A program made the translations under genes and the position numbers. A stretch of DNA of 64,000 bases from Fodinibius roseus (GTDB lineage: Bacteria; Bacteroidota; Rhodothermia; Balneolales; Balneolaceae). Below, one piece after another: positions 1 through 64,000 of this stretch; positions within the stretch are counted from its first letter, which is position 1; each line of letters begins with the position of its first letter. The notes under the pieces were generated by a model. The model was not told where the DNA came from and searched no databases. It saw only the letters and a list, made by a program, of their open reading frames with translations. The stretch lies in NCBI RefSeq assembly GCF_900129315.1, contig NZ_FQUS01000006.1, positions 1 to 64,000 of the forward strand, read 5' to 3'.

Positions 1-496
1 GCAAAGAACATGTGTAAGCTATCCTTCTTTCTATCGCAACCTTGATTGGTACCCTTCCTCATCTATATCTTGGTCTGAAAACAAAATAAATTGATGAGTG
101 TGGTATTCTTTTGTAACAATTAATACGAAAGATTTGTAGTAATTTATAATATATAAAAATTCTGCGGTAAAAGTGTGAGTTAGTCGGCCATTGCCCGAAG
201 ATTTCATCAGTTGCTTTCCAATCTTATCGAGATAAACCCCTGGCCCATCGAAGGACAGGATGACCAACTGGATCTGTCCAGACCGATCCCGAATGCAGCA
301 CTCCGAGGCCTGTCCACCAGCAGCTGGCTATTCGATATGGTGATCGGCTGCCACTAGATGTAATCCGTAACCACGAAAAGTAAACAGCCCGGACAGAGTT
401 TAGTTTACACTCCCGAAGCACCCCGTCCACGTTTGCCTGGGATCCGGTGAGGACCGAAGTAGGGTTCATCCACTGACAATTAAAATGATATCATAT
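1..496. other. No supported gene at the left edge
   Basis: The short open frames here, on both strands, have no recognisable motif, signal peptide or domain. One plus-strand frame runs from about 184 to a stop near 357, but I cannot assign it to a family. The stretch is AT-rich up to about 230 and GC-richer after that. It lies downstream of the leftward heparinase-like gene and may be decayed sequence or an unrecognised terminal region. Confidence 0.5.
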
Positions 497-3169
497 TTAT
501 CCTGTGAATTTCCAGGCAAGTTTGCCCTCTTGCACAGATGCAGCACCAAAATGGGCCTTAATGGTATTATTTTTACCTGCTGCGGGTATCTTCAAAATAC
601 TTTCATCCAATGCAGACATCACGTAGTCACAACCAATGGCCGTATCCACAGTGAGAACGCCAGTGGATTCGTTGAACCTGACATCACGAACAAACGGTTC
701 ATCGGGATCAAATCCTTCAAATACCGAAACAAAGGTCTTCAGCCCCCCTCCCTCGCACCGGCGAACGACGTAAGGAATACGCGTTCCCTCATCGGAGTTT
801 TGCCAATCCCGCTGTCCCCATCCCTCCGCCAGATAACATTCTTCTCCGGGTTGGCCTATCATCCAGGCCTGCCCCCGCATGTTGGTACCTGCGTTCCACT
901 TCAGATTCCATGGCTCCTGGCTCTGTCCCTTTCGTATTCCGTCAAAATCATATAGTTGTTCTGATGCCACCGGTTGCAGTGTTAAGCCACTCACATCAAC
1001 CTCCAGGTTGTTCAGGTGGATTACGTAATCCTGCCGGTCTCCCCCCTGGACCCGGAAAACATCCACCATATAATTTCGCCCCTTTCCATGATCAATAAGA
1101 GCGCAGGTTCTGCGGTACATCGTGGCCTGGGCATATGCCTCCGATGAAGCTTCCATTACTTTCACATGGTTGGACGTTTTAAAGAAATGCATAGTCCCTC
1201 CACGGCCATCGCCTCTTTGGTCCTGCCCATCAATAACGACTGTGTTATGAGCGAGAACGCGGCTGGTCTTGAATTCCTGAGGGTGATCCCACAGGTAGCC
1301 CAAATCGGACAACAATTCATGCCCGTTTTTCCAGTAGTACAGGTTTAGACTGTCTTTGTGATGATGGTTACCCCAATGGCTGGCATTTAATAGGAGCAAG
1401 CTTTCTCGTCCGTCGGTTCCGGTGCGTATATGGCCTATGCGCAGGGCCGGTGGATTCCAATCTTTGAAACGCAACTGCCCGGACTTTTTATCTGCCAGAT
1501 CCGGAGAGCGATAATACAGCGAGATCGAAGAAGGAGTATTGGGTTGAGCAAGATCGTAAGGGAACGTCATGGTCAGCAACTCTAATCGCTCTTGATCCTG
1601 CTCGTAATAGGAGGCGGGGACCGGGCCGCTGGGCAGGCCAAGCCGCTGCCCGCAGAGTTGCTTGAGCAAAGCCAGATACTTTTTCCGTTTGGGGTAATGG
1701 GCGACCATCAGTTCCACATAGGAGGCATCGAGGCCGCCTGATGCCGGAAAGGCATCCGCATAAGGAGGATACCGCAGATCGCCCTGCAAGCCCTGGAAAA
1801 AAGCCTCCCATACCTGCTCATACTGGTTGTCGCTATACAGATCAAGCGAGTCGATGCGTCGGCCGGACTCTTCTTCAAAGCCGGGGGGATCACTATAGCC
1901 GCGTGCGGCCTGGGCCATATCCCATATCCCTCCCAGGGTCATCAAGCCATAAAAGGAGGATTCACTGCTCGTACCATCGCTGAGAAACCACTCATTGATC
2001 GCGCGATCAAACCCCTCCAGGCCAAAACGAACCATGCCCGGGTGACCTACGCACATCCCAACCATACCCACTGCCGTGCGGTTGCTGATGGACTTGTTAT
2101 TAATTTCTTTATCACACACCAGCAAGATGGTACTTTCCAGCAGCAAGTCGCGCTCAATGACTATGCGGTCGGCCTCCGAATAAATCGCCTTGCCCCCTTT
2201 GTCTTTGGCCGTGCAGCTCAGGTCATAGGCCTCCACAACTTTACGCACAAATTCCGAATCATAGCCTCTGCCAATAGCACGTCCGGCGCTCCAATAACCG
2301 GTCCACAGGCTGTAGTCTGGCTCGTTGGGCGGTGGGGTTAGTTCCGGCTCGGGCAGATCGTTGATATGCAGGGACGCTATTTTGGGATCCATGTCGGCAT
2401 ATTCGCCATAGCCCACGTGAACCAGCCAATTGGGGAAGCAGGCGGCAAACCGCAACAGTATCTTTCTGCAGGCCAAAGCAAATTCGGGAGTACCCGTAAG
2501 AGCATATGCCTCGGCCAGCATCCGGCTATAACTGGCCGCCCACTGGACCTTGCGGGCTCGAATGTTGGCGGTAAAACTGGGGCGGCCGGCCTTAAATCCA
2601 AACATTTCAAACGGTTCCCCGCCGTAGTAGGTAATGGTTTGGGCCGTGCCCCAGCTCGCGTGAAGTGCCACATCTTCAGGATAGTGCGCATTCGGGAACA
2701 CCGTCCCGCACTGCCGGCAGGTGAGCACCTCCGGATCCATAATATCCCAATTCCAAAGACCGTGCGGATGCACGGGATACCCCTGATCCCGGCAGGAAGG
2801 GCAGGGAGTCCAGAGAGTATATCCGGGGGTGGTCTCTTCTATGAGATTATCCAAAAAATCGGTATCGATATGCTTTAAGTAAAACCGGACCGTCCTTTCG
2901 ATATTGCTCGCATAGTTGCGCGCCCAGTCGTAGCGCTGAATATTTTCGCGGGCATACTGCAAGTCTCTTTCTTTAATGGTCAAACCCGGATGCGGCATGC
3001 TGTCTCGATAACGCTCCCACGGGGACCAGTCAAACAGAGGTTCTGTATATACCTCATCTGTGGATCTGTCCCCTTTAGCAAAAAGCCACGGCCCGCCCAC
3101 GGCAAGTCCTGCAGTGCTCTTTGCCACTCGTGTAATAAACTCCCGCCTGTCAAAAGTTGTTTGGTTCAT
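497..3169 (-). CDS. Heparinase II/III family protein, exported
   Basis: Predicted polysaccharide lyase-like enzyme of 890 aa. The N-terminus has a twin-arginine-like signal (DRREF at residues 7-11, then a hydrophobic stretch to about 31), so export by Tat is likely. The middle is an alpha-helical toroid region. The C-terminal half has the heparinase II/III beta-sandwich signature around NASHWGNHHHKDSLN and LAHNTVVIDG. Two CxxC pairs (CPSC 123-126, CRQC 151-154) suggest a zinc-ribbon insertion near the N-terminus. Members of the family cleave uronate-containing glycans; the substrate here is unknown. It lies 14 bp downstream of the ceramidase-like gene, so the two are probably cotranscribed. 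The family call is firm, the specificity is not. Confidence 0.85.
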   Translation of the reverse strand: MNQTTFDRREFITRVAKSTAGLAVGGPWLFAKGDRSTDEVYTEPLFDWSPWERYRDSMPHPGLTIKERDLQYARENIQRYDWARNYASNIERTVRFYLKHIDTDFLDNLIEETTPGYTLWTPCPSCRDQGYPVHPHGLWNWDIMDPEVLTCRQCGTVFPNAHYPEDVALHASWGTAQTITYYGGEPFEMFGFKAGRPSFTANIRARKVQWAASYSRMLAEAYALTGTPEFALACRKILLRFAACFPNWLVHVGYGEYADMDPKIASLHINDLPEPELTPPPNEPDYSLWTGYWSAGRAIGRGYDSEFVRKVVEAYDLSCTAKDKGGKAIYSEADRIVIERDLLLESTILLVCDKEINNKSISNRTAVGMVGMCVGHPGMVRFGLEGFDRAINEWFLSDGTSSESSFYGLMTLGGIWDMAQAARGYSDPPGFEEESGRRIDSLDLYSDNQYEQVWEAFFQGLQGDLRYPPYADAFPASGGLDASYVELMVAHYPKRKKYLALLKQLCGQRLGLPSGPVPASYYEQDQERLELLTMTFPYDLAQPNTPSSISLYYRSPDLADKKSGQLRFKDWNPPALRIGHIRTGTDGRESLLLLNASHWGNHHHKDSLNLYYWKNGHELLSDLGYLWDHPQEFKTSRVLAHNTVVIDGQDQRGDGRGGTMHFFKTSNHVKVMEASSEAYAQATMYRRTCALIDHGKGRNYMVDVFRVQGGDRQDYVIHLNNLEVDVSGLTLQPVASEQLYDFDGIRKGQSQEPWNLKWNAGTNMRGQAWMIGQPGEECYLAEGWGQRDWQNSDEGTRIPYVVRRCEGGGLKTFVSVFEGFDPDEPFVRDVRFNESTGVLTVDTAIGCDYVMSALDESILKIPAAGKNNTIKAHFGAASVQEGKLAWKFTG

Positions 3170-3183
3170 AAATATTTTCTCAC

Positions 3184-4650
3184 CTAATTTCTTTGAACTT
3201 GTCTAACCAGTTGATGTACTCCATCCACTATACGTTCTTCTACATTCCCTGCCCACCGCCAGGCGGGGTGACCATACTCATCAAGATGAGGCCCTCCTTC
3301 ATAACCTCCCTCTTCCCAGACACGCCGGGAAGGTATATAGGCTGCCATTTCATTCGCATAACCACAGACCCAGGTCGTTTGCTTACTGAATTCTTTTTTA
3401 AAGCGAAGGGAGTAATCTACCACTGCTTCACCGCCCATTCCAATGAGCAATAACTCTTTACCAAACTGAAAAGCTTGTACCGGATAAGCGTACGAGGTCG
3501 GAAAGGCTACACCCTCGTCAATCTCTTCTAACATTCTGTGAGCCCATCGCGCATGCAGCTTGCTAGAACCGTTTGCTATTGGGAGTAATTTGTCTCTGGT
3601 TACAATCTCTTCATAATCCAAATTAACATACTCAAATGCTGTCACAAGATCAGTTGAGGTCACCGGTTCCATCGGTTGTGCAAGGACTTCTTCTACAGCA
3701 TCAGACAGCATTTTGCCGTAGCGTTCACATAATGCTACCTTTCGTCGCGGCAGTGGATTTTGATCTCCTCCACAGGCATTGAAAAACATAGCAGCCGTTC
3801 CCGGATGATTTGTCTCGATATTAATTTGCGCATACCCGGGATAATCACCACTCCATGTGTTGAAGGAAAGAGTCGTGGGATGACAGGCATAACCGAATAA
3901 AACACTGATGAGATTTCCACGCGTCCCTTTAACGGCCAGCACAGGCACATAATGGTCGACAGCTCCTTTAAGAGGTTTGCCTTCAGCTTTTAACTGTGCC
4001 ACCTCAGACTCTTTATTTTCCCGCCTGTTTACAGCAAATGAACAATGACCTTCTCCTTTGAAAAGCTGAGCATCCTGCCAATTCTCCAAGGCTTCGCCCA
4101 CGGCCTCAACAACCTGATCACCCATCCAGTCAGAATACTCCCTCACCAGTTCCTGTTGATCCTCGTCGGCAGGGTAATAATCTCTGAGGTCATCCGTGAG
4201 ACGAGGGCCGGAATGATTATGTGAAAAGGTTAGCATAAACTCCGAACGTTCCAGCCTGAAATATTGATAAATTTTTCGATATATGCTCTTATAAACTGTT
4301 TTCGACATCCCCTGGTTATCGGTCGTTGCCATGACTACCCGCTTTCCATCCGGACTTTTAAGCGCCATGACCTTCACATAAATATCATGAATTTTACCAT
4401 ACGGAATCCGGGCTCCGCTATACCCGGCCAGCCACACTTTCTTTTTGGGGGTAATAACTCTTTTACCAATACCTACCTGCCAATCATTCTTTTCTCCTGT
4501 CTTCAGATTATAGTTTTTGATACGTTCACTATCCTCCTTATTTACGATTTTAAACTCTTGGAAAGAAAAATTTTTTGGAAGGATAGCTCCCAAAGAGAGT
4601 GCAGAAAGTGACGTAATGAATTCTTGCCTTGTAAAATTACATTTGTTCAT
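3184..4650 (-). CDS. Neutral/alkaline non-lysosomal ceramidase-like protein
   Basis: A 488 aa exported hydrolase related to the N-terminal domain of neutral/alkaline ceramidase. The N-terminus resembles the signal of its neighbour (TRQEFITS followed by a hydrophobic run). Family features are the segment WQVGIGKRVITP, the metal-site-like TFSHNHSGPR (His144, His146), the later YACHPTTLSF (His257) and NACGGDQNP near 292-299. It is shorter than full bacterial ceramidases, which are about 650-700 aa with an extra C-terminal domain. Such short homologues often sit in glycan-utilisation loci and their substrates are mostly untested. First gene of a two-gene leftward unit with the heparinase-like gene. 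Confidence 0.8.
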   Translation of the reverse strand: MNKCNFTRQEFITSLSALSLGAILPKNFSFQEFKIVNKEDSERIKNYNLKTGEKNDWQVGIGKRVITPKKKVWLAGYSGARIPYGKIHDIYVKVMALKSPDGKRVVMATTDNQGMSKTVYKSIYRKIYQYFRLERSEFMLTFSHNHSGPRLTDDLRDYYPADEDQQELVREYSDWMGDQVVEAVGEALENWQDAQLFKGEGHCSFAVNRRENKESEVAQLKAEGKPLKGAVDHYVPVLAVKGTRGNLISVLFGYACHPTTLSFNTWSGDYPGYAQINIETNHPGTAAMFFNACGGDQNPLPRRKVALCERYGKMLSDAVEEVLAQPMEPVTSTDLVTAFEYVNLDYEEIVTRDKLLPIANGSSKLHARWAHRMLEEIDEGVAFPTSYAYPVQAFQFGKELLLIGMGGEAVVDYSLRFKKEFSKQTTWVCGYANEMAAYIPSRRVWEEGGYEGGPHLDEYGHPAWRWAGNVEERIVDGVHQLVRQVQRN

Positions 4651-4679
4651 ATTAGAATATTATAATAATTATATAGCAC

Positions 4680-4892
4680 AGTGTGAGTGGCGCTCATGGC
4701 CGCTTGCGACCATCGCCCGTCCCCGGCGGGAATGAGGTGGCCTCGATCATATGCCGAGTACCGGTAATCCGAGAGCGAGGCCGACCCGGTGGGTATGCTT
4801 GGATCTTCCCTATAATCATCGGTGCGATCAACAGTTCCGTCTGCCTCGGACGCGGTCAACTCATATGCTACCCACTCAGCCTGCTTATGAGC
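4680..4892 (-). pseudogene. Remnant of a DNA/RNA non-specific endonuclease (NUC1 family)
   Basis: An open reading stretch on the minus strand contains the NUC1 active-site motif DRGH in the context SDYRYSAYDRGHLIPAGD, preceded by HKQAEWVAYEL and an acidic EADGTVDRTDDYREDP segment. These match the middle of the nuclease family. A stop codon lies just upstream of the matching part (about 4893-4895) and homology ends after MSATHTV, so both the signal/N-terminal part and the C-terminal half of the beta-beta-alpha fold are missing. No complete start exists; only a TTG occurs within it. Interpreted as a decayed gene upstream of the ceramidase-like gene. Confidence 0.75.
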
Positions 4893-5063
4893 TTATATCC
4901 TCTGAATTATCAATTTAATTATAGCAATATAATAGCTCCACGCTTACGGAGAAGACAGCATATTCCTATATATGTATCTTAATTTTAGTTATACAAAGCG
5001 TAAGAAACAATGCGTTATCAAAGTACTGGCGAATAATTTCAAATTTATACCAATTTATTACAG

Positions 5064-6295
5064 TTACCGGGAATTGGAGCTATCAAGTGGTTCAGGCAAC
5101 ATTGGGAACCCTATTTCCTGACCACCTAAAACCAACCTCAGGAAAAAATGAATTATCCCTGAACAACCAATCATTAAATCTGCCGTAATTACGTTGGTAT
5201 CTTGCACTGCCCACACGACTCCCTTATCAATATTTTTTCTAAAATTAAATAGTACTGAAGCGATATTATCTGCCCTTATTTCCCATTCTTTATCTCCCAA
5301 TACTCGATACGCCTCTAAATAAATTTCGCCTATTCCGCTGAGACCGTGACATTGGCTTAAATTAATATATCTGATATCCGGTGGGTGAACGTACAGCGCT
5401 TTAGCTGCAATTTCAGCATACAAATCATTACGTGTCACTTCATATAACCTGAGAAACGTTAAAGCAATACCCGGGGAGCCGTGACACCACCATTTCCACT
5501 CTTCAGAAGGAGAATCAGCACTGTAGGGCCATGACACAAATGATTTACTTTTATGCTTACTCATTTGGTTAAAAAGCCAGCTCAAACCACGTTCATAAGC
5601 TGCTTTAGTTTGGCTATCTCGGGTTCTACCGAAATGTCCAATCAAAAAATAAACAATTCCACTTACCCCGTGTGCAAAACCTGTAAAAGTCTTTCCTGCA
5701 GTATTTTCTATACCTTCTGGCATGCTCCACGAACCATCATCACGCAATTGCCTGAAAGAAACGAAACCATTACCTTTTTCAGCATACAAAAAACGTCTCG
5801 GTTCAATACCCGTTACGATCAGTAACATCACACAACCTAAAGAATATTTATCATCCTCAACCACTGGTGGTTCATCATTCTCCTGTTGGGGTGACATAAA
5901 GCCCGGTGTCCCCAATTTAAACCAAGGTTTGGAATTATCTAACCGATAGGTGAGTTCAAAATCTGTTATCCAAACCTTGCTCTTATTCACGATCAAATTA
6001 GAAGGGGTAAGATCGCGATGAACTAAATACCTACCGAGTCCTGCTCTCGTAAATCTATGGCTTTATAGATAATTCCTTTTGGATTATTTCGACCTACATC
6101 TATCAGTAAATAACCAGGGCCAAGCAATTTTTTTGATGTAATCTTTCTACTTCCGGAACGCCCAGCTTTTAATAGTTTCGAAGAACCATTCGATTTTATA
6201 ATCCCATCAAATGGATTGGCGATGTCGTCGGGTATGGCAAAGGGTACTTCTCGTTTATCCTGGACTAATTTTCCGTATTTATTAAATAAAAGCAC
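5064..6295 (-). pseudogene. Broken class III/IV-like lanthipeptide synthetase (kinase plus LanC)
   Basis: The downstream frame (5996 to 5064, 310 aa from its first ATG) carries kinase C-lobe motifs ITDFE and GTPGFMSPQ, then a LanC-like cyclase domain with glycine-rich repeats FAHGVSGI, WCHGSPGI, QCHGLSGIGE and IGCSGI. The Cys and Cys-His zinc ligands of LanC are kept in WCHG and QCHG. Just upstream in the same frame, without an ATG, is the catalytic loop LVHRDLTPSNL. The 6295-6023 frame (90 aa) has a kinase nucleotide-loop-like segment, GYLLIDVGRNNPKGIIYKAIDL. Roughly 80 residues normally between the lysine and HRD are missing and the frame shifts near 6040. I read it as a LanKC gene with an internal deletion and lost N-terminus. 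No precursor peptide was seen. Confidence 0.7.
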
Positions 6296-6300
6296 TATAT

Positions 6301-6317
6301 AAGAAGCCTTTTAAAAA
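6301..6317 (+). repeat. Possible terminal fragment of the 145-bp repeat family
   Basis: Seventeen bases, AAGAAGCCTTTTAAAAA, match exactly one terminus of the complete repeat copy at 31129-31277 (reverse complement). Similarity stops immediately afterwards. It lies at the junction between the broken lanthipeptide synthetase and the IS3 transposase remnant. It could be a relic of an element end or a chance match in AT-rich DNA. Confidence 0.3.
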
Positions 6318-6379
6318 AGCTTTCATTGATTTTAATGTACTTTTTTATGGATGACTATCGAGCTAAATTTATTGTAGCA

Positions 6380-6550
6380 AGCAACATGCCTACCCACTTT
6401 AGCTCCAAAGCTTTGGACCAGTGGGCTTACAACTACGGAGTGACCCTGGACTTCTCCCGACCGGAAAAATCTACCGGCAATCCGCATATTGAGTCCTTCA
6501 ATAGAGGCCTCCGTGACGAATGTTTAAACCTGCATTGGTTTTGTCCCTAA
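6380..6550 (+). pseudogene. IS3-family transposase (OrfB) C-terminal remnant
   Basis: The plus-strand frame contains HFSSKALDQWAYNYGV, DFSRPEKSTGNPHIESFN and LRDECLNLHWF, which is the end of the rve integrase core of IS3-type transposases. The catalytic Glu within IESFN is kept. The region of the second catalytic Asp (normally DNGPEF) reads SNMPTHF, so the site is lost. A stop follows directly after HWFCP and no other part of the element is visible. It is an inactive fragment and marks past IS activity next to the decayed lanthipeptide synthetase. Confidence 0.8.
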
Positions 6551-6678
6551 AATATATCCCGCCGCCTCTTGCCCGCCTCCCATTTTTTAGTTAATCTTTC
6601 ATTTTCCAAACGAATCAACGCTGTTGCGCCTGCAGCTGTAGTGCAATATCGTTATTCGACTAAATACTACAAACACAA

Positions 6679-7221
6679 ATGAAATGCTCAGTTTACATTG
6701 CCACCAGTACTGACGGTTTTATTGCAAAACCTGATGGAGACATTAAGTGGCTTCTTAGATCCGAGTATGAGGATGCGGCAAATGTTGGCTTGGTCTACGC
6801 TGAATTCATTTCGACTGTAGATGCCATTGTTATGGGCCGTCATTCATACGAGAAGGTATTGACATTCGATGAATGGTATTATGAGGGCACCGAAGTTATT
6901 GTATTGACGACACAAGATCTGACACCGCCGGAACATTTAACGGGAAAAGTGAGATTTGAATCCGCAACACCTCATGAAATAGCAGCAAAGCTTGCTGAGG
7001 AAGGGAAGAAACATCTGTATATAGACGGTGGAATAACGATTCAACGATTTCTTGAAGCGAAGTTGATCGACGAACTGACGATTACCGTAATCCCAATTCT
7101 ACTTGGAAGTGGAATACCACTGTTCGGTAATAAAGGAAATGAACAGCCCTTGGAGCTGATTGAAGTGTTTACAGCAGCCAGCGGTACGGTCCAAAAGCGA
7201 TACCGGGTTAAGTCTGTATAG
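6679..7221 (+). CDS. Dihydrofolate reductase family protein (RibD C-terminal-like)
   Basis: A 180 aa protein of the DHFR/RibD-C fold. It begins MKCSVYIATSTDGFIAKPDG, typical of the YwjB/YyaP-type family, and has the conserved AIVMGRHSYEKVL, the cofactor-binding-like HLYIDGGITIQRFL and the C-terminal LIDELTITVIPILLGSGIPLFG. These proteins are expected to bind NADPH, but most are not true folate reductases and the substrate is unknown. It stands alone, about 120 bp after the IS3 remnant and convergent with ppk. It appears intact. Confidence 0.85.
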   Translation: MKCSVYIATSTDGFIAKPDGDIKWLLRSEYEDAANVGLVYAEFISTVDAIVMGRHSYEKVLTFDEWYYEGTEVIVLTTQDLTPPEHLTGKVRFESATPHEIAAKLAEEGKKHLYIDGGITIQRFLEAKLIDELTITVIPILLGSGIPLFGNKGNEQPLELIEVFTAASGTVQKRYRVKSV

Positions 7222-7306
7222 TACAGATGGATAAACAAAGTACGGTATCGAAATCATGGAAAAAGCCATTAAAAAAGCAGGAGGTAAGCTTGAAAATGTA
7301 GCAACT

Positions 7307-9718
7307 TCACTTCTGTGTATCGTCCATCATCACATTATGAAAATTATGTACTTCCTCATTTCCGGGCTGCCTTTGTCTGTAACTTCCATCGGCATGCATA
7401 TCCCACGCTAACCGGTTATCCTGCAACGCATTCGAAAGAATATCGACAATACGGCTTTTTAACTTGGGCAGCGTGATGGGCACTATGGCCTCCACTCGCT
7501 CGTCCATATTCCGGTACCTCCAGTCTCCACTTCCAATAAAAACCTGAGGAGACCCTTCATTTTCAAAATAATAGATGCGGTCGTGTTCGAGAAAACGACC
7601 GATAATACTCAACACATGTATATTTTCACTGTATCCCTCAAGCTGCGGCCGCAGTCGGCAATGCCCCCGAACAATCAAATCAATTCTTACTCCGGCCTGG
7701 GATGCCTTATACAATCGCTGGATGATGGAAATGTCATCCAATGCATTCATTTTTGCAATAATACGAGCTTCTTTGCCCGCTTTGGCATGTTCGATCTCCC
7801 GGTCAATAAGCTCATAAAAAGATTCCCGAAGATACATCGGGGCTACCAGAAGTTTTTCGTAATGCTGATCGGGAGCATAACCGGTCAAATAATGAAATAA
7901 GTTGGAAATATCATGGCCTAAAACAGGATCCTTGGTCAACAGTCCCAGGTCGGTATAAATTTCAGCCGTATGAATATGATAATTTCCCGTTCCGATATGA
8001 CAGTAGGTGACATGTTTATCCCCTTCTTCCCGGACTATAAGGGCCACTTTTGCGTGCGTCTTTAGCCCCACAAGGCCATAAGCCACATGCACCCCCGCAT
8101 TTTCGAGTTTTTTACCCCACTCGATGTTGCTGGCCTCATCGAATCGCGCCTTCACCTCAACCAGTACCGCTACCTGCTTCTCTTTCTCCGCCGCTCGAAT
8201 AAGCGCCTTTACAATGGGAGAATCGTCCGACGTGCGATAAAGCGTTTGCTTGATTGCAATAACTTTGGGATCGTCAGCCGCTTCTTCAATCAACCGGCGC
8301 ACACTGCCTGAAAATGATTCGTACGGGTGGTGAACCAGCAGGTCTCCTTTACTTATGACGTCAAAAACGGTCTGTTCTTCTCCGGTTTCTTCCTCGTGAT
8401 AAAGCGGCCTCGGTATTACCGGCTTCCAGGGCTTATATTTTAGATAGGGAATCTTCAACTCAGCTAATGTAAAGCAGGCACTGAGGTCAAGCATCCCCTC
8501 CTGGTATATGATATCGTTTGTATTGTCACTAAGCTGCAGCTCGTTTTTAAGGAGCTCCAATACATTGGGATCGACGTCGTCTTCGACTTCTAAACGTACT
8601 ACTTCAGCAAATCGTCGCTCGCGCAACTCATCCGACATCATGGAAAGCAAATCTTCCGCCTCCTCTTCATTGCGGCGAAGATCCGCATTCCGGGTAATTC
8701 GAAACGCGCAGGTACTATCTACCTTCATACCTCGGAATAACCGCTCAATATTCTGTCTTATAATTTCCTCTACGGGGACAAATAAATAAGCGTAGGAGTC
8801 ACTTTCCAACTCAATCCACCGCGGCTGATTGGAGGGAACCTTAACCCTGGCAAAATTGAAGGCCTCACGATTCGGATGCTTTAATTTTACCGCAAGAGAC
8901 AGGCTCAAATTGGAAATGAATGGAAAAGGATGACCCGGGTCCACGGCCAGGGGCGTCAAGGTGGGATAAATATGCTCTATAAAGTAATGGTCGAGCGTTT
9001 CCCGCTGTTTCTTGGTGAGATCCTTGTAAAAACTGATCCTGACACCCGCATTCTCCTCCAGTAGCGGACGCAATTCGTTATTCCATACCCTCAACATGCT
9101 CTGCTGCATCTTACCCGCTTCGCGCTGTACCAGCCCTAACTGGGATTCAGCGGTTCGGCCGTCGGGACTCAAATCAAAAATTCCCGCCGCTTTTTGTCGT
9201 TTCAAGCCCCCTGCCCGCTTCTGTATGAACTCGTCCAAATTGCTTGCCGTAATCGCTAAAAACCGGACGCGTTCCAAAAGCGGGTGCCGATCATCCATAG
9301 CCTGCGCCAATACGCGCCAGTTAAAGTCCAGCCAGCCCAGCTCGCGATTCAAATAAAGGGAGGAATCGTCAACAGAAGCATTTTCGGGGACCTCCTGTGC
9401 TTTAACGGATGTCGGAATTTCAAAGTTTTGAGGCGGGCGTTCGATCTCTTTTGTGTCGGGTGCCGACCCCTTAAATATCCATGCCTGCCTGCCGGGATTC
9501 CAGGTAATATCCTGTGAGGAAAGACCCTTTAAATGACTCAAAACTTCTTCAGGAAGTGCTTTATTGCCATTCTCCGATTGAACCAGGAAAGAACCGTTAA
9601 ATGTTTCTTCAATTTTTTTTGCAGCCGCTGAGTGTGTTAACGTATGCAACCGTTTGATTTCATTATATAAATATACAGCGACTTCTTTGGCGGTAAACTC
9701 AGACATGGCAGTAATCAT
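7307..9718 (-). CDS. ppk1: Polyphosphate kinase 1 with N-terminal extension
   Basis: Catalyses reversible transfer of the ATP gamma-phosphate to polyphosphate. The 803 aa protein has the Ppk1 N domain beginning near LYLNRELGWLDFNWRVL (about residue 121), the head domain, and two PLD-like catalytic domains with KTHAKVALIVR and CHIGTGNYHIHTAEIYTDLGLLT, containing the catalytic histidines. An extra N-terminal region of about 115 aa (KEVAVYLYNEIKRLHTL to GRQAWIF) is not part of standard Ppk1 of about 690 aa and looks like a small helical DNA-binding-like or adaptor domain. Start may be MITAM (9718) or MSEF (9706). Ppx lies 115 bp upstream on the same strand, so synthesis and breakdown genes are paired. 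Confidence 0.93.
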   Translation of the reverse strand: MITAMSEFTAKEVAVYLYNEIKRLHTLTHSAAAKKIEETFNGSFLVQSENGNKALPEEVLSHLKGLSSQDITWNPGRQAWIFKGSAPDTKEIERPPQNFEIPTSVKAQEVPENASVDDSSLYLNRELGWLDFNWRVLAQAMDDRHPLLERVRFLAITASNLDEFIQKRAGGLKRQKAAGIFDLSPDGRTAESQLGLVQREAGKMQQSMLRVWNNELRPLLEENAGVRISFYKDLTKKQRETLDHYFIEHIYPTLTPLAVDPGHPFPFISNLSLSLAVKLKHPNREAFNFARVKVPSNQPRWIELESDSYAYLFVPVEEIIRQNIERLFRGMKVDSTCAFRITRNADLRRNEEEAEDLLSMMSDELRERRFAEVVRLEVEDDVDPNVLELLKNELQLSDNTNDIIYQEGMLDLSACFTLAELKIPYLKYKPWKPVIPRPLYHEEETGEEQTVFDVISKGDLLVHHPYESFSGSVRRLIEEAADDPKVIAIKQTLYRTSDDSPIVKALIRAAEKEKQVAVLVEVKARFDEASNIEWGKKLENAGVHVAYGLVGLKTHAKVALIVREEGDKHVTYCHIGTGNYHIHTAEIYTDLGLLTKDPVLGHDISNLFHYLTGYAPDQHYEKLLVAPMYLRESFYELIDREIEHAKAGKEARIIAKMNALDDISIIQRLYKASQAGVRIDLIVRGHCRLRPQLEGYSENIHVLSIIGRFLEHDRIYYFENEGSPQVFIGSGDWRYRNMDERVEAIVPITLPKLKSRIVDILSNALQDNRLAWDMHADGSYRQRQPGNEEVHNFHNVMMDDTQK

Positions 9719-9832
9719 TAATTAAACGTAAATATAGGCAGAATAAGACAGATATAAGGCCGCTTCAGAAAAATTAATGATAAGTTAATACAGGGAGGAC
9801 ACTGTCAATGTTGCCTCTGCAAATTTATTCTT

Positions 9833-11419
9833 TTAGCTGACCGCCTCCCGGCTTTTGGCCGTAATAATGAGGGTGCGACCCGTAACCTCTTCAAATAATG
9901 TGCTTTTTCGCATTGCGCCCCAAATTTCCAGCTGGGGATCCGACTCTGTGGTCAACGCAATGTTAATTTCTTCTTCCCCTATTTCAATATCCACATGCTT
10001 TACGTTCTGATAATGACTCCGATCCATGCCATCCGCAATGCGCAAAATTCCGGATAGTTTTTTAACTTTTTTTCTGAGTGGTTTGTCAAGCTTGCGATAT
10101 CGTTTATGGCGTTTTTTAGGCGTTGACCGTCGATGATAACGAGCAACGTTAGCCATAACTTCAATTTCCTCTTCCTTAAATCCTCTGAGATCGGCATAAC
10201 GGATCAAATACAAAGCGTGTTTGTGGTGTTTTCGGTGTGAAATATAGTACCCAATATCATGCATGAGCGAGGCGTATTCCAGCAGTTCCCGATCATTATC
10301 ATTGAAATCTAATTCGTTACGTAGAACATCAAATATTTTTAAAGCTATAGAGGTTACATGTCGCGAATGGTCTTCATGCCAGTCACATTTTATAAGGAGC
10401 TCAAAAACGCTTCTGCGACGTGGGTTGGGAAAATAAGATTTGAGTTCTATGTCTATATTATGCTTCTCCTGGTGAATATGGTCCAGGATCATGCCTTCAC
10501 GCAAAGCATCCTCTGAAATACGGACTTTTTCAATGCCAAAGGACTTCATCAAATATCGCAATAATACCACGCCGGGAATGATAATATCGATTCTTTTCTT
10601 GTCAAGCCCGTCAAGTTTGGAGCGCTTAGCGTGATCAAATGTTATAAAGTCGTCATAGAACTCATTAAAATCCTGAGCGGAAAATACTAACTCATTCAGA
10701 GATAGCGAGGTACTCAGTGATTTCCGTTCCGCAATCATTTCGGCAATATTTTCCATCGTGCCCGAAGAGCCCACAATAGTGTCAACAGAGTGCTGGTTAA
10801 GTAGCTTTCTCACTTCTTTCAGCTCATCTTTAAAAATTTTTTCCAGCTTTCTGATATCCTTTTTTGTTGCCGGATCATGTTGCTGTACCGAAGTAGCCAT
10901 ACGGGCGGCTCCGATTTTATAGCTGGCATTAAAAAAAAGTTCCTCTTTGTTTCCAATTATAAACTCAACACTTCCCCCGCCGATGTCTACCATTAATACC
11001 GGCTGCTCATCCAGGGTCACCGCGTGTTGAATTGCCTGCCCGATGAGATTTGCCTCTCTGCTTCCCGATATAGCAAGTGGTTTTATACCCACCTCATCAA
11101 TAGATCGCTGTATAAATGCTCCTCCGTTCTCAGCTTCTCTGATTGCACTGGTGGCATATGCCAGAATCTCTTCTACTTCAAGATTATCACATAAAAACTT
11201 TATTTTCTCCAGCGCTTTAATTCCCCGATTCATGGCTTCTTTAGAAAGCATATTCCTCATACCTCCTTCAGCCAGCAATACCATCTCTTTTAGCTTATCC
11301 ATCCTGCGATAGCTGCCATCGGGATAGATATCCATAATAATCGCGTGGAAAGAATTGGTGCCTAAATCAATAGCTGCTATGCGTTTTGAAGGCTCGCTAT
11401 TGTTTGAAAAATGTGCCAT
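9833..11419 (-). CDS. ppx: Ppx/GppA family phosphatase with HD domain
   Basis: Exopolyphosphatase/pppGpp phosphohydrolase family, 528 aa. The ASKHA nucleotide-binding fold shows IAAIDLGTNSFHAIIMD near the start and the phosphate loop VLMVDIGGGSVEFII; a GSSGTMENIAEM segment follows. The C-terminal third is HD-like (HEDHSRHVTSIALKIFD, then ASLMHDIGYYISHRKHHKHAL), the long form of the family. It may hydrolyse polyphosphate, pppGpp or both; sequence does not decide. It is upstream of ppk1 on the same strand, fitting a joint polyphosphate role. Its upstream region contains a copy of the 145-bp repeat. Confidence 0.92.
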   Translation of the reverse strand: MAHFSNNSEPSKRIAAIDLGTNSFHAIIMDIYPDGSYRRMDKLKEMVLLAEGGMRNMLSKEAMNRGIKALEKIKFLCDNLEVEEILAYATSAIREAENGGAFIQRSIDEVGIKPLAISGSREANLIGQAIQHAVTLDEQPVLMVDIGGGSVEFIIGNKEELFFNASYKIGAARMATSVQQHDPATKKDIRKLEKIFKDELKEVRKLLNQHSVDTIVGSSGTMENIAEMIAERKSLSTSLSLNELVFSAQDFNEFYDDFITFDHAKRSKLDGLDKKRIDIIIPGVVLLRYLMKSFGIEKVRISEDALREGMILDHIHQEKHNIDIELKSYFPNPRRRSVFELLIKCDWHEDHSRHVTSIALKIFDVLRNELDFNDNDRELLEYASLMHDIGYYISHRKHHKHALYLIRYADLRGFKEEEIEVMANVARYHRRSTPKKRHKRYRKLDKPLRKKVKKLSGILRIADGMDRSHYQNVKHVDIEIGEEEINIALTTESDPQLEIWGAMRKSTLFEEVTGRTLIITAKSREAVS

Positions 11420-11526
11420 GCGGACAAATCTTTAATTTTACTGTCAAAACATTAGCGGTCAATATGCTACTTGTTTTATAATTATGAAAAAATATACGTT
11501 AAACATTACAATAAGGTAATATTACC

Positions 11527-11658
11527 AGAAGGTTGTGTGAAACAAGGATTTTTGGTCAAGACCAGAGGGTTTTAAAACTGCAGCATATTGAGTATATGTT
11601 AGAATTTGAAAAGCGCAATTATTAAGAGGTTAGAAAAAACCGATTTACAAAGCCTTCT
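11527..11658 (+). repeat. 145-bp family repeat, copy 1
   Basis: About 132 bp bounded by AGAAGG and CCTTCT with imperfect inverted ends (AGAAGGTTGTGTGAAAC against the reverse complement of the right end, AGAAGGCTTTGTAAATCG). The interior AAAACTGCAGCATAT and GAATTTGAAAAGCGCAAT aligns with the copies at 31.1 and 52.0 kb. It lies between the start of ppx and the end of acr3, the only notable content of the 386 bp gap. No coding potential. Confidence 0.7.
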
Positions 11659-11805
11659 GTCCGCTGTATGATTTCTTGATAAACGAAATAATATAATGCA
11701 GGGTCTAAATTTTATTTTCTGTCAAGCATAGAAAAGATCCGCACTATCAGAAATAAAAAAAGTACACGCTTCAAGATCACAAAAATAAAATGATCGGAAC
11801 GTCAT

Positions 11806-12879
11806 CTAATCCCGGTAGGCGGGCGCTGACGCGGTTTTGTAGTATTTATCCCTGAGCCAAAACGCTACGTTCACAAGTGCTATCAATGCCGGAACTTCAA
11901 TAAGAGGTCCCACCACCCCGGCAAAGGCCTGACCGCTGTTGAGCCCAAATACCGCAATGGCAACGGCGATAGCCAGCTCAAAATTATTGCCGGCGGCCGT
12001 AAACGAAATGGAGGCATTCTTGTCGTACTCGGCGCCCATCATTCTGCTCACCGCAAACCCAATGAAAAACATGAGTACAAAATAGATTAACAGCGGTACG
12101 GCGATGCGGGCCACATCCATCGGAATCTGAACAATAAGTTCTCCCTTGAGGCTGAACATCACCACAATGGTAAACAGCAGCGCAATAAGCGTTACCGGTG
12201 AAATAGCCGGCAAAAAGGTCTCTTCGTACCACTTCCTGCTTTTAAGGCGGACCAGTCCAAACCGGCTGATCATGCCGGCCAGGAAGGGAATTCCCAGGTA
12301 AATGGCCACACTTTCGGCTACCGTATAAATGGAGATATCAACGATGGCCCCCTCGAAACCGAGCAGCGGTGGTAGTTTGGTGATGAAAATCCACGCATAG
12401 AAACTATAAGCAAAGACTTGAAAGATACTGTTCAGCGCAACCAGCCCGGCCCCGTATTCACTGCTGCCCTCGGCCAGGTCGTTCCAGACCAACACCATAG
12501 CGATGCAGCGGGCCAGCCCAATGAGAATCAGTCCCACCATATACTCCGGGTAATCCTGCAAAAAGATAACGGCCAGCGCAAACATCAGCACCGGACCCAC
12601 AATCCAGTTTAGTACCAGCGAAATACTGAGCACTTTCACATCCTTAAAAACCTTCGGAAGCAGCTTGTAGTCCACTTTGGCCAGCGGCGGATACATCATC
12701 AAAATCAGTCCGATGGCAATGGGAATATTGGTGGATCCGCTGCTGAAGGAATTGATGAATCCCGAGGTAGACGGTATGAAATACCCGATCGCCACTCCAA
12801 TAGCCATGGCAACAAAAATCCAAAGCGTCAGGTATCGATCGAGGAAACTCATTTTTTTGGTTGGTGCAGGTGTACTCAT
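11806..12879 (-). CDS. acr3: ACR3-family arsenite efflux transporter
   Basis: Inner-membrane arsenite/H+ antiporter, 357 aa with about ten membrane segments. Family marks are the N-terminal [23 protein letters not shown], the PPLAKVDY segment, and [16 protein letters not shown] with the conserved cysteine needed for arsenite transport, plus the later [14 protein letters not shown]. It is last in the leftward arsenic operon, 111 bp after arsC. It exports the arsenite made by ArsC. The start is the ATG at 12879, giving MSTPAPTKK ahead of TM1. Confidence 0.95.
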
Positions 12880-12990
12880 TCGTATTTATTGTTTTCTGGT
12901 AAAAAGTATTCTGAAAATCAGTTATTACATTCAATTTTAGCTACTCAATCAAATTCAGCATGTCATGAAATGCGTATCGGAAATGCAATC

Positions 12991-13599
12991 TCACACTTGC
13001 GACATCAGATAAAACATTTCCATCGCAATTTGCCGGCAGCGCTTGTCGTAGGTTTCCATCTCCCCTGGCGTACCGTCCGATTCTTTGGGATCGACGTACG
13101 GAATGGAAAATCGTTTTTCGGCTCCGGGAACGACCGGACAGTTTTCATCGGCATCGGTGCACGTCATAACAGCTGCAAAGTTTCTCCGGGGATTATGGGA
13201 ATCATCGAATCTTTTAGAGAAGCAGACCAGCGGCTCCTTATTCTCGTCAAAAAATACGTTGTAGCGCGGATTCTCCCCGCCCGGGTCTTCCACCTTGAAT
13301 CCGGCCCGCTCTACGGCTGCCACCGCACGGGGATTAAAAGCCGTGGCTTCAGTGCCGCCGGAGTACGTTTGAATATGATCCAGCCCCAGGTATTCGGCCA
13401 TTACCGCTGACCAAATCTGGCAGAGGTGACTTCGCCGGCTGTTATGCGTGCAAATAAAAGTTAGCCTGGCCGGATCTCCGGATCCTTTTTTCGCTCGGAT
13501 ATAACCAGCGAGCTGCGCCAGCTTACCTTTCCGTGCTTGTGATATGCCCGGTGCGTTAACCTTACTATTCCGGATGTACGATTTTAAATTTGGATACAT
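12991..13599 (-). CDS. arsC: Arsenate reductase, low-molecular-weight phosphatase type
   Basis: A 202 aa member of the LMW protein-tyrosine-phosphatase fold. The P-loop FICTHNSRRSH (Cys50-X5-Arg56) is the arsenate-binding site. Further cysteines lie at 60 and in VMTCTDADENCP, which could take part in the disulphide relay used by thioredoxin-coupled ArsC. An N-terminal extension of about 45 residues precedes the fold. The longer Bacteroidota proteins of this type are annotated as protein-tyrosine-phosphatases in arsenic operons, so arsenate reduction is inferred mostly from context. Confidence 0.85.
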   Translation of the reverse strand: MYPNLKSYIRNSKVNAPGISQARKGKLAQLAGYIRAKKGSGDPARLTFICTHNSRRSHLCQIWSAVMAEYLGLDHIQTYSGGTEATAFNPRAVAAVERAGFKVEDPGGENPRYNVFFDENKEPLVCFSKRFDDSHNPRRNFAAVMTCTDADENCPVVPGAEKRFSIPYVDPKESDGTPGEMETYDKRCRQIAMEMFYLMSQV

Positions 13600-13676
13600 A
13601 TAATTAATTGTTAATCCAGTTCGACATTTTGGCTGGCCCTAATGCTCATCGTTGCATCCGGCATTTACCCTTCGTT

Positions 13677-13693
13677 CCGCAGCTGGGCTGCGG
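13677..13693 (-). other. Perfect hairpin between arsM and arsC
   Basis: A 7-bp perfect stem (CCGCAGC / GCTGCGG) with a 3-nt loop lies in the 143 bp gap between the arsM stop and the arsC start. No U-run follows on the minus strand, so it is not a standard intrinsic terminator. It could be an mRNA processing or stability element that sets arsRM and arsC-acr3 apart. Confidence 0.45.
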
Positions 13694-13742
13694 CCATGAG
13701 ATATACAATTTCAGGAGGTCTGCAAGGAAATAAGCAGTGAAA

Positions 13743-14645
13743 TCAGCAGCAACCGGAATCCGGTCCGCATGCAGAACCATCACCTGTCATCTCCGTTTTT
13801 TGCTGCCATTTTTTGGAGTCAGGCTCGCCACCCGGTTTTTGGCCGAAAACCGTAATACTGTAAATACCGGGATCTCCATGCTTAAATTCTTCGATTTCTG
13901 TTTCGGATAAATAGTTGGCCAGTATCTCATCGGGAATAACAATAGGCTTTTCCTTCTGGATGGTCACATTTTCAAATCCAAGGGCTTTAATATACCCGAG
14001 GTATTCCTCCTTCCGGATGGCTCCTGAAACACAACCGGCATACATTTCGGCATCTTCGCGCATGGCATCAGGCAGATCTCCCTCCAGCACAATATCCGAA
14101 ATACTAAAGTGTCCCCCCGGTTTTAACGTTCGAAAAATTTCTGAGAAGACTTTGGATTTATCCGGCACCAGATTCAGTACGCAATTGCTGACGATAACAT
14201 CGGCCGCGTTATCCGGGACGGGCATTTCTTCAATGTCCCCATACCGGAACTCCACGTTATTAAACCCCATCTTGTCGGCATTGCTACGGGCTTTTTCGAT
14301 CATGGACTCGGCAAAATCCACACCGATCACCTTGCCGGTTTCCCCTGTTTCATGTCGAGCCACAAAACAGTCGTTGCCGGCTCCGGATCCAAGATCGATG
14401 ACGGTGTCTCCCTCGCTGATTTTAGCAAACTGGGTGGGCAGGCCGCATCCGAGTCCCAGGTCGGCTTCCTTGTTATATCCCTCGACTTTGCTGTAGTCAT
14501 CGCTCATAACGCTATATACTTCTTCTCCCGAGCCACAGCAGGAACTTTCTTTATCGGGGGTAGAGGTGGATTGCTCGCCTATTAGGCTGTATTTCTTTCT
14601 GACTGTTTCCTTAAGATCTTCGGCGGTTTTATGGTCCGTATTCAT
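13743..14645 (-). CDS. arsM: Arsenite S-adenosylmethionine methyltransferase
   Basis: Methylates As(III) using SAM. The 300 aa protein has the Rossmann SAM motif VIDLGSGAGNDCFVA (about 82-96), VIGVDFAESMIEKAR and the Cys positions expected of ArsM: Cys67 in GLGCGLP, Cys155 in SNCVLNLVP and Cys205 in AGCVSGA. An N-terminal CC pair (36-37) is typical. The C-terminus ends in a Cys-rich tail, SACGPDSGCC, which may bind arsenic. It starts 1 bp after the arsR stop, so the two are translationally linked. The family assignment is firm. Confidence 0.95.
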   Translation of the reverse strand: MNTDHKTAEDLKETVRKKYSLIGEQSTSTPDKESSCCGSGEEVYSVMSDDYSKVEGYNKEADLGLGCGLPTQFAKISEGDTVIDLGSGAGNDCFVARHETGETGKVIGVDFAESMIEKARSNADKMGFNNVEFRYGDIEEMPVPDNAADVIVSNCVLNLVPDKSKVFSEIFRTLKPGGHFSISDIVLEGDLPDAMREDAEMYAGCVSGAIRKEEYLGYIKALGFENVTIQKEKPIVIPDEILANYLSETEIEEFKHGDPGIYSITVFGQKPGGEPDSKKWQQKTEMTGDGSACGPDSGCC

Positions 14646-14646
14646 A

Positions 14647-14982
14647 TCAGCAGCATTGTTCTTGCGTTGCGGTTTTCAAATTTTTAACCAGCGGTGTCAA
14701 CAGGTCATTCAATTCAACAATTCCATCGGAATTCAGGCAGTAGCAGGTACGCACCCCGTCTACTTCTCCCTTAATGATTCCGGCATTTTTCAGTGCCTTT
14801 AAATGTTGTGAAACCGTCGACTGTGCCAGCGGCAATTCTTCCGTTATATCTCCACAGATACACGTATTACGCTCAGCCAGCAACTCGATAATGGCAATTC
14901 GCGCCGGATGACCAAGGGCTTTCATCAGCTCCGCACTACGTTTGCGGGAGGTATCAAACAGTTTTGCTTTCGTAATAGCCAT
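14647..14982 (-). CDS. arsR: ArsR-family metalloregulator
   Basis: A 111 aa winged-helix repressor and first gene of the arsenic operon. The metal-site-like NTCICGDI at the start of the recognition region is followed by the helix-turn-helix LAQSTVSQHLKALKNAGII and the wing GVRTCYCLN. Cysteines in CIC and CYC and a terminal QEQCC offer possible As(III) ligands. It should repress the operon until arsenite binds. Operator-like palindromes lie directly upstream, overlapping a promoter-like sequence. Confidence 0.93.
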   Translation of the reverse strand: MAITKAKLFDTSRKRSAELMKALGHPARIAIIELLAERNTCICGDITEELPLAQSTVSQHLKALKNAGIIKGEVDGVRTCYCLNSDGIVELNDLLTPLVKNLKTATQEQCC

Positions 14983-14996
14983 AGTATTTATCGTTT

Positions 14997-15053
14997 ATCG
15001 CAATTTTACGATAATATAACTCGAATTTTATTATGATTCAATCATTTATTGAT
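14997..15053 (-). promoter_or_regulatory. arsR promoter with two operator-like palindromes
   Basis: On the minus strand a sigma70-like TTGAAT and TATATT are spaced by 17 bp. The palindrome ATCATTTATTGAT (15041-15053) abuts and slightly overlaps the -35 side, and ATCGCAATTTTACGAT (14997-15012) lies just after the -10. Dyads of this kind are typical ArsR/SmtB operators, so autoregulation of arsR-arsM-arsC-acr3 is likely. The exact site is inferred. Confidence 0.6.
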
Positions 15054-15948
15054 GAAAAAATGGACCGGGCAAATTTATTTTGCGGCTTTCCCAAATGTTG
15101 TAACACATGAAGGAAATAAAACCTGAATATTGAATTAAAAAACAATAAAACTTCGTGTTATGACATCCACGGAAAGCCGGACAGCAATATTCGCCCCGGC
15201 TGATCCTGTTCCCAGGTTACATATTCTAAACAAAATCCGGCGCAACCGCGACCATTGGATTTGCCGAATACGTACCACTTTGTCCGCTTCCGAACCAAGA
15301 ATAAGGTGCTTCAGCCCGCTGTGCCCGCGTGTTGTGCAGGACAATCCATCGGATAAACGTCCATTTTGGGTTCAGTTTATCCTCAAGGTAACAGGGAACA
15401 TCCGACAGTACATACACAAAACTGCATAGGGAACCGGACCGGATGACTTGCTCGAAAACCGGTGGATCGGACCTTGAAAAAGACGCTTTTGAATAATAAG
15501 ATTAAGCTTATTGATTTATCGGCTACATACGTTATACTTATGCAAGCAATACTACGTTCTAAAGGCACTATTAAGCGCGGATCGATATGAATCGCGGGCT
15601 TGGGTTTACCTGTGTATGAGTCCAAAAGCACACAAGAATTGCTTATAGCCGACAAGGATGTCAACTTTATTAAATATATAAGACGACCAAACTGATTACG
15701 AGGAATGTTAGGGTACTGGAGGGTAGCAAGAAGCCTGATAGCAGAATTAGCTATCCTGATACACACACAGATTTTTATTTAAACTGCCTGAAACTCAACA
15801 TATTCTGTTTTGTTTTGCGAAGTGTTAGTATTAGAGCTGAGCAACTAACTGTGTCCACAGGCAGATGAGCCGCTTTTATTACTTCGGTTTGCCTGGATAG
15901 GTGTTCATTATCACACGTCAATTATTGCCTCAGAAACCTGATTCCTGT
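15054..15948. other. About 0.9 kb gap without a convincing gene
   Basis: The gap between the arsenic promoter and the histidine kinase holds several frames of 60-127 codons on both strands, none with a recognisable domain. One minus-strand frame (15766-15383) contains VLLDSYTGKPKPAI, which faintly recalls the substrate loop of ornithine cyclodeaminase-type proteins, but the match breaks immediately. Decayed sequence plus the upstream region of the kinase is the simplest reading. Confidence 0.4.
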
Positions 15949-18033
15949 ATGAGCAATGCTGCTACGATCAAAATTGATTATACGTCCAGCGATATCAGCA
16001 AAAAACTCCGCAACCAGGAATGGTCAAATACCGTCCTTGGTGCCATAGAGGAGTGGCCCGCCCCTCTGCGCTCGGTTTTCAATATTTGCCTGGCGTTGGA
16101 CGACCCCGCCGGGATCTGTTGGGGTAAGAACTACGTATTTTTTTGTAATGACGCCTGGAGCAATCATATAGGAGATGAGTACGCATTGGGACAACCGGCC
16201 CGGCAGAGAATGGAAGACAAGTGGCCGGACTTTGCTTCCTGTATCCGGAAGGCGCGTTCTACCGGGGAGGGTGTGTCCTCGGACAATGACTCACTTTCCT
16301 TTTCCGCTTTCAACCAGCGCCATGCTGAGGTATCGTTTAACCCTGTTCCGGATGGCGAGGGGACTGTGGGCGGCGTTTTTATCCTGGCAACCGGAATCAA
16401 AAAGGCTACGAACGGGGAGCAGAAGTATCGCGATAAAGAACACGAGCGGTTGCTGCGGGAGGTACAAACGGAGCGTGAGCGGCTATCTGACATTTTTCAG
16501 CACGCTCCCTCCTTTATGTGCATCCTGCGGGGACCTGATCATGTGTTCGAACGGGCCAATGAGTTATACAGGAAGCTGGTGGGAGAAAACCGGGAGATCA
16601 TAGGCCGGCCGGTCGGGGAAGTGCTGCCGGAGGTAGAAGGTCAAGGGTTCTTAAAAATGCTGGACCACGTATATGAGACGGGCAAGCCGTCAGTCATGAC
16701 CGATATCCCCATCAAGCTTAATCGTCAGCCGGAGTCCGGCGGGGGACTGGAAACGCGGTATCTCGACCTGGTATGTCAACCCCTTCGTGATTCCGACGGT
16801 TCGGTAAACGGAATATTTGCCCAGGGCGTGGATCTGACCGAACGTCACCATGCCAGAGAAAAGCTGCAGGCCATAAACGACACCCTGGAAAAACGGGTGG
16901 AAAAAAGAACCGGGGAATTGCGGTCGTATCAGACAAAGCTGCAGTCCCTTGCCTCCAGGCTGAACGAAGCGGAAGAGCAGGAACGGCAGCGGCTGGCCGC
17001 CGAGCTTCATGATAATCTGGGGCAAATGCTTAGCATCGCTAAAATGCAGGTCGACAGATTACGGCGTAACCACTTTTCGGAGGGTCACCCGGAGGAGCTG
17101 CGGGTATTAAGAGAAATAGTGAATGATGCCCTGGCCTATAACCAGAACCTGATGGTGGAACTGAAACCGCCACCCGTTCTCCACAAGGAAAATGTCACCG
17201 AAGTACTGCAATGGACCGCGAATAAAATGGAGAAACAGGGGCTTGACATTGAGGTTAACGATGACGGGAAACCCAAACCGGTCGATAAGCAGGTCCGTTC
17301 AACGCTCCATCAATCGGTACGAGAGCTGTTGCTCAACGTGATCAAGCATGCGGACACCCGGGAAGCCCGAATGCATATCCAGCGCATGGATCAGCATGTG
17401 AGTGTTACGATCAGGGATAAGGGCAAAGGGTTTGACATCCATGAGCATCTGCTGAAGTCTACGGAAGAAGGACGATTTGGCCTGTTTAATATACAGGAGC
17501 GGATGAATTGGCAGGGAGGTGCCTTTGAGATCACTTCAAAACCGGGAAAAGGGACCAAAGCGATCCTGTATGCCCCTCTGAAAGATCAGCCGGCACAGGA
17601 GACTCTGGCTGGGACTGAAAGAGAAGCCGATCCACCTCCCGACAAAAAAAAGGAACGGTCCGTTGCGGGACAGGAAATCAGGGTCATGCTCGTGGATGAT
17701 CATGAGATGGTACGCAGGGGATTTCGCCTTATGATAGAAAAACAGGAGGATATCGTCATTGTCGCAGAAGCGTCCAATGGCCGGGAAGCAGTGAAATTGG
17801 CCGATGAGAAGTCTCCCGATGTCATACTGATGGATGTAAATATGCCCGTAATGGATGGTATTGAGGCCACACAACAAATTATTGCCTCCGGGCGCGATAC
17901 ACGAATCATCGGCTTATCCCTCCACAACAGCCAGGAAGTGATCCAAAACATGAAAAGCGCCGGGGCTTCCGACTACCTGACAAAGACGGATGCCTTTGAA
18001 ACGCTGATTACGACCATCCGCGAAAATGCCTGA
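15949..18033 (+). CDS. PAS-containing hybrid histidine kinase with C-terminal receiver
   Basis: A cytoplasmic two-component protein of about 694 aa from the ATG at 15949; an upstream GTG at 15901 would add 16 residues. Order: PAS-like sensor (about 20-155), second PAS (about 175-300), coiled linker, HisKA_3 dimerisation domain with the phospho-acceptor His in RLAAELHDNLGQ (residue 354 from this start), HATPase with VIKHADTREARM, GKGFD and GRFGLFNIQER, a charged linker, then a NarL-type receiver with VMLVDDHEMVRRGF and phospho-acceptor Asp in ILMDVNMPVMDG. There is no membrane segment and no output HTH, so phosphate must pass to another protein. The signal is unknown. Confidence 0.9.
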   Translation: MSNAATIKIDYTSSDISKKLRNQEWSNTVLGAIEEWPAPLRSVFNICLALDDPAGICWGKNYVFFCNDAWSNHIGDEYALGQPARQRMEDKWPDFASCIRKARSTGEGVSSDNDSLSFSAFNQRHAEVSFNPVPDGEGTVGGVFILATGIKKATNGEQKYRDKEHERLLREVQTERERLSDIFQHAPSFMCILRGPDHVFERANELYRKLVGENREIIGRPVGEVLPEVEGQGFLKMLDHVYETGKPSVMTDIPIKLNRQPESGGGLETRYLDLVCQPLRDSDGSVNGIFAQGVDLTERHHAREKLQAINDTLEKRVEKRTGELRSYQTKLQSLASRLNEAEEQERQRLAAELHDNLGQMLSIAKMQVDRLRRNHFSEGHPEELRVLREIVNDALAYNQNLMVELKPPPVLHKENVTEVLQWTANKMEKQGLDIEVNDDGKPKPVDKQVRSTLHQSVRELLLNVIKHADTREARMHIQRMDQHVSVTIRDKGKGFDIHEHLLKSTEEGRFGLFNIQERMNWQGGAFEITSKPGKGTKAILYAPLKDQPAQETLAGTEREADPPPDKKKERSVAGQEIRVMLVDDHEMVRRGFRLMIEKQEDIVIVAEASNGREAVKLADEKSPDVILMDVNMPVMDGIEATQQIIASGRDTRIIGLSLHNSQEVIQNMKSAGASDYLTKTDAFETLITTIRENA

Positions 18034-18185
18034 GGCTTATAGGTGGAGGAAAAAAACGCGGAATTCAGATCGCATTACTATGCAATTTTATCCTAACTTT
18101 AACCTGAATATTCACCAGAATCTAATCGCGCGTAAGACCTCACAGCTTTTGAGTGAGCCGGGCGTAATCTTATTCGTCACCACCG

Positions 18186-19637
18186 TTGACCGATCTCGAA
18201 TTTAAACTCATCGACTGGGCGATCATTTCGCTCTATTTTATTTTTCTGATCTACCTGACCTGGCAGCGGGACTGGGAGGAGACGGATGAGGAAACATTTC
18301 TGTTGTCGGGGCGCAAAATGAGTCTGCCCGCCTTTGTCGCCACCCTGGTTTCCACCTGGTACGGCGGCATCCTGGGCGTGGGTGAATACAGCTACCAGTT
18401 TGGCATCTCGCAGTGGCTGCTCTTCGGCTTTCCTTTCTACGTCTTCTCGGCCCTGTTTGCATGGCTGCTGGCGGGCAAGATTCGTATGAACAAGGCACTC
18501 TCGCTGCCGGAGGCGGTGGGCAATTTCTACGGGGAGCGAGCGGGACAGTTTTCCGCCTTCCCCATCTTTATCCTCGTCAGTCCGGCCCCGTATATCCTGA
18601 TGCTGGGACTCATTTTTCAGTATTTAACCGGGGGAACGGGAGATTTCCTGTGGTATGCCGGCGCGGTAGCTTTTTTTTCGGTGGCGTATGTCATTTTCGG
18701 CGGGTTCAGTGCCGTGGTACATACCGACATGCTTCAGATTGTGCTCATGTTCGGCGGCTTTATCGGCCTGCTGATCTTCGCCGGAATGAATTTTGGGGGA
18801 CTACATTCCCTCTGGGAGCATATGCCGGCCAGCTACCGCGATATTACCGGGGGACAGGATCTGCAGTATATCCTGGTCTGGTTCTTTATTGCGCTTTGGA
18901 CGTTCGTCGATCCCAGCTTCCACCAGCGTGCCGCCGCAGCCAAAAGTCCCGCTACGGCCCGAAAAGGGATCTTTGTCTCCATTCTTCTATGGTCGATCTT
19001 TGATTTCCTGACAATGTTCAGCGGCATCTACGGGTGGGCGATACTGGGGCCCGACCTGGCGGAACCGGTGATGGTGTATCCCTATCTGGCCAATGAGATT
19101 CTACCGCTCGGCTTCAAGGGGCTGTTTTTCGTGGCCCTGCTGGCAACGATCATGTCTACGTTGGACAGCTACCTGTTTTTGTCGGGACAGACCCTGGGAC
19201 GCGATCTCCTGGCGAAGCACTTTCCTTCGGTCAAAAACAATACGCTGACGCGCATCAGCACGGTCATCGCGGCGGTCCTCGGGATCCTGCTTATCATCGT
19301 GTATCCCAGCGTCATCGACCTGTGGTACGTCATCGGATCGGTGATGCTTCCGGGACTTCTGATCCCTGTTTTGGGGGTTTATCTGCGCTATTTCTCCCTC
19401 CGGGCGGGCTGGGTACTGCCCACGATGATCATCAGCATCGGGGTGTCTCTGGGCTGGCTCGTCCTCGGTACCCTTACCAGCACCACGGAGTACGACTATA
19501 CCTTCCTGGGCATGGAGCCTTTTTACCCGGGACTGGCGGTCAGTATTCTGCTGTGGCTGGCGGGACGCGTGGGAAAGGGAGAGAAGGGAGTGGGTGTACT
19601 GGAAGAGACGGAGTTCAGCAGGGAGATCACCGAATGA
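18186..19637 (+). CDS. Sodium:solute symporter family protein
   Basis: Inner-membrane transporter of the SSS family, 483 aa with about 13 hydrophobic segments. Marks are the N-terminal WAIISLYFIFLIYLTWQRDWEETDEETFLLSGRKM, the family's typical SGR/K-type loop before TM2, then FVATLVSTWYGGILGVGEYSYQFG and PEAVGNFYGERAG. The only start that keeps TM1 is the TTG at 18186; the next ATG would remove it. The substrate cannot be told from sequence. It lies 150 bp after the hybrid kinase on the same strand, so the kinase might regulate uptake, but this is speculation. Confidence 0.88.
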   Translation: MTDLEFKLIDWAIISLYFIFLIYLTWQRDWEETDEETFLLSGRKMSLPAFVATLVSTWYGGILGVGEYSYQFGISQWLLFGFPFYVFSALFAWLLAGKIRMNKALSLPEAVGNFYGERAGQFSAFPIFILVSPAPYILMLGLIFQYLTGGTGDFLWYAGAVAFFSVAYVIFGGFSAVVHTDMLQIVLMFGGFIGLLIFAGMNFGGLHSLWEHMPASYRDITGGQDLQYILVWFFIALWTFVDPSFHQRAAAAKSPATARKGIFVSILLWSIFDFLTMFSGIYGWAILGPDLAEPVMVYPYLANEILPLGFKGLFFVALLATIMSTLDSYLFLSGQTLGRDLLAKHFPSVKNNTLTRISTVIAAVLGILLIIVYPSVIDLWYVIGSVMLPGLLIPVLGVYLRYFSLRAGWVLPTMIISIGVSLGWLVLGTLTSTTEYDYTFLGMEPFYPGLAVSILLWLAGRVGKGEKGVGVLEETEFSREITE

Positions 19638-19689
19638 TACAGTAGGTAGGGGAATATGCCACCTCTGGCGGGACTCACACCAATCCCGA

Positions 19690-19971
19690 TCACGTACTCT
19701 TCAGGATATGTCCAAGGTTCAGCTTGTGGATGGGAATGAGGTATTTCATCGCCAACGCGTCTTTTTCGATATTCAGCATACCCGTGCCCCTGAAATCGAC
19801 AATACAGTGCCCTTCCACGCAGCGGACGACCTCGCCGATGCCGTAATATTCGGGACTGGGTCCGTAATACACCAGGTCGCCCAGCTGGATATTGTTATCC
19901 GCGCGGCGGTTAAAGGGATAGATAACCGGCAGCCGGTCGAGTCGATATGAAAGTCTTTTCTTCGTTGCCAT
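19690..19971 (-). CDS. Small uncharacterised protein in the tsaE operon
   Basis: About 93 aa from the ATG at 19971 (MATKKRLSYRLDRL). A longer frame from 20016 would overlap tsaE, so the internal ATG, 19 bp after the tsaE stop, is preferred. No signal peptide or membrane segment. The middle (NNIQLGDLVYYGPSPEYYGIGEVVRCVEGHCIVDFRG) has alternating hydrophobic residues and many glycines, suggesting a small beta barrel of SH3 or KOW type. I do not recognise the family. Position after tsaE suggests cotranscription, not a proven role. Confidence 0.6.
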   Translation of the reverse strand: MATKKRLSYRLDRLPVIYPFNRRADNNIQLGDLVYYGPSPEYYGIGEVVRCVEGHCIVDFRGTGMLNIEKDALAMKYLIPIHKLNLGHILKST

Positions 19972-19990
19972 AACTCCTGAATATACGGGA

Positions 19991-20425
19991 TTACAAACTC
20001 TTTTTTCCAGTGACAAATTTTCGTGTTTTCTTATCCGGCGCGGTGATCGATATCCAAAGCGCTTCAGGGGGGATCAGCGCGGCGATGCGTTCGGGCCACT
20101 CAATGACACAGATACCCTCCCCGTAAAAATATTCTTCCGCCCCGATCTCCCGGGCCTCCTGCGGGGAGCTCATCCGGTAGCAGTCAAAATGATAGAGCAC
20201 CAGTCCTCCTTCCCCCTCGTACTCGTGGATAAGGGTATAGGTCGGGGACTGCACGCGGTCCGGATCGATCGCCAGTCCCGCTGCAATGCCCTTGACCAGG
20301 TGGGTCTTGCCGGCTCCGAGTCCCCCTGCCAGGCAAACCACATCCCCCGCCTCCAGCCGGGCGGCGAACCGGCGTCCGGCTGCAATGGTTTCTTCCGGGG
20401 AATGTGTAACAAATTCCTTATCCAT
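19991..20425 (-). CDS. tsaE: tRNA threonylcarbamoyladenosine biosynthesis ATPase TsaE
   Basis: Needed for the t6A37 modification of ANN-decoding tRNAs, with TsaB and TsaD. The 144 aa protein has the P-loop CLAGGLGAGKTHLVKGIA, the conserved SPTYTLIHEYEG and the LYHFDCYRM segment, then the C-terminal VIEWPERI. Its length matches the family. It lies about 215 bp downstream of porX on the same strand and just upstream of the small unknown gene. Confidence 0.95.
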   Translation of the reverse strand: MDKEFVTHSPEETIAAGRRFAARLEAGDVVCLAGGLGAGKTHLVKGIAAGLAIDPDRVQSPTYTLIHEYEGEGGLVLYHFDCYRMSSPQEAREIGAEEYFYGEGICVIEWPERIAALIPPEALWISITAPDKKTRKFVTGKKSL

Positions 20426-20611
20426 GGGCTCATAGCGTTCAAAATATGAGTACGAATATACATAAAGCTATCGAGCGGATAAAGGGGGGGCTGTCCCCGC
20501 GAAGTCGGGTATACATCCTGATCCTATCTCTGCAGGATGTGTGGTTAACATCCTGAGGGTTAAAAAACGTTGAGTACATTTTATGGCTTCCGGGGTGAAG
20601 TGTATATGGAT

Positions 20612-20634
20612 GGCCGGACAAACGGTCTCCGGCC
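20612..20634 (-). terminator. GC-rich hairpin just after porX
   Basis: GGCCGGA and TCCGGCC form a perfect 7-bp stem with a 9-nt loop, 8 bp downstream of the porX stop on the minus strand. No clear U-run follows, so termination is uncertain. A second stem, CATCCTG/CAGGATG, lies about 80-90 bp further on, before tsaE. Confidence 0.4.
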
Positions 20635-20641
20635 GGTCCAA

Positions 20642-22195
20642 TTACAGCATCGACTTGGGACGCATCGTAGCGATGGGCAGGATCATCTCCTCCATGCTGG
20701 CCCCGCCGTGCAGAAAGGTATCCCGGTAGCGATTCTGATAGCGGTGATAGTTGGTGGGATAAACAAAATAGTAGTCCTCCTTGGCGATGATATAATTGTT
20801 CGCATGCCGCGGACTGGGCAGCTTATAGTCCGCCGGGTTATCAAGCATAAGGGTGGTGTCTTCGTTGGCCGACAGGTTGCGGCCGTATTTATACCGGAGA
20901 CTGGTTGACGTTTCGCGGTCGCCGTATACCTTGGTATCGCGGAGCGCACGGACCGCCCCGTGGTCGCTGGTCACAATCACCACCACCTCCTCTTCGGCCA
21001 ACACCCTGAAAATCTCGTACAGGGATGAGTGCTGGAACCAGGTTTTCGTGAGTCCCCGGAAGGCCGGCACATCCGGGGCGATCTCCTTCAGCACATCGGA
21101 GTCCGACCGCGAGTGCACCAGTGTATCCACAAAATTGTAAACGAACGTGCTGAGCGGCACCTGCAGGTAGTTGTGAATGTTGTCCATCACCTTCTGGCCG
21201 TCCCGGGTATTCAGCACCTTTTCGTACTTTACCGTTTCCCGGATGCCTTTTCGTTTCAGCTGCTTCTTCAGCAGTTCCTCCTCGAACTGGTTGAGCGAGC
21301 TTTCATCCTCTCCCTGGCTCCACAAATTCGGGTAGATATCCTCGATCTCCAGCGGAAAGAGTCCTGAAAAAATGGCATTGCGTGAGTACGGCGTCGCGGT
21401 GGGCAGGATCGAGTAATAAAAATCGGTGTCGATGCTGTAATCGTCGCTCAGCATATCCTGGAACACCAGCCACTGGTCGTAGCGCATGCAATCGATCACG
21501 AAAAAAAGCGTGCGCTGGTCATTTCGCACATGGGGCAGCACATACTCCCCCACAATATCGGTCGACAACGCCGGCCGCTGCGGGGTAGACTGCCGGAGCC
21601 ACGACTTGTAGTTGCCGGCGATGAACCGGCCGAACATCCGGTTCGCCTCCTGGTACTGGTCCCCCAGTACCTGCCGAAGGGACTCCTCACCGGACTCCAG
21701 GTCGATATCCCAGCGGGTAAGCTGCCGGTAGATCCTGATCCACTCATCCCAGCCGTTCGTCTGCCCGATACGGTCGGCAATTTTATTAAAGTTGCGCAGG
21801 TAGGTCTGGGCAAACTTTTCGTTTCGGATACGGTGGCGCTCCAGTATGCGCTTGGTCGTCAGCAATATCTGGTTGGGGTTGACCGGCTTGATCAGGTAAT
21901 CGGAGATCTTCCCCCCGATAGCATCCTCCATAATCGATTCTTCCTCGCTCTTGGTAATCATGACGACCGGGAGGGCCGGCTGCAGGCGCTTGATTTTGTT
22001 CAGGGTGTCCAGCCCGTTCATGCCGGGCATCTGCTCATCCAGGTAGATAATGTCAAACGCCTGGTCCTGTATAAGCGTGACCGCATCGCCTCCGTTGGTG
22101 ACCGGGGTGACCTCAAAGCCTTTGTTTTCTAAAAAAATAATATGAGGCTTCAGCTGATCGATCTCATCATCCGCCCAGAGTATGCGCGTTGCCAT
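20642..22195 (-). CDS. porX: PorX-type response regulator with PglZ domain
   Basis: A 517 aa protein with an N-terminal receiver ([11 protein letters not shown], phospho-acceptor Asp53 in [16 protein letters not shown] and KPV residues) followed by a helical linker and a C-terminal PglZ phosphatase-like domain ([30 protein letters not shown]). This combination is diagnostic of PorX, the cytoplasmic regulator linked with PorY and the sigma factor SigP to T9SS gene control. The partner PorY is not in this window. A T9SS cargo-like protease lies about 3 kb away. Confidence 0.92.
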
Positions 22196-22211
22196 CCGGA
22201 ATACAGGTTCG

Positions 22212-22763
22212 TTATGGTGAAGCCTTAAGTTTGATAAATGGTTTCAATTTTTCCAGTCGCTTTTCACCGATTCCCTTTATTTTTTTCAGCTCGTCCGCGC
22301 TGACGAAATTACCGTTTTTTCGGCGGTATTGTATGATGCGTTTGGCGTAAGCGGGACCAATACCCGGCAGGATCTGAAGCCGTTCAGAGCCCGCCTGATT
22401 GACGTTAACAAGCTCTTCGCGTGGCTTTTTGACCGTTTGTCCGGTGGAATCGGCCGCGACCTCCGACGTCGTATCCCGGTCCGCGGTATCGGCGGCGGCC
22501 GCCAGCCCGACCTTCGACCCGGCCGGGGGAAAGTACCGTTTCATCCGCTTTTCTCGTTCCGCAGCCAGCCGGGCCGTGCGTTCGCGGAACTGTTTTTCCA
22601 GCGCCTCATAGCGGTCTCCGTCAAACGGCTTGGGCGGTGCAAGAACCAGGTTGCCGATCGCCAGCGCTGACAAAACGACCAGCAGTCCCGCTACGGTCTT
22701 CCGCTCGGCCGGGGTTATTTTCAGCTTTTCGAGCCAGAAAAAAAGTTTCCTTTTCATCATCAT
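22212..22763 (-). CDS. Membrane-anchored helix-hairpin-helix (ComEA-like) protein
   Basis: A 183 aa protein with one N-terminal membrane segment ([20 protein letters not shown], about 23-42), a charged spacer, and a C-terminal ComEA-type double HhH domain ([25 protein letters not shown], then [22 protein letters not shown]). Such proteins bind DNA at the cell surface during natural transformation, though many are of unknown role. It sits 16 bp upstream of porX on the same strand, likely the same transcript. Confidence 0.88.
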
Positions 22764-22898
22764 GATTATCTCCTCTCTTGATGTTATCTGTTTAGCTGTC
22801 GTTTATTACCTCTGCATTAGTACGATCCTCCGGCCGGACCATCCTTACATTTTTTTCTTGTTTGCCATCCAAAATAATCGGATGTTTTGACCTCGAAA

Positions 22899-23693
22899 AT
22901 GCAACACAATCAAACATACCGCTATAAGAAAGGACTTTCTGTTTCGTACAGGGTCGCGGGCGAAGGCAAGCCATTGATCATGCTCCACGGGTGGGGCAGC
23001 AGCGGGGAGGTGATGTGGCCGCTGGCTGAGCAGCTGAGTGATCTCCGGCGGTGCTACGTGCTGGATCTTCCGGGCTTCGGCCATTCTTCGGTGCCGGACC
23101 GGCCCTGGTCTGTGGATGATTACGCCGACCTGGTCCGGCAGTTCATATCGGACCGGGAATTGGGAGAAACCGACCTGCTGGTGCATTCGTTCGGGGGACG
23201 CATTGCGCTTAAGCTATGCGCGCGCCCGGCGGGGCGGACGCTGATCGGTAAAGTGCTGATCACGGGCGGGGCGGGCATGAAACCCAAACGAAGTGCAAGC
23301 TATTACCTGAAAAAATACGCGGCCAAATTGCTCAAGGCTCCTTTTTTGCTGCTCCCGCCCGCGCTTCGCGAGAAGGGACTGGCCAAACTCCGCAGCACCT
23401 CCCTCTGGAAGGGGCTGGGATCCGGCGACTACCGGCAGCTCAGCGGCGTGATGCGGGAGACTTTTGTCAAGACGGTCACCGAATATCTCGAACCCTGTCT
23501 GCCGGAGATTCCGCACGAGGTACTGCTCCTCTGGGGCAAAAACGACCGTGCCACTCCCCTGTACCAGGCCAGGCGCATGGAGGAGGGTATCGAACAGGCG
23601 GCCCTGGTCGTGGTTGATCACGCGGGACACTATGCCTTCCTGGACCGCCCCTCGCATTTTGCGTCCATCGCCAGGGCTTTTTTCGAGGAGTAG
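22899..23693 (+). CDS. Alpha/beta hydrolase
   Basis: About 264 aa, read from MQHNQTYRYKKG at 22899; a TTG at 22887 would add four residues. Alpha/beta fold marks are the oxyanion LHGWGSSGEVMW, the nucleophile elbow LLVHSFGGRIALKL with Ser in HSFGG, the acid loop LLLWGKNDRATP, and the His in DHAGHYAFLDRP. The catalytic triad looks complete. The substrate is unknown. It points away from the HhH gene and converges with trhO. Confidence 0.88.
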   Translation: MQHNQTYRYKKGLSVSYRVAGEGKPLIMLHGWGSSGEVMWPLAEQLSDLRRCYVLDLPGFGHSSVPDRPWSVDDYADLVRQFISDRELGETDLLVHSFGGRIALKLCARPAGRTLIGKVLITGGAGMKPKRSASYYLKKYAAKLLKAPFLLLPPALREKGLAKLRSTSLWKGLGSGDYRQLSGVMRETFVKTVTEYLEPCLPEIPHEVLLLWGKNDRATPLYQARRMEEGIEQAALVVVDHAGHYAFLDRPSHFASIARAFFEE

Positions 23694-23878
23694 GAAATAA
23701 AATACTCTTGCCCGGTACAAACAACGAAGGTCTATAGGACCCGTTTAAAGAATAGAGAATAGAAAAGACGGGATGTCTGAAAATCCTGAAGGCTTAAAAC
23801 TATACCTTTTTTTCGGTCCCGGAAAACAGATAGGCCGGCCCATGCTCAGATGGGAAGCGGGACAGCAAGTCCCTCTCC

Positions 23879-24844
23879 TTAGCCCGAATTTTTCTCCATC
23901 TCCCGCTCCTTGAACTCCTCATCGAAGTAATTATACCACTTGCGAAAAGGCCGAAAGGCATTTTCGGGGTCGAACGGCCGCTTGAACTCGCTCCGGCGGC
24001 ATGCTTCGCTGCAGCAGCCTTCCATCTGCCGGGCTCCCTCCTCGGAGCACACAAACAGCTTGTTGCACTCCATATTCGCGCAGTTGATATAGGTGTCAGC
24101 CGGCTTCCCGGTAATCTCGCAGCGGGCAATGGGTTCCATGTCGTCTTCATTCACCGGCACCACCAGCCGGTCGTCAAACACGAAGCATTTGCCCTTGTAG
24201 TGCTTGCCGCCCTCTTCTTCGGCATAGCGCTGGATGCCCCCGTGCAGCTGGTTGACATCATGCCAGCCCTTTTCTTTCATCAGCACCGAAAATTTCTCGC
24301 ACCGGATGCCGCCGGTACAGTACATCAGCACTTTTTTGTCTTTGTCAATCTGCTCCTCCGCCTGCTCCAGCCAGTCCGGGAAATCATAAAAGTTGTTCAC
24401 TTCCGGCGTGATGGCTCCTTCGAAATGACCGATCTTTGACTCATAGTCGTTTCGCACGTCGATCAGCACATAATCGTCATCGGATTCCATCAGCTCCCGC
24501 CACTCATGGGGTTCGAGGTATCGGCCGCCGTCTCCGGGGTTCACTCCATTCATATGGAGGGCCACCAGCTCGTCGCGCGTCTTGCATTTCAGCCTGGCAA
24601 AGGGCACGTAATCGCTGCTGCTTGTTTTAAAATCAATGCCTTCAAAACCGGGGAGGGCGGACAGCTGTTTTTTATAGGCGGCAACCTTTTCGGGCGTGCC
24701 GCCCACGGTGCCGTTGATCCCTTCATCACTGATATATATGCGTCCCTTAATATCGATCTCCCGGCAAAACTGCTTGTGCTCCTCGCAAAATGCGTCAGGA
24801 TCTTCGATCGGCGTGAATTTATAGTAGAGAATAACTTCGTACAT
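23879..24844 (-). CDS. trhO: tRNA uridine(34) hydroxylase TrhO (rhodanese family)
   Basis: Makes 5-hydroxyuridine at wobble position 34 of tRNAs. The 321 aa protein has the N-terminal acylphosphatase-like domain (GRIYISDEGINGTVGG), a rhodanese domain with catalytic Cys176 in YCTGGIRCEKFS, and a C-terminal Cys-rich part (ITGKPADTYINCANMECN, EGCCSEACRRSEF). The domain order and length match YceA/TrhO. The rhodanese marks are intact. It is a single gene, convergent with the upstream hydrolase. Confidence 0.93.
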   Translation of the reverse strand: MYEVILYYKFTPIEDPDAFCEEHKQFCREIDIKGRIYISDEGINGTVGGTPEKVAAYKKQLSALPGFEGIDFKTSSSDYVPFARLKCKTRDELVALHMNGVNPGDGGRYLEPHEWRELMESDDDYVLIDVRNDYESKIGHFEGAITPEVNNFYDFPDWLEQAEEQIDKDKKVLMYCTGGIRCEKFSVLMKEKGWHDVNQLHGGIQRYAEEEGGKHYKGKCFVFDDRLVVPVNEDDMEPIARCEITGKPADTYINCANMECNKLFVCSEEGARQMEGCCSEACRRSEFKRPFDPENAFRPFRKWYNYFDEEFKEREMEKNSG

Positions 24845-25138
24845 GTCTCTTGCTTTGTTATCTTTGGGCCCTGAGGTACACCAACCAGACCTTTGGCCTT
24901 CAGGTATTCTATATTTAACGTTGCAGCTGTTTAGCCCGGACCCGGATCCCGGAATCCGGTCTCAACGTTCCGGATGTCCGTCGGGAAGCGCCAGCGCCAC
25001 TCACAGCGTGCTGCCCGCTATCAGCGTTGCCGGCGTAGTATCCGGACGGGTGGTTATTATATATTCGTTCACTTGCTATTTGCAGATCCCAAAAATAAGG
25101 GTAATTTTGGAAGAAATGAACTTCAATACTGTTTTTTA

Positions 25139-26866
25139 ATGCGCGCAGGCTTTCGAACGCTATTCATCTCACTTCTGCTTTTTCTATGGTTTCCGTTGTG
25201 GGCAGAGGCACAGCACGCCGAGATCAAACGGGATTACGAAAAAGGACGACTGTCCCTGGACCAAAAGATCCTGTACCAGCTGCAGGCGGGTGAAAACCCG
25301 CAGCGGCTGCCGCGGGACTACCGGCGGGCGGACCCCGCCAAACCCATCAAGTGCGGCACGCCGGCCCGCATGGATTTTCACAACCACCGCTCGCAGCTCT
25401 CCGCCGGCACCGTCGCCCGGGTCGAATCGATGACGGCCGACCCCGGCCGGCATGCCACCGGGAGCTATCGCTCGGCATCGGGACGTTTTGAAGTGAACTA
25501 TACCACGTCCGGGGACCATGCCGTGCCCGACCGCGATGCCAACAGTAACGGTACGCCGGATTATGTGGAGTGGGTGGCCCAGGCGGCCGACTCGTCGTAC
25601 CGGCACGAGGTGCTCACGCTCGGTTATTCCGATCCCGTGCCCGACATAAACGATCCCTACCAAGTCCATTTTAAGGATATCGATTTTTACGGCTACACCG
25701 AGGTCAGCAATGGTACCACCTACATCGTCATGCACAACAGCTACGAGGACTTTCCCGAAAATGACGATCCCCAGGGCAACCAGCGCGGGGCAATCCGGGC
25801 GACCATGGCCCATGAGCTCAAGCATGCCATCCAGTATGCGGCTACCGGCTGGAACGGCGAGACCGACCAGTGGTCGGAGATGGATGCTACGCTGATGGAG
25901 GAGGTGGTGTACGACGAGGTCAACGATTACTATAGCTATTTGAGGGACCCGGAATCGATTTTCAGCGATCCGGAGGCTTCGTTTTATCCCGGATCCTATT
26001 ATCACGTCAGCTGGGCGCTCTATTTTGAGGAGAAATACGGTTCCCGGTTCTGGCCCTCGGTATGGCAGATTATCAGAAGCAATCCGGATATCACGATGGT
26101 GGATGCCCTCAGCCGGCAGCTGGGAAGCGACGAGGCGTTCCGGCGCGACTATATTGAGTCCCAGCTCTGGCATTACGCGGCGGGACCCAATAATTCGGCT
26201 GATGATTTTGGATTTGAGGAGCGCCTGAATTACCCGCATCCGGACCTCAACAGCGGAAATAATTTTTATGCGGAAGATCTGTCGACGCCCCAGCCTGTCC
26301 CACCAAACTCGCTGAATAACTTTTCCGCCGCATATTACAGCATTACCCCGCCCTCCGAAGCTTCCGGCCATGTGGCGGTGGATATCACCTCCTCCGGTCC
26401 CGGTACGGGCATTGGGATTCTTGCCTATTTTACCGATGGCTCAACTGATTTTAAAACATTCTCTTCAGCCGACGGAAAAGCGGTCGCGTCCTCGACCAGC
26501 TGGTCATGGGAGGATATCTCCTCTGCGGGCATTGTGCTCTCGAATGCCGATACCGATTCCTCATCTCAGTCCGCTGTGGTGAAGGTGGGAAACTCGGAAT
26601 TCAACCAGCTTACCCTCTACCAAAACTACCCGAACCCTTTTCGGCGGGAGACAACCATCCGTTTTACGCTGGAAGAGCCCGCCCAGGTCACCCTGAAAAT
26701 CTATGATACGATCGGCCGGCGGGTGCGCACTCTCTATGACCAGAAGCTCGAAGAGGGACTCTATGTCAAAACGCTTGACGGCACCAACCTGGCTTCGGGG
26801 ATATATATCTACCAGCTGACCACCGGCCGGCAAACGGTGGCACGGAAGATGACGCTCATTAAGTGA
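25139..26866 (+). CDS. Secreted HExxH metalloprotease-like protein with T9SS sorting domain
   Basis: About 575 aa from the ATG at 25139, which gives a clear signal peptide (MRAGFRTLFISLLLFLWFPL to AEA). The longer frame from 24974 has no signal and is rejected. The middle resembles MXAN_6640-type putative metallopeptidases: MAHELKHAIQYA (HELKH zinc site) after DFPENDDPQG, and a following Glu-rich helix. The C-terminus from about LTLYQNYPNPFRRETTIRF to GRQTVARKMTLIK is a type A T9SS sorting domain. It should be exported through T9SS and cell-surface bound. The substrate is unknown. Confidence 0.88.
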   Translation: MRAGFRTLFISLLLFLWFPLWAEAQHAEIKRDYEKGRLSLDQKILYQLQAGENPQRLPRDYRRADPAKPIKCGTPARMDFHNHRSQLSAGTVARVESMTADPGRHATGSYRSASGRFEVNYTTSGDHAVPDRDANSNGTPDYVEWVAQAADSSYRHEVLTLGYSDPVPDINDPYQVHFKDIDFYGYTEVSNGTTYIVMHNSYEDFPENDDPQGNQRGAIRATMAHELKHAIQYAATGWNGETDQWSEMDATLMEEVVYDEVNDYYSYLRDPESIFSDPEASFYPGSYYHVSWALYFEEKYGSRFWPSVWQIIRSNPDITMVDALSRQLGSDEAFRRDYIESQLWHYAAGPNNSADDFGFEERLNYPHPDLNSGNNFYAEDLSTPQPVPPNSLNNFSAAYYSITPPSEASGHVAVDITSSGPGTGIGILAYFTDGSTDFKTFSSADGKAVASSTSWSWEDISSAGIVLSNADTDSSSQSAVVKVGNSEFNQLTLYQNYPNPFRRETTIRFTLEEPAQVTLKIYDTIGRRVRTLYDQKLEEGLYVKTLDGTNLASGIYIYQLTTGRQTVARKMTLIK

Positions 26867-26919
26867 CCGGGCCGGAAGCTGCCGTAAACGACCTGTCAAA
26901 CAACCTAAAAAGGAGCCTG

Positions 26920-28257
26920 TTACCCCTCATACGTAATTTCATCGCCGAAGGAACTGCGCTTTTTGTTTGCCATATACAGCAGGATTCCGACCACCATAAT
27001 CGCCAGTCCCACCAGCGATTCCAGGGGACGCTCAACGACGACGTAGACCATGATAAAGGTATTGGCCAGCAGAAACAGCGCCGGGGTAACCGGGTAGCCC
27101 CATGTTTTATAGGGACGATCCATATGGGGACGCTGCCAGCGCAGCACATAGACGCCGGCGACCGTTAAGCTGCTCATGCCAATAAGCAGAAAGGTAGCGT
27201 AGATCATCACCTGCTCAAAAGAAGAAGTATAGAGAAAAAACAGGGTAACGACTCCCTGAAAGATGAGCGCATTGACAGGGATCTGCTTGTCACTTTGCCG
27301 GGACAACGTTCTAAACACCCGGTAATCTTCCCCGATCACCCGCCCGATACGTCCCCCTATGAAAACCATGGCGCTGATCGTCGATACCATAAGTACGGCA
27401 ATAAGGATCGACAGGATATCGGCGGCGGCGGGACCCAGCATTTGTTCGGCCGCCAGAAACCCTACTTCCACCTTCCCAACCAGCTCCGGGATGGGGACCA
27501 GCAGCAGGAAGACGTAATTGAGCAGGGCGTAGAGTACGGTAACCATCACCGTCGCAATGAAAAGCGCCAGCGGGAGGTTGCGCTGGGGGTTCCTGATCTC
27601 GCCGACAATATAGACGGCTGCATTCCATCCGGTATAGGCATAGGAGACGTACACCAGCGCGACCGCAAAAAAGGGGCTCACCAGGATTTCCCAGTCGGAC
27701 AGGGTGGGAATCATAGAAATGGATTGCTGTTCGGAGGCCATAAAGCCCAGCACGATGAACAGGAGAACCACCCCCACTTTTATGGCGGTGGATACATTCT
27801 GCAGGAGATTTCCCCAGCGAATGCTGGTGGCGTGGACCAGCGTTATCAGGACCACCGCCAGGGCGCCCAAGTGCGTGACCGGGACGGCCGGGAAGACGGC
27901 ATGCGTGTACTCGCCAAGGGCGATGGCCGCAATAGCCGTCGGCGCTGCAAATCCCGCGGTAAGCGAGACCCAGCCGGACAGGAACCCGAGAGCAGGATGA
28001 TAAATTTCTGACAGCAGGTGGTATTCCCCGCCCGACCGCGGGAGCGCGGCGCCCAGCTCCCCGTAGGATAGCGCGCCGCACAGGGCAATAACGCCCCCCA
28101 CGACCCAGAGCATAACGAGGGCAAAGGCAGACTGAATATCCACGACCTGATAGCCGAGACTGGTAAAAACGCCGGTACCGATCATATTGGCGACAGCAAT
28201 GGATATGGCCGTAACCAAGCCTACTGTTTTTTTTGTACCCGAAGACGTTTCTGCCAT
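26920..28257 (-). CDS. APC-family amino acid permease
   Basis: Inner-membrane amino acid transporter, 445 aa with about 12 membrane segments. Marks are the N-terminal GLVTAISIAVANMIGTGVFTSLGYQ, the substrate loop of APC carriers with the GxGIF-like MIGTGVF, and GELGAALPRSGGEYHLL. The substrate is not clear from sequence. It lies 88 bp upstream of the TonB-receptor stop on the same strand, and its stop is about 50 bp from the convergent metalloprotease gene. A start at 28257 (MAETSSGTKKT) fits the family. Confidence 0.88.
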   Translation of the reverse strand: MAETSSGTKKTVGLVTAISIAVANMIGTGVFTSLGYQVVDIQSAFALVMLWVVGGVIALCGALSYGELGAALPRSGGEYHLLSEIYHPALGFLSGWVSLTAGFAAPTAIAAIALGEYTHAVFPAVPVTHLGALAVVLITLVHATSIRWGNLLQNVSTAIKVGVVLLFIVLGFMASEQQSISMIPTLSDWEILVSPFFAVALVYVSYAYTGWNAAVYIVGEIRNPQRNLPLALFIATVMVTVLYALLNYVFLLLVPIPELVGKVEVGFLAAEQMLGPAAADILSILIAVLMVSTISAMVFIGGRIGRVIGEDYRVFRTLSRQSDKQIPVNALIFQGVVTLFFLYTSSFEQVMIYATFLLIGMSSLTVAGVYVLRWQRPHMDRPYKTWGYPVTPALFLLANTFIMVYVVVERPLESLVGLAIMVVGILLYMANKKRSSFGDEITYEG

Positions 28258-28345
28258 ATATGATGTAGATATAAAATCAGCGCTTCATCATACCGAAAAT
28301 GGTTGGAGTGAAGTGGTTATCATTAATGCTGCCAGGGGTCCCCGA

Positions 28346-31084
28346 TCAGTAGTTCAGCGTCAATTTTGTAAAGTAATAGGCCCCGTTGAATCCGTGCTGT
28401 GAGGGCGGATACTTGAATACATTGAAATAGCTGTTGGCATACAGGTGCTCATCGGGATACACATCAAAGACATTATTACTCCCGACCGTAAGATCCACGG
28501 CCTCCGAAAGGCCGTAGGTGAGACTCAGATCGGTTACGAATTTTGCACTGTAGGTCTGCGGCTCCCCGAAAGCGCCGCCGGTATTCAGGCTGACTTCCCC
28601 GAACCGGACGCCCCGCACCATGGCCGACAGCCGTCCGATATCATACTGCAGGGTAGCGGAAACCTTCGACTGGGGATCTCCCTCCTCCAGCCGCAGCCGG
28701 TCCCACGGCTGCAGGTATAAATCAGCCTGCTCTTCGAGCTGGGGAGAGGTTTCCACGGCTCCCTGTACCTTGACCTCATTGAAGTTGGCTCCCAGAGAAA
28801 AATTCAGCTGACTGCCGTTGGCAAAGGGCTGGTTGTAGGTGGCTACCAGATCCACTCCACGCGTTCTCGTATCTATAGCGTTAGTGAAGAAATTGGCGGC
28901 CGACACCCCGTATTCGCGAAGCTCCCCGGCAATATTCCCCGGCAGTTCACTGACGTTGAATTCACTGGTCAGTATAATGCGATCTTCCACATCAATCTGG
29001 TAGAAGTCGGTGGTCAGACTCACATTCTGAAAGGGCCGGAGCGTGAACCCCAGACTGTAGTTGATTGAGGTCTCTTCTGTCAAGTCGGGTATGCCCAGCA
29101 GATCGGCGGGACGACTGTTATTGTTGAACGTGCCGATCTGTACCAGGCGGTTGTTATCGTTGAAATCGCTGGATACTTTGTTATAATATACCTGATGGAG
29201 CGAGGGAGCGCGAAAGCCCGTGTTAACGGCTCCGCGGATGGTCAGGAACCTTCCCAGCAGGTAGCGGGCCGACACTTTTCCGTTGATAGTATTGCCAAAG
29301 TCGCTGTACCGCTCAAAGCGAGTGGCGCCCGCAACCAGGAAGTCGTCTGTCAGGTTCACTTCCACTTCCCCAAACGCCGCAATGTTGGTCCGCGCGGCAC
29401 TTACTTCGTCAGCGGGACGAAAACCGGGATAGCCCTGCGAGCCGGCTGTTCGTCCCAATGTGTCCACCTTTCCCACTTCTATCCCGTTGGACACACTGTC
29501 CGCAATACCGTAATTGCGATACGATGGCTCATCGCCGGCCGTAATGCCGTAATTGTCGATCCGGAATTCCGAACCAAAAGCCACGTTGATGCCGGACAAC
29601 GCCCGGTCAAATCGTTTGGCAAAGGTGAGTCCGGTTACATTCTGGCTGAATGAGAATCCACCCACATCAAAAGCCGTCGGGGAGGAAGCGCCCAGGGTGG
29701 CATTCACGCTGTTGGTCACCCGAAAATCAAAGGCATTGCTTCCGAAACTGTTGCTGAAATCGATCTCCCACCCCCGGTATTCCCCGCGGATACCGGTCGT
29801 AATGGACTTGTCGGTAATAGAGGATTTGGTCAGTGGCTGAAATCCATGGGGATAAATCTCCGGGACATTCCCCCCGTCCACGGGCAGGCGCCGGAAAGGG
29901 AAGCCGGTCCCCTGCTTGTTGCTCAAGCTCCCGAAAAAATACACTTCCGTGCCCCGGTCATCCACAGGAACCGCCCCATTGACAAATGTGGAGGCGATCT
30001 GCATGCCCGCATCCCCGATATGGAACTTGAAGTCATCCCGCGTTTTTCCCCTTGCCTGGATTTCGGCGTTATCGGCCGCGCGGGCTTCTTCCGGATTCTG
30101 GTCAAACGGGTAGGCAAAACCGGGGGTATATACATGCAGGTCGTGATCGCCCGTCCGGTTCGTGGGCTCCCGGTTGGTAAAGGAGCCGGTAATATTGACA
30201 TACCCCTCTTCTCCCAATGCAAAGCCGTAATTTGCGTTTACCTTGGCCGTTTCGCCATCGCCTTCCCGGTAAACACCAGCCGTTGCACTGGTGCTCAGGG
30301 TGCCGGTATCTTCTTTCAGGATGATATTTATGACGCCGGCAATTGCATCTGAGCCGTATTGGGCCGCAGCGCCGTCGCGCAGGATCTCGATCCGGTCGAT
30401 GGAAGCGGTGGGTATCACGGACATATCGGTTCCTACGGTACCCCGTTTGCCGCCCAGGAGGTTAATGACCGAGCTGGTATGGCGACGCTTTCCGTTGACA
30501 AGCACCAGCAGCTGGTCGGGCCCCATGCCCCGGAGCGAGGCGGGCGCGTTGTGTTCCGATTCATCCGCTGCAGACTGTCTGTTCGACTGAAATGACGGGG
30601 CCACATAGGTCAGCAGCTGATTGACATCCACCTGTGGAGCCCGGGTATCAAGGTCATCAACGGATATCACGTCAATAGGCACCGCGGACTCCAGATTGCT
30701 CCGCCCCCCGCTGCGGGTTCCGGTTACCACCACTTCATTCCCTGAGATATAGGAGGAAGTGAGGGATACATCCAGTGTTCTGACCTCACCCGGCGAAAGA
30801 TCCGTCAGCGTTTCGATCCTGCTCTCGTATCCTATATACGAATACCGAAGCTCCGCTTCCCCTGCCGGTATCTCCAGCGAATAGCGGCCGTCCCGGCCGG
30901 TTACGGTGCCACGGGAAGTATCCAGCAGCCGGATGTTCACGCCCGGCAATCCTTCTCCCGTCGCCCGGTCCACCACCGTACCTTCTACAGTCGCCGTCTG
31001 CTGGGCCCGGCTTTCCAGCGGGAGATATAAGAAAAAGAGAACGGCAATGAAAAGAGATCCAAAAATGTGGTTTTTGATGAGCAT
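28346..31084 (-). CDS. TonB-dependent receptor with N-terminal regulatory beta domain
   Basis: Outer-membrane active transporter, 912 aa. Signal peptide (IFGSLFIAVLFFLYLPLESRA), then a carboxypeptidase-regulatory-like domain (VEGTVVDRATGEGLPGVNIRL, EIPAGEAELRYSYIGYES), the plug (VPIDVISVDDLD, GSDAIAGVINIILKED), and a beta barrel ending in FNGAYYFTKLTLNY, a proper aromatic terminal strand. It belongs to the TonB receptor superfamily rather than the SusC type; iron complexes, vitamins or peptides are possible cargo. The upstream gap holds a 145-bp repeat copy. Confidence 0.9.
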   Translation of the reverse strand: MLIKNHIFGSLFIAVLFFLYLPLESRAQQTATVEGTVVDRATGEGLPGVNIRLLDTSRGTVTGRDGRYSLEIPAGEAELRYSYIGYESRIETLTDLSPGEVRTLDVSLTSSYISGNEVVVTGTRSGGRSNLESAVPIDVISVDDLDTRAPQVDVNQLLTYVAPSFQSNRQSAADESEHNAPASLRGMGPDQLLVLVNGKRRHTSSVINLLGGKRGTVGTDMSVIPTASIDRIEILRDGAAAQYGSDAIAGVINIILKEDTGTLSTSATAGVYREGDGETAKVNANYGFALGEEGYVNITGSFTNREPTNRTGDHDLHVYTPGFAYPFDQNPEEARAADNAEIQARGKTRDDFKFHIGDAGMQIASTFVNGAVPVDDRGTEVYFFGSLSNKQGTGFPFRRLPVDGGNVPEIYPHGFQPLTKSSITDKSITTGIRGEYRGWEIDFSNSFGSNAFDFRVTNSVNATLGASSPTAFDVGGFSFSQNVTGLTFAKRFDRALSGINVAFGSEFRIDNYGITAGDEPSYRNYGIADSVSNGIEVGKVDTLGRTAGSQGYPGFRPADEVSAARTNIAAFGEVEVNLTDDFLVAGATRFERYSDFGNTINGKVSARYLLGRFLTIRGAVNTGFRAPSLHQVYYNKVSSDFNDNNRLVQIGTFNNNSRPADLLGIPDLTEETSINYSLGFTLRPFQNVSLTTDFYQIDVEDRIILTSEFNVSELPGNIAGELREYGVSAANFFTNAIDTRTRGVDLVATYNQPFANGSQLNFSLGANFNEVKVQGAVETSPQLEEQADLYLQPWDRLRLEEGDPQSKVSATLQYDIGRLSAMVRGVRFGEVSLNTGGAFGEPQTYSAKFVTDLSLTYGLSEAVDLTVGSNNVFDVYPDEHLYANSYFNVFKYPPSQHGFNGAYYFTKLTLNY

Positions 31085-31128
31085 AATTGTCCTGTGCGTA
31101 ATTAAATTGAGCTATTACATTAAAATTA

Positions 31129-31277
31129 AAGAAGGCTTTACAAAACCGTTCTTTTAGCCAATATCTGCATTTTCGCACCTTCAAAGTCCTCACATATGTC
31201 TTCTCTTATATGCTGTAGTTTTGAATGCGTTCAGGTATTGATATTGAACAAAACTCCCGGTTTTTAAAAGGCTTCTT
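31129..31277 (-). repeat. 145-bp family repeat, copy 2 (best-preserved ends)
   Basis: 149 bp with 20-bp terminal inverted repeats, AAGAAGGCTTTACAAAACCG at 31129-31148 and CGGTTTTTAAAAGGCTTCTT at 31258-31277, agreeing at 17 of 20 positions. The interior aligns with the copies at 34.96, 52.02 and 60.49 kb, including AATATCAATACCTGA in reverse complement. It sits in the 471 bp gap between two divergent genes, 45 bp upstream of the TonB receptor start, so it may carry or interrupt its promoter. No coding frame. Confidence 0.8.
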
Positions 31278-31555
31278 AAAATAATTAAAAAAATACTTTA
31301 ACATTAAATCGTAAAAGCAACGTATTAACGATATACAATTTAGGCTTTTGAAGCATATCGTAACCCCTGAAATATAAGCAAATCGATACGTCATTCTCAG
31401 CTGTTTGTTCTGGTTACATTCGATTGTTTATATCTTATTGGTAACTTTTTTTATATTGGCTCCTCTTAATCTGAAAGATATCGCTTCCTCAAAATAAACG
31501 ATACTGTTCCGATCGATGTTTTCAACCCTGTTATAAAGAAACGAGAAACCGTCAC

Positions 31556-32629
31556 ATGTACTTCTGGCCCCTGGTAACCACACTACTGTCCCTCGGAATC
31601 GCCCTCATTGTCGTGGACAAATTAATTTCGGCTCCAAGATATAAAGAAGGGGCATCCGACCATTTTAACGGGAAAAAGTTTGTCAATCCCAATACCCTTG
31701 ATGCGCATCATTACGGGGACGTGTTAAAGTGGTGGTTTTCGGGAAATGACAAAGGTTTGTGGCACAAACTAACCGAAGAAGACCTGACCGCTGCCCCGAA
31801 ACCGGACCCGGCGGTGCACCGCAAGGAGCTGCATGTGACCTTCATTAATCACGCCACGTTCCTGCTTCAGTTTGACGGACTGAATATTCTTACCGACCCG
31901 ATCTGGAGCCATCGCGCCAGTCCCTACCAGTGGATCGGCCCCCGGCGCATGCGTCCCCCGGGACTCAAATTCGATGACCTTCCCTCCATCGACACGGTAC
32001 TCATCAGCCATAATCACTACGACCATTTGGACCTGCAAACCGTGAGGGACCTTCACCGGGTGCACAATCCCACCTTTGTGGTTCCGCTCGGCGTCGAACA
32101 GTTTCTGCATGAGCACCATATTGATAATACGGTGCAGCTGGACTGGTGGCACGAGAGGCGTCTCCATGAGAGGCTTGCACTGACCGCCGTACCGGCCCGC
32201 CATTTTTCGGGCCGCGGCCTGTTCGATCGCAACAAAACCCTGTGGTGCGGGTACGTACTGCACACGCGGCTGGGGAATATCTACTTTGCAGGGGACACGG
32301 GATATGGTGATTTTTTCCGGGAAATCGGACGGGAATACGGTCCCATGCACACCTCTTTCATCCCCATCGGCGCCTATAAACCCCGCTGGTTTATGGAATC
32401 CATCCACCTGTCCCCCGAAGAAGCGGTCGTGGCCCACCGCGATGTGCAGTCCGAACAGAGCTTCGCCATGCATTTCGGTACGTTCCCGATGGCCGATGAC
32501 GGAATGTTTGAAGCAACCCGTGCCCTCAAACAGGAACTACGGGGAGATCCGTTGCTTCAGCAGGAGTTTCGTATTCCCATCGAGGGGGATCGCCATATCA
32601 TCCCCGCTTCAAAAGAGGCGAACTCCTGA
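31556..32629 (+). CDS. MBL-fold metallohydrolase, membrane-anchored
   Basis: A 357 aa protein with an N-terminal membrane anchor (FWPLVTTLLSLGIALIVVDKLI) and a metallo-beta-lactamase fold of the UlaG/NAPE-PLD-like type. Metal motifs are HNHYDHLD (HxHxDH), VPARHFSGRGLFDR and FAGDTGYGDFF, then MHFGTFPMAD. It has no beta-lactamase active-site marks beyond the fold. The reaction is unknown; homologues act on phosphodiester or lactone substrates. It is followed 281 bp later by dnaX; that gap holds no gene I can support. Confidence 0.85.
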   Translation: MYFWPLVTTLLSLGIALIVVDKLISAPRYKEGASDHFNGKKFVNPNTLDAHHYGDVLKWWFSGNDKGLWHKLTEEDLTAAPKPDPAVHRKELHVTFINHATFLLQFDGLNILTDPIWSHRASPYQWIGPRRMRPPGLKFDDLPSIDTVLISHNHYDHLDLQTVRDLHRVHNPTFVVPLGVEQFLHEHHIDNTVQLDWWHERRLHERLALTAVPARHFSGRGLFDRNKTLWCGYVLHTRLGNIYFAGDTGYGDFFREIGREYGPMHTSFIPIGAYKPRWFMESIHLSPEEAVVAHRDVQSEQSFAMHFGTFPMADDGMFEATRALKQELRGDPLLQQEFRIPIEGDRHIIPASKEANS

Positions 32630-32910
32630 GGAATAGAAAGGATGAAGACGCCCCGTCGACGAATATCCCCCTGCCTTTCCAGAATGCTATGACAATATCA
32701 AGTGCAGAGTGGATTCCTCTGGCGGTCGATCCGGGAGGTGTGGTGTAGTCCGGGCGGTCTGTCTCGTCGGTATGGCATATTTGGGATGAGAAAGGCAAAC
32801 CCGCATGCGGGGAAACCAAATCATAAAATTTACACACGCAATTGGCCATCATTTTTTGTAAATTTATGCGTTGTTTACGTAAGTAACTTCCAGCTCAACA
32901 AGCGCCTCCA

Positions 32911-34956
32911 ATGTCTGATAATTACCGAGCCCTAACCCGCACATACCGGCCCGTCTCATTCGATGATATCGTATCGCAGGAGCATGTCAGCAGCACGCTG
33001 AAAAATGCCATCAGCCAGAACCGGCTGGCCCATGCATATATGTTCTGCGGTCCGCGCGGGGTGGGCAAAACATCCATGGCACGCGTGCTGGCCCGCACTG
33101 TCAACCAGATTGACCGGGAAGTCGACGGCGAGTCACTGAACAAGACGCTGAATGTGGTTGAGATCGATGCCGCCTCGAACAACAGTGTGGATGATATTCG
33201 CGACCTGCGGGAGCGCGTACGCATTCCGCCCCAGAACGGGCGCTACAAGGTGTACATCATCGATGAGGTGCACATGCTCAGCAAGCAGGCCTTCAATGCC
33301 CTGCTGAAAACGCTGGAAGAACCCCCCGATCATATCATTTTTATTTTTGCGACCACGGAGCCCCACAAGGTATTGCCGACGATCCTCTCTCGCGTACAGC
33401 GGTTCGACTTCAAACGCATAGGAATTGAAGACATCGTAGCCCGCCTTAAAAAAGTCTGCCGTGATGAACATATCAGCATTGATGAAGAATCGCTTCATGT
33501 GATCGCAAAGAAAGCAGACGGGGCGTTGCGTGACGCATTGGGACTGCTGGACCAGGCCATTGCGTTTTGCGGCAATGACATTCAGCACGAAGAACTCCTC
33601 CGGGCGCTGAATGTGGTGAGTACGGAGCGGATGTTCGATTTCATGAAGACGGTAGAGCAGCAGGATGCGGGGCGGGGGCTTGAACTCATTGACGACCTGC
33701 TGCATGAGGGCTATGATATCCAGGAATACCTGGTGGGACTTACCGAGCATATCCGGAATCTCTATGTCGCCCGAAAATCGGAAAAGATGCACCTGGTGGA
33801 AGCCTCTGCAGAGACCAAAAAGCGGTATAACGTAGCCGCAAAGGCTTTTTCTGAAGATGACCTGATGCGTATGCTCCACCTGGTCAGCGAGGCCCAGTAT
33901 AAAATCAAGGAGGCTCAACAGCCGAAAATACAGTTTGAAATCACCCTGCTGAAGCTGATCCATATGGAGCGCAGCCAGAATCTGAATACGCTCATCTCCG
34001 AACTCCGGCAATTAAAAAAAAAGCTCCGTAACCAGCCGCGGTCAGACCTGATGTCAGTATCCCCGGGACAGGGGACCAGCGGCCGGGACGGGGCCCAAAA
34101 CGGGACGGCAGAGACCGCAGATAACCAATCGCCTGCGGCTGAAGAAGGCGGGCAAAAGGAAGAGAAGGGGAACAGGCGAGAGCAAGAGGATACAGATTCG
34201 GATGCGGAGGTTGATGTTGATCCTGAACCGGAGGCCGATATTGATGCGGAGGCGGAACCCGAACATACATCCGGACCGGCGCCCAAAACCGGTCCGGCCC
34301 AAAAAAGCGCCGGCAAACAGTCTTCGGGGACGGAACCAGATCACTCTCCGGCCCCGGACCCAGCTTCTTCTTCACCGCCCACGCCCGATTCTTCGGCGGA
34401 GCCGGCACATATACAAAAGGAATCCTCCAGCTCCCGCCCGGACCGTTCGTCCCCCGCAGATAGCTTCGACCGCATCTTTGATGATACCTCACTGGGCGAG
34501 CAAACGCCTTCTGGTGAATCATCTGCAACACCCGATACCGAGGCAGCTGCTCCGCCCGCTCCCAGGCGCGCGCCCGGCGATGTGACCCTCGATGAGGTCG
34601 GTAAGCAGTGGGAGGATTTTATTGAGCATCTCCGGAAGGAAGTTCCCCAGATGCTTTACTTTCAGATGCAGCGCGTAGAGCCCGTCAGCTTGGAAAAGGG
34701 GACCCTCCTGCTGCGCTGCAACGACGACTTTGCCAAAAAAATCGTCGACGAAAACAGCCGTCAGCTGGGTAAAATTTTAGAACAACAGATCGATGCTTTC
34801 CTCCATATTGACTGCCGGGTACAAAGGAACAACGACAACGCTCAGCAATCTGAAAGTCCCTATGAACGATTTAAGAAGCTCCAGGAACGCGACCCGACCA
34901 TAAAAACGTTGGTAGATCTCTTCGGAGCGGAGCTCGATTACAACCTGAACCAATAA
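32911..34956 (+). CDS. dnaX: DNA polymerase III subunit gamma/tau
   Basis: Clamp-loader subunit, 681 aa. AAA+ domain with Walker A CGPRGVGKTSMAR, Walker B VYIIDEVHML, sensor I FATTEPHKV and SRC-like SRVQRFDF. The usual four-cysteine zinc module between Walker A and EIDAASNNSVDD is missing; the loop NQIDREVDGESLNKTLNVVE contains no Cys. After domain III (to about 370) comes a long acidic, Pro-rich linker (about 375-540) and a conserved C-terminal tau-like domain (EEFIEHLRK-type WEDFIEHLRKEVPQML). It heads a dnaX-ybaB-recR cluster. No frameshift signal was seen. Confidence 0.95.
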   Translation: MSDNYRALTRTYRPVSFDDIVSQEHVSSTLKNAISQNRLAHAYMFCGPRGVGKTSMARVLARTVNQIDREVDGESLNKTLNVVEIDAASNNSVDDIRDLRERVRIPPQNGRYKVYIIDEVHMLSKQAFNALLKTLEEPPDHIIFIFATTEPHKVLPTILSRVQRFDFKRIGIEDIVARLKKVCRDEHISIDEESLHVIAKKADGALRDALGLLDQAIAFCGNDIQHEELLRALNVVSTERMFDFMKTVEQQDAGRGLELIDDLLHEGYDIQEYLVGLTEHIRNLYVARKSEKMHLVEASAETKKRYNVAAKAFSEDDLMRMLHLVSEAQYKIKEAQQPKIQFEITLLKLIHMERSQNLNTLISELRQLKKKLRNQPRSDLMSVSPGQGTSGRDGAQNGTAETADNQSPAAEEGGQKEEKGNRREQEDTDSDAEVDVDPEPEADIDAEAEPEHTSGPAPKTGPAQKSAGKQSSGTEPDHSPAPDPASSSPPTPDSSAEPAHIQKESSSSRPDRSSPADSFDRIFDDTSLGEQTPSGESSATPDTEAAAPPAPRRAPGDVTLDEVGKQWEDFIEHLRKEVPQMLYFQMQRVEPVSLEKGTLLLRCNDDFAKKIVDENSRQLGKILEQQIDAFLHIDCRVQRNNDNAQQSESPYERFKKLQERDPTIKTLVDLFGAELDYNLNQ

Positions 34957-35105
34957 AAGAGGGCTTTGAAAACCAGCGGTTTTATTCAATATCAACCCCT
35001 GAGCGATATAAAAACCGCAGTGTATATACAGGCAATACATGATGAGAATTTTAAAATCGCAAAAAAGTATAAACTGTGTAAAACAACAGTTTTTTCAGAG
35101 ATTTT
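34957..35105 (+). repeat. 145-bp family repeat, copy 3
   Basis: About 149 bp beginning AAGAGGGCTTTG directly after the dnaX stop codon. The interior TTCAATATCAACCCCTGAGCG differs from the 31.1 kb copy (reverse complement) at few positions, and GAGAATTTTAAAATCGCAAAA also aligns. The right end (about AACAACAGTTTTTTCAGAG) is more degraded. It separates dnaX from ybaB by 236 bp and has no coding frame. Confidence 0.7.
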
Positions 35106-35192
35106 AAAATTAATAAATCGATAATCACACAGAATGAACGGAACGGTTACCCGTTCTGTACACATGAACCTTAATACAAATGGAGTATCATT

Positions 35193-35537
35193 ATGAATAA
35201 TAATATGGCTGATATGTTCGGCAAGTTTTCCGAATTGCAATCAAAAGTGGAAGAAGCAAAACAGGAACTCGCCAAGCTGGAAGTGGAAGCCGAAGCCGGC
35301 GGGGGCATGGTCAAAGTGCGCGCCAACGGTGAACGCAAAATTCTCGGCATCGAGCTGGATAAAGAAGTGATCGATCCCGACGATGCGGAGATGCTGGAAG
35401 ACCTGGTGGTCGCCGGCGTCAACAAAGCGCTGGATAAAGCGGAAGAAGCGGCGCAGCAGCGCATGCAGGATACCTATAAAGATATGATGCCCGGCGGCGG
35501 CATTCCCGGCATGGACCTCAGCAAACTGGGACTTTAA
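35193..35537 (+). CDS. ybaB: YbaB/EbfC family nucleoid-associated protein
   Basis: A 114 aa DNA-binding protein of the YbaB/EbfC family. The N-terminal coiled helix (FGKFSELQSKVEEAKQELAKLEVE) and the core AGGGMVKVRANGERKILGIELDKEVID match the family, and the tail is Gly/Met-rich (DMMPGGGIPGMDLSKLGL). It lies between dnaX and recR, its usual location in bacteria. Start at 35193, giving MNNNMADMFGKF. Confidence 0.94.
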   Translation: MNNNMADMFGKFSELQSKVEEAKQELAKLEVEAEAGGGMVKVRANGERKILGIELDKEVIDPDDAEMLEDLVVAGVNKALDKAEEAAQQRMQDTYKDMMPGGGIPGMDLSKLGL

Positions 35538-35615
35538 AATGGTCGAAAGTTGCACGTATAAAGTATAAAGTTTGAACAACTTTTAACCTGTAACTTTCAA
35601 CATCTAAGCAAAAGC

Positions 35616-36224
35616 ATGAAAGGAACTTCTGAAATACTTGAGCAGGCGATCGAACAGCTGGCCAGGCTTCCTGGGACGGGACGCAAGTCGGCGCGGCGTA
35701 TCGCTCTCTACCTGCTCAAACAAAATGATGAGTCGGTGGTAAAACTTGCCGACGCGCTGGTTGCTCTCAAAAAATCGATCACCCGGTGCGAAACCTGCGG
35801 GGTCATCAGCGACGGAGATCCCTGCTCTATCTGCAGCAACCCGAAGCGGGAGACCGGGCAAATTTGCGTCGTTGAAGAATCGCAGGATGTCTTCCTCATC
35901 GAAAAGACCAACGAATTCCGGGGACGCTACCACGTGCTGGGCGGCGTCATCTCTCCTCTCGATAATATCGGTCCCGATGACGTGCGGATCAAACAGCTGA
36001 TGCAGCGCGTCAACGACGAAGAGGAATCGATAGAAGAGATCATCCTGGCGTTGAATCCCGACTCCGAAGGTGAGGCTACGGCCTACTATATCAATAAATT
36101 GCTCAAACCCTTTGACGGGGTTAAAGTCACCCGCATCGCCTACGGCATCCCGATGGGTACAGAGCTCGAATTTATCGACGAGGCTACCCTGAGCCGCGCT
36201 TTCGCCAGCCGGAATACTTTTTAA
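35616..36224 (+). CDS. recR: Recombination mediator RecR
   Basis: Promotes RecA loading on ssDNA gaps with RecO and RecF. The 202 aa protein has the HhH LARLPGTGRKSARRIAL, the C4 zinc finger (CETCGVISDGDPCSIC), and a Toprim domain with ICVVEESQDVFLIE and the acidic LNPDSEGEATAYYI. Length and order match RecR. It lies 78 bp after ybaB, completing the dnaX-ybaB-recR cluster. Confidence 0.96.
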   Translation: MKGTSEILEQAIEQLARLPGTGRKSARRIALYLLKQNDESVVKLADALVALKKSITRCETCGVISDGDPCSICSNPKRETGQICVVEESQDVFLIEKTNEFRGRYHVLGGVISPLDNIGPDDVRIKQLMQRVNDEEESIEEIILALNPDSEGEATAYYINKLLKPFDGVKVTRIAYGIPMGTELEFIDEATLSRAFASRNTF

Positions 36225-36336
36225 TTAGGAATTGGGAATTGAGAAACCCCTTATTTCATCCTGTTATTTGAAAATTACCCGGATTAGCTGCTTGATTTTA
36301 ACTGCTAATCGCATATTACTCTAATATCTGTTGCTT

Positions 36337-38238
36337 ATGAAGACAAGGCTACTGCTTTCTATAATTATTTTATCTTTTTGTACCCTCGACACCTCCGGCC
36401 AGGGACGAGATTACTGGCAGCAGGAAGTGGACTACGAGATAGACATTGAGGTAGATGCCCCCAACCATCAGTTTACGGGCTACCAAAGGGTGGACTATAC
36501 GAACCACTCCCCCGACACGCTTGAGCGGGTTTTTTACCATCTCTATTTCAATGCCTTCCAGCCGGGCAGCATGATGGATGTCCGCTCGCGAACCATCGAA
36601 GATCCCGACAGCCGGGTAGGCGACCGCATTTCGCAGCTGCCGGACGATGAGATCGGCTATCATCATATCAACAGCCTGGAGCAAGGGGGAGAGCCGGTCG
36701 ACTACAGCGTCGACGGCACCATCCTCGACGTTAAACTCAACGAGCCTATTCTCCCTGGCGAAACCGTCACGTTCGCGATGGAGTTCGACAGCCAGGTGCC
36801 CCGCCAGATACGGCGATCCGGGTGGAAGAACAAAGAGGGGGTGGAGTTTTCGATGAGCCAGTGGTACCCTAAAGTATCGGAGTACGACGAGGATGGCTGG
36901 CATCCGAATCCGTATATCGGACGCGAGTTCTACGGCGTCTTCGGCAGTTTTGATGTGAAAATTACGATCGACAGCTCCTATGTGATGGGGGCGACGGGAC
37001 ACCTGCAGAATGCGGATGAAATCGGCCACGGCTATGCGGAAACGTATGAGCGTCCCAATACCCGCAAACTGACCTGGCACTGGCAGGCCGACAACGTACA
37101 TGACTTTATGTGGGGGGCGGACCCGGATTTTACCCACAGGACGGCGCAGGTGCCCGGTGGACCTAACCTGCACTTTCTGTACCAGGCGGATACGGTGGCG
37201 GTCAATGCGAATCGCTATTCCCAGGCCGAGCTGCGTAAAAACTGGGAGCAGCTGCCGGAATACACGTCGGAGGCTTTTCAGTTCATGAGCAAACATTTTG
37301 GCAAGTACCCTTACGACAAGTTTACGGTCATTCAGGGCGGGGACGGCGGCATGGAGTACCCGATGGCGACACTGATTACCGGAAACCGTTCGCTGGGCAG
37401 CCTCGTCGGCGTGACGGTCCACGAGCTGGTCCACAGCTGGTACCACGGGGTACTGGCTACCAACGAAAGCCGCTACCCCTGGATGGACGAAGGGTTCACC
37501 ACCTATACCTCCTCCCTGACGATGGATCATCTCTTTAACAACGGACGGAGCGAAAATCCCCATGAAAGTTCCTACCAATCCTATTTCAGGATGCACAAAA
37601 GCGGTCGTTTTGAAGCTCTTGATACGCACGCCGACCATTTTGAAACCAACACGGCCTACGGGACCGCCTCCTATTCCACGGGTGCGGTCTTCCTGAACCA
37701 GCTGCGCTATATTGTGGGTACCGAAACCTTCACCCGCGGGATGAAGCGGTATTTTGACAGCTGGAAGTTCAAGCATCCCGACGGACGTGATTTTCTCCGT
37801 GTCATGGAAAAGGAATCGGATATGGTGCTGGACTGGTATTACCAATACTTCATCGAATCAACCAAAACCATTGATTACGGTATCGAATCGGTGCTCGGAA
37901 ACGGGACCTCCACCTTCGTTACCCTGGAGCGGGTGGGACTGACCCCGATGCCGATCGACCTGATGGTGGAATATAATGACGGGACCCGGGAGCTTTTCTA
38001 TATCCCCCTGCGTATTATGCGGGGCGAGAAGGAGGAGGAACTTCCGGATATCCCCCGAACGATACAGTCCGACTGGCCCTGGGTAAACCCCACCTATACG
38101 GTAGCAATCTCCGGTCCTGCGTCCGACATCAAACGCATTGAAATAGATCCCTCGAAGAGGCTGGCTGATATTAACCGTGACAATAACCTTATATTAATGG
38201 AGGAGCGCATGAAGGAAGCAACGGAAGAAGCTCCCTGA
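36337..38238 (+). CDS. M1-family metallopeptidase, secreted
   Basis: About 633 aa from the ATG at 36337 with a signal peptide (MKTRLLLSIIILSFCTLDTSGQ). Zinc site HELVHSWYHGVLATNESRYP with the second Glu in WMDEGFTTY, and a GAMEN-equivalent GGMEYPMATLI ahead of it. These are the M1 aminopeptidase motifs; the C-terminal part (about residue 450 on) is beta-rich. It probably acts in the periplasm or outside the cell on peptides. The upstream TTG at 36331 is less likely as the start. Convergent with the ASPIC/UnbV gene. Confidence 0.93.
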   Translation: MKTRLLLSIIILSFCTLDTSGQGRDYWQQEVDYEIDIEVDAPNHQFTGYQRVDYTNHSPDTLERVFYHLYFNAFQPGSMMDVRSRTIEDPDSRVGDRISQLPDDEIGYHHINSLEQGGEPVDYSVDGTILDVKLNEPILPGETVTFAMEFDSQVPRQIRRSGWKNKEGVEFSMSQWYPKVSEYDEDGWHPNPYIGREFYGVFGSFDVKITIDSSYVMGATGHLQNADEIGHGYAETYERPNTRKLTWHWQADNVHDFMWGADPDFTHRTAQVPGGPNLHFLYQADTVAVNANRYSQAELRKNWEQLPEYTSEAFQFMSKHFGKYPYDKFTVIQGGDGGMEYPMATLITGNRSLGSLVGVTVHELVHSWYHGVLATNESRYPWMDEGFTTYTSSLTMDHLFNNGRSENPHESSYQSYFRMHKSGRFEALDTHADHFETNTAYGTASYSTGAVFLNQLRYIVGTETFTRGMKRYFDSWKFKHPDGRDFLRVMEKESDMVLDWYYQYFIESTKTIDYGIESVLGNGTSTFVTLERVGLTPMPIDLMVEYNDGTRELFYIPLRIMRGEKEEELPDIPRTIQSDWPWVNPTYTVAISGPASDIKRIEIDPSKRLADINRDNNLILMEERMKEATEEAP

Positions 38239-38360
38239 GCCTTTTCTGGTGGTCTTGTATCTTTACTTGACGGGCTTGCGAAGATAACACGCCGGCCTCT
38301 GAATCCCTCCCGATGCTCTTAGCCGCCCCATCTCCTTTACTATATAGCCACACGGCGGCT

Positions 38361-41300
38361 TCAGGGCTGCCGGATGGTACTTTTAAACACCTGGAGCTCA
38401 CCGTCATTATTGACGACCAGGATATACCTGCCCCTGCGGGTATGCATCATCGCTAACGACCGGGCATTATACGGGGCCACAAAACCGCTCTTGAAGGGAG
38501 AAACCGGATTGAAATGCCCCTCGCCATCTCCAAGGAGAATCAGACCATTCCCGGCGTCACTTCTGGTTATTTCGGGATTAGGATGGTAGAGGTTACCGGC
38601 TGTGATGATATCCGGATGGTCATCCCCGTTGATATCCGAAACCAGGATATCATGGACGGGAGAAAGCTGTGCTTCATTCGGCAGCGACTTCATGGCAAAT
38701 TGACCGTCCCCCCGGTTCATCAGCACCGACGTGGCAAAATAATTGGCCTGCCTGTGCCCGGCTTCCCCTACTTTTTGTTCCCCGAACATATCGGCAAGGC
38801 TGGATTCGCCATATGCTTCAAAAGAGGGGATGCGGCGGGTCATACCCCGGAATTGTCGTTCCATACTGTGCATCCCGTGCAGGGGTTCATACCGGCCGTC
38901 CTTCCCAACTGCTGTTATGGCCTCCCGGCGACCGTTGTCGTCAAAATCATGGTCCAGCAGGTGAATCGAACCCCGGCCCGGGGCACTATACTCGATATTG
39001 CAGCCCAAATTTCCAACCACAAAGTCCATGTCACCGTCCCCGTCGAGATCCGCTTTTCGGATGCTCTGCCACCAGCCGGACTGCTCATCCAGTCCCAGGC
39101 CGGCCGTCACATTCTGAAATTCGCCGCCGTTGTTTTCAAAAAAACTCACCGGCATCCAGATACCGGTTACAACCAGATCAAGGGTGCCATCCCCATTAAA
39201 ATCTACCCATTCCGCATCGGTTACAAGACCGGGCTCCACCAGCCCCGGGGCAGCCTCAGCGGTAACATCCGTGAAGCCGCTTCCCTCATTCCGCAGGATA
39301 TAGCTCTTTGCCGGGGAAGGGTATCGCCCGGGCACATGCCTGCCGGCCACAAACAGATCCCGGTCGCCGTCGCCGTCGTAGTCAGCCGCCTTCACCGCCG
39401 ACCCGCTGGTATACATATCCGGGAGCATATTATCCGTTTTCACAAACCGGCCGTCCCCGCTGTTTAAATAGAGCCGGTCCTGCAGCCGGTCGGACGCGGG
39501 CGAGTAGCTGTTCCCCCCGCTGACCACATACAGGTCCATCGCCCCATCCCCATTGGCATCAAAAAAAAGGGCGCCGGTGTCTTCCCGCGAAGCGTCTTCC
39601 TGCCAGGGCTGCTCATGGTCGGACTGCCTGAAGGTGCCGTCCGGCTGCTGGATAAACAGCCGCCCGGCCTCTCCCGCCGCGCCGCCCAGAAACAGGTCAC
39701 GCCGCCCGTTATTATGAACATCTCCCGTCGCCGCGCCCGGGCCCAGCCTCGAGAGCATGCGGGGCAGCAGGGGTTCGTTGTTAAAATCAACATACTGGTT
39801 TTCCCTGTGCCGGTAGTCGATACCGAGGTCATCCACTTCTGCAAAAAATTGCGCCTGTCCAGGCGGTGTTCCCGGCCGGGAAGCGTCCCGGCTGTTCTCA
39901 TGGCGAAGGGTAATATCCCGGTCGGCTTCGAGATCGGTAAGCAGCTGGTAACGTCCGTCCGGCCACCGTACTTCCAGCGAGTCGACCCGGTCGGCTTCCC
40001 CGAGGCCGAACTGCATCCGGGTAGCTTCGGTGGTGGACTGATATCCCCGGTAGGGCCAAAAAGCGGCGGACTGGGTTTCTCCCCCGGCCGTCACCGACAC
40101 CCGGGCTCCGATCCCGAAGGTATTCAGCGAATCCCCACGCAGCTCGATGCCCAGGTAATGAAACGGGTTAAGCGTGTCTGCCCGGTTCGCGTAGATTCCG
40201 GCCCCGGCATTCATATTATTTACGACAAGATCCAGATCGCCGTCGTTGTCCAGATCTGCATGGGCGGCTCCATAGGAGAACGAGGGCTCCCTGAACCCCC
40301 ATTTAACCGAAACATCCGTAAAGGTAAGATCGCGGTTATTTTTAAAAAAGTAGTTGGGGGACTCATATCCCTCCAGTTCATCCAGCATTTCGTATACTTT
40401 TTGCTCCCGGGTACTGTCGCTGCCGAACATGGTGGACTGATTGAGCGCAATGAGATAATCATAATCATTTGCGGCTTTGGGATAGCCGTTGGTAATCATA
40501 ATATCGTCCCACCCGTCATTATCGTAATCTCCGAACAGGCTCGCCCAGCTCCAGCCGGTTGCAGCAACGCCGGACAGCTGTCCTATTTCACTAAAAACAA
40601 CGTTATTATTCCGGTCTGTTCCATTGCTCAGCTGCAGCGTATTCTGGGTATATTGCCGCTGATATCCCTGCTGTTGCTGCCGCTGCATATAATCGTAACT
40701 GACCGCGCCCGTGACCCGCTTTTGATCTTTGAGCAGGGGGGGAAGCATATCCACCTGCAGGATATCAGGCCAACCGTCGTTGTTTACGTCCCCGATATCC
40801 GCCCCCATGCCCGCGTAGCTGGTATGCTTGAAATAATCTGCGGCCCGGTCGGTAAACGTACCGTCCCCGTTATTGATATACAGCAGATCATCAGGCTGCA
40901 CGTCGTTGGATACATAGATATCCGGGTATCCGTCGCGGTTGATATCCGTCACCGCCAGTCCCAGGCTGTAGCCTTCCCTGAGAATACCGGCCTGGCGGGA
41001 AACGTCCGCAAAAGTGCCATTGCCATTATTACGGTACAGCGCATCGGTACTTTCAGAGGTGCCGTCATTGATCTCAGGGCGCAAACCGGAGCGGTTGTCC
41101 CTCGAAAACGTCCCGGGAAAATTATTAATCAGGTAGACATCCAAGTCGCCGTCCAGGTCGTAATCAACGAAGGCCGCATGCGTGGTAAATCCCGGGTCCG
41201 CCAGCCCGTATTCGCCGGCTTTCTCGGTGAACGTCTCATCGCCGTTATTAATAAACAGGAGGTTTTCTCTTTCTCCGGGTGCCCTGTCAGCGGGACCCGA

Positions 41301-41732
41301 AACAGAGACGTAGATATCCAGGTAGCCGTCATGGTTGATATCGACCATGCTTACGCCCCCGGCCCAGCCGGACGTGGTGGTCCCCGAAGATTCGGTAATA
41401 TCTTCAAATTCAAAATTACCCTTGTTGAGATACAGGCGGCTGCTGACCATATTCCCGGACAGGTACAGGTCCGGCAGCCCGTCGTTGTTGATATCCCCTG
41501 CGGCTACGCCCCCGCCGTTATAGAGATACGGAAAATCATTCACGTTGAAAGAGCGGCCGGAGGTAATCTTGTTGGAGAAAGTGACCCCGGTGCGGCCCGG
41601 GGGAAATTTTTCAAAGAGGGGCGCTTCCTGCTCATCCCCATCCCCGGATGTTCCACAGCCCGAAAGAAGACCCATGCACAGAAAAGTTCCCAGAACTAAA
41701 AGCTTATGGTTATTTCGTATCGCCAGTTTCAT
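38361..41732 (-). CDS. Lipoprotein with FG-GAP/VCBS repeats and ASPIC/UnbV domain
   Basis: A 1123 aa surface lipoprotein. Lipobox LLSGC with Cys26 after a signal peptide. The body is a chain of FG-GAP/VCBS calcium-binding repeats (for example DINNDGLPDLYLSGNM, DINHDGYLDIYVS, DYDLDGDLDVYLINN, DANGDGAMDLYVVSGG), and ASPIC/UnbV-like LGIELRGDSLNTFGIGARVSV with VRWPDGRYQLL in the middle. This is the common CRTAC1-like architecture seen next to SusC/SusD in Bacteroidota. It follows susD on the same strand by 371 bp, with a terminator-like hairpin between, so it may have its own promoter. The ligand is unknown. Confidence 0.9.
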   Translation of the reverse strand: MKLAIRNNHKLLVLGTFLCMGLLSGCGTSGDGDEQEAPLFEKFPPGRTGVTFSNKITSGRSFNVNDFPYLYNGGGVAAGDINNDGLPDLYLSGNMVSSRLYLNKGNFEFEDITESSGTTTSGWAGGVSMVDINHDGYLDIYVSVSGPADRAPGERENLLFINNGDETFTEKAGEYGLADPGFTTHAAFVDYDLDGDLDVYLINNFPGTFSRDNRSGLRPEINDGTSESTDALYRNNGNGTFADVSRQAGILREGYSLGLAVTDINRDGYPDIYVSNDVQPDDLLYINNGDGTFTDRAADYFKHTSYAGMGADIGDVNNDGWPDILQVDMLPPLLKDQKRVTGAVSYDYMQRQQQQGYQRQYTQNTLQLSNGTDRNNNVVFSEIGQLSGVAATGWSWASLFGDYDNDGWDDIMITNGYPKAANDYDYLIALNQSTMFGSDSTREQKVYEMLDELEGYESPNYFFKNNRDLTFTDVSVKWGFREPSFSYGAAHADLDNDGDLDLVVNNMNAGAGIYANRADTLNPFHYLGIELRGDSLNTFGIGARVSVTAGGETQSAAFWPYRGYQSTTEATRMQFGLGEADRVDSLEVRWPDGRYQLLTDLEADRDITLRHENSRDASRPGTPPGQAQFFAEVDDLGIDYRHRENQYVDFNNEPLLPRMLSRLGPGAATGDVHNNGRRDLFLGGAAGEAGRLFIQQPDGTFRQSDHEQPWQEDASREDTGALFFDANGDGAMDLYVVSGGNSYSPASDRLQDRLYLNSGDGRFVKTDNMLPDMYTSGSAVKAADYDGDGDRDLFVAGRHVPGRYPSPAKSYILRNEGSGFTDVTAEAAPGLVEPGLVTDAEWVDFNGDGTLDLVVTGIWMPVSFFENNGGEFQNVTAGLGLDEQSGWWQSIRKADLDGDGDMDFVVGNLGCNIEYSAPGRGSIHLLDHDFDDNGRREAITAVGKDGRYEPLHGMHSMERQFRGMTRRIPSFEAYGESSLADMFGEQKVGEAGHRQANYFATSVLMNRGDGQFAMKSLPNEAQLSPVHDILVSDINGDDHPDIITAGNLYHPNPEITRSDAGNGLILLGDGEGHFNPVSPFKSGFVAPYNARSLAMMHTRRGRYILVVNNDGELQVFKSTIRQP

Positions 41733-41943
41733 CTAATAAATGTTCGCTTCATGTTCTCACCTCTCTCCCTTTGCCTTTGCAGCTTGAACAAAATCACTGA
41801 TTTTTCAAAGATTCTAAGTTTAAAAACAGATAATTATAAATCCAGATAATGTTTTCACACTAAAAAGTGGCATCAGCCAGCTCGTATGGGGCAGCCTTCG
41901 GTTGCCTCTGAATAATACCGGATTATCCCGAAAATAAAGAAAG

Positions 41944-41971
41944 CGCATGCAGGCTGGTTAACCTGACATGC
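41944..41971 (-). terminator. Terminator-like hairpin after the SusC/SusD pair
   Basis: GCATG and CATGC with inner AGG/CCT form a stem, followed on the minus strand by a T-rich tract (CTTTCTTTATTTTC). It lies about 130 bp downstream of susD in the 371 bp gap before the ASPIC/UnbV gene. The rest of the gap shows no gene. A small CCGGG/CCCGG stem at 42074-42087 lies nearer to susD but lacks a T-run. Confidence 0.5.
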
Positions 41972-42103
41972 ACTCTCTCCTATAATTTAATAATATAATA
42001 CCAGCCATCCCCTATAGCAATTAGATCACGCAACGCGTAATTTATTAATATGTATTAGCATGGAGATAGTCAGCCGGGTATTCCCGGTGCAACGTTATTA
42101 ATA

Positions 42104-43594
42104 TTAATACCCCGGATTTTGATCATCCTGACTGATCTCGGTATTCGCGTTAATTTCTTCCTGGGGAACGGGAAATACTTCGTGCTTTCCATTTTGGAAA
42201 GTCCCCAGTTCTTCGGCGGCCAATCCCCATCGCACGAGGTCAAAAAACCGGGTCTGCTCGCCGGACAATTCAACGCGGCGCTCATGAATCAGAAAATCCA
42301 TGGCCTCCGATGGGTCTGTCGTTACCCGGTCCGGCAGAATAGCACCGGAGGGATCGGCCCGCCGGCGCACCTGGTTGATGTAATCGACCCCGTCGGCCAC
42401 GGCTCCCTGTTGTATCCTGGCCTCCGCCATCATCAGCAGCACATCGGCATAGCGGATGACATCCATATTGGCATCCGATTCGCTCTGTTCGGCCTCATCG
42501 GTTTTCTGGTATTTTTTCCAGGCCCACCCATCCTCTTCAAAGGGATAGGGCTCGCCCTGGTAGGTACTGTTCGGGCCGAAGTAAAAAGCCTCCAGCCGCG
42601 GGTCGTCGTCTTCATACGCTTCAATCAAATCAGTTGCCGGAACCGCATTGTAAAAGGCAAAGCCGTTGACCCCGTATTCCTGGGGACGTATGGAGGTTTC
42701 ATTTAATCCCGTGCCATCCGTTTCCCAGCCGAAGCCGGTGCCGGCGGCAAACTGAACCTCAAACACCGCTTCATCGTTGTTATCCACTTCCGGAGCGTGA
42801 TTCGACCGCATAGCGGCCACCGGATCGCCGCCGAATTCCTCCGCGCTGATCAGGTGGTATACCTCCGAGTCAATCACGGCCTGGAACTGCGTTTCGGCCT
42901 CACTCCACTCTTCCTGGTATAAATGCGCTTTACCCAGCAGCGCCCGGGCTGCTCCCGAGGTTGCCCTACCCACATCTGCATCACTGTATTCCCCTTTCCG
43001 GGGGAGCACCTGGTATGCGGCTTCCAGGTCGTTTTCTACCTGGGTCCATATTTCTTCTGCAGAGGAGCGGGGCAGATGAATCTCGTCGAGATTGTCAGCA
43101 GTGCGCAGCGGCCCGCCGCCATAAATCGCATTGATATAAAAATAACCGAGTCCCCGCAGAAAATGCGCCTCTGCGACCACCCGGTCTCTCAGACCGGCAT
43201 CCATCTCTTCCATTTCAGAGACATTCAGGATCGTGGAATTGGCCTTGGAAATCATATCATACAAATTGCTCCAGGGGGTCGTGATATGCGTGTTGCCGGA
43301 CGAAGTATAGGTATGATTCAGCAGCTGCAGGGGCGGTCCCTGCGTGTTGGCCGTAGTCCCCACCTCCTCGCCGGCAAAGTCCAGCAAAAAGAAGATACTT
43401 CGTCCCCATAATCCATGCGCCTGCAGCATCGCATAAGCGGAATTAACCGAGGCCACCGCGTCGTCGGCGGTCTGGTAAAATGACTCCGAGTTGACATTAT
43501 TCTGGTTGGTCGTCTCTAAAAAACTATCGGTACAGCTGACATACAGTACAGCTGTCATGCTTAACGAAAGTATGATCGGTATTAGTCGCTTCAT
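42104..43594 (-). CDS. RagB/SusD-family nutrient-binding lipoprotein
   Basis: Surface glycan- or nutrient-binding lipoprotein, 496 aa. Lipobox VLYVSC with Cys21, then the SusD N-terminal DSFLETTNQNNVNSESFYQT and TADDAVASVNSAY; helices with ANSTILNVSEMEE and AEAHFLRGLGYFYINAIYGGGPL (SusD TPR-like core), and the C-terminal LMMAEARIQQG, INQVRRRADPSG and LIHERRVELSGEQTRFFDLVRWG. It caps SusC in the outer membrane. It lies 35 bp downstream of susC on the same strand. Substrate unknown; the pairing is typical of PUL systems. Confidence 0.95.
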   Translation of the reverse strand: MKRLIPIILSLSMTAVLYVSCTDSFLETTNQNNVNSESFYQTADDAVASVNSAYAMLQAHGLWGRSIFFLLDFAGEEVGTTANTQGPPLQLLNHTYTSSGNTHITTPWSNLYDMISKANSTILNVSEMEEMDAGLRDRVVAEAHFLRGLGYFYINAIYGGGPLRTADNLDEIHLPRSSAEEIWTQVENDLEAAYQVLPRKGEYSDADVGRATSGAARALLGKAHLYQEEWSEAETQFQAVIDSEVYHLISAEEFGGDPVAAMRSNHAPEVDNNDEAVFEVQFAAGTGFGWETDGTGLNETSIRPQEYGVNGFAFYNAVPATDLIEAYEDDDPRLEAFYFGPNSTYQGEPYPFEEDGWAWKKYQKTDEAEQSESDANMDVIRYADVLLMMAEARIQQGAVADGVDYINQVRRRADPSGAILPDRVTTDPSEAMDFLIHERRVELSGEQTRFFDLVRWGLAAEELGTFQNGKHEVFPVPQEEINANTEISQDDQNPGY

Positions 43595-43629
43595 AATAAT
43601 GGGTATCTTTGAGTATAAATTTTCCTTTC

Positions 43630-46600
43630 CTAAAATCCCAGTTGTACGCCCAGCAGAAATGCCCGGGGCTGCGGGTATACAAACCGGTCTATGCCGGCAT
43701 CGCGGGCGGTACCGGTAGACAAGGATCCGATTTCGGGCTCTAATCCGCTGTACCCGGTGAACGTCAGGAGATTGCGCGCTTTGGCATAGAGCCGGAAACG
43801 GCTTGCACCGATCCGGTTTACGAAGGGCTGGTTAAAGGTATAGCCTATGGTCAGTGCTTTTATCCGCAGGTAAGAACCATCTTCTACATACCGGTCGGAA
43901 CTCCAGGAGATATTCGAATTCGGATCATTGGGATTTGCTCTTGGGATATCCGTCGATCTGTTATCGGGCGTCCACCGATCCAGGGCTGCCGTTCCCTGGT
44001 TAAAGTTCTGGCGCAAGTCCTGCAGCCATTTCGTCGCGCCATTGTAGATGTCATTGCCGTAGTTCCCCTGCAAAAACAGATTGAAGTCAACGTTTTTATA
44101 GGACAGGTCGGCCGTAAATCCATACGTAAAATCGGGAATGGGATTTCCGATGATCGTTTTATCCTCTTCATTGAGCACCCCGTCTCCATTCAGATCCTTA
44201 AACCGGATATCGCCGGGAGCGGTATACTCGCTGGCTGTTACCTCGCTGCGGCCTCCATCCGGATCCTGGTTCTGGGTGGCGTGATTGTATACTTCATCCC
44301 AGTCCTGAAACAGTCCGTCCGTTACATAGCCGTAAAACTGTCCCACGGGCTCCCCGACCCGGGTAATTGATACATCCTGAAGGTCGTCGGAGACATCCGC
44401 GTCTTCCGGAATTATTTCCAGGTCATCATTGGGTCCCAGGCTGGTAACCTCGTTATTGATGGTCGTGAAGTTCCCTGAAAGGTTGAGGTTCAGATCTCCG
44501 AACGTCTGCTGATAGGCCAGCGAAAATTCGATCCCGCTGTTTTCAACCGTCCCCGCGTTAATAAAAGGAGCATTCAGCCCGACCGAAGCCGGCACCTGGG
44601 CAGGCCAGAGCAGGTCTTCGGTACGGCGGTTATAATAGTCCATATCCAGCGTCAGCAAATCATCATACAAACCGAGTTCCAATCCTATATCGGTCTGAAC
44701 GGAGGTTTCCCAGCTGATGTCACGATTGGCCATGTCCTGCTGGCCGATGCCCTGCGTATTTTCTCCTCCGAACACATAGTAGTAGTTGGTGCTCAAATTT
44801 ACTATCGTGGGATAGTTGGAAAGCACCGACTGGTTGCCCAGCTCTCCATAACCGGCCCGGATTTTCAGGTTGCTGATAACATCCGAGTCCGCCATAAAAG
44901 GTTCTTCGCTTACCCTCCAGCCTACCGACACGGACGGAAAAATACCTACCGGATCCGTGCTGTTGAACAGTTTGGAAGACTCATCGCGGCGGATATTGGC
45001 CGTCAGCAGGTACTTATTGTCGTACGAATAGGTTACCCGTCCGAACAACGAGCGCAGGGTATTTTCCTGGGTTTCGCTGTCAACGCTTAACTGGGCGGAA
45101 GCGGCCCCCAGCGACTGTACATTCGGGGGAAGATCCACCCCGCTGCCATTTACAAAATCAAAAGTAAAAGACTGGGCTGAAAACCCTGCCAGCACGCTGA
45201 AATCGTGCTCTCCAATGGTGTTTTCATAGGTCAGTGTCTGTTCAACCAGCGGGTTAATATTTTGATTGCGGGTTCTGTCCAGCGACGAGCGTACGGTTAA
45301 TCTCCGGGTATTTTCATAGACATCATTATATACGATCTGATCGGAATACCTGAAATCCAGCCCGGCCTGCAGTTTATAGGTAAAATTGTTCAGGAAGGTG
45401 ACTTCTCCATAGACCGAACTCACGACTGAATAGCGTTCGATGGTGTCGTCCACCAGATGTGCGGTAGCAATGGGATTGGAGGCATCCTGTCCGTCAGCGG
45501 TAACGGGCCAGCCGAATCCTCCCAAAAAGGAATCATCGTAGACGGGCACCGTCGGAGCCTGTTTCATCGCATGCTCCAGCGACCGGCGTCCCCCGCTTTC
45601 GTCATTCTGGCCGATATCGCTTTTACTCAGCAGTACGGATCCGCCGAAATCAATATTGTCATTCATGGAAAACTGGTAATTCCCGCGGACCGTATAGCGC
45701 TGGAACTCGCTTCCGACCATGGTCCCTTCCTCATCGAAGTACCCTAATCCCACACTGTAGGTGGAATTTTCTCCCCCGCCGGAAATATCCAGATTATAGT
45801 TTTGCAGCGGGGCCGCCCGGAACAGCTCCTCCTGCCAGTCCGTATTATGCGGGGGACGTTCCCCGTTTTCAAAGTTAGCGGGCAGATCCCCGCTGTTGGG
45901 GCCGGACCGCAGGTCTCTGATATAATCCGCATATTGGTCGGCGTTCAGCACATCATATGATTCTGTTTGTGCCTGGCTTCCATAGGACGCCTCAAAATTC
46001 ACCTGCACGGGCCCGCTGCTCCCTCTTTTAGTTGTGATGAGTACTACACCGCCGGAGGCACGGGACCCGTAAATAGCGGCCGCGGAGGCGTCTTTCAGAA
46101 TATCTATCGATTCGATATCACTGGGGTTCAGGCTGTTCAGTACGCCGGTGCCGAGCTGGCTGCCCGGATCTTCCTGGATGGGCACCCCGTCAATGACATA
46201 GAGAGGGGATTCGGAGTTGATGGTACCGATGCCCCGCACGTTGACACTGATGCCTCCGCCGGGTTTACCGCCCCCCGTCTGCACCACTTGTACTCCTGAG
46301 ACCCGCCCCTGCAGCGATTGCTCAATGGAACTCTGTCCCGATACATTAATATCGTCGGCCTGTATACTGCTTACCGATCCGGTAATGCTTCCGCGCGTCT
46401 GGGTACCATAACCCACAACCACCATCTCATCCATAGCCATGGCCGCGGGCTGTAGTGCGAAGTCTATGGCCAGTGTTTCCTGACCCTCTGCAATTGTTAT
46501 CTCGCGTGTACTTGCCTGGTAGCCGATAAACGTGGCCCTGACCGTATAATCACCCGGTTCCAGGCCGGTGATCGTGTACCGGCCTTCTTCGTCGGAAGAA

Positions 46601-47106
46601 GCCCCCATGGTCGTGCCGTCAACAGAGACATTGGCGCCGGGAAGCACTTCCCCGGTTTCACTGTCGGTGACCGTGCCCGTCAGCACCGTTTGTAGCCGTG
46701 CATCTTCCGCTACTTTTTCTTTCAAAATTATATACCCCCCCGTTAAAGGAATGTAGTCGAGAGACGAATGTTTAAACAGCGTGGATAACACCTCGCCAAG
46801 AGAAACATCCTCCAGGCTTACTGAATGTATTTTCTGCTCGCTAATGACGTGTTCCAGGTATGAAAATGAAACAGATGCCTGCTTTTCCAGACTGTCCAGT
46901 ACCTCTTTTAAATCCGCATCCCGAACGCTGATACTTACTTGTTCAGACATAAAAGCCGGCAGAACAATTTCATGCCCGGAATCACTAATATTCGTCTCAG
47001 CCAGCAGATGCCGTCTATTCTCCTGAGCTACCGCCCCTGCCTGTAGAAACAAACCTATACAAACAAGCAACAGCGTTATGTTTCTGTATTGTCCCTTTTT
47101 TTTCAT
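43630..47106 (-). CDS. SusC/RagA-type TonB-linked outer membrane protein with STN domain
   Basis: Outer-membrane transporter of about 1158 aa from the ATG at 47106, preceded by AGGAGG; a longer frame from 47148 is rejected. Signal peptide, then an STN (secretin/TonB N-terminal) domain (SVRDADLKEVLDSLEKQ), a carboxypeptidase-like domain (GTVTDSETGEVLPGANVSV), the TonB-box-like MDEMVVVGYGTQTRGSITG, the plug (YVIDGVPI, IDILKDASAAAIYGSRASGG) and a large barrel. The STN domain implies signalling through a FecR-type regulator, and a fecR gene lies upstream. Substrate unknown. Confidence 0.95.
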   Translation of the reverse strand: MKKKGQYRNITLLLVCIGLFLQAGAVAQENRRHLLAETNISDSGHEIVLPAFMSEQVSISVRDADLKEVLDSLEKQASVSFSYLEHVISEQKIHSVSLEDVSLGEVLSTLFKHSSLDYIPLTGGYIILKEKVAEDARLQTVLTGTVTDSETGEVLPGANVSVDGTTMGASSDEEGRYTITGLEPGDYTVRATFIGYQASTREITIAEGQETLAIDFALQPAAMAMDEMVVVGYGTQTRGSITGSVSSIQADDINVSGQSSIEQSLQGRVSGVQVVQTGGGKPGGGISVNVRGIGTINSESPLYVIDGVPIQEDPGSQLGTGVLNSLNPSDIESIDILKDASAAAIYGSRASGGVVLITTKRGSSGPVQVNFEASYGSQAQTESYDVLNADQYADYIRDLRSGPNSGDLPANFENGERPPHNTDWQEELFRAAPLQNYNLDISGGGENSTYSVGLGYFDEEGTMVGSEFQRYTVRGNYQFSMNDNIDFGGSVLLSKSDIGQNDESGGRRSLEHAMKQAPTVPVYDDSFLGGFGWPVTADGQDASNPIATAHLVDDTIERYSVVSSVYGEVTFLNNFTYKLQAGLDFRYSDQIVYNDVYENTRRLTVRSSLDRTRNQNINPLVEQTLTYENTIGEHDFSVLAGFSAQSFTFDFVNGSGVDLPPNVQSLGAASAQLSVDSETQENTLRSLFGRVTYSYDNKYLLTANIRRDESSKLFNSTDPVGIFPSVSVGWRVSEEPFMADSDVISNLKIRAGYGELGNQSVLSNYPTIVNLSTNYYYVFGGENTQGIGQQDMANRDISWETSVQTDIGLELGLYDDLLTLDMDYYNRRTEDLLWPAQVPASVGLNAPFINAGTVENSGIEFSLAYQQTFGDLNLNLSGNFTTINNEVTSLGPNDDLEIIPEDADVSDDLQDVSITRVGEPVGQFYGYVTDGLFQDWDEVYNHATQNQDPDGGRSEVTASEYTAPGDIRFKDLNGDGVLNEEDKTIIGNPIPDFTYGFTADLSYKNVDFNLFLQGNYGNDIYNGATKWLQDLRQNFNQGTAALDRWTPDNRSTDIPRANPNDPNSNISWSSDRYVEDGSYLRIKALTIGYTFNQPFVNRIGASRFRLYAKARNLLTFTGYSGLEPEIGSLSTGTARDAGIDRFVYPQPRAFLLGVQLGF

Positions 47107-47531
47107 AATTCCTCCTTTTATAAATTTATTCAGATAAATTATTGACACTTGTTAAAAATCAGCTTCTCAACAGTACAAAAATTTTGACCCCAAGCTGAAA
47201 ATTTTACATTGTAATGCCACCTATCCCAAAAATCATGCAGCCAGAGAACCTGTCAGGTCGCTATTTTGCATTTATATCGTAGAGCTTTACATATATAAAA
47301 CGCTTGTTAGTCCCCTTCCCATGACAATAAATATATATTTTTTCATGATTATTGCACTAAATGCAAAATATAATGCAATAAAATTCTCAAATTTTTTCCT
47401 AAATGCAAGAAAAGTTATTTCCAATCAAACCAGACCGGGAGCTGATAGACTGGAATGTCGCGATGCTCTTCTCGTAATGACAAGGTATTTTAAGGGTAAA
47501 ACGGGAACAACGGGAAGGGAAGGCCAGCTAT
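47107..47531 (-). promoter_or_regulatory. AT-rich leader of the susC gene
   Basis: A 425 bp gap between the fecR stop and the susC start. It contains a strong ribosome-binding site (AAAGGAGG, about 5-6 bp before ATG), which is uncommon in this lineage and fixes the start. The AT-rich DNA at about 47150-47400 is a plausible promoter region but I cannot point to one certain site. No other gene was found. Confidence 0.5.
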
Positions 47532-48653
47532 TTATTTGTTCGATTCCAGATAGATAAGGGAACCTTTCTGCTCATGGGTTACGTCCAGTGCTACCGAGAG
47601 GACCTCCAGCACCCTGGATAGCGATTCCTTTTTAAAGGATACGGTAAGTTCACGGTCGAGGAGACTCGAGTCTGCTACTTCGAAATTCCGGTTATAGTAG
47701 CGTCCCAACCTTTTTATTACCCTATCCAGCGGTGTGGCTTCAAAAATAAGATCTCCGTTTATCCAGCCTGTATAAAGATCCAATGAAACATTCACCGGCG
47801 AAGTAGGCCCCGCCCCTTCCCTGACGATAGTATACTCCCCTTTTTTCAGGATAACCTCCTCACCATTCTTCAATGCAGGATCCACCTGTTTGGTTAGTGA
47901 ATCAGACGCTACTGCGACCGTTCCATTTTCCACCACAACTTCTACTCCGTCGAAATCAGCATACGCATTCACATTGAACCTGGTTCCCAAAACCCGAACG
48001 TCCGCACGGTTGGTATAAACTAAAAAGGGCTTGTCTTCATGGGGGACAACACTAAAAAAAGCTTCCCCTTCTAATTCAACCTCCCTTTTCGATCCGTCAA
48101 ACCGGGAGGGGTACCGGATCGTGCTGGAGGAATTCAGGACCACACTTGTGCCATCACTTAACGTCAGATTCATTCGTTCACCCCGGTCGGCTGTCACCTT
48201 TTGCATAGCTCGTTCTCCGGGTTGATGCTGCTGTTCCCCCAAAAGTCCGTAATCATAAAGCAGGTAGAACGTTCCGACGATCAGAAGGCAGGCTACAGCT
48301 ACACCGCTTACCCAACGTCCCGAACGGGTAGACGGGCTGTATTCCGGATGCATACTTTTAGAATGGAGCTTGCCTTTATTTTTGTCTACGGCAGCATCCT
48401 CGTCCTCCGCTAAACGATGAATGGTAAGATGACGGGGATTGGAAATGCGCTGTGATATTTTGTCCCAGGTTTCGTCCTCCTTCTGGTGCAGCTCCAGCTC
48501 TCCGGAAATAGTCCAGGTTTCACGTAATTTACTCAGTCGCTCTCTATGTTCCGGCTTCTGGTCCAGCCAGCGCTCAATGCGGGCCCGCTGCCGGGGAGAG
48601 CACGCTCCTGTAATAAGCTGGACCAGATCTTTTTCATTTACCGGCTTGTTCAT
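47532..48653 (-). CDS. FecR-family anti-sigma factor
   Basis: A 373 aa inner-membrane regulator. N-terminal cytoplasmic part (LVQLITGACSPRQRARIERWL; WTISGELELHQ), one membrane segment (GVAVACLLIVGTFYLLYDYG, about 119-138), and a periplasmic FecR domain (VTADRGERMNLTLSDGTSVVLN, YPSRFDGSKREVELEGEAFFSV, VLGTRFNVNAY), ending in the DUF4974-type domain (GDLIFEATPLDRVIKRLGRYYN). It should sense the STN domain of the adjacent SusC and control an ECF sigma factor. No sigma factor gene is next to it here. Confidence 0.94.
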   Translation of the reverse strand: MNKPVNEKDLVQLITGACSPRQRARIERWLDQKPEHRERLSKLRETWTISGELELHQKEDETWDKISQRISNPRHLTIHRLAEDEDAAVDKNKGKLHSKSMHPEYSPSTRSGRWVSGVAVACLLIVGTFYLLYDYGLLGEQQHQPGERAMQKVTADRGERMNLTLSDGTSVVLNSSSTIRYPSRFDGSKREVELEGEAFFSVVPHEDKPFLVYTNRADVRVLGTRFNVNAYADFDGVEVVVENGTVAVASDSLTKQVDPALKNGEEVILKKGEYTIVREGAGPTSPVNVSLDLYTGWINGDLIFEATPLDRVIKRLGRYYNRNFEVADSSLLDRELTVSFKKESLSRVLEVLSVALDVTHEQKGSLIYLESNK

Positions 48654-48743
48654 TGTTCTAATTTTAGCATGCAGTCAATCTTTCTTATACCTCCTCAGGT
48701 ATGTAACGAATGAATGTTATACTACCACCACAAAATAAAGGAA

Positions 48744-48768
48744 GCCGTACCTCTCTCGCTGGTACGGC
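48744..48768 (-). terminator. Intrinsic terminator of the isomerase gene
   Basis: GCCGTACC and GGTACGGC form a perfect 8-bp stem with a 9-nt loop, followed on the minus strand by TTCCTTTATTTT. It lies about 25 bp after the stop of the sugar phosphate isomerase gene and ahead of fecR, so the two are separately transcribed. Confidence 0.75.
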
Positions 48769-48792
48769 CCTGAAAGTTGTATAATGAAAATG

Positions 48793-49797
48793 TTATTCAT
48801 TATCTGAAAAAGCGGAATCGAAGGCTGCGGAAGGCGGAGAGAAATCAATATCCTTCACATACTGGCAGGATTCTTCCGCCCCGAACTCGCGATCCATACC
48901 GCTGTCCTCCCACTCAATGGATAGCGGCCCCTGGTATCCGATACGATTCAACGCCCGAATGACCCGGTCGAAATCAATATTACCGCGGCCGATCGAAACA
49001 AAATCCCAGCACCGGTCCTCATGGCCGAATTCCAAATGTCCCCCGAACACGCCGGCTCGCTTGGGCTGATCGGTCCACCATACATCCTTCATATGGGCAT
49101 GATAAATACGATCGGCAAACTCCAGGATAAACTGCACGTAATCCACTCCCTGGTAGCCAAAATGGCTTGGATCATAATTAAACCCAAAAGCTTCCCGCCC
49201 GTCCAGGGCATCGACCGCCCGCCGGGCCGAGGAGATGTCGAAAGCGATCTCCGTCGGGTGCACTTCCAGGCCAAACCGCACCCCGACCTCATCGAACACA
49301 TCCAGCACCGGATTCCACCGGTCAGCAAAATCCTGATATCCCTCGTCGATCGTCCCGGGGAGATTGGGGGGAAAAGAATACATTTTGGACCAGATAGAAC
49401 TGCCGGTAAATCCATTGACGACTTCCACGCCCAATTTTGCAGCCGCACGCGCCGTATCTTTTATTTCATCCGCCGCACGCCGGCGCACGCCTTCCGCATC
49501 GCCGTCGCCCCACACATGTTCGGGCAAAATTTCCCTGTGCCGTTCATCGATCAGATCGCACACCGCCTGTCCCACCAAATGATTGCTGATCGACCATACT
49601 TTTAGATCATACTCAGCTAAAATCTCTTTTCTTTTTTTACAGTAGTCATCCTCCCTGAGCGCTTTTTGAACATTAAAGTGATCGCCCCAGCAGGCCAGCT
49701 CCAGTCCATCGTAGCCCCATGAGGAGGCCTTTTCCGCTAACGTTTCAAGTGACATATCGGCCCACTGGCCGGTGAATAGTGTTACAGGACGTGCCAT
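48793..49797 (-). CDS. Sugar phosphate isomerase/epimerase (TIM-barrel)
   Basis: A 334 aa protein of the AP-endonuclease-2-like TIM-barrel superfamily. Marks include the N-terminal [33 protein letters not shown], the metal-binding [29 protein letters not shown] and [10 protein letters not shown], and the late [11 protein letters not shown]. These supply Glu, Asp and His ligands for a divalent metal. Such proteins isomerise or epimerise sugars or inositols; the substrate is unknown. It is cytoplasmic, without signal peptide, and lies next to fecR and the SusC/SusD block, fitting a sugar pathway. Confidence 0.88.
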
Positions 49798-50123
49798 AGT
49801 TGCTAAGCTTTTGTTAATATTTCATTTCAATAGGGTGAAACCGAACTTGATAGTCTCGTTCTTTTGCAAGAAAATGTCAAAAAAGAATGGTCTTTAAAAG
49901 AATTTAGTACGCAGTGCTGTTTCTTCTTGCCAACCATGATATGTAACACTTTTTAAAGGACAGGCCAAAAAAAACAAGATATGTCAACAGGAGGGATGAT
50001 TTTACTGAACCCGGGGGTAGCAAAAAAGTTATAGCAGAGATATAAATAAATAATATGTACCCCCTGTAAGGGGGCATCAACCTGGCATTGATTTACCGTT
50101 GTGTCCCCCTTTCCAAACAAAAA
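49798..50123. other. Intergenic region upstream of the isomerase gene
   Basis: AT-rich 326 bp with no credible gene. It should hold the leftward isomerase promoter and the 3' end of the tRNA-Met transcript. A small CCCCCTGTAAGGGGG stem occurs at about 50060. Confidence 0.5.
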
Positions 50124-50158
50124 ATCCCTAAGTGGTTGTTTATAAACCACTTAGGGAT
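50124..50158 (-). terminator. Intrinsic terminator of tRNA-Met
   Basis: A 14-bp perfect stem, ATCCCTAAGTGGTT against AACCACTTAGGGAT, with a 7-nt loop, followed on the minus strand by TTTTTTGTTTGG. It starts 9 bp downstream of the tRNA 3' end and is a textbook rho-independent terminator for the leftward tRNA. Confidence 0.9.
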
Positions 50159-50167
50159 CTCATCCAG

Positions 50168-50241
50168 TAGCGTGGGACGGAATCGAACCGTCGACCTCCG
50201 GGTTATGAATCCGACGCTCTCACCAACTGAGCTACCACGCC
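50168..50241 (-). tRNA. tRNA-Met (CAT anticodon)
   Basis: A 74-nt cloverleaf on the minus strand: acceptor GGCGTGG with CCACGCT, D arm GCTCAGTTGGTGAGAGC, anticodon loop TTCATAA, variable AGGTC and T arm GACGGTTCGATTCCGTC. Anticodon CAT reads as elongator Met, though Ile2 (lysidine) shares the sequence. The discriminator is A and CCA is not encoded. It is followed by a strong terminator. Confidence 0.9.
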
Positions 50242-50549
50242 ATTTTTACAACGCTTAAATACTGCTCGACTCAAAATATCGATCTGAGGTCCGCCGCCGG
50301 CGAACCCAAACCGGGCGCACTCACTCCCGACCTGTCACAAGCAGCCGCGCCATGCAATTCAAGAGTTGCCAAATATAAGGCATTTCGAAATAAATATTAA
50401 GTCTTTCCGGAATCTTTTTGCCCATAATGCCACTTCTTTTTTTGAGGCTCCTCAATTTCGTCTTATTTTTAGCGATCGTATCAATTGAAATTACAACCGT
50501 AGTATAGCTTCTTACTACAACCATAGAACGCTGACTCACACATTCCCTC
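50242..50549. other. Spacer between tRNA-Met and proS
   Basis: 308 bp with no credible gene; it should hold divergent promoters for the leftward tRNA and the rightward proS. A short GC-rich part at about 50290-50350 lies in otherwise AT-rich DNA. Confidence 0.5.
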
Positions 50550-52016
50550 ATGGCTAAAAAAATCACTTCCAAATCCGAAGATTTTTCGCAGTGGTATCAA
50601 GACGTCATCCGTGAAGCCAAGCTGGCCGACCACTCCCCGGTGCGCGGCTGCATGGTGATCCGTCCCAACGGCTTTGCGCTCTGGGAAAACATGAAGGCGG
50701 CGCTGGACCAGATGTTTAAGGATACCGGCCATGAGAACGCCTATTTCCCTCTTTTTATTCCCAAATCTTTTCTGTCGAAAGAAGCACAACATGTGGAAGG
50801 GTTTGCCAAGGAGTGCGCAGTCGTGACACACAGCCGGCTGAAAAGCGCGGATGGCGGCGTGGAGGTGGATCCGGAGTCGAAGCTGGAGGAAGAACTCATC
50901 GTCCGCCCCACTTCCGAAACCATTATCTGGGATTCTTACCGAAACTGGATCCAGTCGTACCGCGACCTGCCGATCCTCATCAACCAGTGGGCCAACGTCG
51001 TTCGCTGGGAGATGCGCACGCGACTTTTCCTCAGAACCATGGAATTTTTGTGGCAGGAGGGACACACGGCCCATGCGACCAAAGAGGAAGCGGTCGAGGA
51101 AACCAGGAGAATGCTGGAGGTCTATCGCACTTTTGCCGAGGAATATATGGCCATGCCGGTAACAACCGGGGTCAAAACGGAATCAGAGCGGTTTGCCGGG
51201 GCGGTGGATACCTATTGCATCGAAACGCTGCTCCAGGATAACAAGGCGCTGCAGGCCGGAACCTCTCACTTTCTGGGACAGAATTTTGCCAGGGCCTTTG
51301 ACGTAAAATTCCAGAGCTCCGAGGGACAGCATGAATATGTCTGGGCGACCAGCTGGGGGGTTTCAACGCGGCTTATAGGGGGACTTATCATGACGCATTC
51401 CGATGACCAGGGACTGATCCTGCCTCCCAAACTGGCTCCCGACCAAGTGGTCATTGTGCCCATATGGAAAAGCGAGGAAGAAAAGAAGAACGTTCTTGCC
51501 TATTGCGATGAAATCATCAGCGAACTGAAGGAACTGGACGTGCGCGTGAAGCTCGACGATCGCGAGAACATGAGTCCCGGCTGGAAATTCAACGAACACG
51601 AAGCCGCCGGCATCCCGTTGCGCCTGACCATCGGTCCCCGCGATCTCAAGAACAATAACGCCGAACTGGCCCGTCGCGATACCGGCGACAAGGATATCGT
51701 CGACCGCGAGGGACTTGCTGAAAAAGTCGCTGACCTGCTGGATTCCATCCAGGATGAGCTTTTCAACACCGCCCGGGATCGGATTGCCTCGAACACGCAC
51801 TCTGCAGACTCCTATGAGGAGTTCAGGGAAATTATTGAAGAGGAGGGCGGTTTCGTCTATGCACACTGGGATGGCACAGCGGAGACCGAAGAAAAAATTA
51901 AAGACGAAACCAAGGCAACCATCCGTTGTATTCCCCTCGACGACGGGGAGGAAGGCAAATGCATGGTTACGGGCAAGCCTTCAAAGCAAAAAGTGCTTTT
52001 TGCCCGCGCTTATTAA
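50550..52016 (+). CDS. proS: Prolyl-tRNA synthetase, archaeal/eukaryote type
   Basis: Charges tRNA-Pro. The 488 aa protein has the short ProS form without the bacterial editing (INS) domain: class II motif 1 region with [20 protein letters not shown], motif 2 [26 protein letters not shown], motif 3 in [24 protein letters not shown], the anticodon-binding domain ([26 protein letters not shown]), and a C-terminal zinc-binding-like tail ending in Tyr (VLFARAY). The final Tyr is typical of this type. It is followed by a repeat copy 2 bp after the stop codon. Confidence 0.96.
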
Positions 52017-52018
52017 TT

Positions 52019-52163
52019 AAAGAGGGTTTTGAAAAACCATGAATTTTGATCATCATCACTCCCTGAGGTGAATTCAAAACCACAGCATATAAAACATATT
52101 TGAGGAATTGAATCCGCGAAAATGCGGCGATAGGTCAAAGGAACGGTTTTGTAAAACTTGCTT
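52019..52163 (+). repeat. 145-bp family repeat, copy 4
   Basis: About 145 bp starting AAGAGGGTTTTGAAAAACC 2 bp after the proS stop, and ending GGAACGGTTTTGTAAAAC then TTGCTT. The ends are imperfect inverted repeats. The interior AATTCAAAACCACAGCATAT and GCGAAAATGCGG aligns to the 31.1 kb copy in reverse complement and to the 11.5 kb copy. It occupies half of the 285 bp gap before nnr; the rest is the nnr leader. Confidence 0.8.
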
Positions 52164-52301
52164 AAAAAATTGGTATATATTAACCAATTTGTGTTGGATC
52201 GAATATCCGCAGATAACAACGGAAACGTAACGTATTCCCCGGTTTTCTGTTACAATTAATAACAATTACCGGGCGTTCACTGCTTAATAAATGATGGTAA
52301 C

Positions 52302-53813
52302 ATGATGCTTCAAGCTCCGCTGTCACATTATGTACTTACCGCCCGGCAAAGCCGGGAAGTAGACCGGAAAACGATAGAAGAGATGGGCATTGACGGGTTC
52401 ACCCTCATGGAAATTGCCGGGTCTTCCGCGGCAAAAGCAATACTTTCCGACCGTCCCGGTTCCTCCCACGGCCTCTATTTATGCGGCAAAGGAAATAATG
52501 CCGGCGATGCCCTGGTCGTCGGACGCTATCTGATGCAGCACAACATTGCCGCCACCCTTGTCTTTTTAAGCGGTACCGGTGACCTATCCCCGGATGCCGA
52601 AAAGAACCTTGAGCTCCTCCGTGAGTTTGACAGCCGAAACCAGCTCACGATTTTTGAAAGCTGGGGCGCCTTCGATCAATCCGGGAGCTGGGATTTCATC
52701 ATAGACGGGATGCTGGGCACCGGTCTCGACAGTGAGCTGCGCGGCGACTATCTGAAAGGGGTGCAGTGGGCCAACAAGCAACCCGCGCCTGTTTTATCCA
52801 TGGATATCCCTACCGGACTCCATGCCGATACCGGGGAATCCATGGGCGCCTGTATCAGGGCCGAACAAACCTTTGCTTTCGGGGGACGAAAGCAGGGCCA
52901 TTATTTGGAAGAGGGGCCTGCCAGAACCGGCAAAATCACCTACTGCGAGCTCCCTTTTCCCAATCATTTTAAAAGCTCCTGCAATACCTTTCTGCTGGAC
53001 GAATCCTGGGTCGAACGTCCCCCTGCTCAGCCCGGGCGTCACAAGTACGCCTCCGGGGTGCTTTATATTATTGCCGGTTCCGAGGGACTCACCGGGGCAG
53101 CTATACTCGCCGCGCAAAGCGCCTGGGCAGAGGGACTCGGAGCCGTAATCATCGTTTGTCCCCGTGGACTCCTTTCCGTCTATGAGCACAACCTGCCTTC
53201 TATCATTAAAAAGCCGGTAGGGGATACCTCGGATGATCACTTTAAGCCGCAGCACCTCTCGCATACCCTGGAGATCTTACGGGAAAAAGAGGGGGTCGTT
53301 TTATTGGGACCCGGACTGGGGCGACAGGAAGAGACGGCATCATTTGTAAGCCGCTTTCTTTCCCGAAACCTCCGGAATACTGTTATTGACGCCGATGCCC
53401 TCTGGGCACTTGCCCGGTCCGGGCAGTGGGATAAGCCTGACGATACCCAGTGGATTTTAACGCCTCACCCGGGCGAACTCTCCCGTTTCACTGACCACCC
53501 GATAACAAACGACTACCAGCGGTTAAACTTTGTACGGACGTTTTCATCGGATCACCACATAACGATCCTTTCCAAGGGAATGCCCGGAATTATCGGAACG
53601 TCATCCGGAACGTGCTATATAACCAACTATAATACCCGGTATTTTGCCCGCGCCGGCAATGGAGATGTCCTGGCCGGCAAGGTCGGGGCCTACCTGGCAT
53701 TCGGCCGCGCGCCGGACGACAGCTGCGCGGGAGGATTATTACAGGGCAAGCAGAAATTGGATCGCTATTTGGAAACCGCGCAAGGACTACCCGAACCAAG
53801 AGATTTTATATGA
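52302..53813 (+). CDS. nnr: Bifunctional NAD(P)H-hydrate epimerase/dehydratase
   Basis: Repairs damaged NAD(P)H hydrates. The 503 aa protein fuses an N-terminal YjeF epimerase domain (LTARQSREVDRKTIEEMGIDGFTLMEIAGSSAA-type start; LCGKGNNAGDALVVGRYL; DIPTGLHADTGE) to a C-terminal ADP-dependent dehydratase of the ribokinase fold (VLLGPGLGRQEET, IDADALWAL, LTPHPGELSRF, AGNGDVLAGKVGAYLA). The usual GTGDVLAG reads AGNGDVLAG here; the catalytic Asp is kept. The next gene overlaps by 4 bp. Start at 52302, or at the following ATG. Confidence 0.94.
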   Translation: MMLQAPLSHYVLTARQSREVDRKTIEEMGIDGFTLMEIAGSSAAKAILSDRPGSSHGLYLCGKGNNAGDALVVGRYLMQHNIAATLVFLSGTGDLSPDAEKNLELLREFDSRNQLTIFESWGAFDQSGSWDFIIDGMLGTGLDSELRGDYLKGVQWANKQPAPVLSMDIPTGLHADTGESMGACIRAEQTFAFGGRKQGHYLEEGPARTGKITYCELPFPNHFKSSCNTFLLDESWVERPPAQPGRHKYASGVLYIIAGSEGLTGAAILAAQSAWAEGLGAVIIVCPRGLLSVYEHNLPSIIKKPVGDTSDDHFKPQHLSHTLEILREKEGVVLLGPGLGRQEETASFVSRFLSRNLRNTVIDADALWALARSGQWDKPDDTQWILTPHPGELSRFTDHPITNDYQRLNFVRTFSSDHHITILSKGMPGIIGTSSGTCYITNYNTRYFARAGNGDVLAGKVGAYLAFGRAPDDSCAGGLLQGKQKLDRYLETAQGLPEPRDFI

Positions 53814-54205
53814 AATCAAATGCTATCTATTCTTTTCTCTCCGGAAACAGCTACCTGTTGACGCTGGGTATTATCGTGTTAACGCTCATCATGCTGGCCC
53901 TGACCCTGATGCCCGCAGAAACATTTTCCCATCATGAGATCTGGAGCTATGATAAAATCGGTCATCTGCTTCTTTTTGGGACCTGGACCTTATTGCTCGG
54001 CCTTTATCACAATATTTCGATAGCCGGTAATACAAACTTCTGGGTCATTTTCCTTATCGGCACCTCTTTTGGCATCCTGATTGAACTCCTTCAGCACAGT
54101 CTGCCCTCCCTTAACCGCCACGCCGATATTGTTGACGTTGTATTTGATACCATCGGGTGCCTTCTGGCTATCTGGGTGCTTAAAATAATTCTTCCTAAAA
54201 AATAA
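53810..54205 (+). CDS. VanZ-like membrane protein
   Basis: A 131 aa protein with four predicted membrane segments (TLGIIVLTLIMLALTLMPAE; DKIGHLLLFGTWTLLLGLYHN; WVIFLIGTSFGILIELLQ; IVDVVFDTIGCLLAIWVLKII). The segment YDKIGHLLLFG and the ELLQ-to-NRHADIVDVVFDTIGC part are the VanZ-family signature. Its start overlaps the nnr stop by 4 bp, so they are translationally coupled. The function is unknown; related VanZ proteins affect cell envelope or glycopeptide tolerance. Confidence 0.85.
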   Translation: MKSNAIYSFLSGNSYLLTLGIIVLTLIMLALTLMPAETFSHHEIWSYDKIGHLLLFGTWTLLLGLYHNISIAGNTNFWVIFLIGTSFGILIELLQHSLPSLNRHADIVDVVFDTIGCLLAIWVLKIILPKK

Positions 54206-54512
54206 GTTTCCATCTTTTGGACCCGGGCGACAGCGGGGCAGGCCCGTTCGGGTTCAAATGGTCCAGACGATCTTATTTCAACTACAAAATTGAACAATTT
54301 TTTAACCATTACGTATAAAAAAGGATTAAGCAGCAACTGCCACTCTCAAAAGGCGTTGATTATAAAATTTCAGCGGTTTTGCTCACCCTCCAGAAAGTCA
54401 AATGCAAAAAAAATGTTCAATTTTATTTGCATTAAGCAACTAAATATTTAAATTATAATCATAACAAATCTAACTATAGTCAGTATGTTTAATGCTTAAT
54501 ACCACATGAATT
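54206..54512. other. Spacer before the first tonB gene
   Basis: 307 bp with no gene. The first 60 bp is an unusually GC-rich patch (around GGGCGACAGCGGGGCAGGCCCG) in an AT-rich region, and the rest is AT-rich leader of the tonB gene. A short TTCGGGTTCAAAT within it looks like a tRNA T-arm but no tRNA can be built. Confidence 0.4.
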
Positions 54513-55181
54513 ATGTCTGATCCAAAAAACAGAAGAAAGAAACCTGAAGCCGATCTTCGCAAGTACTATACGCTTTTCTGGGAAATTGGGATGATCGTCG
54601 CGTTACTGCTTTTCATTGTAGCAATGAAAGTGGACTTAAGGACTGAAAAGCAGGATGTGAACCTTGTTCAGGAGCAGGAAGTTGTGGAAATGGAGGAAGT
54701 GATCCAAACCCAGCAGCAGGAGCAGCCCCCACCCCCGCCCAGACCACAGGTGCCGGTGGAAGTGCCCAACGATGAAATCATTGAGGACCAGGACATCAAC
54801 CTGGATGCTGATCTCAATATGGACCAGCCGCTGGAGATGCCGCCCCCTCCTGAACAGGAAGAAGAAGAGGATGAGGAAGACTTCTTTGTAGCCGTAGAAC
54901 AAATGCCGGAACTGATTGGCGGTCTTGGCGAGCTGCAGCAAAAAATTAACTACCCGGAACGGGCACGTCGTGCCGGTATTGAAGGTCGTGTAATCATCCA
55001 GTTTATTGTGACCGAACAGGGAAATGTGGAAGACCCGAAGGTTATCCGTGGCATTGGAGGAGGCTGCGATCAAGAAGCCCTGCGTGTGGTCAAGCAGGCC
55101 AAGTTTGAGCCGGGTCGTCAGCGAGGCAATCCCGTCCGCGTGCAGTACAGCCTGCCCATTATCTTCCGGCTTCAAAGTTAA
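54513..55181 (+). CDS. tonB: Energy transducer TonB, first copy
   Basis: Carries proton-motive energy to TonB-dependent receptors. The 222 aa protein has a cytoplasmic start, an N-terminal membrane anchor (EIGMIVALLLFIVAMKVDL), a Pro/Glu-rich periplasmic spacer (VIQTQQQEQPPPPPRPQVPV, PPPPEQEEEEDEEDFF) and a C-terminal TonB domain (INYPERARRAGIEGRVIIQF, VTEQGNVEDPKVIRGIGGGCD, PVRVQYSLPIIF). A paralogue lies 457 bp downstream. Large DNA blocks between them are almost identical. A terminator follows. Confidence 0.95.
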   Translation: MSDPKNRRKKPEADLRKYYTLFWEIGMIVALLLFIVAMKVDLRTEKQDVNLVQEQEVVEMEEVIQTQQQEQPPPPPRPQVPVEVPNDEIIEDQDINLDADLNMDQPLEMPPPPEQEEEEDEEDFFVAVEQMPELIGGLGELQQKINYPERARRAGIEGRVIIQFIVTEQGNVEDPKVIRGIGGGCDQEALRVVKQAKFEPGRQRGNPVRVQYSLPIIFRLQS

Positions 55182-55215
55182 CACAGTGACACAACCCATT
55201 ATCTGATTAAAAGTT

Positions 55216-55246
55216 AAAAGGACCTGCTCCAAAGGCAGGTCCTTTT
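55216..55246 (+). terminator. Intrinsic terminator of the first tonB
   Basis: AAAAGGACCTGC and GCAGGTCCTTTT form a perfect 12-bp stem with a loop of about 7 nt and run into a T tract. It lies 35 bp after the tonB stop, so the two tonB genes are separate transcription units unless read through. Confidence 0.9.
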
Positions 55247-55425
55247 TTATCGGGGAGGGGGAGGGACCTGTTTTGGGGTTTACTTCCGTCAGGCACTCTC
55301 GCTCCGCAATAATGCAGCATCCTTACTGTAGTTCGATATGCCGCATGTTTTCATTCCTCCCACCAACTACGATTCCGCCTGCGATTTTAATAGTCCGAAT
55401 CTTCCGTTTCCGGCAGAAATAAGAC

Positions 55426-55580
55426 TTCGCAAAAACTTCTGATGGCCCCTGATACAGCCCGAAAGGCTGTTACCGAACTTCTTCTTAATTTCAGGAAGCA
55501 TATCCGCCTGCAAAACATCCAAAAAATCAAACGGAAACAATTGGCTTATTTTTTCGTTACTAAATTAGAGGTTTTGCGAA
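55426..55580. repeat. Possible second inverted-repeat element
   Basis: TTCGCAAAAACTTCT (55426-55440) and AGAGGTTTTGCGAA (55567-55580) are imperfect inverted repeats enclosing about 155 bp in the 457 bp gap between the tonB genes. The interior has a short minus-strand frame without a recognisable domain. It resembles but does not clearly belong to the 145-bp family. No second copy is evident in this window. Apart from this and the terminator, the gap shows no gene. Confidence 0.4.
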
Positions 55581-55638
55581 ATTATTTGTTTCATTAGCTA
55601 AACAAAAAAAAATTTACTTACAAAACGCGGAGGATATC

Positions 55639-56295
55639 ATGCGTTACGAACGAAAAAAACCTACATCAGACTTGAGAAAATACTATACCGTCTTCCTGCA
55701 ATTGGGATTGGTAGCGGTACTACTACTCTTTATTGTAGCAATGAAAGTAGACCTCAGGTCGGAACAACAAGACACTGACTTGACCGAAGAGCAGGAAGTC
55801 GTAGAAATGGAGGAAGTGATCCAAACCCAGCAGCAGGAGCAGCCCCCACCCCCGCCCAAACCGCAGGTGCCGGTGGAAGTGCCCAACGATGAAATCATTG
55901 AGGACCAGGACATCAACCTGGATGCCGATATGAACTTGAATGAACCCATGGACATGCCTCCCCCTCCGGAAGAAAAGGAAGAGGAGGAAGAGGACTTTTT
56001 TGTAGCTGTCGAGCAGATGCCGGAGCTTATCGGCGGGCTCGGTGAGCTGCAGCAAAAAATTAACTATCCTGAACGAGCACGTCGTGCCGGTATTGAAGGC
56101 CGGGTAATCATCCAGTTTATTGTGACCGAACAGGGAAATGTGGAAGACCCGAAGGTTATCCGCGGCATCGGCGGCGGAGCTGATGAAGAGGCCCTGCGTG
56201 TGGTCAAGCAGGCCAAGTTCAAGCCGGGACAGCAGCGAGGAAATCCGGTCCGCGTGCAGTACAGCCTGCCCATTATTTTCCAACTTCAAAACTGA
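55639..56295 (+). CDS. tonB: Energy transducer TonB, second copy
   Basis: A 218 aa paralogue of the gene at 54513, with the same order: short cytoplasmic start, anchor (LQLGLVAVLLLFIVAMKVDL), Pro/Glu-rich spacer, and TonB C-domain ending PVRVQYSLPIIFQLQN. The spacer start and the C-terminal domain are nearly identical at DNA level to the first copy, while the N-terminus and the middle of the spacer differ (DMNLNEPMDMPPPPEEKEEE). This suggests gene conversion within a tandem duplication. Likely partners are the receptors at 28.3 and 43.6 kb and elsewhere. Confidence 0.95.
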   Translation: MRYERKKPTSDLRKYYTVFLQLGLVAVLLLFIVAMKVDLRSEQQDTDLTEEQEVVEMEEVIQTQQQEQPPPPPKPQVPVEVPNDEIIEDQDINLDADMNLNEPMDMPPPPEEKEEEEEDFFVAVEQMPELIGGLGELQQKINYPERARRAGIEGRVIIQFIVTEQGNVEDPKVIRGIGGGADEEALRVVKQAKFKPGQQRGNPVRVQYSLPIIFQLQN

Positions 56296-56326
56296 TCCGC
56301 AACACACTTCATTCAGATTGGAAGCA

Positions 56327-56360
56327 AAAAGGGGCCTTCTGGGAAGAGCAGGTCCCTTTT
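56327..56360. terminator. Hairpin between convergent tonB and NUDIX genes
   Basis: AAAAGGGGCCTTCT and AGCAGGTCCCTTTT pair imperfectly with a small loop. It lies between the second tonB and the oppositely oriented NUDIX gene and has A- and T-rich flanks on both sides, so it could end transcription both ways. It echoes the terminator after the first tonB. Confidence 0.6.
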
Positions 56361-56792
56361 CTATGGTTTAGAAATGAGATTCTCTAATTCTCCAAGCACA
56401 TCCCGCAAGTTATCGTATCCTACCATCTCTTTTGCCCTTCTTAAGGAGTACCACTCCACCCTTTCAATACCTTCCTTTTCTTCAGGAGTAAAAGATGCTA
56501 CCTCCGAGGAGAGCTGCATGGCAAACCAGTGGGTTGTTTTCCCGAAATGAACGCCTTCCTGCTCATACTCATGATAGGTTTTTAGCAGGGGTTCAACTAT
56601 ATTCGGAAGGCGGTTAAGGCCGATTTCCTCCGCCACTTCTCGCACAGCACACTCCTCGATAGTCTCCTTTTGTTCTTTTTTTCCTTTGGGCAGATCCCAG
56701 ACGCCCCGCCGAAATATCAACAGCACTTCCGTGCCTCCTGTGCCGGATGCCTGTCGAAACAATACCCCCCCTGCAGCTGTCAGTCCTGTCAC
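56361..56792 (-). CDS. NUDIX hydrolase
   Basis: A 143 aa pyrophosphohydrolase. The Nudix box reads GKKEQKETIEECAVREVAEEIG, with the expected spacing of Gly, Glu, Arg-Glu and the EExG ligands for Mg. The N-terminus (TAAGGVLFRQASGTGG, LLIFRRGVWDLPKG) fits Nudix proteins of the diadenosine polyphosphate or RNA-cap type. The substrate is not clear. It lies 3 bp after the DUF1844 gene on the same strand, so they are cotranscribed. Confidence 0.92.
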   Translation of the reverse strand: MTGLTAAGGVLFRQASGTGGTEVLLIFRRGVWDLPKGKKEQKETIEECAVREVAEEIGLNRLPNIVEPLLKTYHEYEQEGVHFGKTTHWFAMQLSSEVASFTPEEKEGIERVEWYSLRRAKEMVGYDNLRDVLGELENLISKP

Positions 56793-56795
56793 CGG

Positions 56796-57128
56796 TTATT
56801 CCTGCTCATCTTTCTGTTCCGCTGCCTCACCCCTGTCTTTGTCTGCTTCATCGGCATAATTCATACGCAGATTGTTCAGCGTTTCGGTCAAATAATCATC
56901 CAGCTTCTTCGGGAGGTTCCCCGCTGTGTAATTCTGAAGCATTACAAGGGTGTCTATAGCAAACTTTGCCGATTTCAGCTCCCGTTCAACTTTTCCTGTA
57001 TTGGGGTTTTCCACTTTACCCATTCCCATCATGGCAATCTGCTGATGCTGTTGAACAAGCATCATGAACAGCAACTGTTCCTGTTGCTCTTCTGACAAAT
57101 TATCTTTATTCATATCTATTTGATCCAT
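56796..57128 (-). CDS. DUF1844 domain protein
   Basis: A 110 aa acidic protein of the DUF1844 family. The core is EEQQEQLLFMMLVQQHQQIAMMGMGKVENP followed by ERELKSAKFAIDTLVMLQNYTAGNLPKKLDDYL and a charged tail. The two-helix pattern and the family motif AIDTL-x-LQ-x-T-GNL are clear. The role is unknown. It overlaps no other gene, precedes the NUDIX gene by 3 bp, and diverges from the DUF1080 gene. A second start at MNKDN (57113) is possible. Confidence 0.88.
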   Translation of the reverse strand: MDQIDMNKDNLSEEQQEQLLFMMLVQQHQQIAMMGMGKVENPNTGKVERELKSAKFAIDTLVMLQNYTAGNLPKKLDDYLTETLNNLRMNYADEADKDRGEAAEQKDEQE

Positions 57129-57267
57129 ATAATACCGTATTTCATTGAAAATAATTGGTTATCTTCTATCGAAGTTAATCAAATTTGTAATTATTCCGAT
57201 CATTCGATATCGTCGTACTTCGATGCCGGTAACCTAACCATTAAAGATAAATTAATAAATCAGAGTC

Positions 57268-57882
57268 ATGAAATATTTTTTACTTCTATGCACTACCTTC
57301 TTCTTTCTCAGCAGCCCGGCAAGCGCTCAGGAATTTAAATCCCTGTTTAATGGAGAAGATCTCTCCGGATGGAACGTTCACGGGACCGAAAAATGGTATG
57401 TTGAGGATGGAGAGCTGGTCTGTGAAAGTGGCCCTGACAGAGAATACGGCTACCTCTCTACGGAAGAAAACTATAAAAATTTTGTATTAGAACTGGATTT
57501 CAAACAGGAATCCAACGGCAACAGCGGGGTATTTATCCGGTCAAGCCTGGAGGGGACGAAGATCAGCGGCTGGCAGGTAGAGGTAGCGCCCCCGGGATCT
57601 CACACGGGAGGCATTTATGAATCGTATGGCAGGGGATGGCTCATTCAGCCCAGCCCGGAAGAAGAAAAAGCAGCTTTGAAACCCGACGACTGGAATCACA
57701 TGACGATTCGTGTGGAGGGAGATGAAGTGACAAGCTGGCTGAACGGTCGGCAGATGGTACACCTGAAGGATGAAAAAATTGGGGAGGCGACCGGTTCCAT
57801 TGCCCTTCAGATTCATTCTGCTACTCCTGAAAACGAAGTGAAAGTCCGCTGGAAAAATATCAGGATAAAGGTTCTTGATTAA
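57268..57882 (+). CDS. Secreted DUF1080 (3-keto-disaccharide hydrolase-like) protein
   Basis: A 204 aa exported protein with signal peptide (MKYFLLLCTTFFFLSSPASAQ). The DUF1080 domain shows FKSLFNGEDLSGWNVHGTEKWYVEDGELVCE, FVLELDFKQESNGNSGVFIRS and the C-terminal GSIALQIHSATPENEVKVRWKNIRIK, which is a jelly-roll sandwich fold. Some members cleave 3-keto-glucosides. Length is that of a single-domain member. It stands alone, with a repeat fragment just after its stop. Confidence 0.9.
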   Translation: MKYFLLLCTTFFFLSSPASAQEFKSLFNGEDLSGWNVHGTEKWYVEDGELVCESGPDREYGYLSTEENYKNFVLELDFKQESNGNSGVFIRSSLEGTKISGWQVEVAPPGSHTGGIYESYGRGWLIQPSPEEEKAALKPDDWNHMTIRVEGDEVTSWLNGRQMVHLKDEKIGEATGSIALQIHSATPENEVKVRWKNIRIKVLD

Positions 57883-57887
57883 TATTA

Positions 57888-57930
57888 CAGGGCTTTTGCA
57901 AAACAGTTTTTTATCCCCTAATGTCACGCT
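57888..57930 (-). repeat. 145-bp family repeat, partial copy
   Basis: AGGGCTTTTGCAAAACAG with the following T tract matches the conserved terminal part of the family; the full copy at 60.5 kb has AGGGCTTTTGCAAAACCG in reverse complement. Similarity fades after about 40 bp. It lies 5 bp after the DUF1080 stop. The rest of the 234 bp gap to the next gene shows nothing certain. Confidence 0.55.
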
Positions 57931-58116
57931 AAATAAAGCTATGCGCGGGACAGTTGAATGTTGCACGACGCTTTTTATCGAGGCTACATAAAGGGTCCGT
58001 ATCGCCCCTGGAGAGCAGGCTATTATTCTCGTTTGAAATTTTAATTATTCCCGTCAAACAACTACCTTTGATAGCTGTCATTACACTATTGTTTAACGGA
58101 TATATTTTTAATTCTA

Positions 58117-59325
58117 ATGGCCCATTTACATCCTTTTAAAGCATGGCGACCCGCCCCGGAGAATGTCGAGGAGATCGCCTGCGTACCCTACGATGTTATT
58201 AACGTTAACGAAGCGCGAACACTGGCGAAAGGCAAGCCGAACAGTTTTCTGCATGTAATTCGACCTGAAATCGATCTGCCTGAGGATATCGATCCTTATG
58301 ATGGCGCAGTCTATGAAAAAGGCGCCGAAAATCTATCGCAGCTCCTCTCAGACAATATTCTGCAGCAGGAAGAAGAGCCGTGCATTTATATTTACCGGCT
58401 TATCTGGAAAGGGAGCCCCCAAACCGGTATCTTCAGCTGCGTGCCGGTGCAGGATTACAACGACGAAGTCATCCTGAAACACGAGCTCACGCGTCCCAAG
58501 AAAGAAGATGACCGAACCCGCCACATTACCACACAACAGGCCCATGCCGAACCGGTCATGATCACCTTTAAGGATGACGACAAGATCCAACAGCTTATCG
58601 AAGGAGCCGTTCAGGAAGATCCGCTGTACGACTTTGTCGCTTCCGACGGAGTAACGCACCAGCTCTGGAAAGTGCAAAAAACGACTCCCTTTGAAGAGGT
58701 GTTTGAAGATATTCCAAAATTATATATAGCCGACGGACACCACCGCTGCAAAAGTGCATCACGCGCAGCAGCGGAGGAACGGGGAAAAAATGACAACCAT
58801 ACCGGAACGGAGGAGTACAATTTCTTTCCGGCGGTGGTCTTTCCCATGTCCGATATGCGTATCTTGTCCTATAACCGCATCGTCCACGATATTCCCGACG
58901 ATTTTCTCTCTCAACTCGGGGAGCGTTTTGAACTAAGGAAGGATGCCGATCCGAAGCCTTCGCAAAAAGGGGACCTTTCCATTTATATTGATGGAGCGTG
59001 GTATGGCACCACCTTGCCGGTGACCGAAAATCCCAACAGCGTTGAAAAACTGGATGTACACCGGCTCCAGGAATTTCTGCTTGATCCCATGCTCGATATT
59101 ACGGATCCCCGCCGCGATAAAAACATATCGTTCGTCGGCGGCATTCGAGGGACCGGTGAACTGGAGCGGCTTGTCGATGAAGGAGAGGCCGGCATGGCTA
59201 TCAGCATGTATCCAACCAGTATTGAGGAACTGATCGAGGTGTCTGATGAAGGCTTACTTATGCCACCGAAGTCGACATGGTTTGAACCCAAACTACGATC
59301 AGGACTACTTGTTCACACTTTTTAA
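58117..59325 (+). CDS. DUF1015 family protein
   Basis: A 402 aa cytoplasmic protein of the DUF1015 family. It starts MAHLHPFKAWRPAPE, then IACVPYDVINVNEAR and SFLHVIRPEIDLPED, with a conserved HELTRPKKEDDRTRH and the HxxxCK-like LYIADGHHRCKSASRAA, then VFPMSDMRILSYNRIVHD and a C-terminal SMYPTSIEELIEVSDEG and LRSGLLVHTF. Homologues often sit next to serine-biosynthesis genes; its enzymatic role is not established. It is 24 bp upstream of serC, so cotranscribed. Confidence 0.92.
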   Translation: MAHLHPFKAWRPAPENVEEIACVPYDVINVNEARTLAKGKPNSFLHVIRPEIDLPEDIDPYDGAVYEKGAENLSQLLSDNILQQEEEPCIYIYRLIWKGSPQTGIFSCVPVQDYNDEVILKHELTRPKKEDDRTRHITTQQAHAEPVMITFKDDDKIQQLIEGAVQEDPLYDFVASDGVTHQLWKVQKTTPFEEVFEDIPKLYIADGHHRCKSASRAAAEERGKNDNHTGTEEYNFFPAVVFPMSDMRILSYNRIVHDIPDDFLSQLGERFELRKDADPKPSQKGDLSIYIDGAWYGTTLPVTENPNSVEKLDVHRLQEFLLDPMLDITDPRRDKNISFVGGIRGTGELERLVDEGEAGMAISMYPTSIEELIEVSDEGLLMPPKSTWFEPKLRSGLLVHTF

Positions 59326-59349
59326 TCCAATAAATACATTCTATTTACT

Positions 59350-60429
59350 ATGAATCGTGTTCACAACTTTAGCGCAGGTCCCGCCATCTTACCGGTGGAA
59401 GTTCTAAAAAAAGCAACGGAAGGGTTGCTGGAGTATAAAAACAAAGGGCGCTCAATTGCGGAAATGAGTCACCGGAGCCCCGAATATGAGGCTATTGACC
59501 AGCAGGCCAAATCACGGCTGACAGAACTTCTCGGCCTGGGAGATGACTTCAAAATCATGTTCCTGCAGGGGGGTGCCAGCTCTCAGTTCATGATGGCACC
59601 GTATAATTTTTTGCGGGAGGACCAAACCGCAGATTACATTGATACCGGACGCTGGTCGAACAAAGCGATCAAAGAAGCCAAACTGTTTGGCAATGTACAT
59701 CGGCCGTACAGCAGCAGCGACAGCGGATACGATCGGGTTCCCGAGAACCATGAGCTCGACCTGAGCGACGATCCTGTCTACGTACATTTCACTTCCAACA
59801 ATACGGTTGCGGGCACGCAGTTTCCTTCAGAACCGGAAACCGATGGCGTGCCCCTGGTCTGTGATGCTTCTTCGGATTTTTTATCCAGACCGATTGACGC
59901 GTCCAGGTATGGCATTATTTACGCGGGCGCCCAGAAAAATGTCGGGCCGGCCGGCGTAACGATTGTTATTATCCGCAAGGACTTTTTGAACAGGGCCAAC
60001 ACTGAGAATGTACCGACTATTCTTCAGTATCAAACCCATACCGAAAAAATATTTAACACACCGCCCGCTTTTAATGTGTATATGGTTAATTTGGTACTGG
60101 GATGGATCCAGGACAAAGGCGGACTTGCCCACTTTAAGCAGTACAATGAAGAAAAGGCGGGACTTCTCTACGACGAGATTGATAAAGACGACTTTTATCG
60201 CGGCGCCGTTGAGAAAGATTCCCGGTCGATTATGAATGCGACGTTCCGTCTTCCCTCGGAAGAACTGGAGCAGCAATTCCTCGAGGAGGCGGAAGAACAT
60301 GACCTTTATACCCTTAAAGGTCACCGCAGTGTAGGCGGTATTCGTGCGAGCATGTACAATGCCTGCCCCCGGGAAAGTGTAGAAACACTGGTCAATTTCA
60401 TGGACGACTTTCGCGCTCAAAACGGATGA
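59350..60429 (+). CDS. serC: Phosphoserine transaminase
   Basis: PLP enzyme converting 3-phosphohydroxypyruvate to phosphoserine in serine synthesis. The 359 aa protein starts RVHNFSAGPAILPVEVLK, and has the MFLQGGASSQFMMAPYNF loop, VCDASSDFLSRPID and the PLP Lys in IIYAGAQKNVGPAGVTIVII, followed by NTPPAFNVYMVNLVLGWI and a C-terminal LKGHRSVGGIRASMYNACP. Length and motifs fit SerC. It follows the DUF1015 gene by 24 bp. No serA is in this window. Confidence 0.97.
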   Translation: MNRVHNFSAGPAILPVEVLKKATEGLLEYKNKGRSIAEMSHRSPEYEAIDQQAKSRLTELLGLGDDFKIMFLQGGASSQFMMAPYNFLREDQTADYIDTGRWSNKAIKEAKLFGNVHRPYSSSDSGYDRVPENHELDLSDDPVYVHFTSNNTVAGTQFPSEPETDGVPLVCDASSDFLSRPIDASRYGIIYAGAQKNVGPAGVTIVIIRKDFLNRANTENVPTILQYQTHTEKIFNTPPAFNVYMVNLVLGWIQDKGGLAHFKQYNEEKAGLLYDEIDKDDFYRGAVEKDSRSIMNATFRLPSEELEQQFLEEAEEHDLYTLKGHRSVGGIRASMYNACPRESVETLVNFMDDFRAQNG

Positions 60430-60487
60430 CAGTGTCCGGCGGTGAATTCGTACCATTTGAGTTTGGACTTGCTCTGCAATATGGAGT

Positions 60488-60632
60488 AAGAGGGCGGGAA
60501 GGGTTGCAGAGGTTTTTTTCAAGGTCAGGGGCAGAGGGAGGTTAAATTAAAGCATATAGCCTATAGGCGAGGATTTCAACCAACCGATAAAGCCTGCATT
60601 GGGCAAAAGAACGGTTTTGCAAAAGCCCTCTT
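60488..60632 (+). repeat. 145-bp family repeat, copy 5
   Basis: 145 bp bounded by AAGAGGGC (60488-60495) and GCCCTCTT (60625-60632). The interior TTAAATTAAAGCATAT and GGGCAAAAGAACGGTTTTGC aligns with the 31.1 and 52.0 kb copies. Its right end overlaps the TAA stop of the leftward rhomboid gene, and it fills the gap between the convergent serC and rhomboid genes. Confidence 0.75.
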
Positions 60633-61248
60633 ATATAAAACCGAATACGGTTAACAAATGGTCGATCGTATCGGGTACGAAAACCACTAAATAAACCATC
60701 CCCCAGATGGCCCCTGCGAGATGCGCTTCATGGTTAATTTTGCCACGCGCCTGTTTGCTCGCATACATGCTGTACAGCAGGTAAGCAATCGCAAAGACAA
60801 AAGCCGGTATGGGGATGGGAATGAGCATTAAATATATATTTTCCAGCGGAAACAAAAGGATAAAGGCAAAAAGTACCGAACCCACCGCCCCGGATGCTCC
60901 CAGTGTCGCATAATTGGGGTCATTCCGGAATTTTATTACGGAGGGGATACCTGCCACAATCAGTCCCGTCAGGTAAAGTCCCAAAAAATAGTACGGGCCC
61001 AATAACTGCTCCATCACGGGGCCAAAAAAATAAAGCGTGAACATATTCACAAAAAGATGTCCTATATTGGCGTGCAGGAACCCCGAACTCAGAAGCTCGT
61101 ACCAGGTATTTTCGCGAACGGTTCGATAAGGTTTTAGGTACCCGGCCTGTAACAAACCGGGAGTTGTATACAGTGCTGCCAGCGAAATGAGTGCATTAGC
61201 TGCAATCAAATAAAACGACACCGGGTAGTTTGTAATAAAACTTTGCAT
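60631..61248 (-). CDS. Rhomboid intramembrane serine protease
   Basis: A 205 aa integral membrane protease with about six membrane segments. Catalytic Ser119 in TLGASGAVGSVLFAF (GxSG) and His176 in INHEAHLAGAIWG complete the dyad, and WYELLSSGFLHANIGHLFVNMFTLYFFG carries the conserved HxxxN-like region of TM2. No extra cytoplasmic domain. Substrate unknown. The start at 61248 gives MQSFITNYPVSF. Its stop overlaps a copy of the repeat. Confidence 0.9.
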   Translation of the reverse strand: MQSFITNYPVSFYLIAANALISLAALYTTPGLLQAGYLKPYRTVRENTWYELLSSGFLHANIGHLFVNMFTLYFFGPVMEQLLGPYYFLGLYLTGLIVAGIPSVIKFRNDPNYATLGASGAVGSVLFAFILLFPLENIYLMLIPIPIPAFVFAIAYLLYSMYASKQARGKINHEAHLAGAIWGMVYLVVFVPDTIDHLLTVFGFI

Positions 61249-61572
61249 AGTAAATAGTATTTTAGATCCCTGAAAATAGTCAAGAGCTCCCTCGAACGCC
61301 AGTATTTTATTTTAAAACTCATTTTACTTGTCATCAAATGGTAACAATCCTTATATTATCGATCTTTGATTCTAATTATTCACCCATGAATGCTCAATAA
61401 CCTTTAAGCAGGTAATATTATTGAGCTTCTCTGAAGTGTGGTTCAACTTCGCCTTGTCCATATTCAAATTTCTTGATGAATAATCCGGGCCAAGTGGAAG
61501 AAAAGGTAAAACAAGTGCCAAAACTGTTTCTTGGGTCTTGCATCCCGGTAGCAACCTTTTGGACTGAAATCA
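61249..61572. other. Spacer between rhomboid and tRNA-Thr
   Basis: 324 bp of AT-rich DNA with no gene. It holds the leftward rhomboid promoter and the upstream region of the tRNA. A perfect 9-bp inverted repeat, GCTCAATAA/TTATTGAGC (61392-61426), with a 17-nt spacer, could be an operator or a terminator stem. Confidence 0.5.
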
Positions 61573-61644
61573 GCTGGTGTAGCTCAGGGGTAGAGCGATT
61601 CTCTCGTAAAGAATAGGTCGCTGGTTCGAATCCAGTCACCAGCT
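61573..61644 (+). tRNA. tRNA-Thr (CGT anticodon)
   Basis: A 72-nt cloverleaf: acceptor GCTGGTG with CACCAGC, D arm GCTCAGGGGTAGAGC, anticodon stem ATTCT/AGAAT with loop CTCGTAA (anticodon CGT), and T arm CTGGTTCGAATCCAG. The acceptor, D, anticodon and T stems all pair. Discriminator T; CCA not encoded. Anticodon CGT decodes ACG. Confidence 0.93.
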
Positions 61645-61954
61645 CACTTAAAAGGCCCTCATTTGCTTTAAAGCCCGTTGTTTGAAATTGTGATTCTAAA
61701 TTATTCTAAATTTTGAGTTCCATCAGGGGTATATTCCAAAGCAAGTTCTATGAAAGGTATATCAGAGTTCTATCACCAGGTGGATTAAATAAACCAAATG
61801 GTGCCATTGAGTGTTGCAAAAAAGCAATCGCCCAATAAAATCAGATATTTTATTTTACCAGTTACTCAACCGTCCGAAGATCGCAAGGCGCGCTGATAAT
61901 AAGTCTTGTGTATGCGACAGTAACAGAAATGGTGAGAGATTGTCATAAAAGCGG
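61645..61954. other. Spacer after tRNA-Thr
   Basis: 310 bp, AT-rich, without a gene I can support. No clear terminator of the tRNA was found. It precedes, on the opposite strand, the end of a small unknown gene. Confidence 0.45.
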
Positions 61955-62206
61955 CTATTCTTCCCGATAAAAATAGATTTTCTTTCTATCCTCATCTTTT
62001 CCACTCTTAATCTTAACACCTTTATCCTTGTTGTATTGATAGACAGCGGTCCGCATAGAATTCACGTTCTTATCATCCTCATACGGTACTTCAATAGCAT
62101 CACCGCCAACCTCCAGTTTATCCAAGGCTTCCAAAAGGGGTTTGTATTTTGACGATCTTTTTTTGGCTTTATTGATCTTTTTGCGATTTACAAATTTAAT
62201 ATCCAT
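61955..62206 (-). CDS. Small basic protein of unknown function
   Basis: An 83 aa Lys-rich protein (MDIKFVNRKKINKAKKRSSKYK at the start; ALDKLEVGGDAIEVPYEDDK; a C-terminal GKDEDRKKIYFYREE). No membrane segment, signal peptide or cysteine. The regular alternation and the GGDAIEVP turn suggest a folded protein rather than a random frame, but I recognise no family. It lies alone in an AT-rich region next to another small gene on the same strand. Confidence 0.55.
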   Translation of the reverse strand: MDIKFVNRKKINKAKKRSSKYKPLLEALDKLEVGGDAIEVPYEDDKNVNSMRTAVYQYNKDKGVKIKSGKDEDRKKIYFYREE

Positions 62207-62578
62207 ATGTCTATACTTTAAGATTAAATATATCTCGCCCTATTTTTTCAACATATAATTGTGCTTGCATGTTCCAACACATACATAGTACACTGTAATG
62301 TCAAGATTTATTATTTTCAGGAGTTTAAACGAGATATAACTTACCTCCCTCATTAGAAAACGGTTCTTCTTATTTGCCCAAAGAAATTAACTTATTTGAA
62401 AATTACACAATTTTTTTCAGATCTGAAAAAATAGATTTGATATCTGGTGTTAATAATCTTAAAAATAAATTTTATAAAAGGTATTTTTAATTTTATTACT
62501 TTAAATATAAATATATAATACTTCAATAGAATATATTTATAGACATATACTTTATTTACTTTTTATAAAATAATAAAT

Positions 62579-62607
62579 AGTCTGAAAGTATTTTAAACTA
62601 ACAGACT
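62579..62607 (-). terminator. Terminator-like hairpin after the 65-aa gene
   Basis: AGTCTG and CAGACT form a 6-bp stem that runs, on the minus strand, into TATTTATTATTTT. It lies about 30 bp after the 65-aa gene. The remaining AT-rich DNA at 62207-62578 holds no gene I can support and should contain the promoter of the 83-aa gene. Confidence 0.5.
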
Positions 62608-62636
62608 TTTCATTTATTCATCCGGCTTATTTTATA

Positions 62637-62834
62637 CTATTGAATCTCATAGAACTGTTCGTAAACATAATCCCAGAACTCAGCTAAATTTGAACCTTTA
62701 TTATGGGGATTTTTAGATCGGGTCGATTTCATTGCATCGATGCAAGCTTTTTCTTTAGCATCGTAATATGATTTTAGCTGATGAGCCGTCGGATTCTCTA
62801 TCATTTCTTCGAACTTTTTAACTTTCTCAGCCAT
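62637..62834 (-). CDS. Small protein of unknown function
   Basis: A 65 aa protein (MAEKVKKFEEMIENPTAHQLKSYYDAKEKA, then SNLAEFWDYVYEQFYEIQ). It is mixed-charge, helical in appearance and has a single cysteine. No known motif. The coherent composition, the ATG and a terminator-like stem after it support it as a gene, but weakly. It is transcribed in the same direction as the 83-aa gene 430 bp away. Confidence 0.45.
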   Translation of the reverse strand: MAEKVKKFEEMIENPTAHQLKSYYDAKEKACIDAMKSTRSKNPHNKGSNLAEFWDYVYEQFYEIQ

Positions 62835-63262
62835 AACAAACTAACTTTATTTCATTTATATGAGTAAGGAAAGAAGGACATACTTACTATACCCCCCTCC
62901 TTTATTCTCTAATAAAATAGTTTAACGGGGATATTGCAAGAATAATGGGTTTTTACATCGTCACGCTTTCATTCCATATTTTATCGTCATACCGGAAATA
63001 TAGTGACTAAACAGAATATATAAGTCCGCATACCATAGATACTCTTCCGCGAAAAGAGTGGAAAAATTCGGTAGTAAAGTTCGGTAGTGTTTTTCTTGTA
63101 TTTTTTTTAATAATTAATAGATAACTATCGGTTTTATCTGCTCCAGTGATCTATTTATGAAAAACAGGAATCAGGATTTAAATAATTGTATCATTTGGCC
63201 CTGATTCATCAACTGGTCCCGAACAGAACCTCACCCATAACTGATTTAGGGAGAGATTAATC
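62835..63262. other. AT-rich spacer before the right-edge gene
   Basis: 428 bp with no gene. It should contain divergent promoters for the leftward 65-aa gene and the rightward secreted protein; no certain site is seen. Confidence 0.45.
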
Positions 63263-64000
63263 ATGAGCAGGCTTATTTCTACGTTCATTATATTAGCCAT
63301 ATTATCCATACCAAATGGGCCTGTACTGGCCCAATCCATATCGATAACTACGATCTCACCGGATTCGCCCTCTCACCTGAATTTCGATCAGCAAGTCTCC
63401 ATAACCTTCGAATATAATGTAGATGAGCCAGGTGGTGCACGTGTTTTTATTCGTCCCATCACATCGGGTAGTCTTACGCCCAACTATGCAGCCAGCGGTT
63501 CTCCCGTTTTCAAAGGAGAGGGAACAGAGACAATTAATTTTACCATTCGATCGGGGGAAGTGACCGTGGATCAACTCAGAATCCAGGTATTCAGTGCAAA
63601 TCAAAATCAGCTACTCTTTGAATTCTACTTTCCTGTGGAATTCAGGTTCTCTCCCCCGAATCAGACCCTGGCATATCCAACTATTCTCAAACAAAAATCG
63701 ATAAAAGTCCTGAAAAAATTTGATGCCAACGCTGCTGGGGATACCTCAACTACTGAAAGAACGATTGTCAAACAGTTGGTTAAAGAAGACGGTACTATTG
63801 AAACCCATTACTCCGACGGAACCATTCGGGGGCATACACTATCGGACGAAACGTATTTTGTTGATCCGGAAACAGGTGATACCACCTTCACCATGCTCAT
63901 GAAATATGAGGTACAGGAGGCGTCTCAGCCCGCTGCTCCTCCCGGATCTGTGGCCACCAACTATTCTGAAGTGGACAGTGACTGGCTACAGAGTCTGAAT
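63263..64000 (+). CDS. Secreted protein of unknown function, cut by the window edge
   Basis: The frame is open from the ATG at 63263 to the last base, 246 codons so far. It starts MSRLISTFIILAILSIPNGPVLAQ, a signal peptide with a likely cut after AQ. The next part (ISITTISPDSPSHLNFDQQVSITFEYNVDEPGGARVFIRP) reads like an Ig-like or cadherin-like beta-sandwich. Later there is a repeated polar motif, DGTIETHYSDGTIRGHT, and a Pro-rich stretch. A large extracellular protein is likely, perhaps exported by T9SS, but the C-terminus is not visible. Confidence 0.8.
   Translation, partial: MSRLISTFIILAILSIPNGPVLAQSISITTISPDSPSHLNFDQQVSITFEYNVDEPGGARVFIRPITSGSLTPNYAASGSPVFKGEGTETINFTIRSGEVTVDQLRIQVFSANQNQLLFEFYFPVEFRFSPPNQTLAYPTILKQKSIKVLKKFDANAAGDTSTTERTIVKQLVKEDGTIETHYSDGTIRGHTLSDETYFVDPETGDTTFTMLMKYEVQEASQPAAPPGSVATNYSEVDSDWLQSLN

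Follow-up and report, generated by a model that had tools for sequence, protein, structure and literature searches.

The described systems most similar to the repeat analyzed here are MITEAba12 of Acinetobacter, the ERIC/RU-1 sequences of enterobacteria, and the REP/BIME elements with their RAYT transposase. MITEAba12 is about 110-140 bp long, has no ORF, inserts at AT-rich targets, and has its inverted ends and target duplication length in common with an insertion sequence (IS) (PMC6382973). ERIC, or RU-1 (127 bp), is palindromic, intergenic, present in high copy number, and sometimes located at gene 3′ ends (PMC2759123, PMC2229807); ERIC fusions change the C-termini of proteins (PMC2759123). 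REPs are dispersed palindromes outside genes and are 20-40 bp in length (PMC3733652).

The repeat in this Balneolales genome is comparable in size to MITEAba12 and ERIC: its copies align across ∼140 bp, and the unit is palindromic and has no ORF. It qualifies as a MITE, the term for small non-autonomous transposons whose ends are inverted, being short, non-coding, and dispersed in multiple copies (118 full copies in 1.98 Mb), with terminal inverted repeats (GAGGGCTTTGAAAAACC ... GGTTTTGCAAAGGCCTC) and a target duplication of fixed length (5 bp). Both inverted ends begin GAGGGCTTTG, with G as the first base. Unlike MITEAba12, it has a probable partner in the IS5 family, 5-bp duplications of the form TNNNA, and a copy number of roughly 300; it also folds over its whole length into a long conserved hairpin and is biased toward stop codons. 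From ERIC, it is set apart by description rather than by sequence, namely by the 5-bp duplications and the probable IS5-family partner and, in contrast to the ERIC fusions, by mostly preserving the stops of adjacent genes. Unlike REP/BIME, it is ∼140 bp long with clear target duplications, and a REP/RAYT origin was rejected because the Y1 (HUH) transposase (PF01797) is absent from this genome (control genomes were positive). A limited literature search found no report of MITEs in Balneolales. Searches of Rfam found nothing that matches the repeat (the window yields tRNAs only, with nothing credible at the element loci), and carriage by plasmids or phages was rejected, since plasmid and phage collections also returned no match.

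The window, i.e., the whole 64,000-nt stretch of DNA analyzed, contains copies both at stop codons and away from them (Table 1). The dnaX TAA (34954-34956) is taken in by the duplication TAAAA, and the element proper begins at G34959. After proS, the TAA (52014-52016) is followed by TTAAA, and the element starts at 52022. The copy at rhomboid ends at 60630, directly against the stop codon (60631-60633, minus strand); it is nearly palindromic, scores best on the plus strand, and has no matching duplication. The dnaX, proS, and rhomboid domains were all confirmed by Pfam.

Table 1. Copies of the MITE and their target-site duplications (TSD) in the 64,000-nt window.
Feature	Position	Strand	Evidence
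Left target duplication TAAAA, its TAA being the dnaX stop codon	34954..34958	+	exact 5-bp match to TAAAA past element
Full copy after dnaX	34959..35104	+	cmsearch 112 bits; boundaries by TSD analysis
Full copy after proS	52022..52161	+	cmsearch 104 bits; exact TSD
TTAAA duplicates bordering the proS copy	52017-52021 and 52162-52166		exact TSD
Diverged full copy abutting the rhomboid stop	60490..60630	+	cmsearch 54.6 bits, E 2e-7
Full copy away from stops	31131..31275	-	cmsearch 124 bits; exact TSD
Diverged full copy away from stops	11528..11657	+	cmsearch 65.9 bits, E 1.5e-9
Unproven 17-bp match, perhaps left over from a MITE end	57888..57905	+	pattern match, 1 mismatch

An earlier note on this DNA had located copies at dnaX, proS, and rhomboid to within 2 bp of the positions found here, and had described copies of the repeat as placed at stop codons. 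This description holds for these three copies but not for two full copies that the note missed, one (11528-11657) lying 108 nt from a start and 148 nt from a stop, and the other (31131-31275) lying 46 and 280 nt from starts; the list of stop-adjacent copies is selective. At 57888, where a partial copy had been claimed, there is a 17-bp match to one MITE end, although no profile search found this fragment, and the degenerate end pattern has nine matches in the window vs. 3.0 expected.

Two further features of the window were observed. A short inverted repeat (GAACGGAACGGTTACCCGTTC; 35134-35161) lies between the dnaX copy and ybaB, and a similar inverted repeat occurs 3′ of the dnaX stop in sister species without the element; it is perhaps a native terminator or leader. 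The other is a tandem duplication: the coding regions at 54513-55181 and 55639-56295 each specify a protein with a C-terminal TonB domain, and their DNA is 85-88% identical over blocks of 206-300 bp.

The contiguous stretches analyzed total 1.98 Mb, or 39% of the 5.08-Mb genome, and harbor 118 full and 19 partial copies. Because spacing is Poisson-like (1.19 copies per 20 kb, variance 1.14), these full copies extrapolate to roughly 300 in the entire genome; a model search of the genome recovered at least 150. The copies are old, with a median identity to the consensus of 78%. The element is present in 13 of the 58 genomes searched (this genome included); most species of the same genus gave no match, but other families of the order carry it, the named carriers being Balneolaceae and Balneolales metagenome assemblies.

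The length of the target duplication was determined by counting all pairs of boundary offsets, and on this basis a TA dinucleotide duplication, read by eye, gave way to one of 5 bp. Exact 5-bp duplicates flank 17 of 109 copies (0.9 expected), and duplicates matching at four or more of the five positions flank 42 (7.3 expected). The target has the AT-rich form TNNNA, in which T is favored as the first base and A as the fifth.

A candidate source of mobility was reached only via a decayed element in this genome. The one DDE_Tnp_1 gene found here is part of an 863-bp element with MITE-like ends (L264 1404-2266; G000:C42, about 234 kb), which is shorter than its ∼1.28-kb relatives and lacks part of the transposase; an intact cognate IS was not found in this genome. 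Across the order, 15 further genomes contain relatives of the decayed element, some of these relatives being complete at ∼1.28 kb, with ends like those of the MITE (e.g., GAAGGCTTTGAAAAACCC) and exact 5-bp duplications (TATTA, TTAAA, ATTAA, and TATAT); a 998-bp relative is flanked by TTTTA. Three of the relatives' proteins were scanned and belong to the IS5 family (NCBIfam NF033581, 237-268 bits, cut-off 140). The Balneolales members of this family thus have both their ends, which resemble GRRGNCTTTGNAAAACC, and their 5-bp duplications in common with the MITE, which is itself without a transposase, and these shared features suggest that an IS5-family transposase probably moves the MITE in trans. 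IS5 subgroups make target duplications of 2-4, 8, or 9 bp, and the 5-bp duplication found here differs from these lengths. Other candidate partners were discarded: in the first stretches, 34 pairs of MITE-like ends (≤3 mismatches) were found, and those inspected contain ordinary genes rather than an autonomous copy, while the PF01609 transposases of six carrier genomes have poorly matching ends (one carrier, G042, has none).

Placement relative to genes was evaluated for 117 of the 118 full copies, using gene ends from a home-made gene caller. No copy lies inside a gene, and 35 of the 117 (about 30%) overlap a stop codon or lie within 15 nt of one; 15 copies overlap a gene end. Among the 102 non-overlapping copies, 22 are 0-15 nt from a stop, compared with 8.2 expected under uniform placement and 8.1 under placement weighted by the target profile of copies that lie at a distance from any stop (P 1.5e-5). 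Because this weighting leaves 22 vs. 8.1, target composition by itself does not account for the excess. The excess is confined to the immediate vicinity of the stop, with five copies at 16-30 nt (6.1 expected) and nine at 31-50 nt (6.8 expected). Near start codons (0-15 nt), copies are depleted, at three vs. 8.9 expected. Separately, a second peak occurs 31-50 nt upstream of start codons (19 vs. 9.8 expected), perhaps where promoters or leaders have their outer limit.

The enrichment recurs under other ways of counting. In a first set of 66 copies in 1.18 Mb, none was inside a gene and 19 were within 6 nt of a stop (2.4 expected under uniform placement), copies that overlap gene ends being counted in. 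When the expectation is conditioned on the gap in which each copy lies, 18 of 110 fall between -2 and 5 nt relative to a stop (7.5 expected), and in other genomes this is the case for nine of 34 (2.7 expected, P 0.0006). Stop-adjacent copies occur in every type of gap that contains a stop. Older copies tend to be nearer to stops (20/51 vs. 15/66), a trend that is not significant (P 0.068). Comparing copy-to-stop distances with random placement, as the earlier note had proposed, therefore yields enrichment rather than the absence of it that would have spoken against the idea. Its view that placement is tighter than random intergenic insertion holds at 0-15 nt, but for only ∼30% of copies, and the preferred target it suspected exists as AT-rich TNNNA, to which stop codons contribute the TA, although the excess persists after weighting for it. 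Both orientations occur, as had been stated (13:11 in the first set).

The history of the stops themselves was examined through orthologues. Those of dnaX end at the same residues (NLNQ, then the stop), the stop being shared with 11 relatives from the genus; two relatives (L196 and L200) have an empty site at the dnaX junction. For 13 stop-adjacent genes, including proS, orthologues were sought in four relatives, and eight genes were comparable: each of the eight has one or more orthologues that stop at the same residue (for proS, in four relatives), so that these stops are ancestral. For three of the eight, one relative is 1-2 residues longer, and for a ninth, partly matched gene (C25:182813), the relative terminates one residue sooner. 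Five of the eight have the element within the stop codon, such that the duplicate gives TA and the first element base gives the G of TAG; in two of these five, the other duplicate still reads the ancestral TAG (TTTTAG, TCTTAG). The excess of MITEs at gene ends is explained in part by the exact rebuilding of the stop when an element lands inside it.

These comparisons bear on the possibility that the elements struck last codons, truncated genes, and supplied new stops, so that targeting of stops is only apparent. Consistent with such a process, 15 copies extend over a gene end, and element bases form part of the stops at junctions (TAG or TGA). One copy (C28:17208), for which no orthologue was found, probably truncated its host gene, given that a sense codon stands in its other duplicate (TCATAC). 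As a general source of the stops, truncation is contradicted by the orthologues, which share the end residue in all eight testable genes, and likewise for dnaX in 11 relatives, and we regard this explanation of the placement as very improbable.

The reading we favor, and hold to be probably correct, is that placement is the product of target taste and of purifying selection on a MITE that is probably mobilized in trans by an IS5-family transposase. This enzyme would cut AT-rich sites and duplicate 5 bp of the form TNNNA; insertions within genes would be lost, while those at or just past a stop would leave the protein intact. Since TA commonly closes the duplicate and both ends of the element start with G, TAG would be rebuilt from TAA or TAG in either orientation. 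We infer that the residual excess at 0-15 nt stems from selection and not from an additional targeting cue. Against this reading, target-weighted insertion accounts for 8.1 of the 22 copies at this distance, with the remainder unexplained; the depletion at 16-50 nt that would accompany purifying selection is absent (14 vs. 12.9 expected); the tendency of older copies toward stops falls short of significance; few of 13 IS copies are near stops; and this genome yielded no intact cognate IS. Alternatively, the transposase would actively prefer gene 3′ ends or the stop context beyond their AT content, with the excess arising at insertion. The sharpness of the excess (0-15 nt only), its persistence after target weighting, and its occurrence in other genomes, including G042, where the copies are alike and so probably young, all point in this direction. 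However, flank profiles are alike near stops and elsewhere, a preference for stops is not evident among the full IS relatives (few of only 13 copies examined are near stops), and just seven of the 38 best-preserved copies in this genome are near stops. We consider active preference unlikely, if the most serious competitor to target taste combined with purifying selection. A more elaborate version, in which stops are safe landing sites by design through an IS5-type cue for 3′ ends, G ends that rebuild TAG, and a conserved hairpin with fixed internal loops that serves the element or the host in the form of a folded nucleic acid, is doubtful.

The hairpin has also been considered as a reason for retention, with stop-adjacent copies kept because it acts in mRNA as a terminator or 3′-end stabilizer; a role at transcript 3′ ends (termination or RNA stability) had been proposed in the earlier note. 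The consensus folds into one long, imperfect, and very stable hairpin (-57.8 kcal/mol, z -7.8), and this fold is common to five genome groups though their stem sequences differ. Across these groups, 27 of the 51 pairs have changed on both sides and 89.4% of cells pair; covariation (0.319) exceeds that of all 500 shuffles (0.152) and of slid alignments (0.08-0.10), where the sequences are related, such that the shuffles do not represent probabilities, and the structure was derived from these groups' own consensus sequences. Within the genome, the copies mostly decay, with 900 cells broken on a single side vs. 171 compensated (104 expected), so that compensatory change is clear between lineages and weak within the genome. 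Compensation in the outer arms of individual copies, suggested by eye, was reduced to positions 3 and 5, the only ones that covary clearly within the genome.

None of the features expected of a terminator is concentrated at stops. The hairpin is not better preserved in stop-adjacent copies than in the rest (MFE/nt, P 0.88; 7.1 vs. 7.6 of 10 outer-arm positions paired). In the direction of the gene, their T-run in the 8 nt past the distal arm is not longer than that of other copies (2.65 vs. 2.88 T, P 0.36), and these copies have no orientation bias in the first set. In E. coli, the ribosome represses hairpins a few nucleotides past a stop, and removes nearly all of the efficiency of a terminator placed about 5 bp after it (PMC4824070). 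Termination by the tightest stop-adjacent copies is unlikely, fold, T-run, and orientation lend the proposed transcript role no support, and retention of copies for such a role is improbable as an account of the placement.

Because the fold is compensated between lineages while single copies decay, constraint seems to act on the mobile lineage rather than on each inserted copy; an alternative for the compensation in the arms is mutational, with one arm copied from the other during replication. In some copies from other Balneolales (L158 and L172), the hairpin tip has been replaced yet is still paired (CCCCGA...TCGGGG in L158 and CCCGAAAGCTCGGG in L172), above conserved internal loops.

Landing at or inside a stop codon constitutes a frame-neutral, harmless entry into essential genes such as dnaX and proS. 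This family offers many copies that differ in age, sister species in which sites are empty, and a transposase that is its likely partner, material with which insertion preference is separable from later selection. Furthermore, the maintenance of the hairpin across Balneolales while single copies decay raises the question of selection on the mobile lineage itself.
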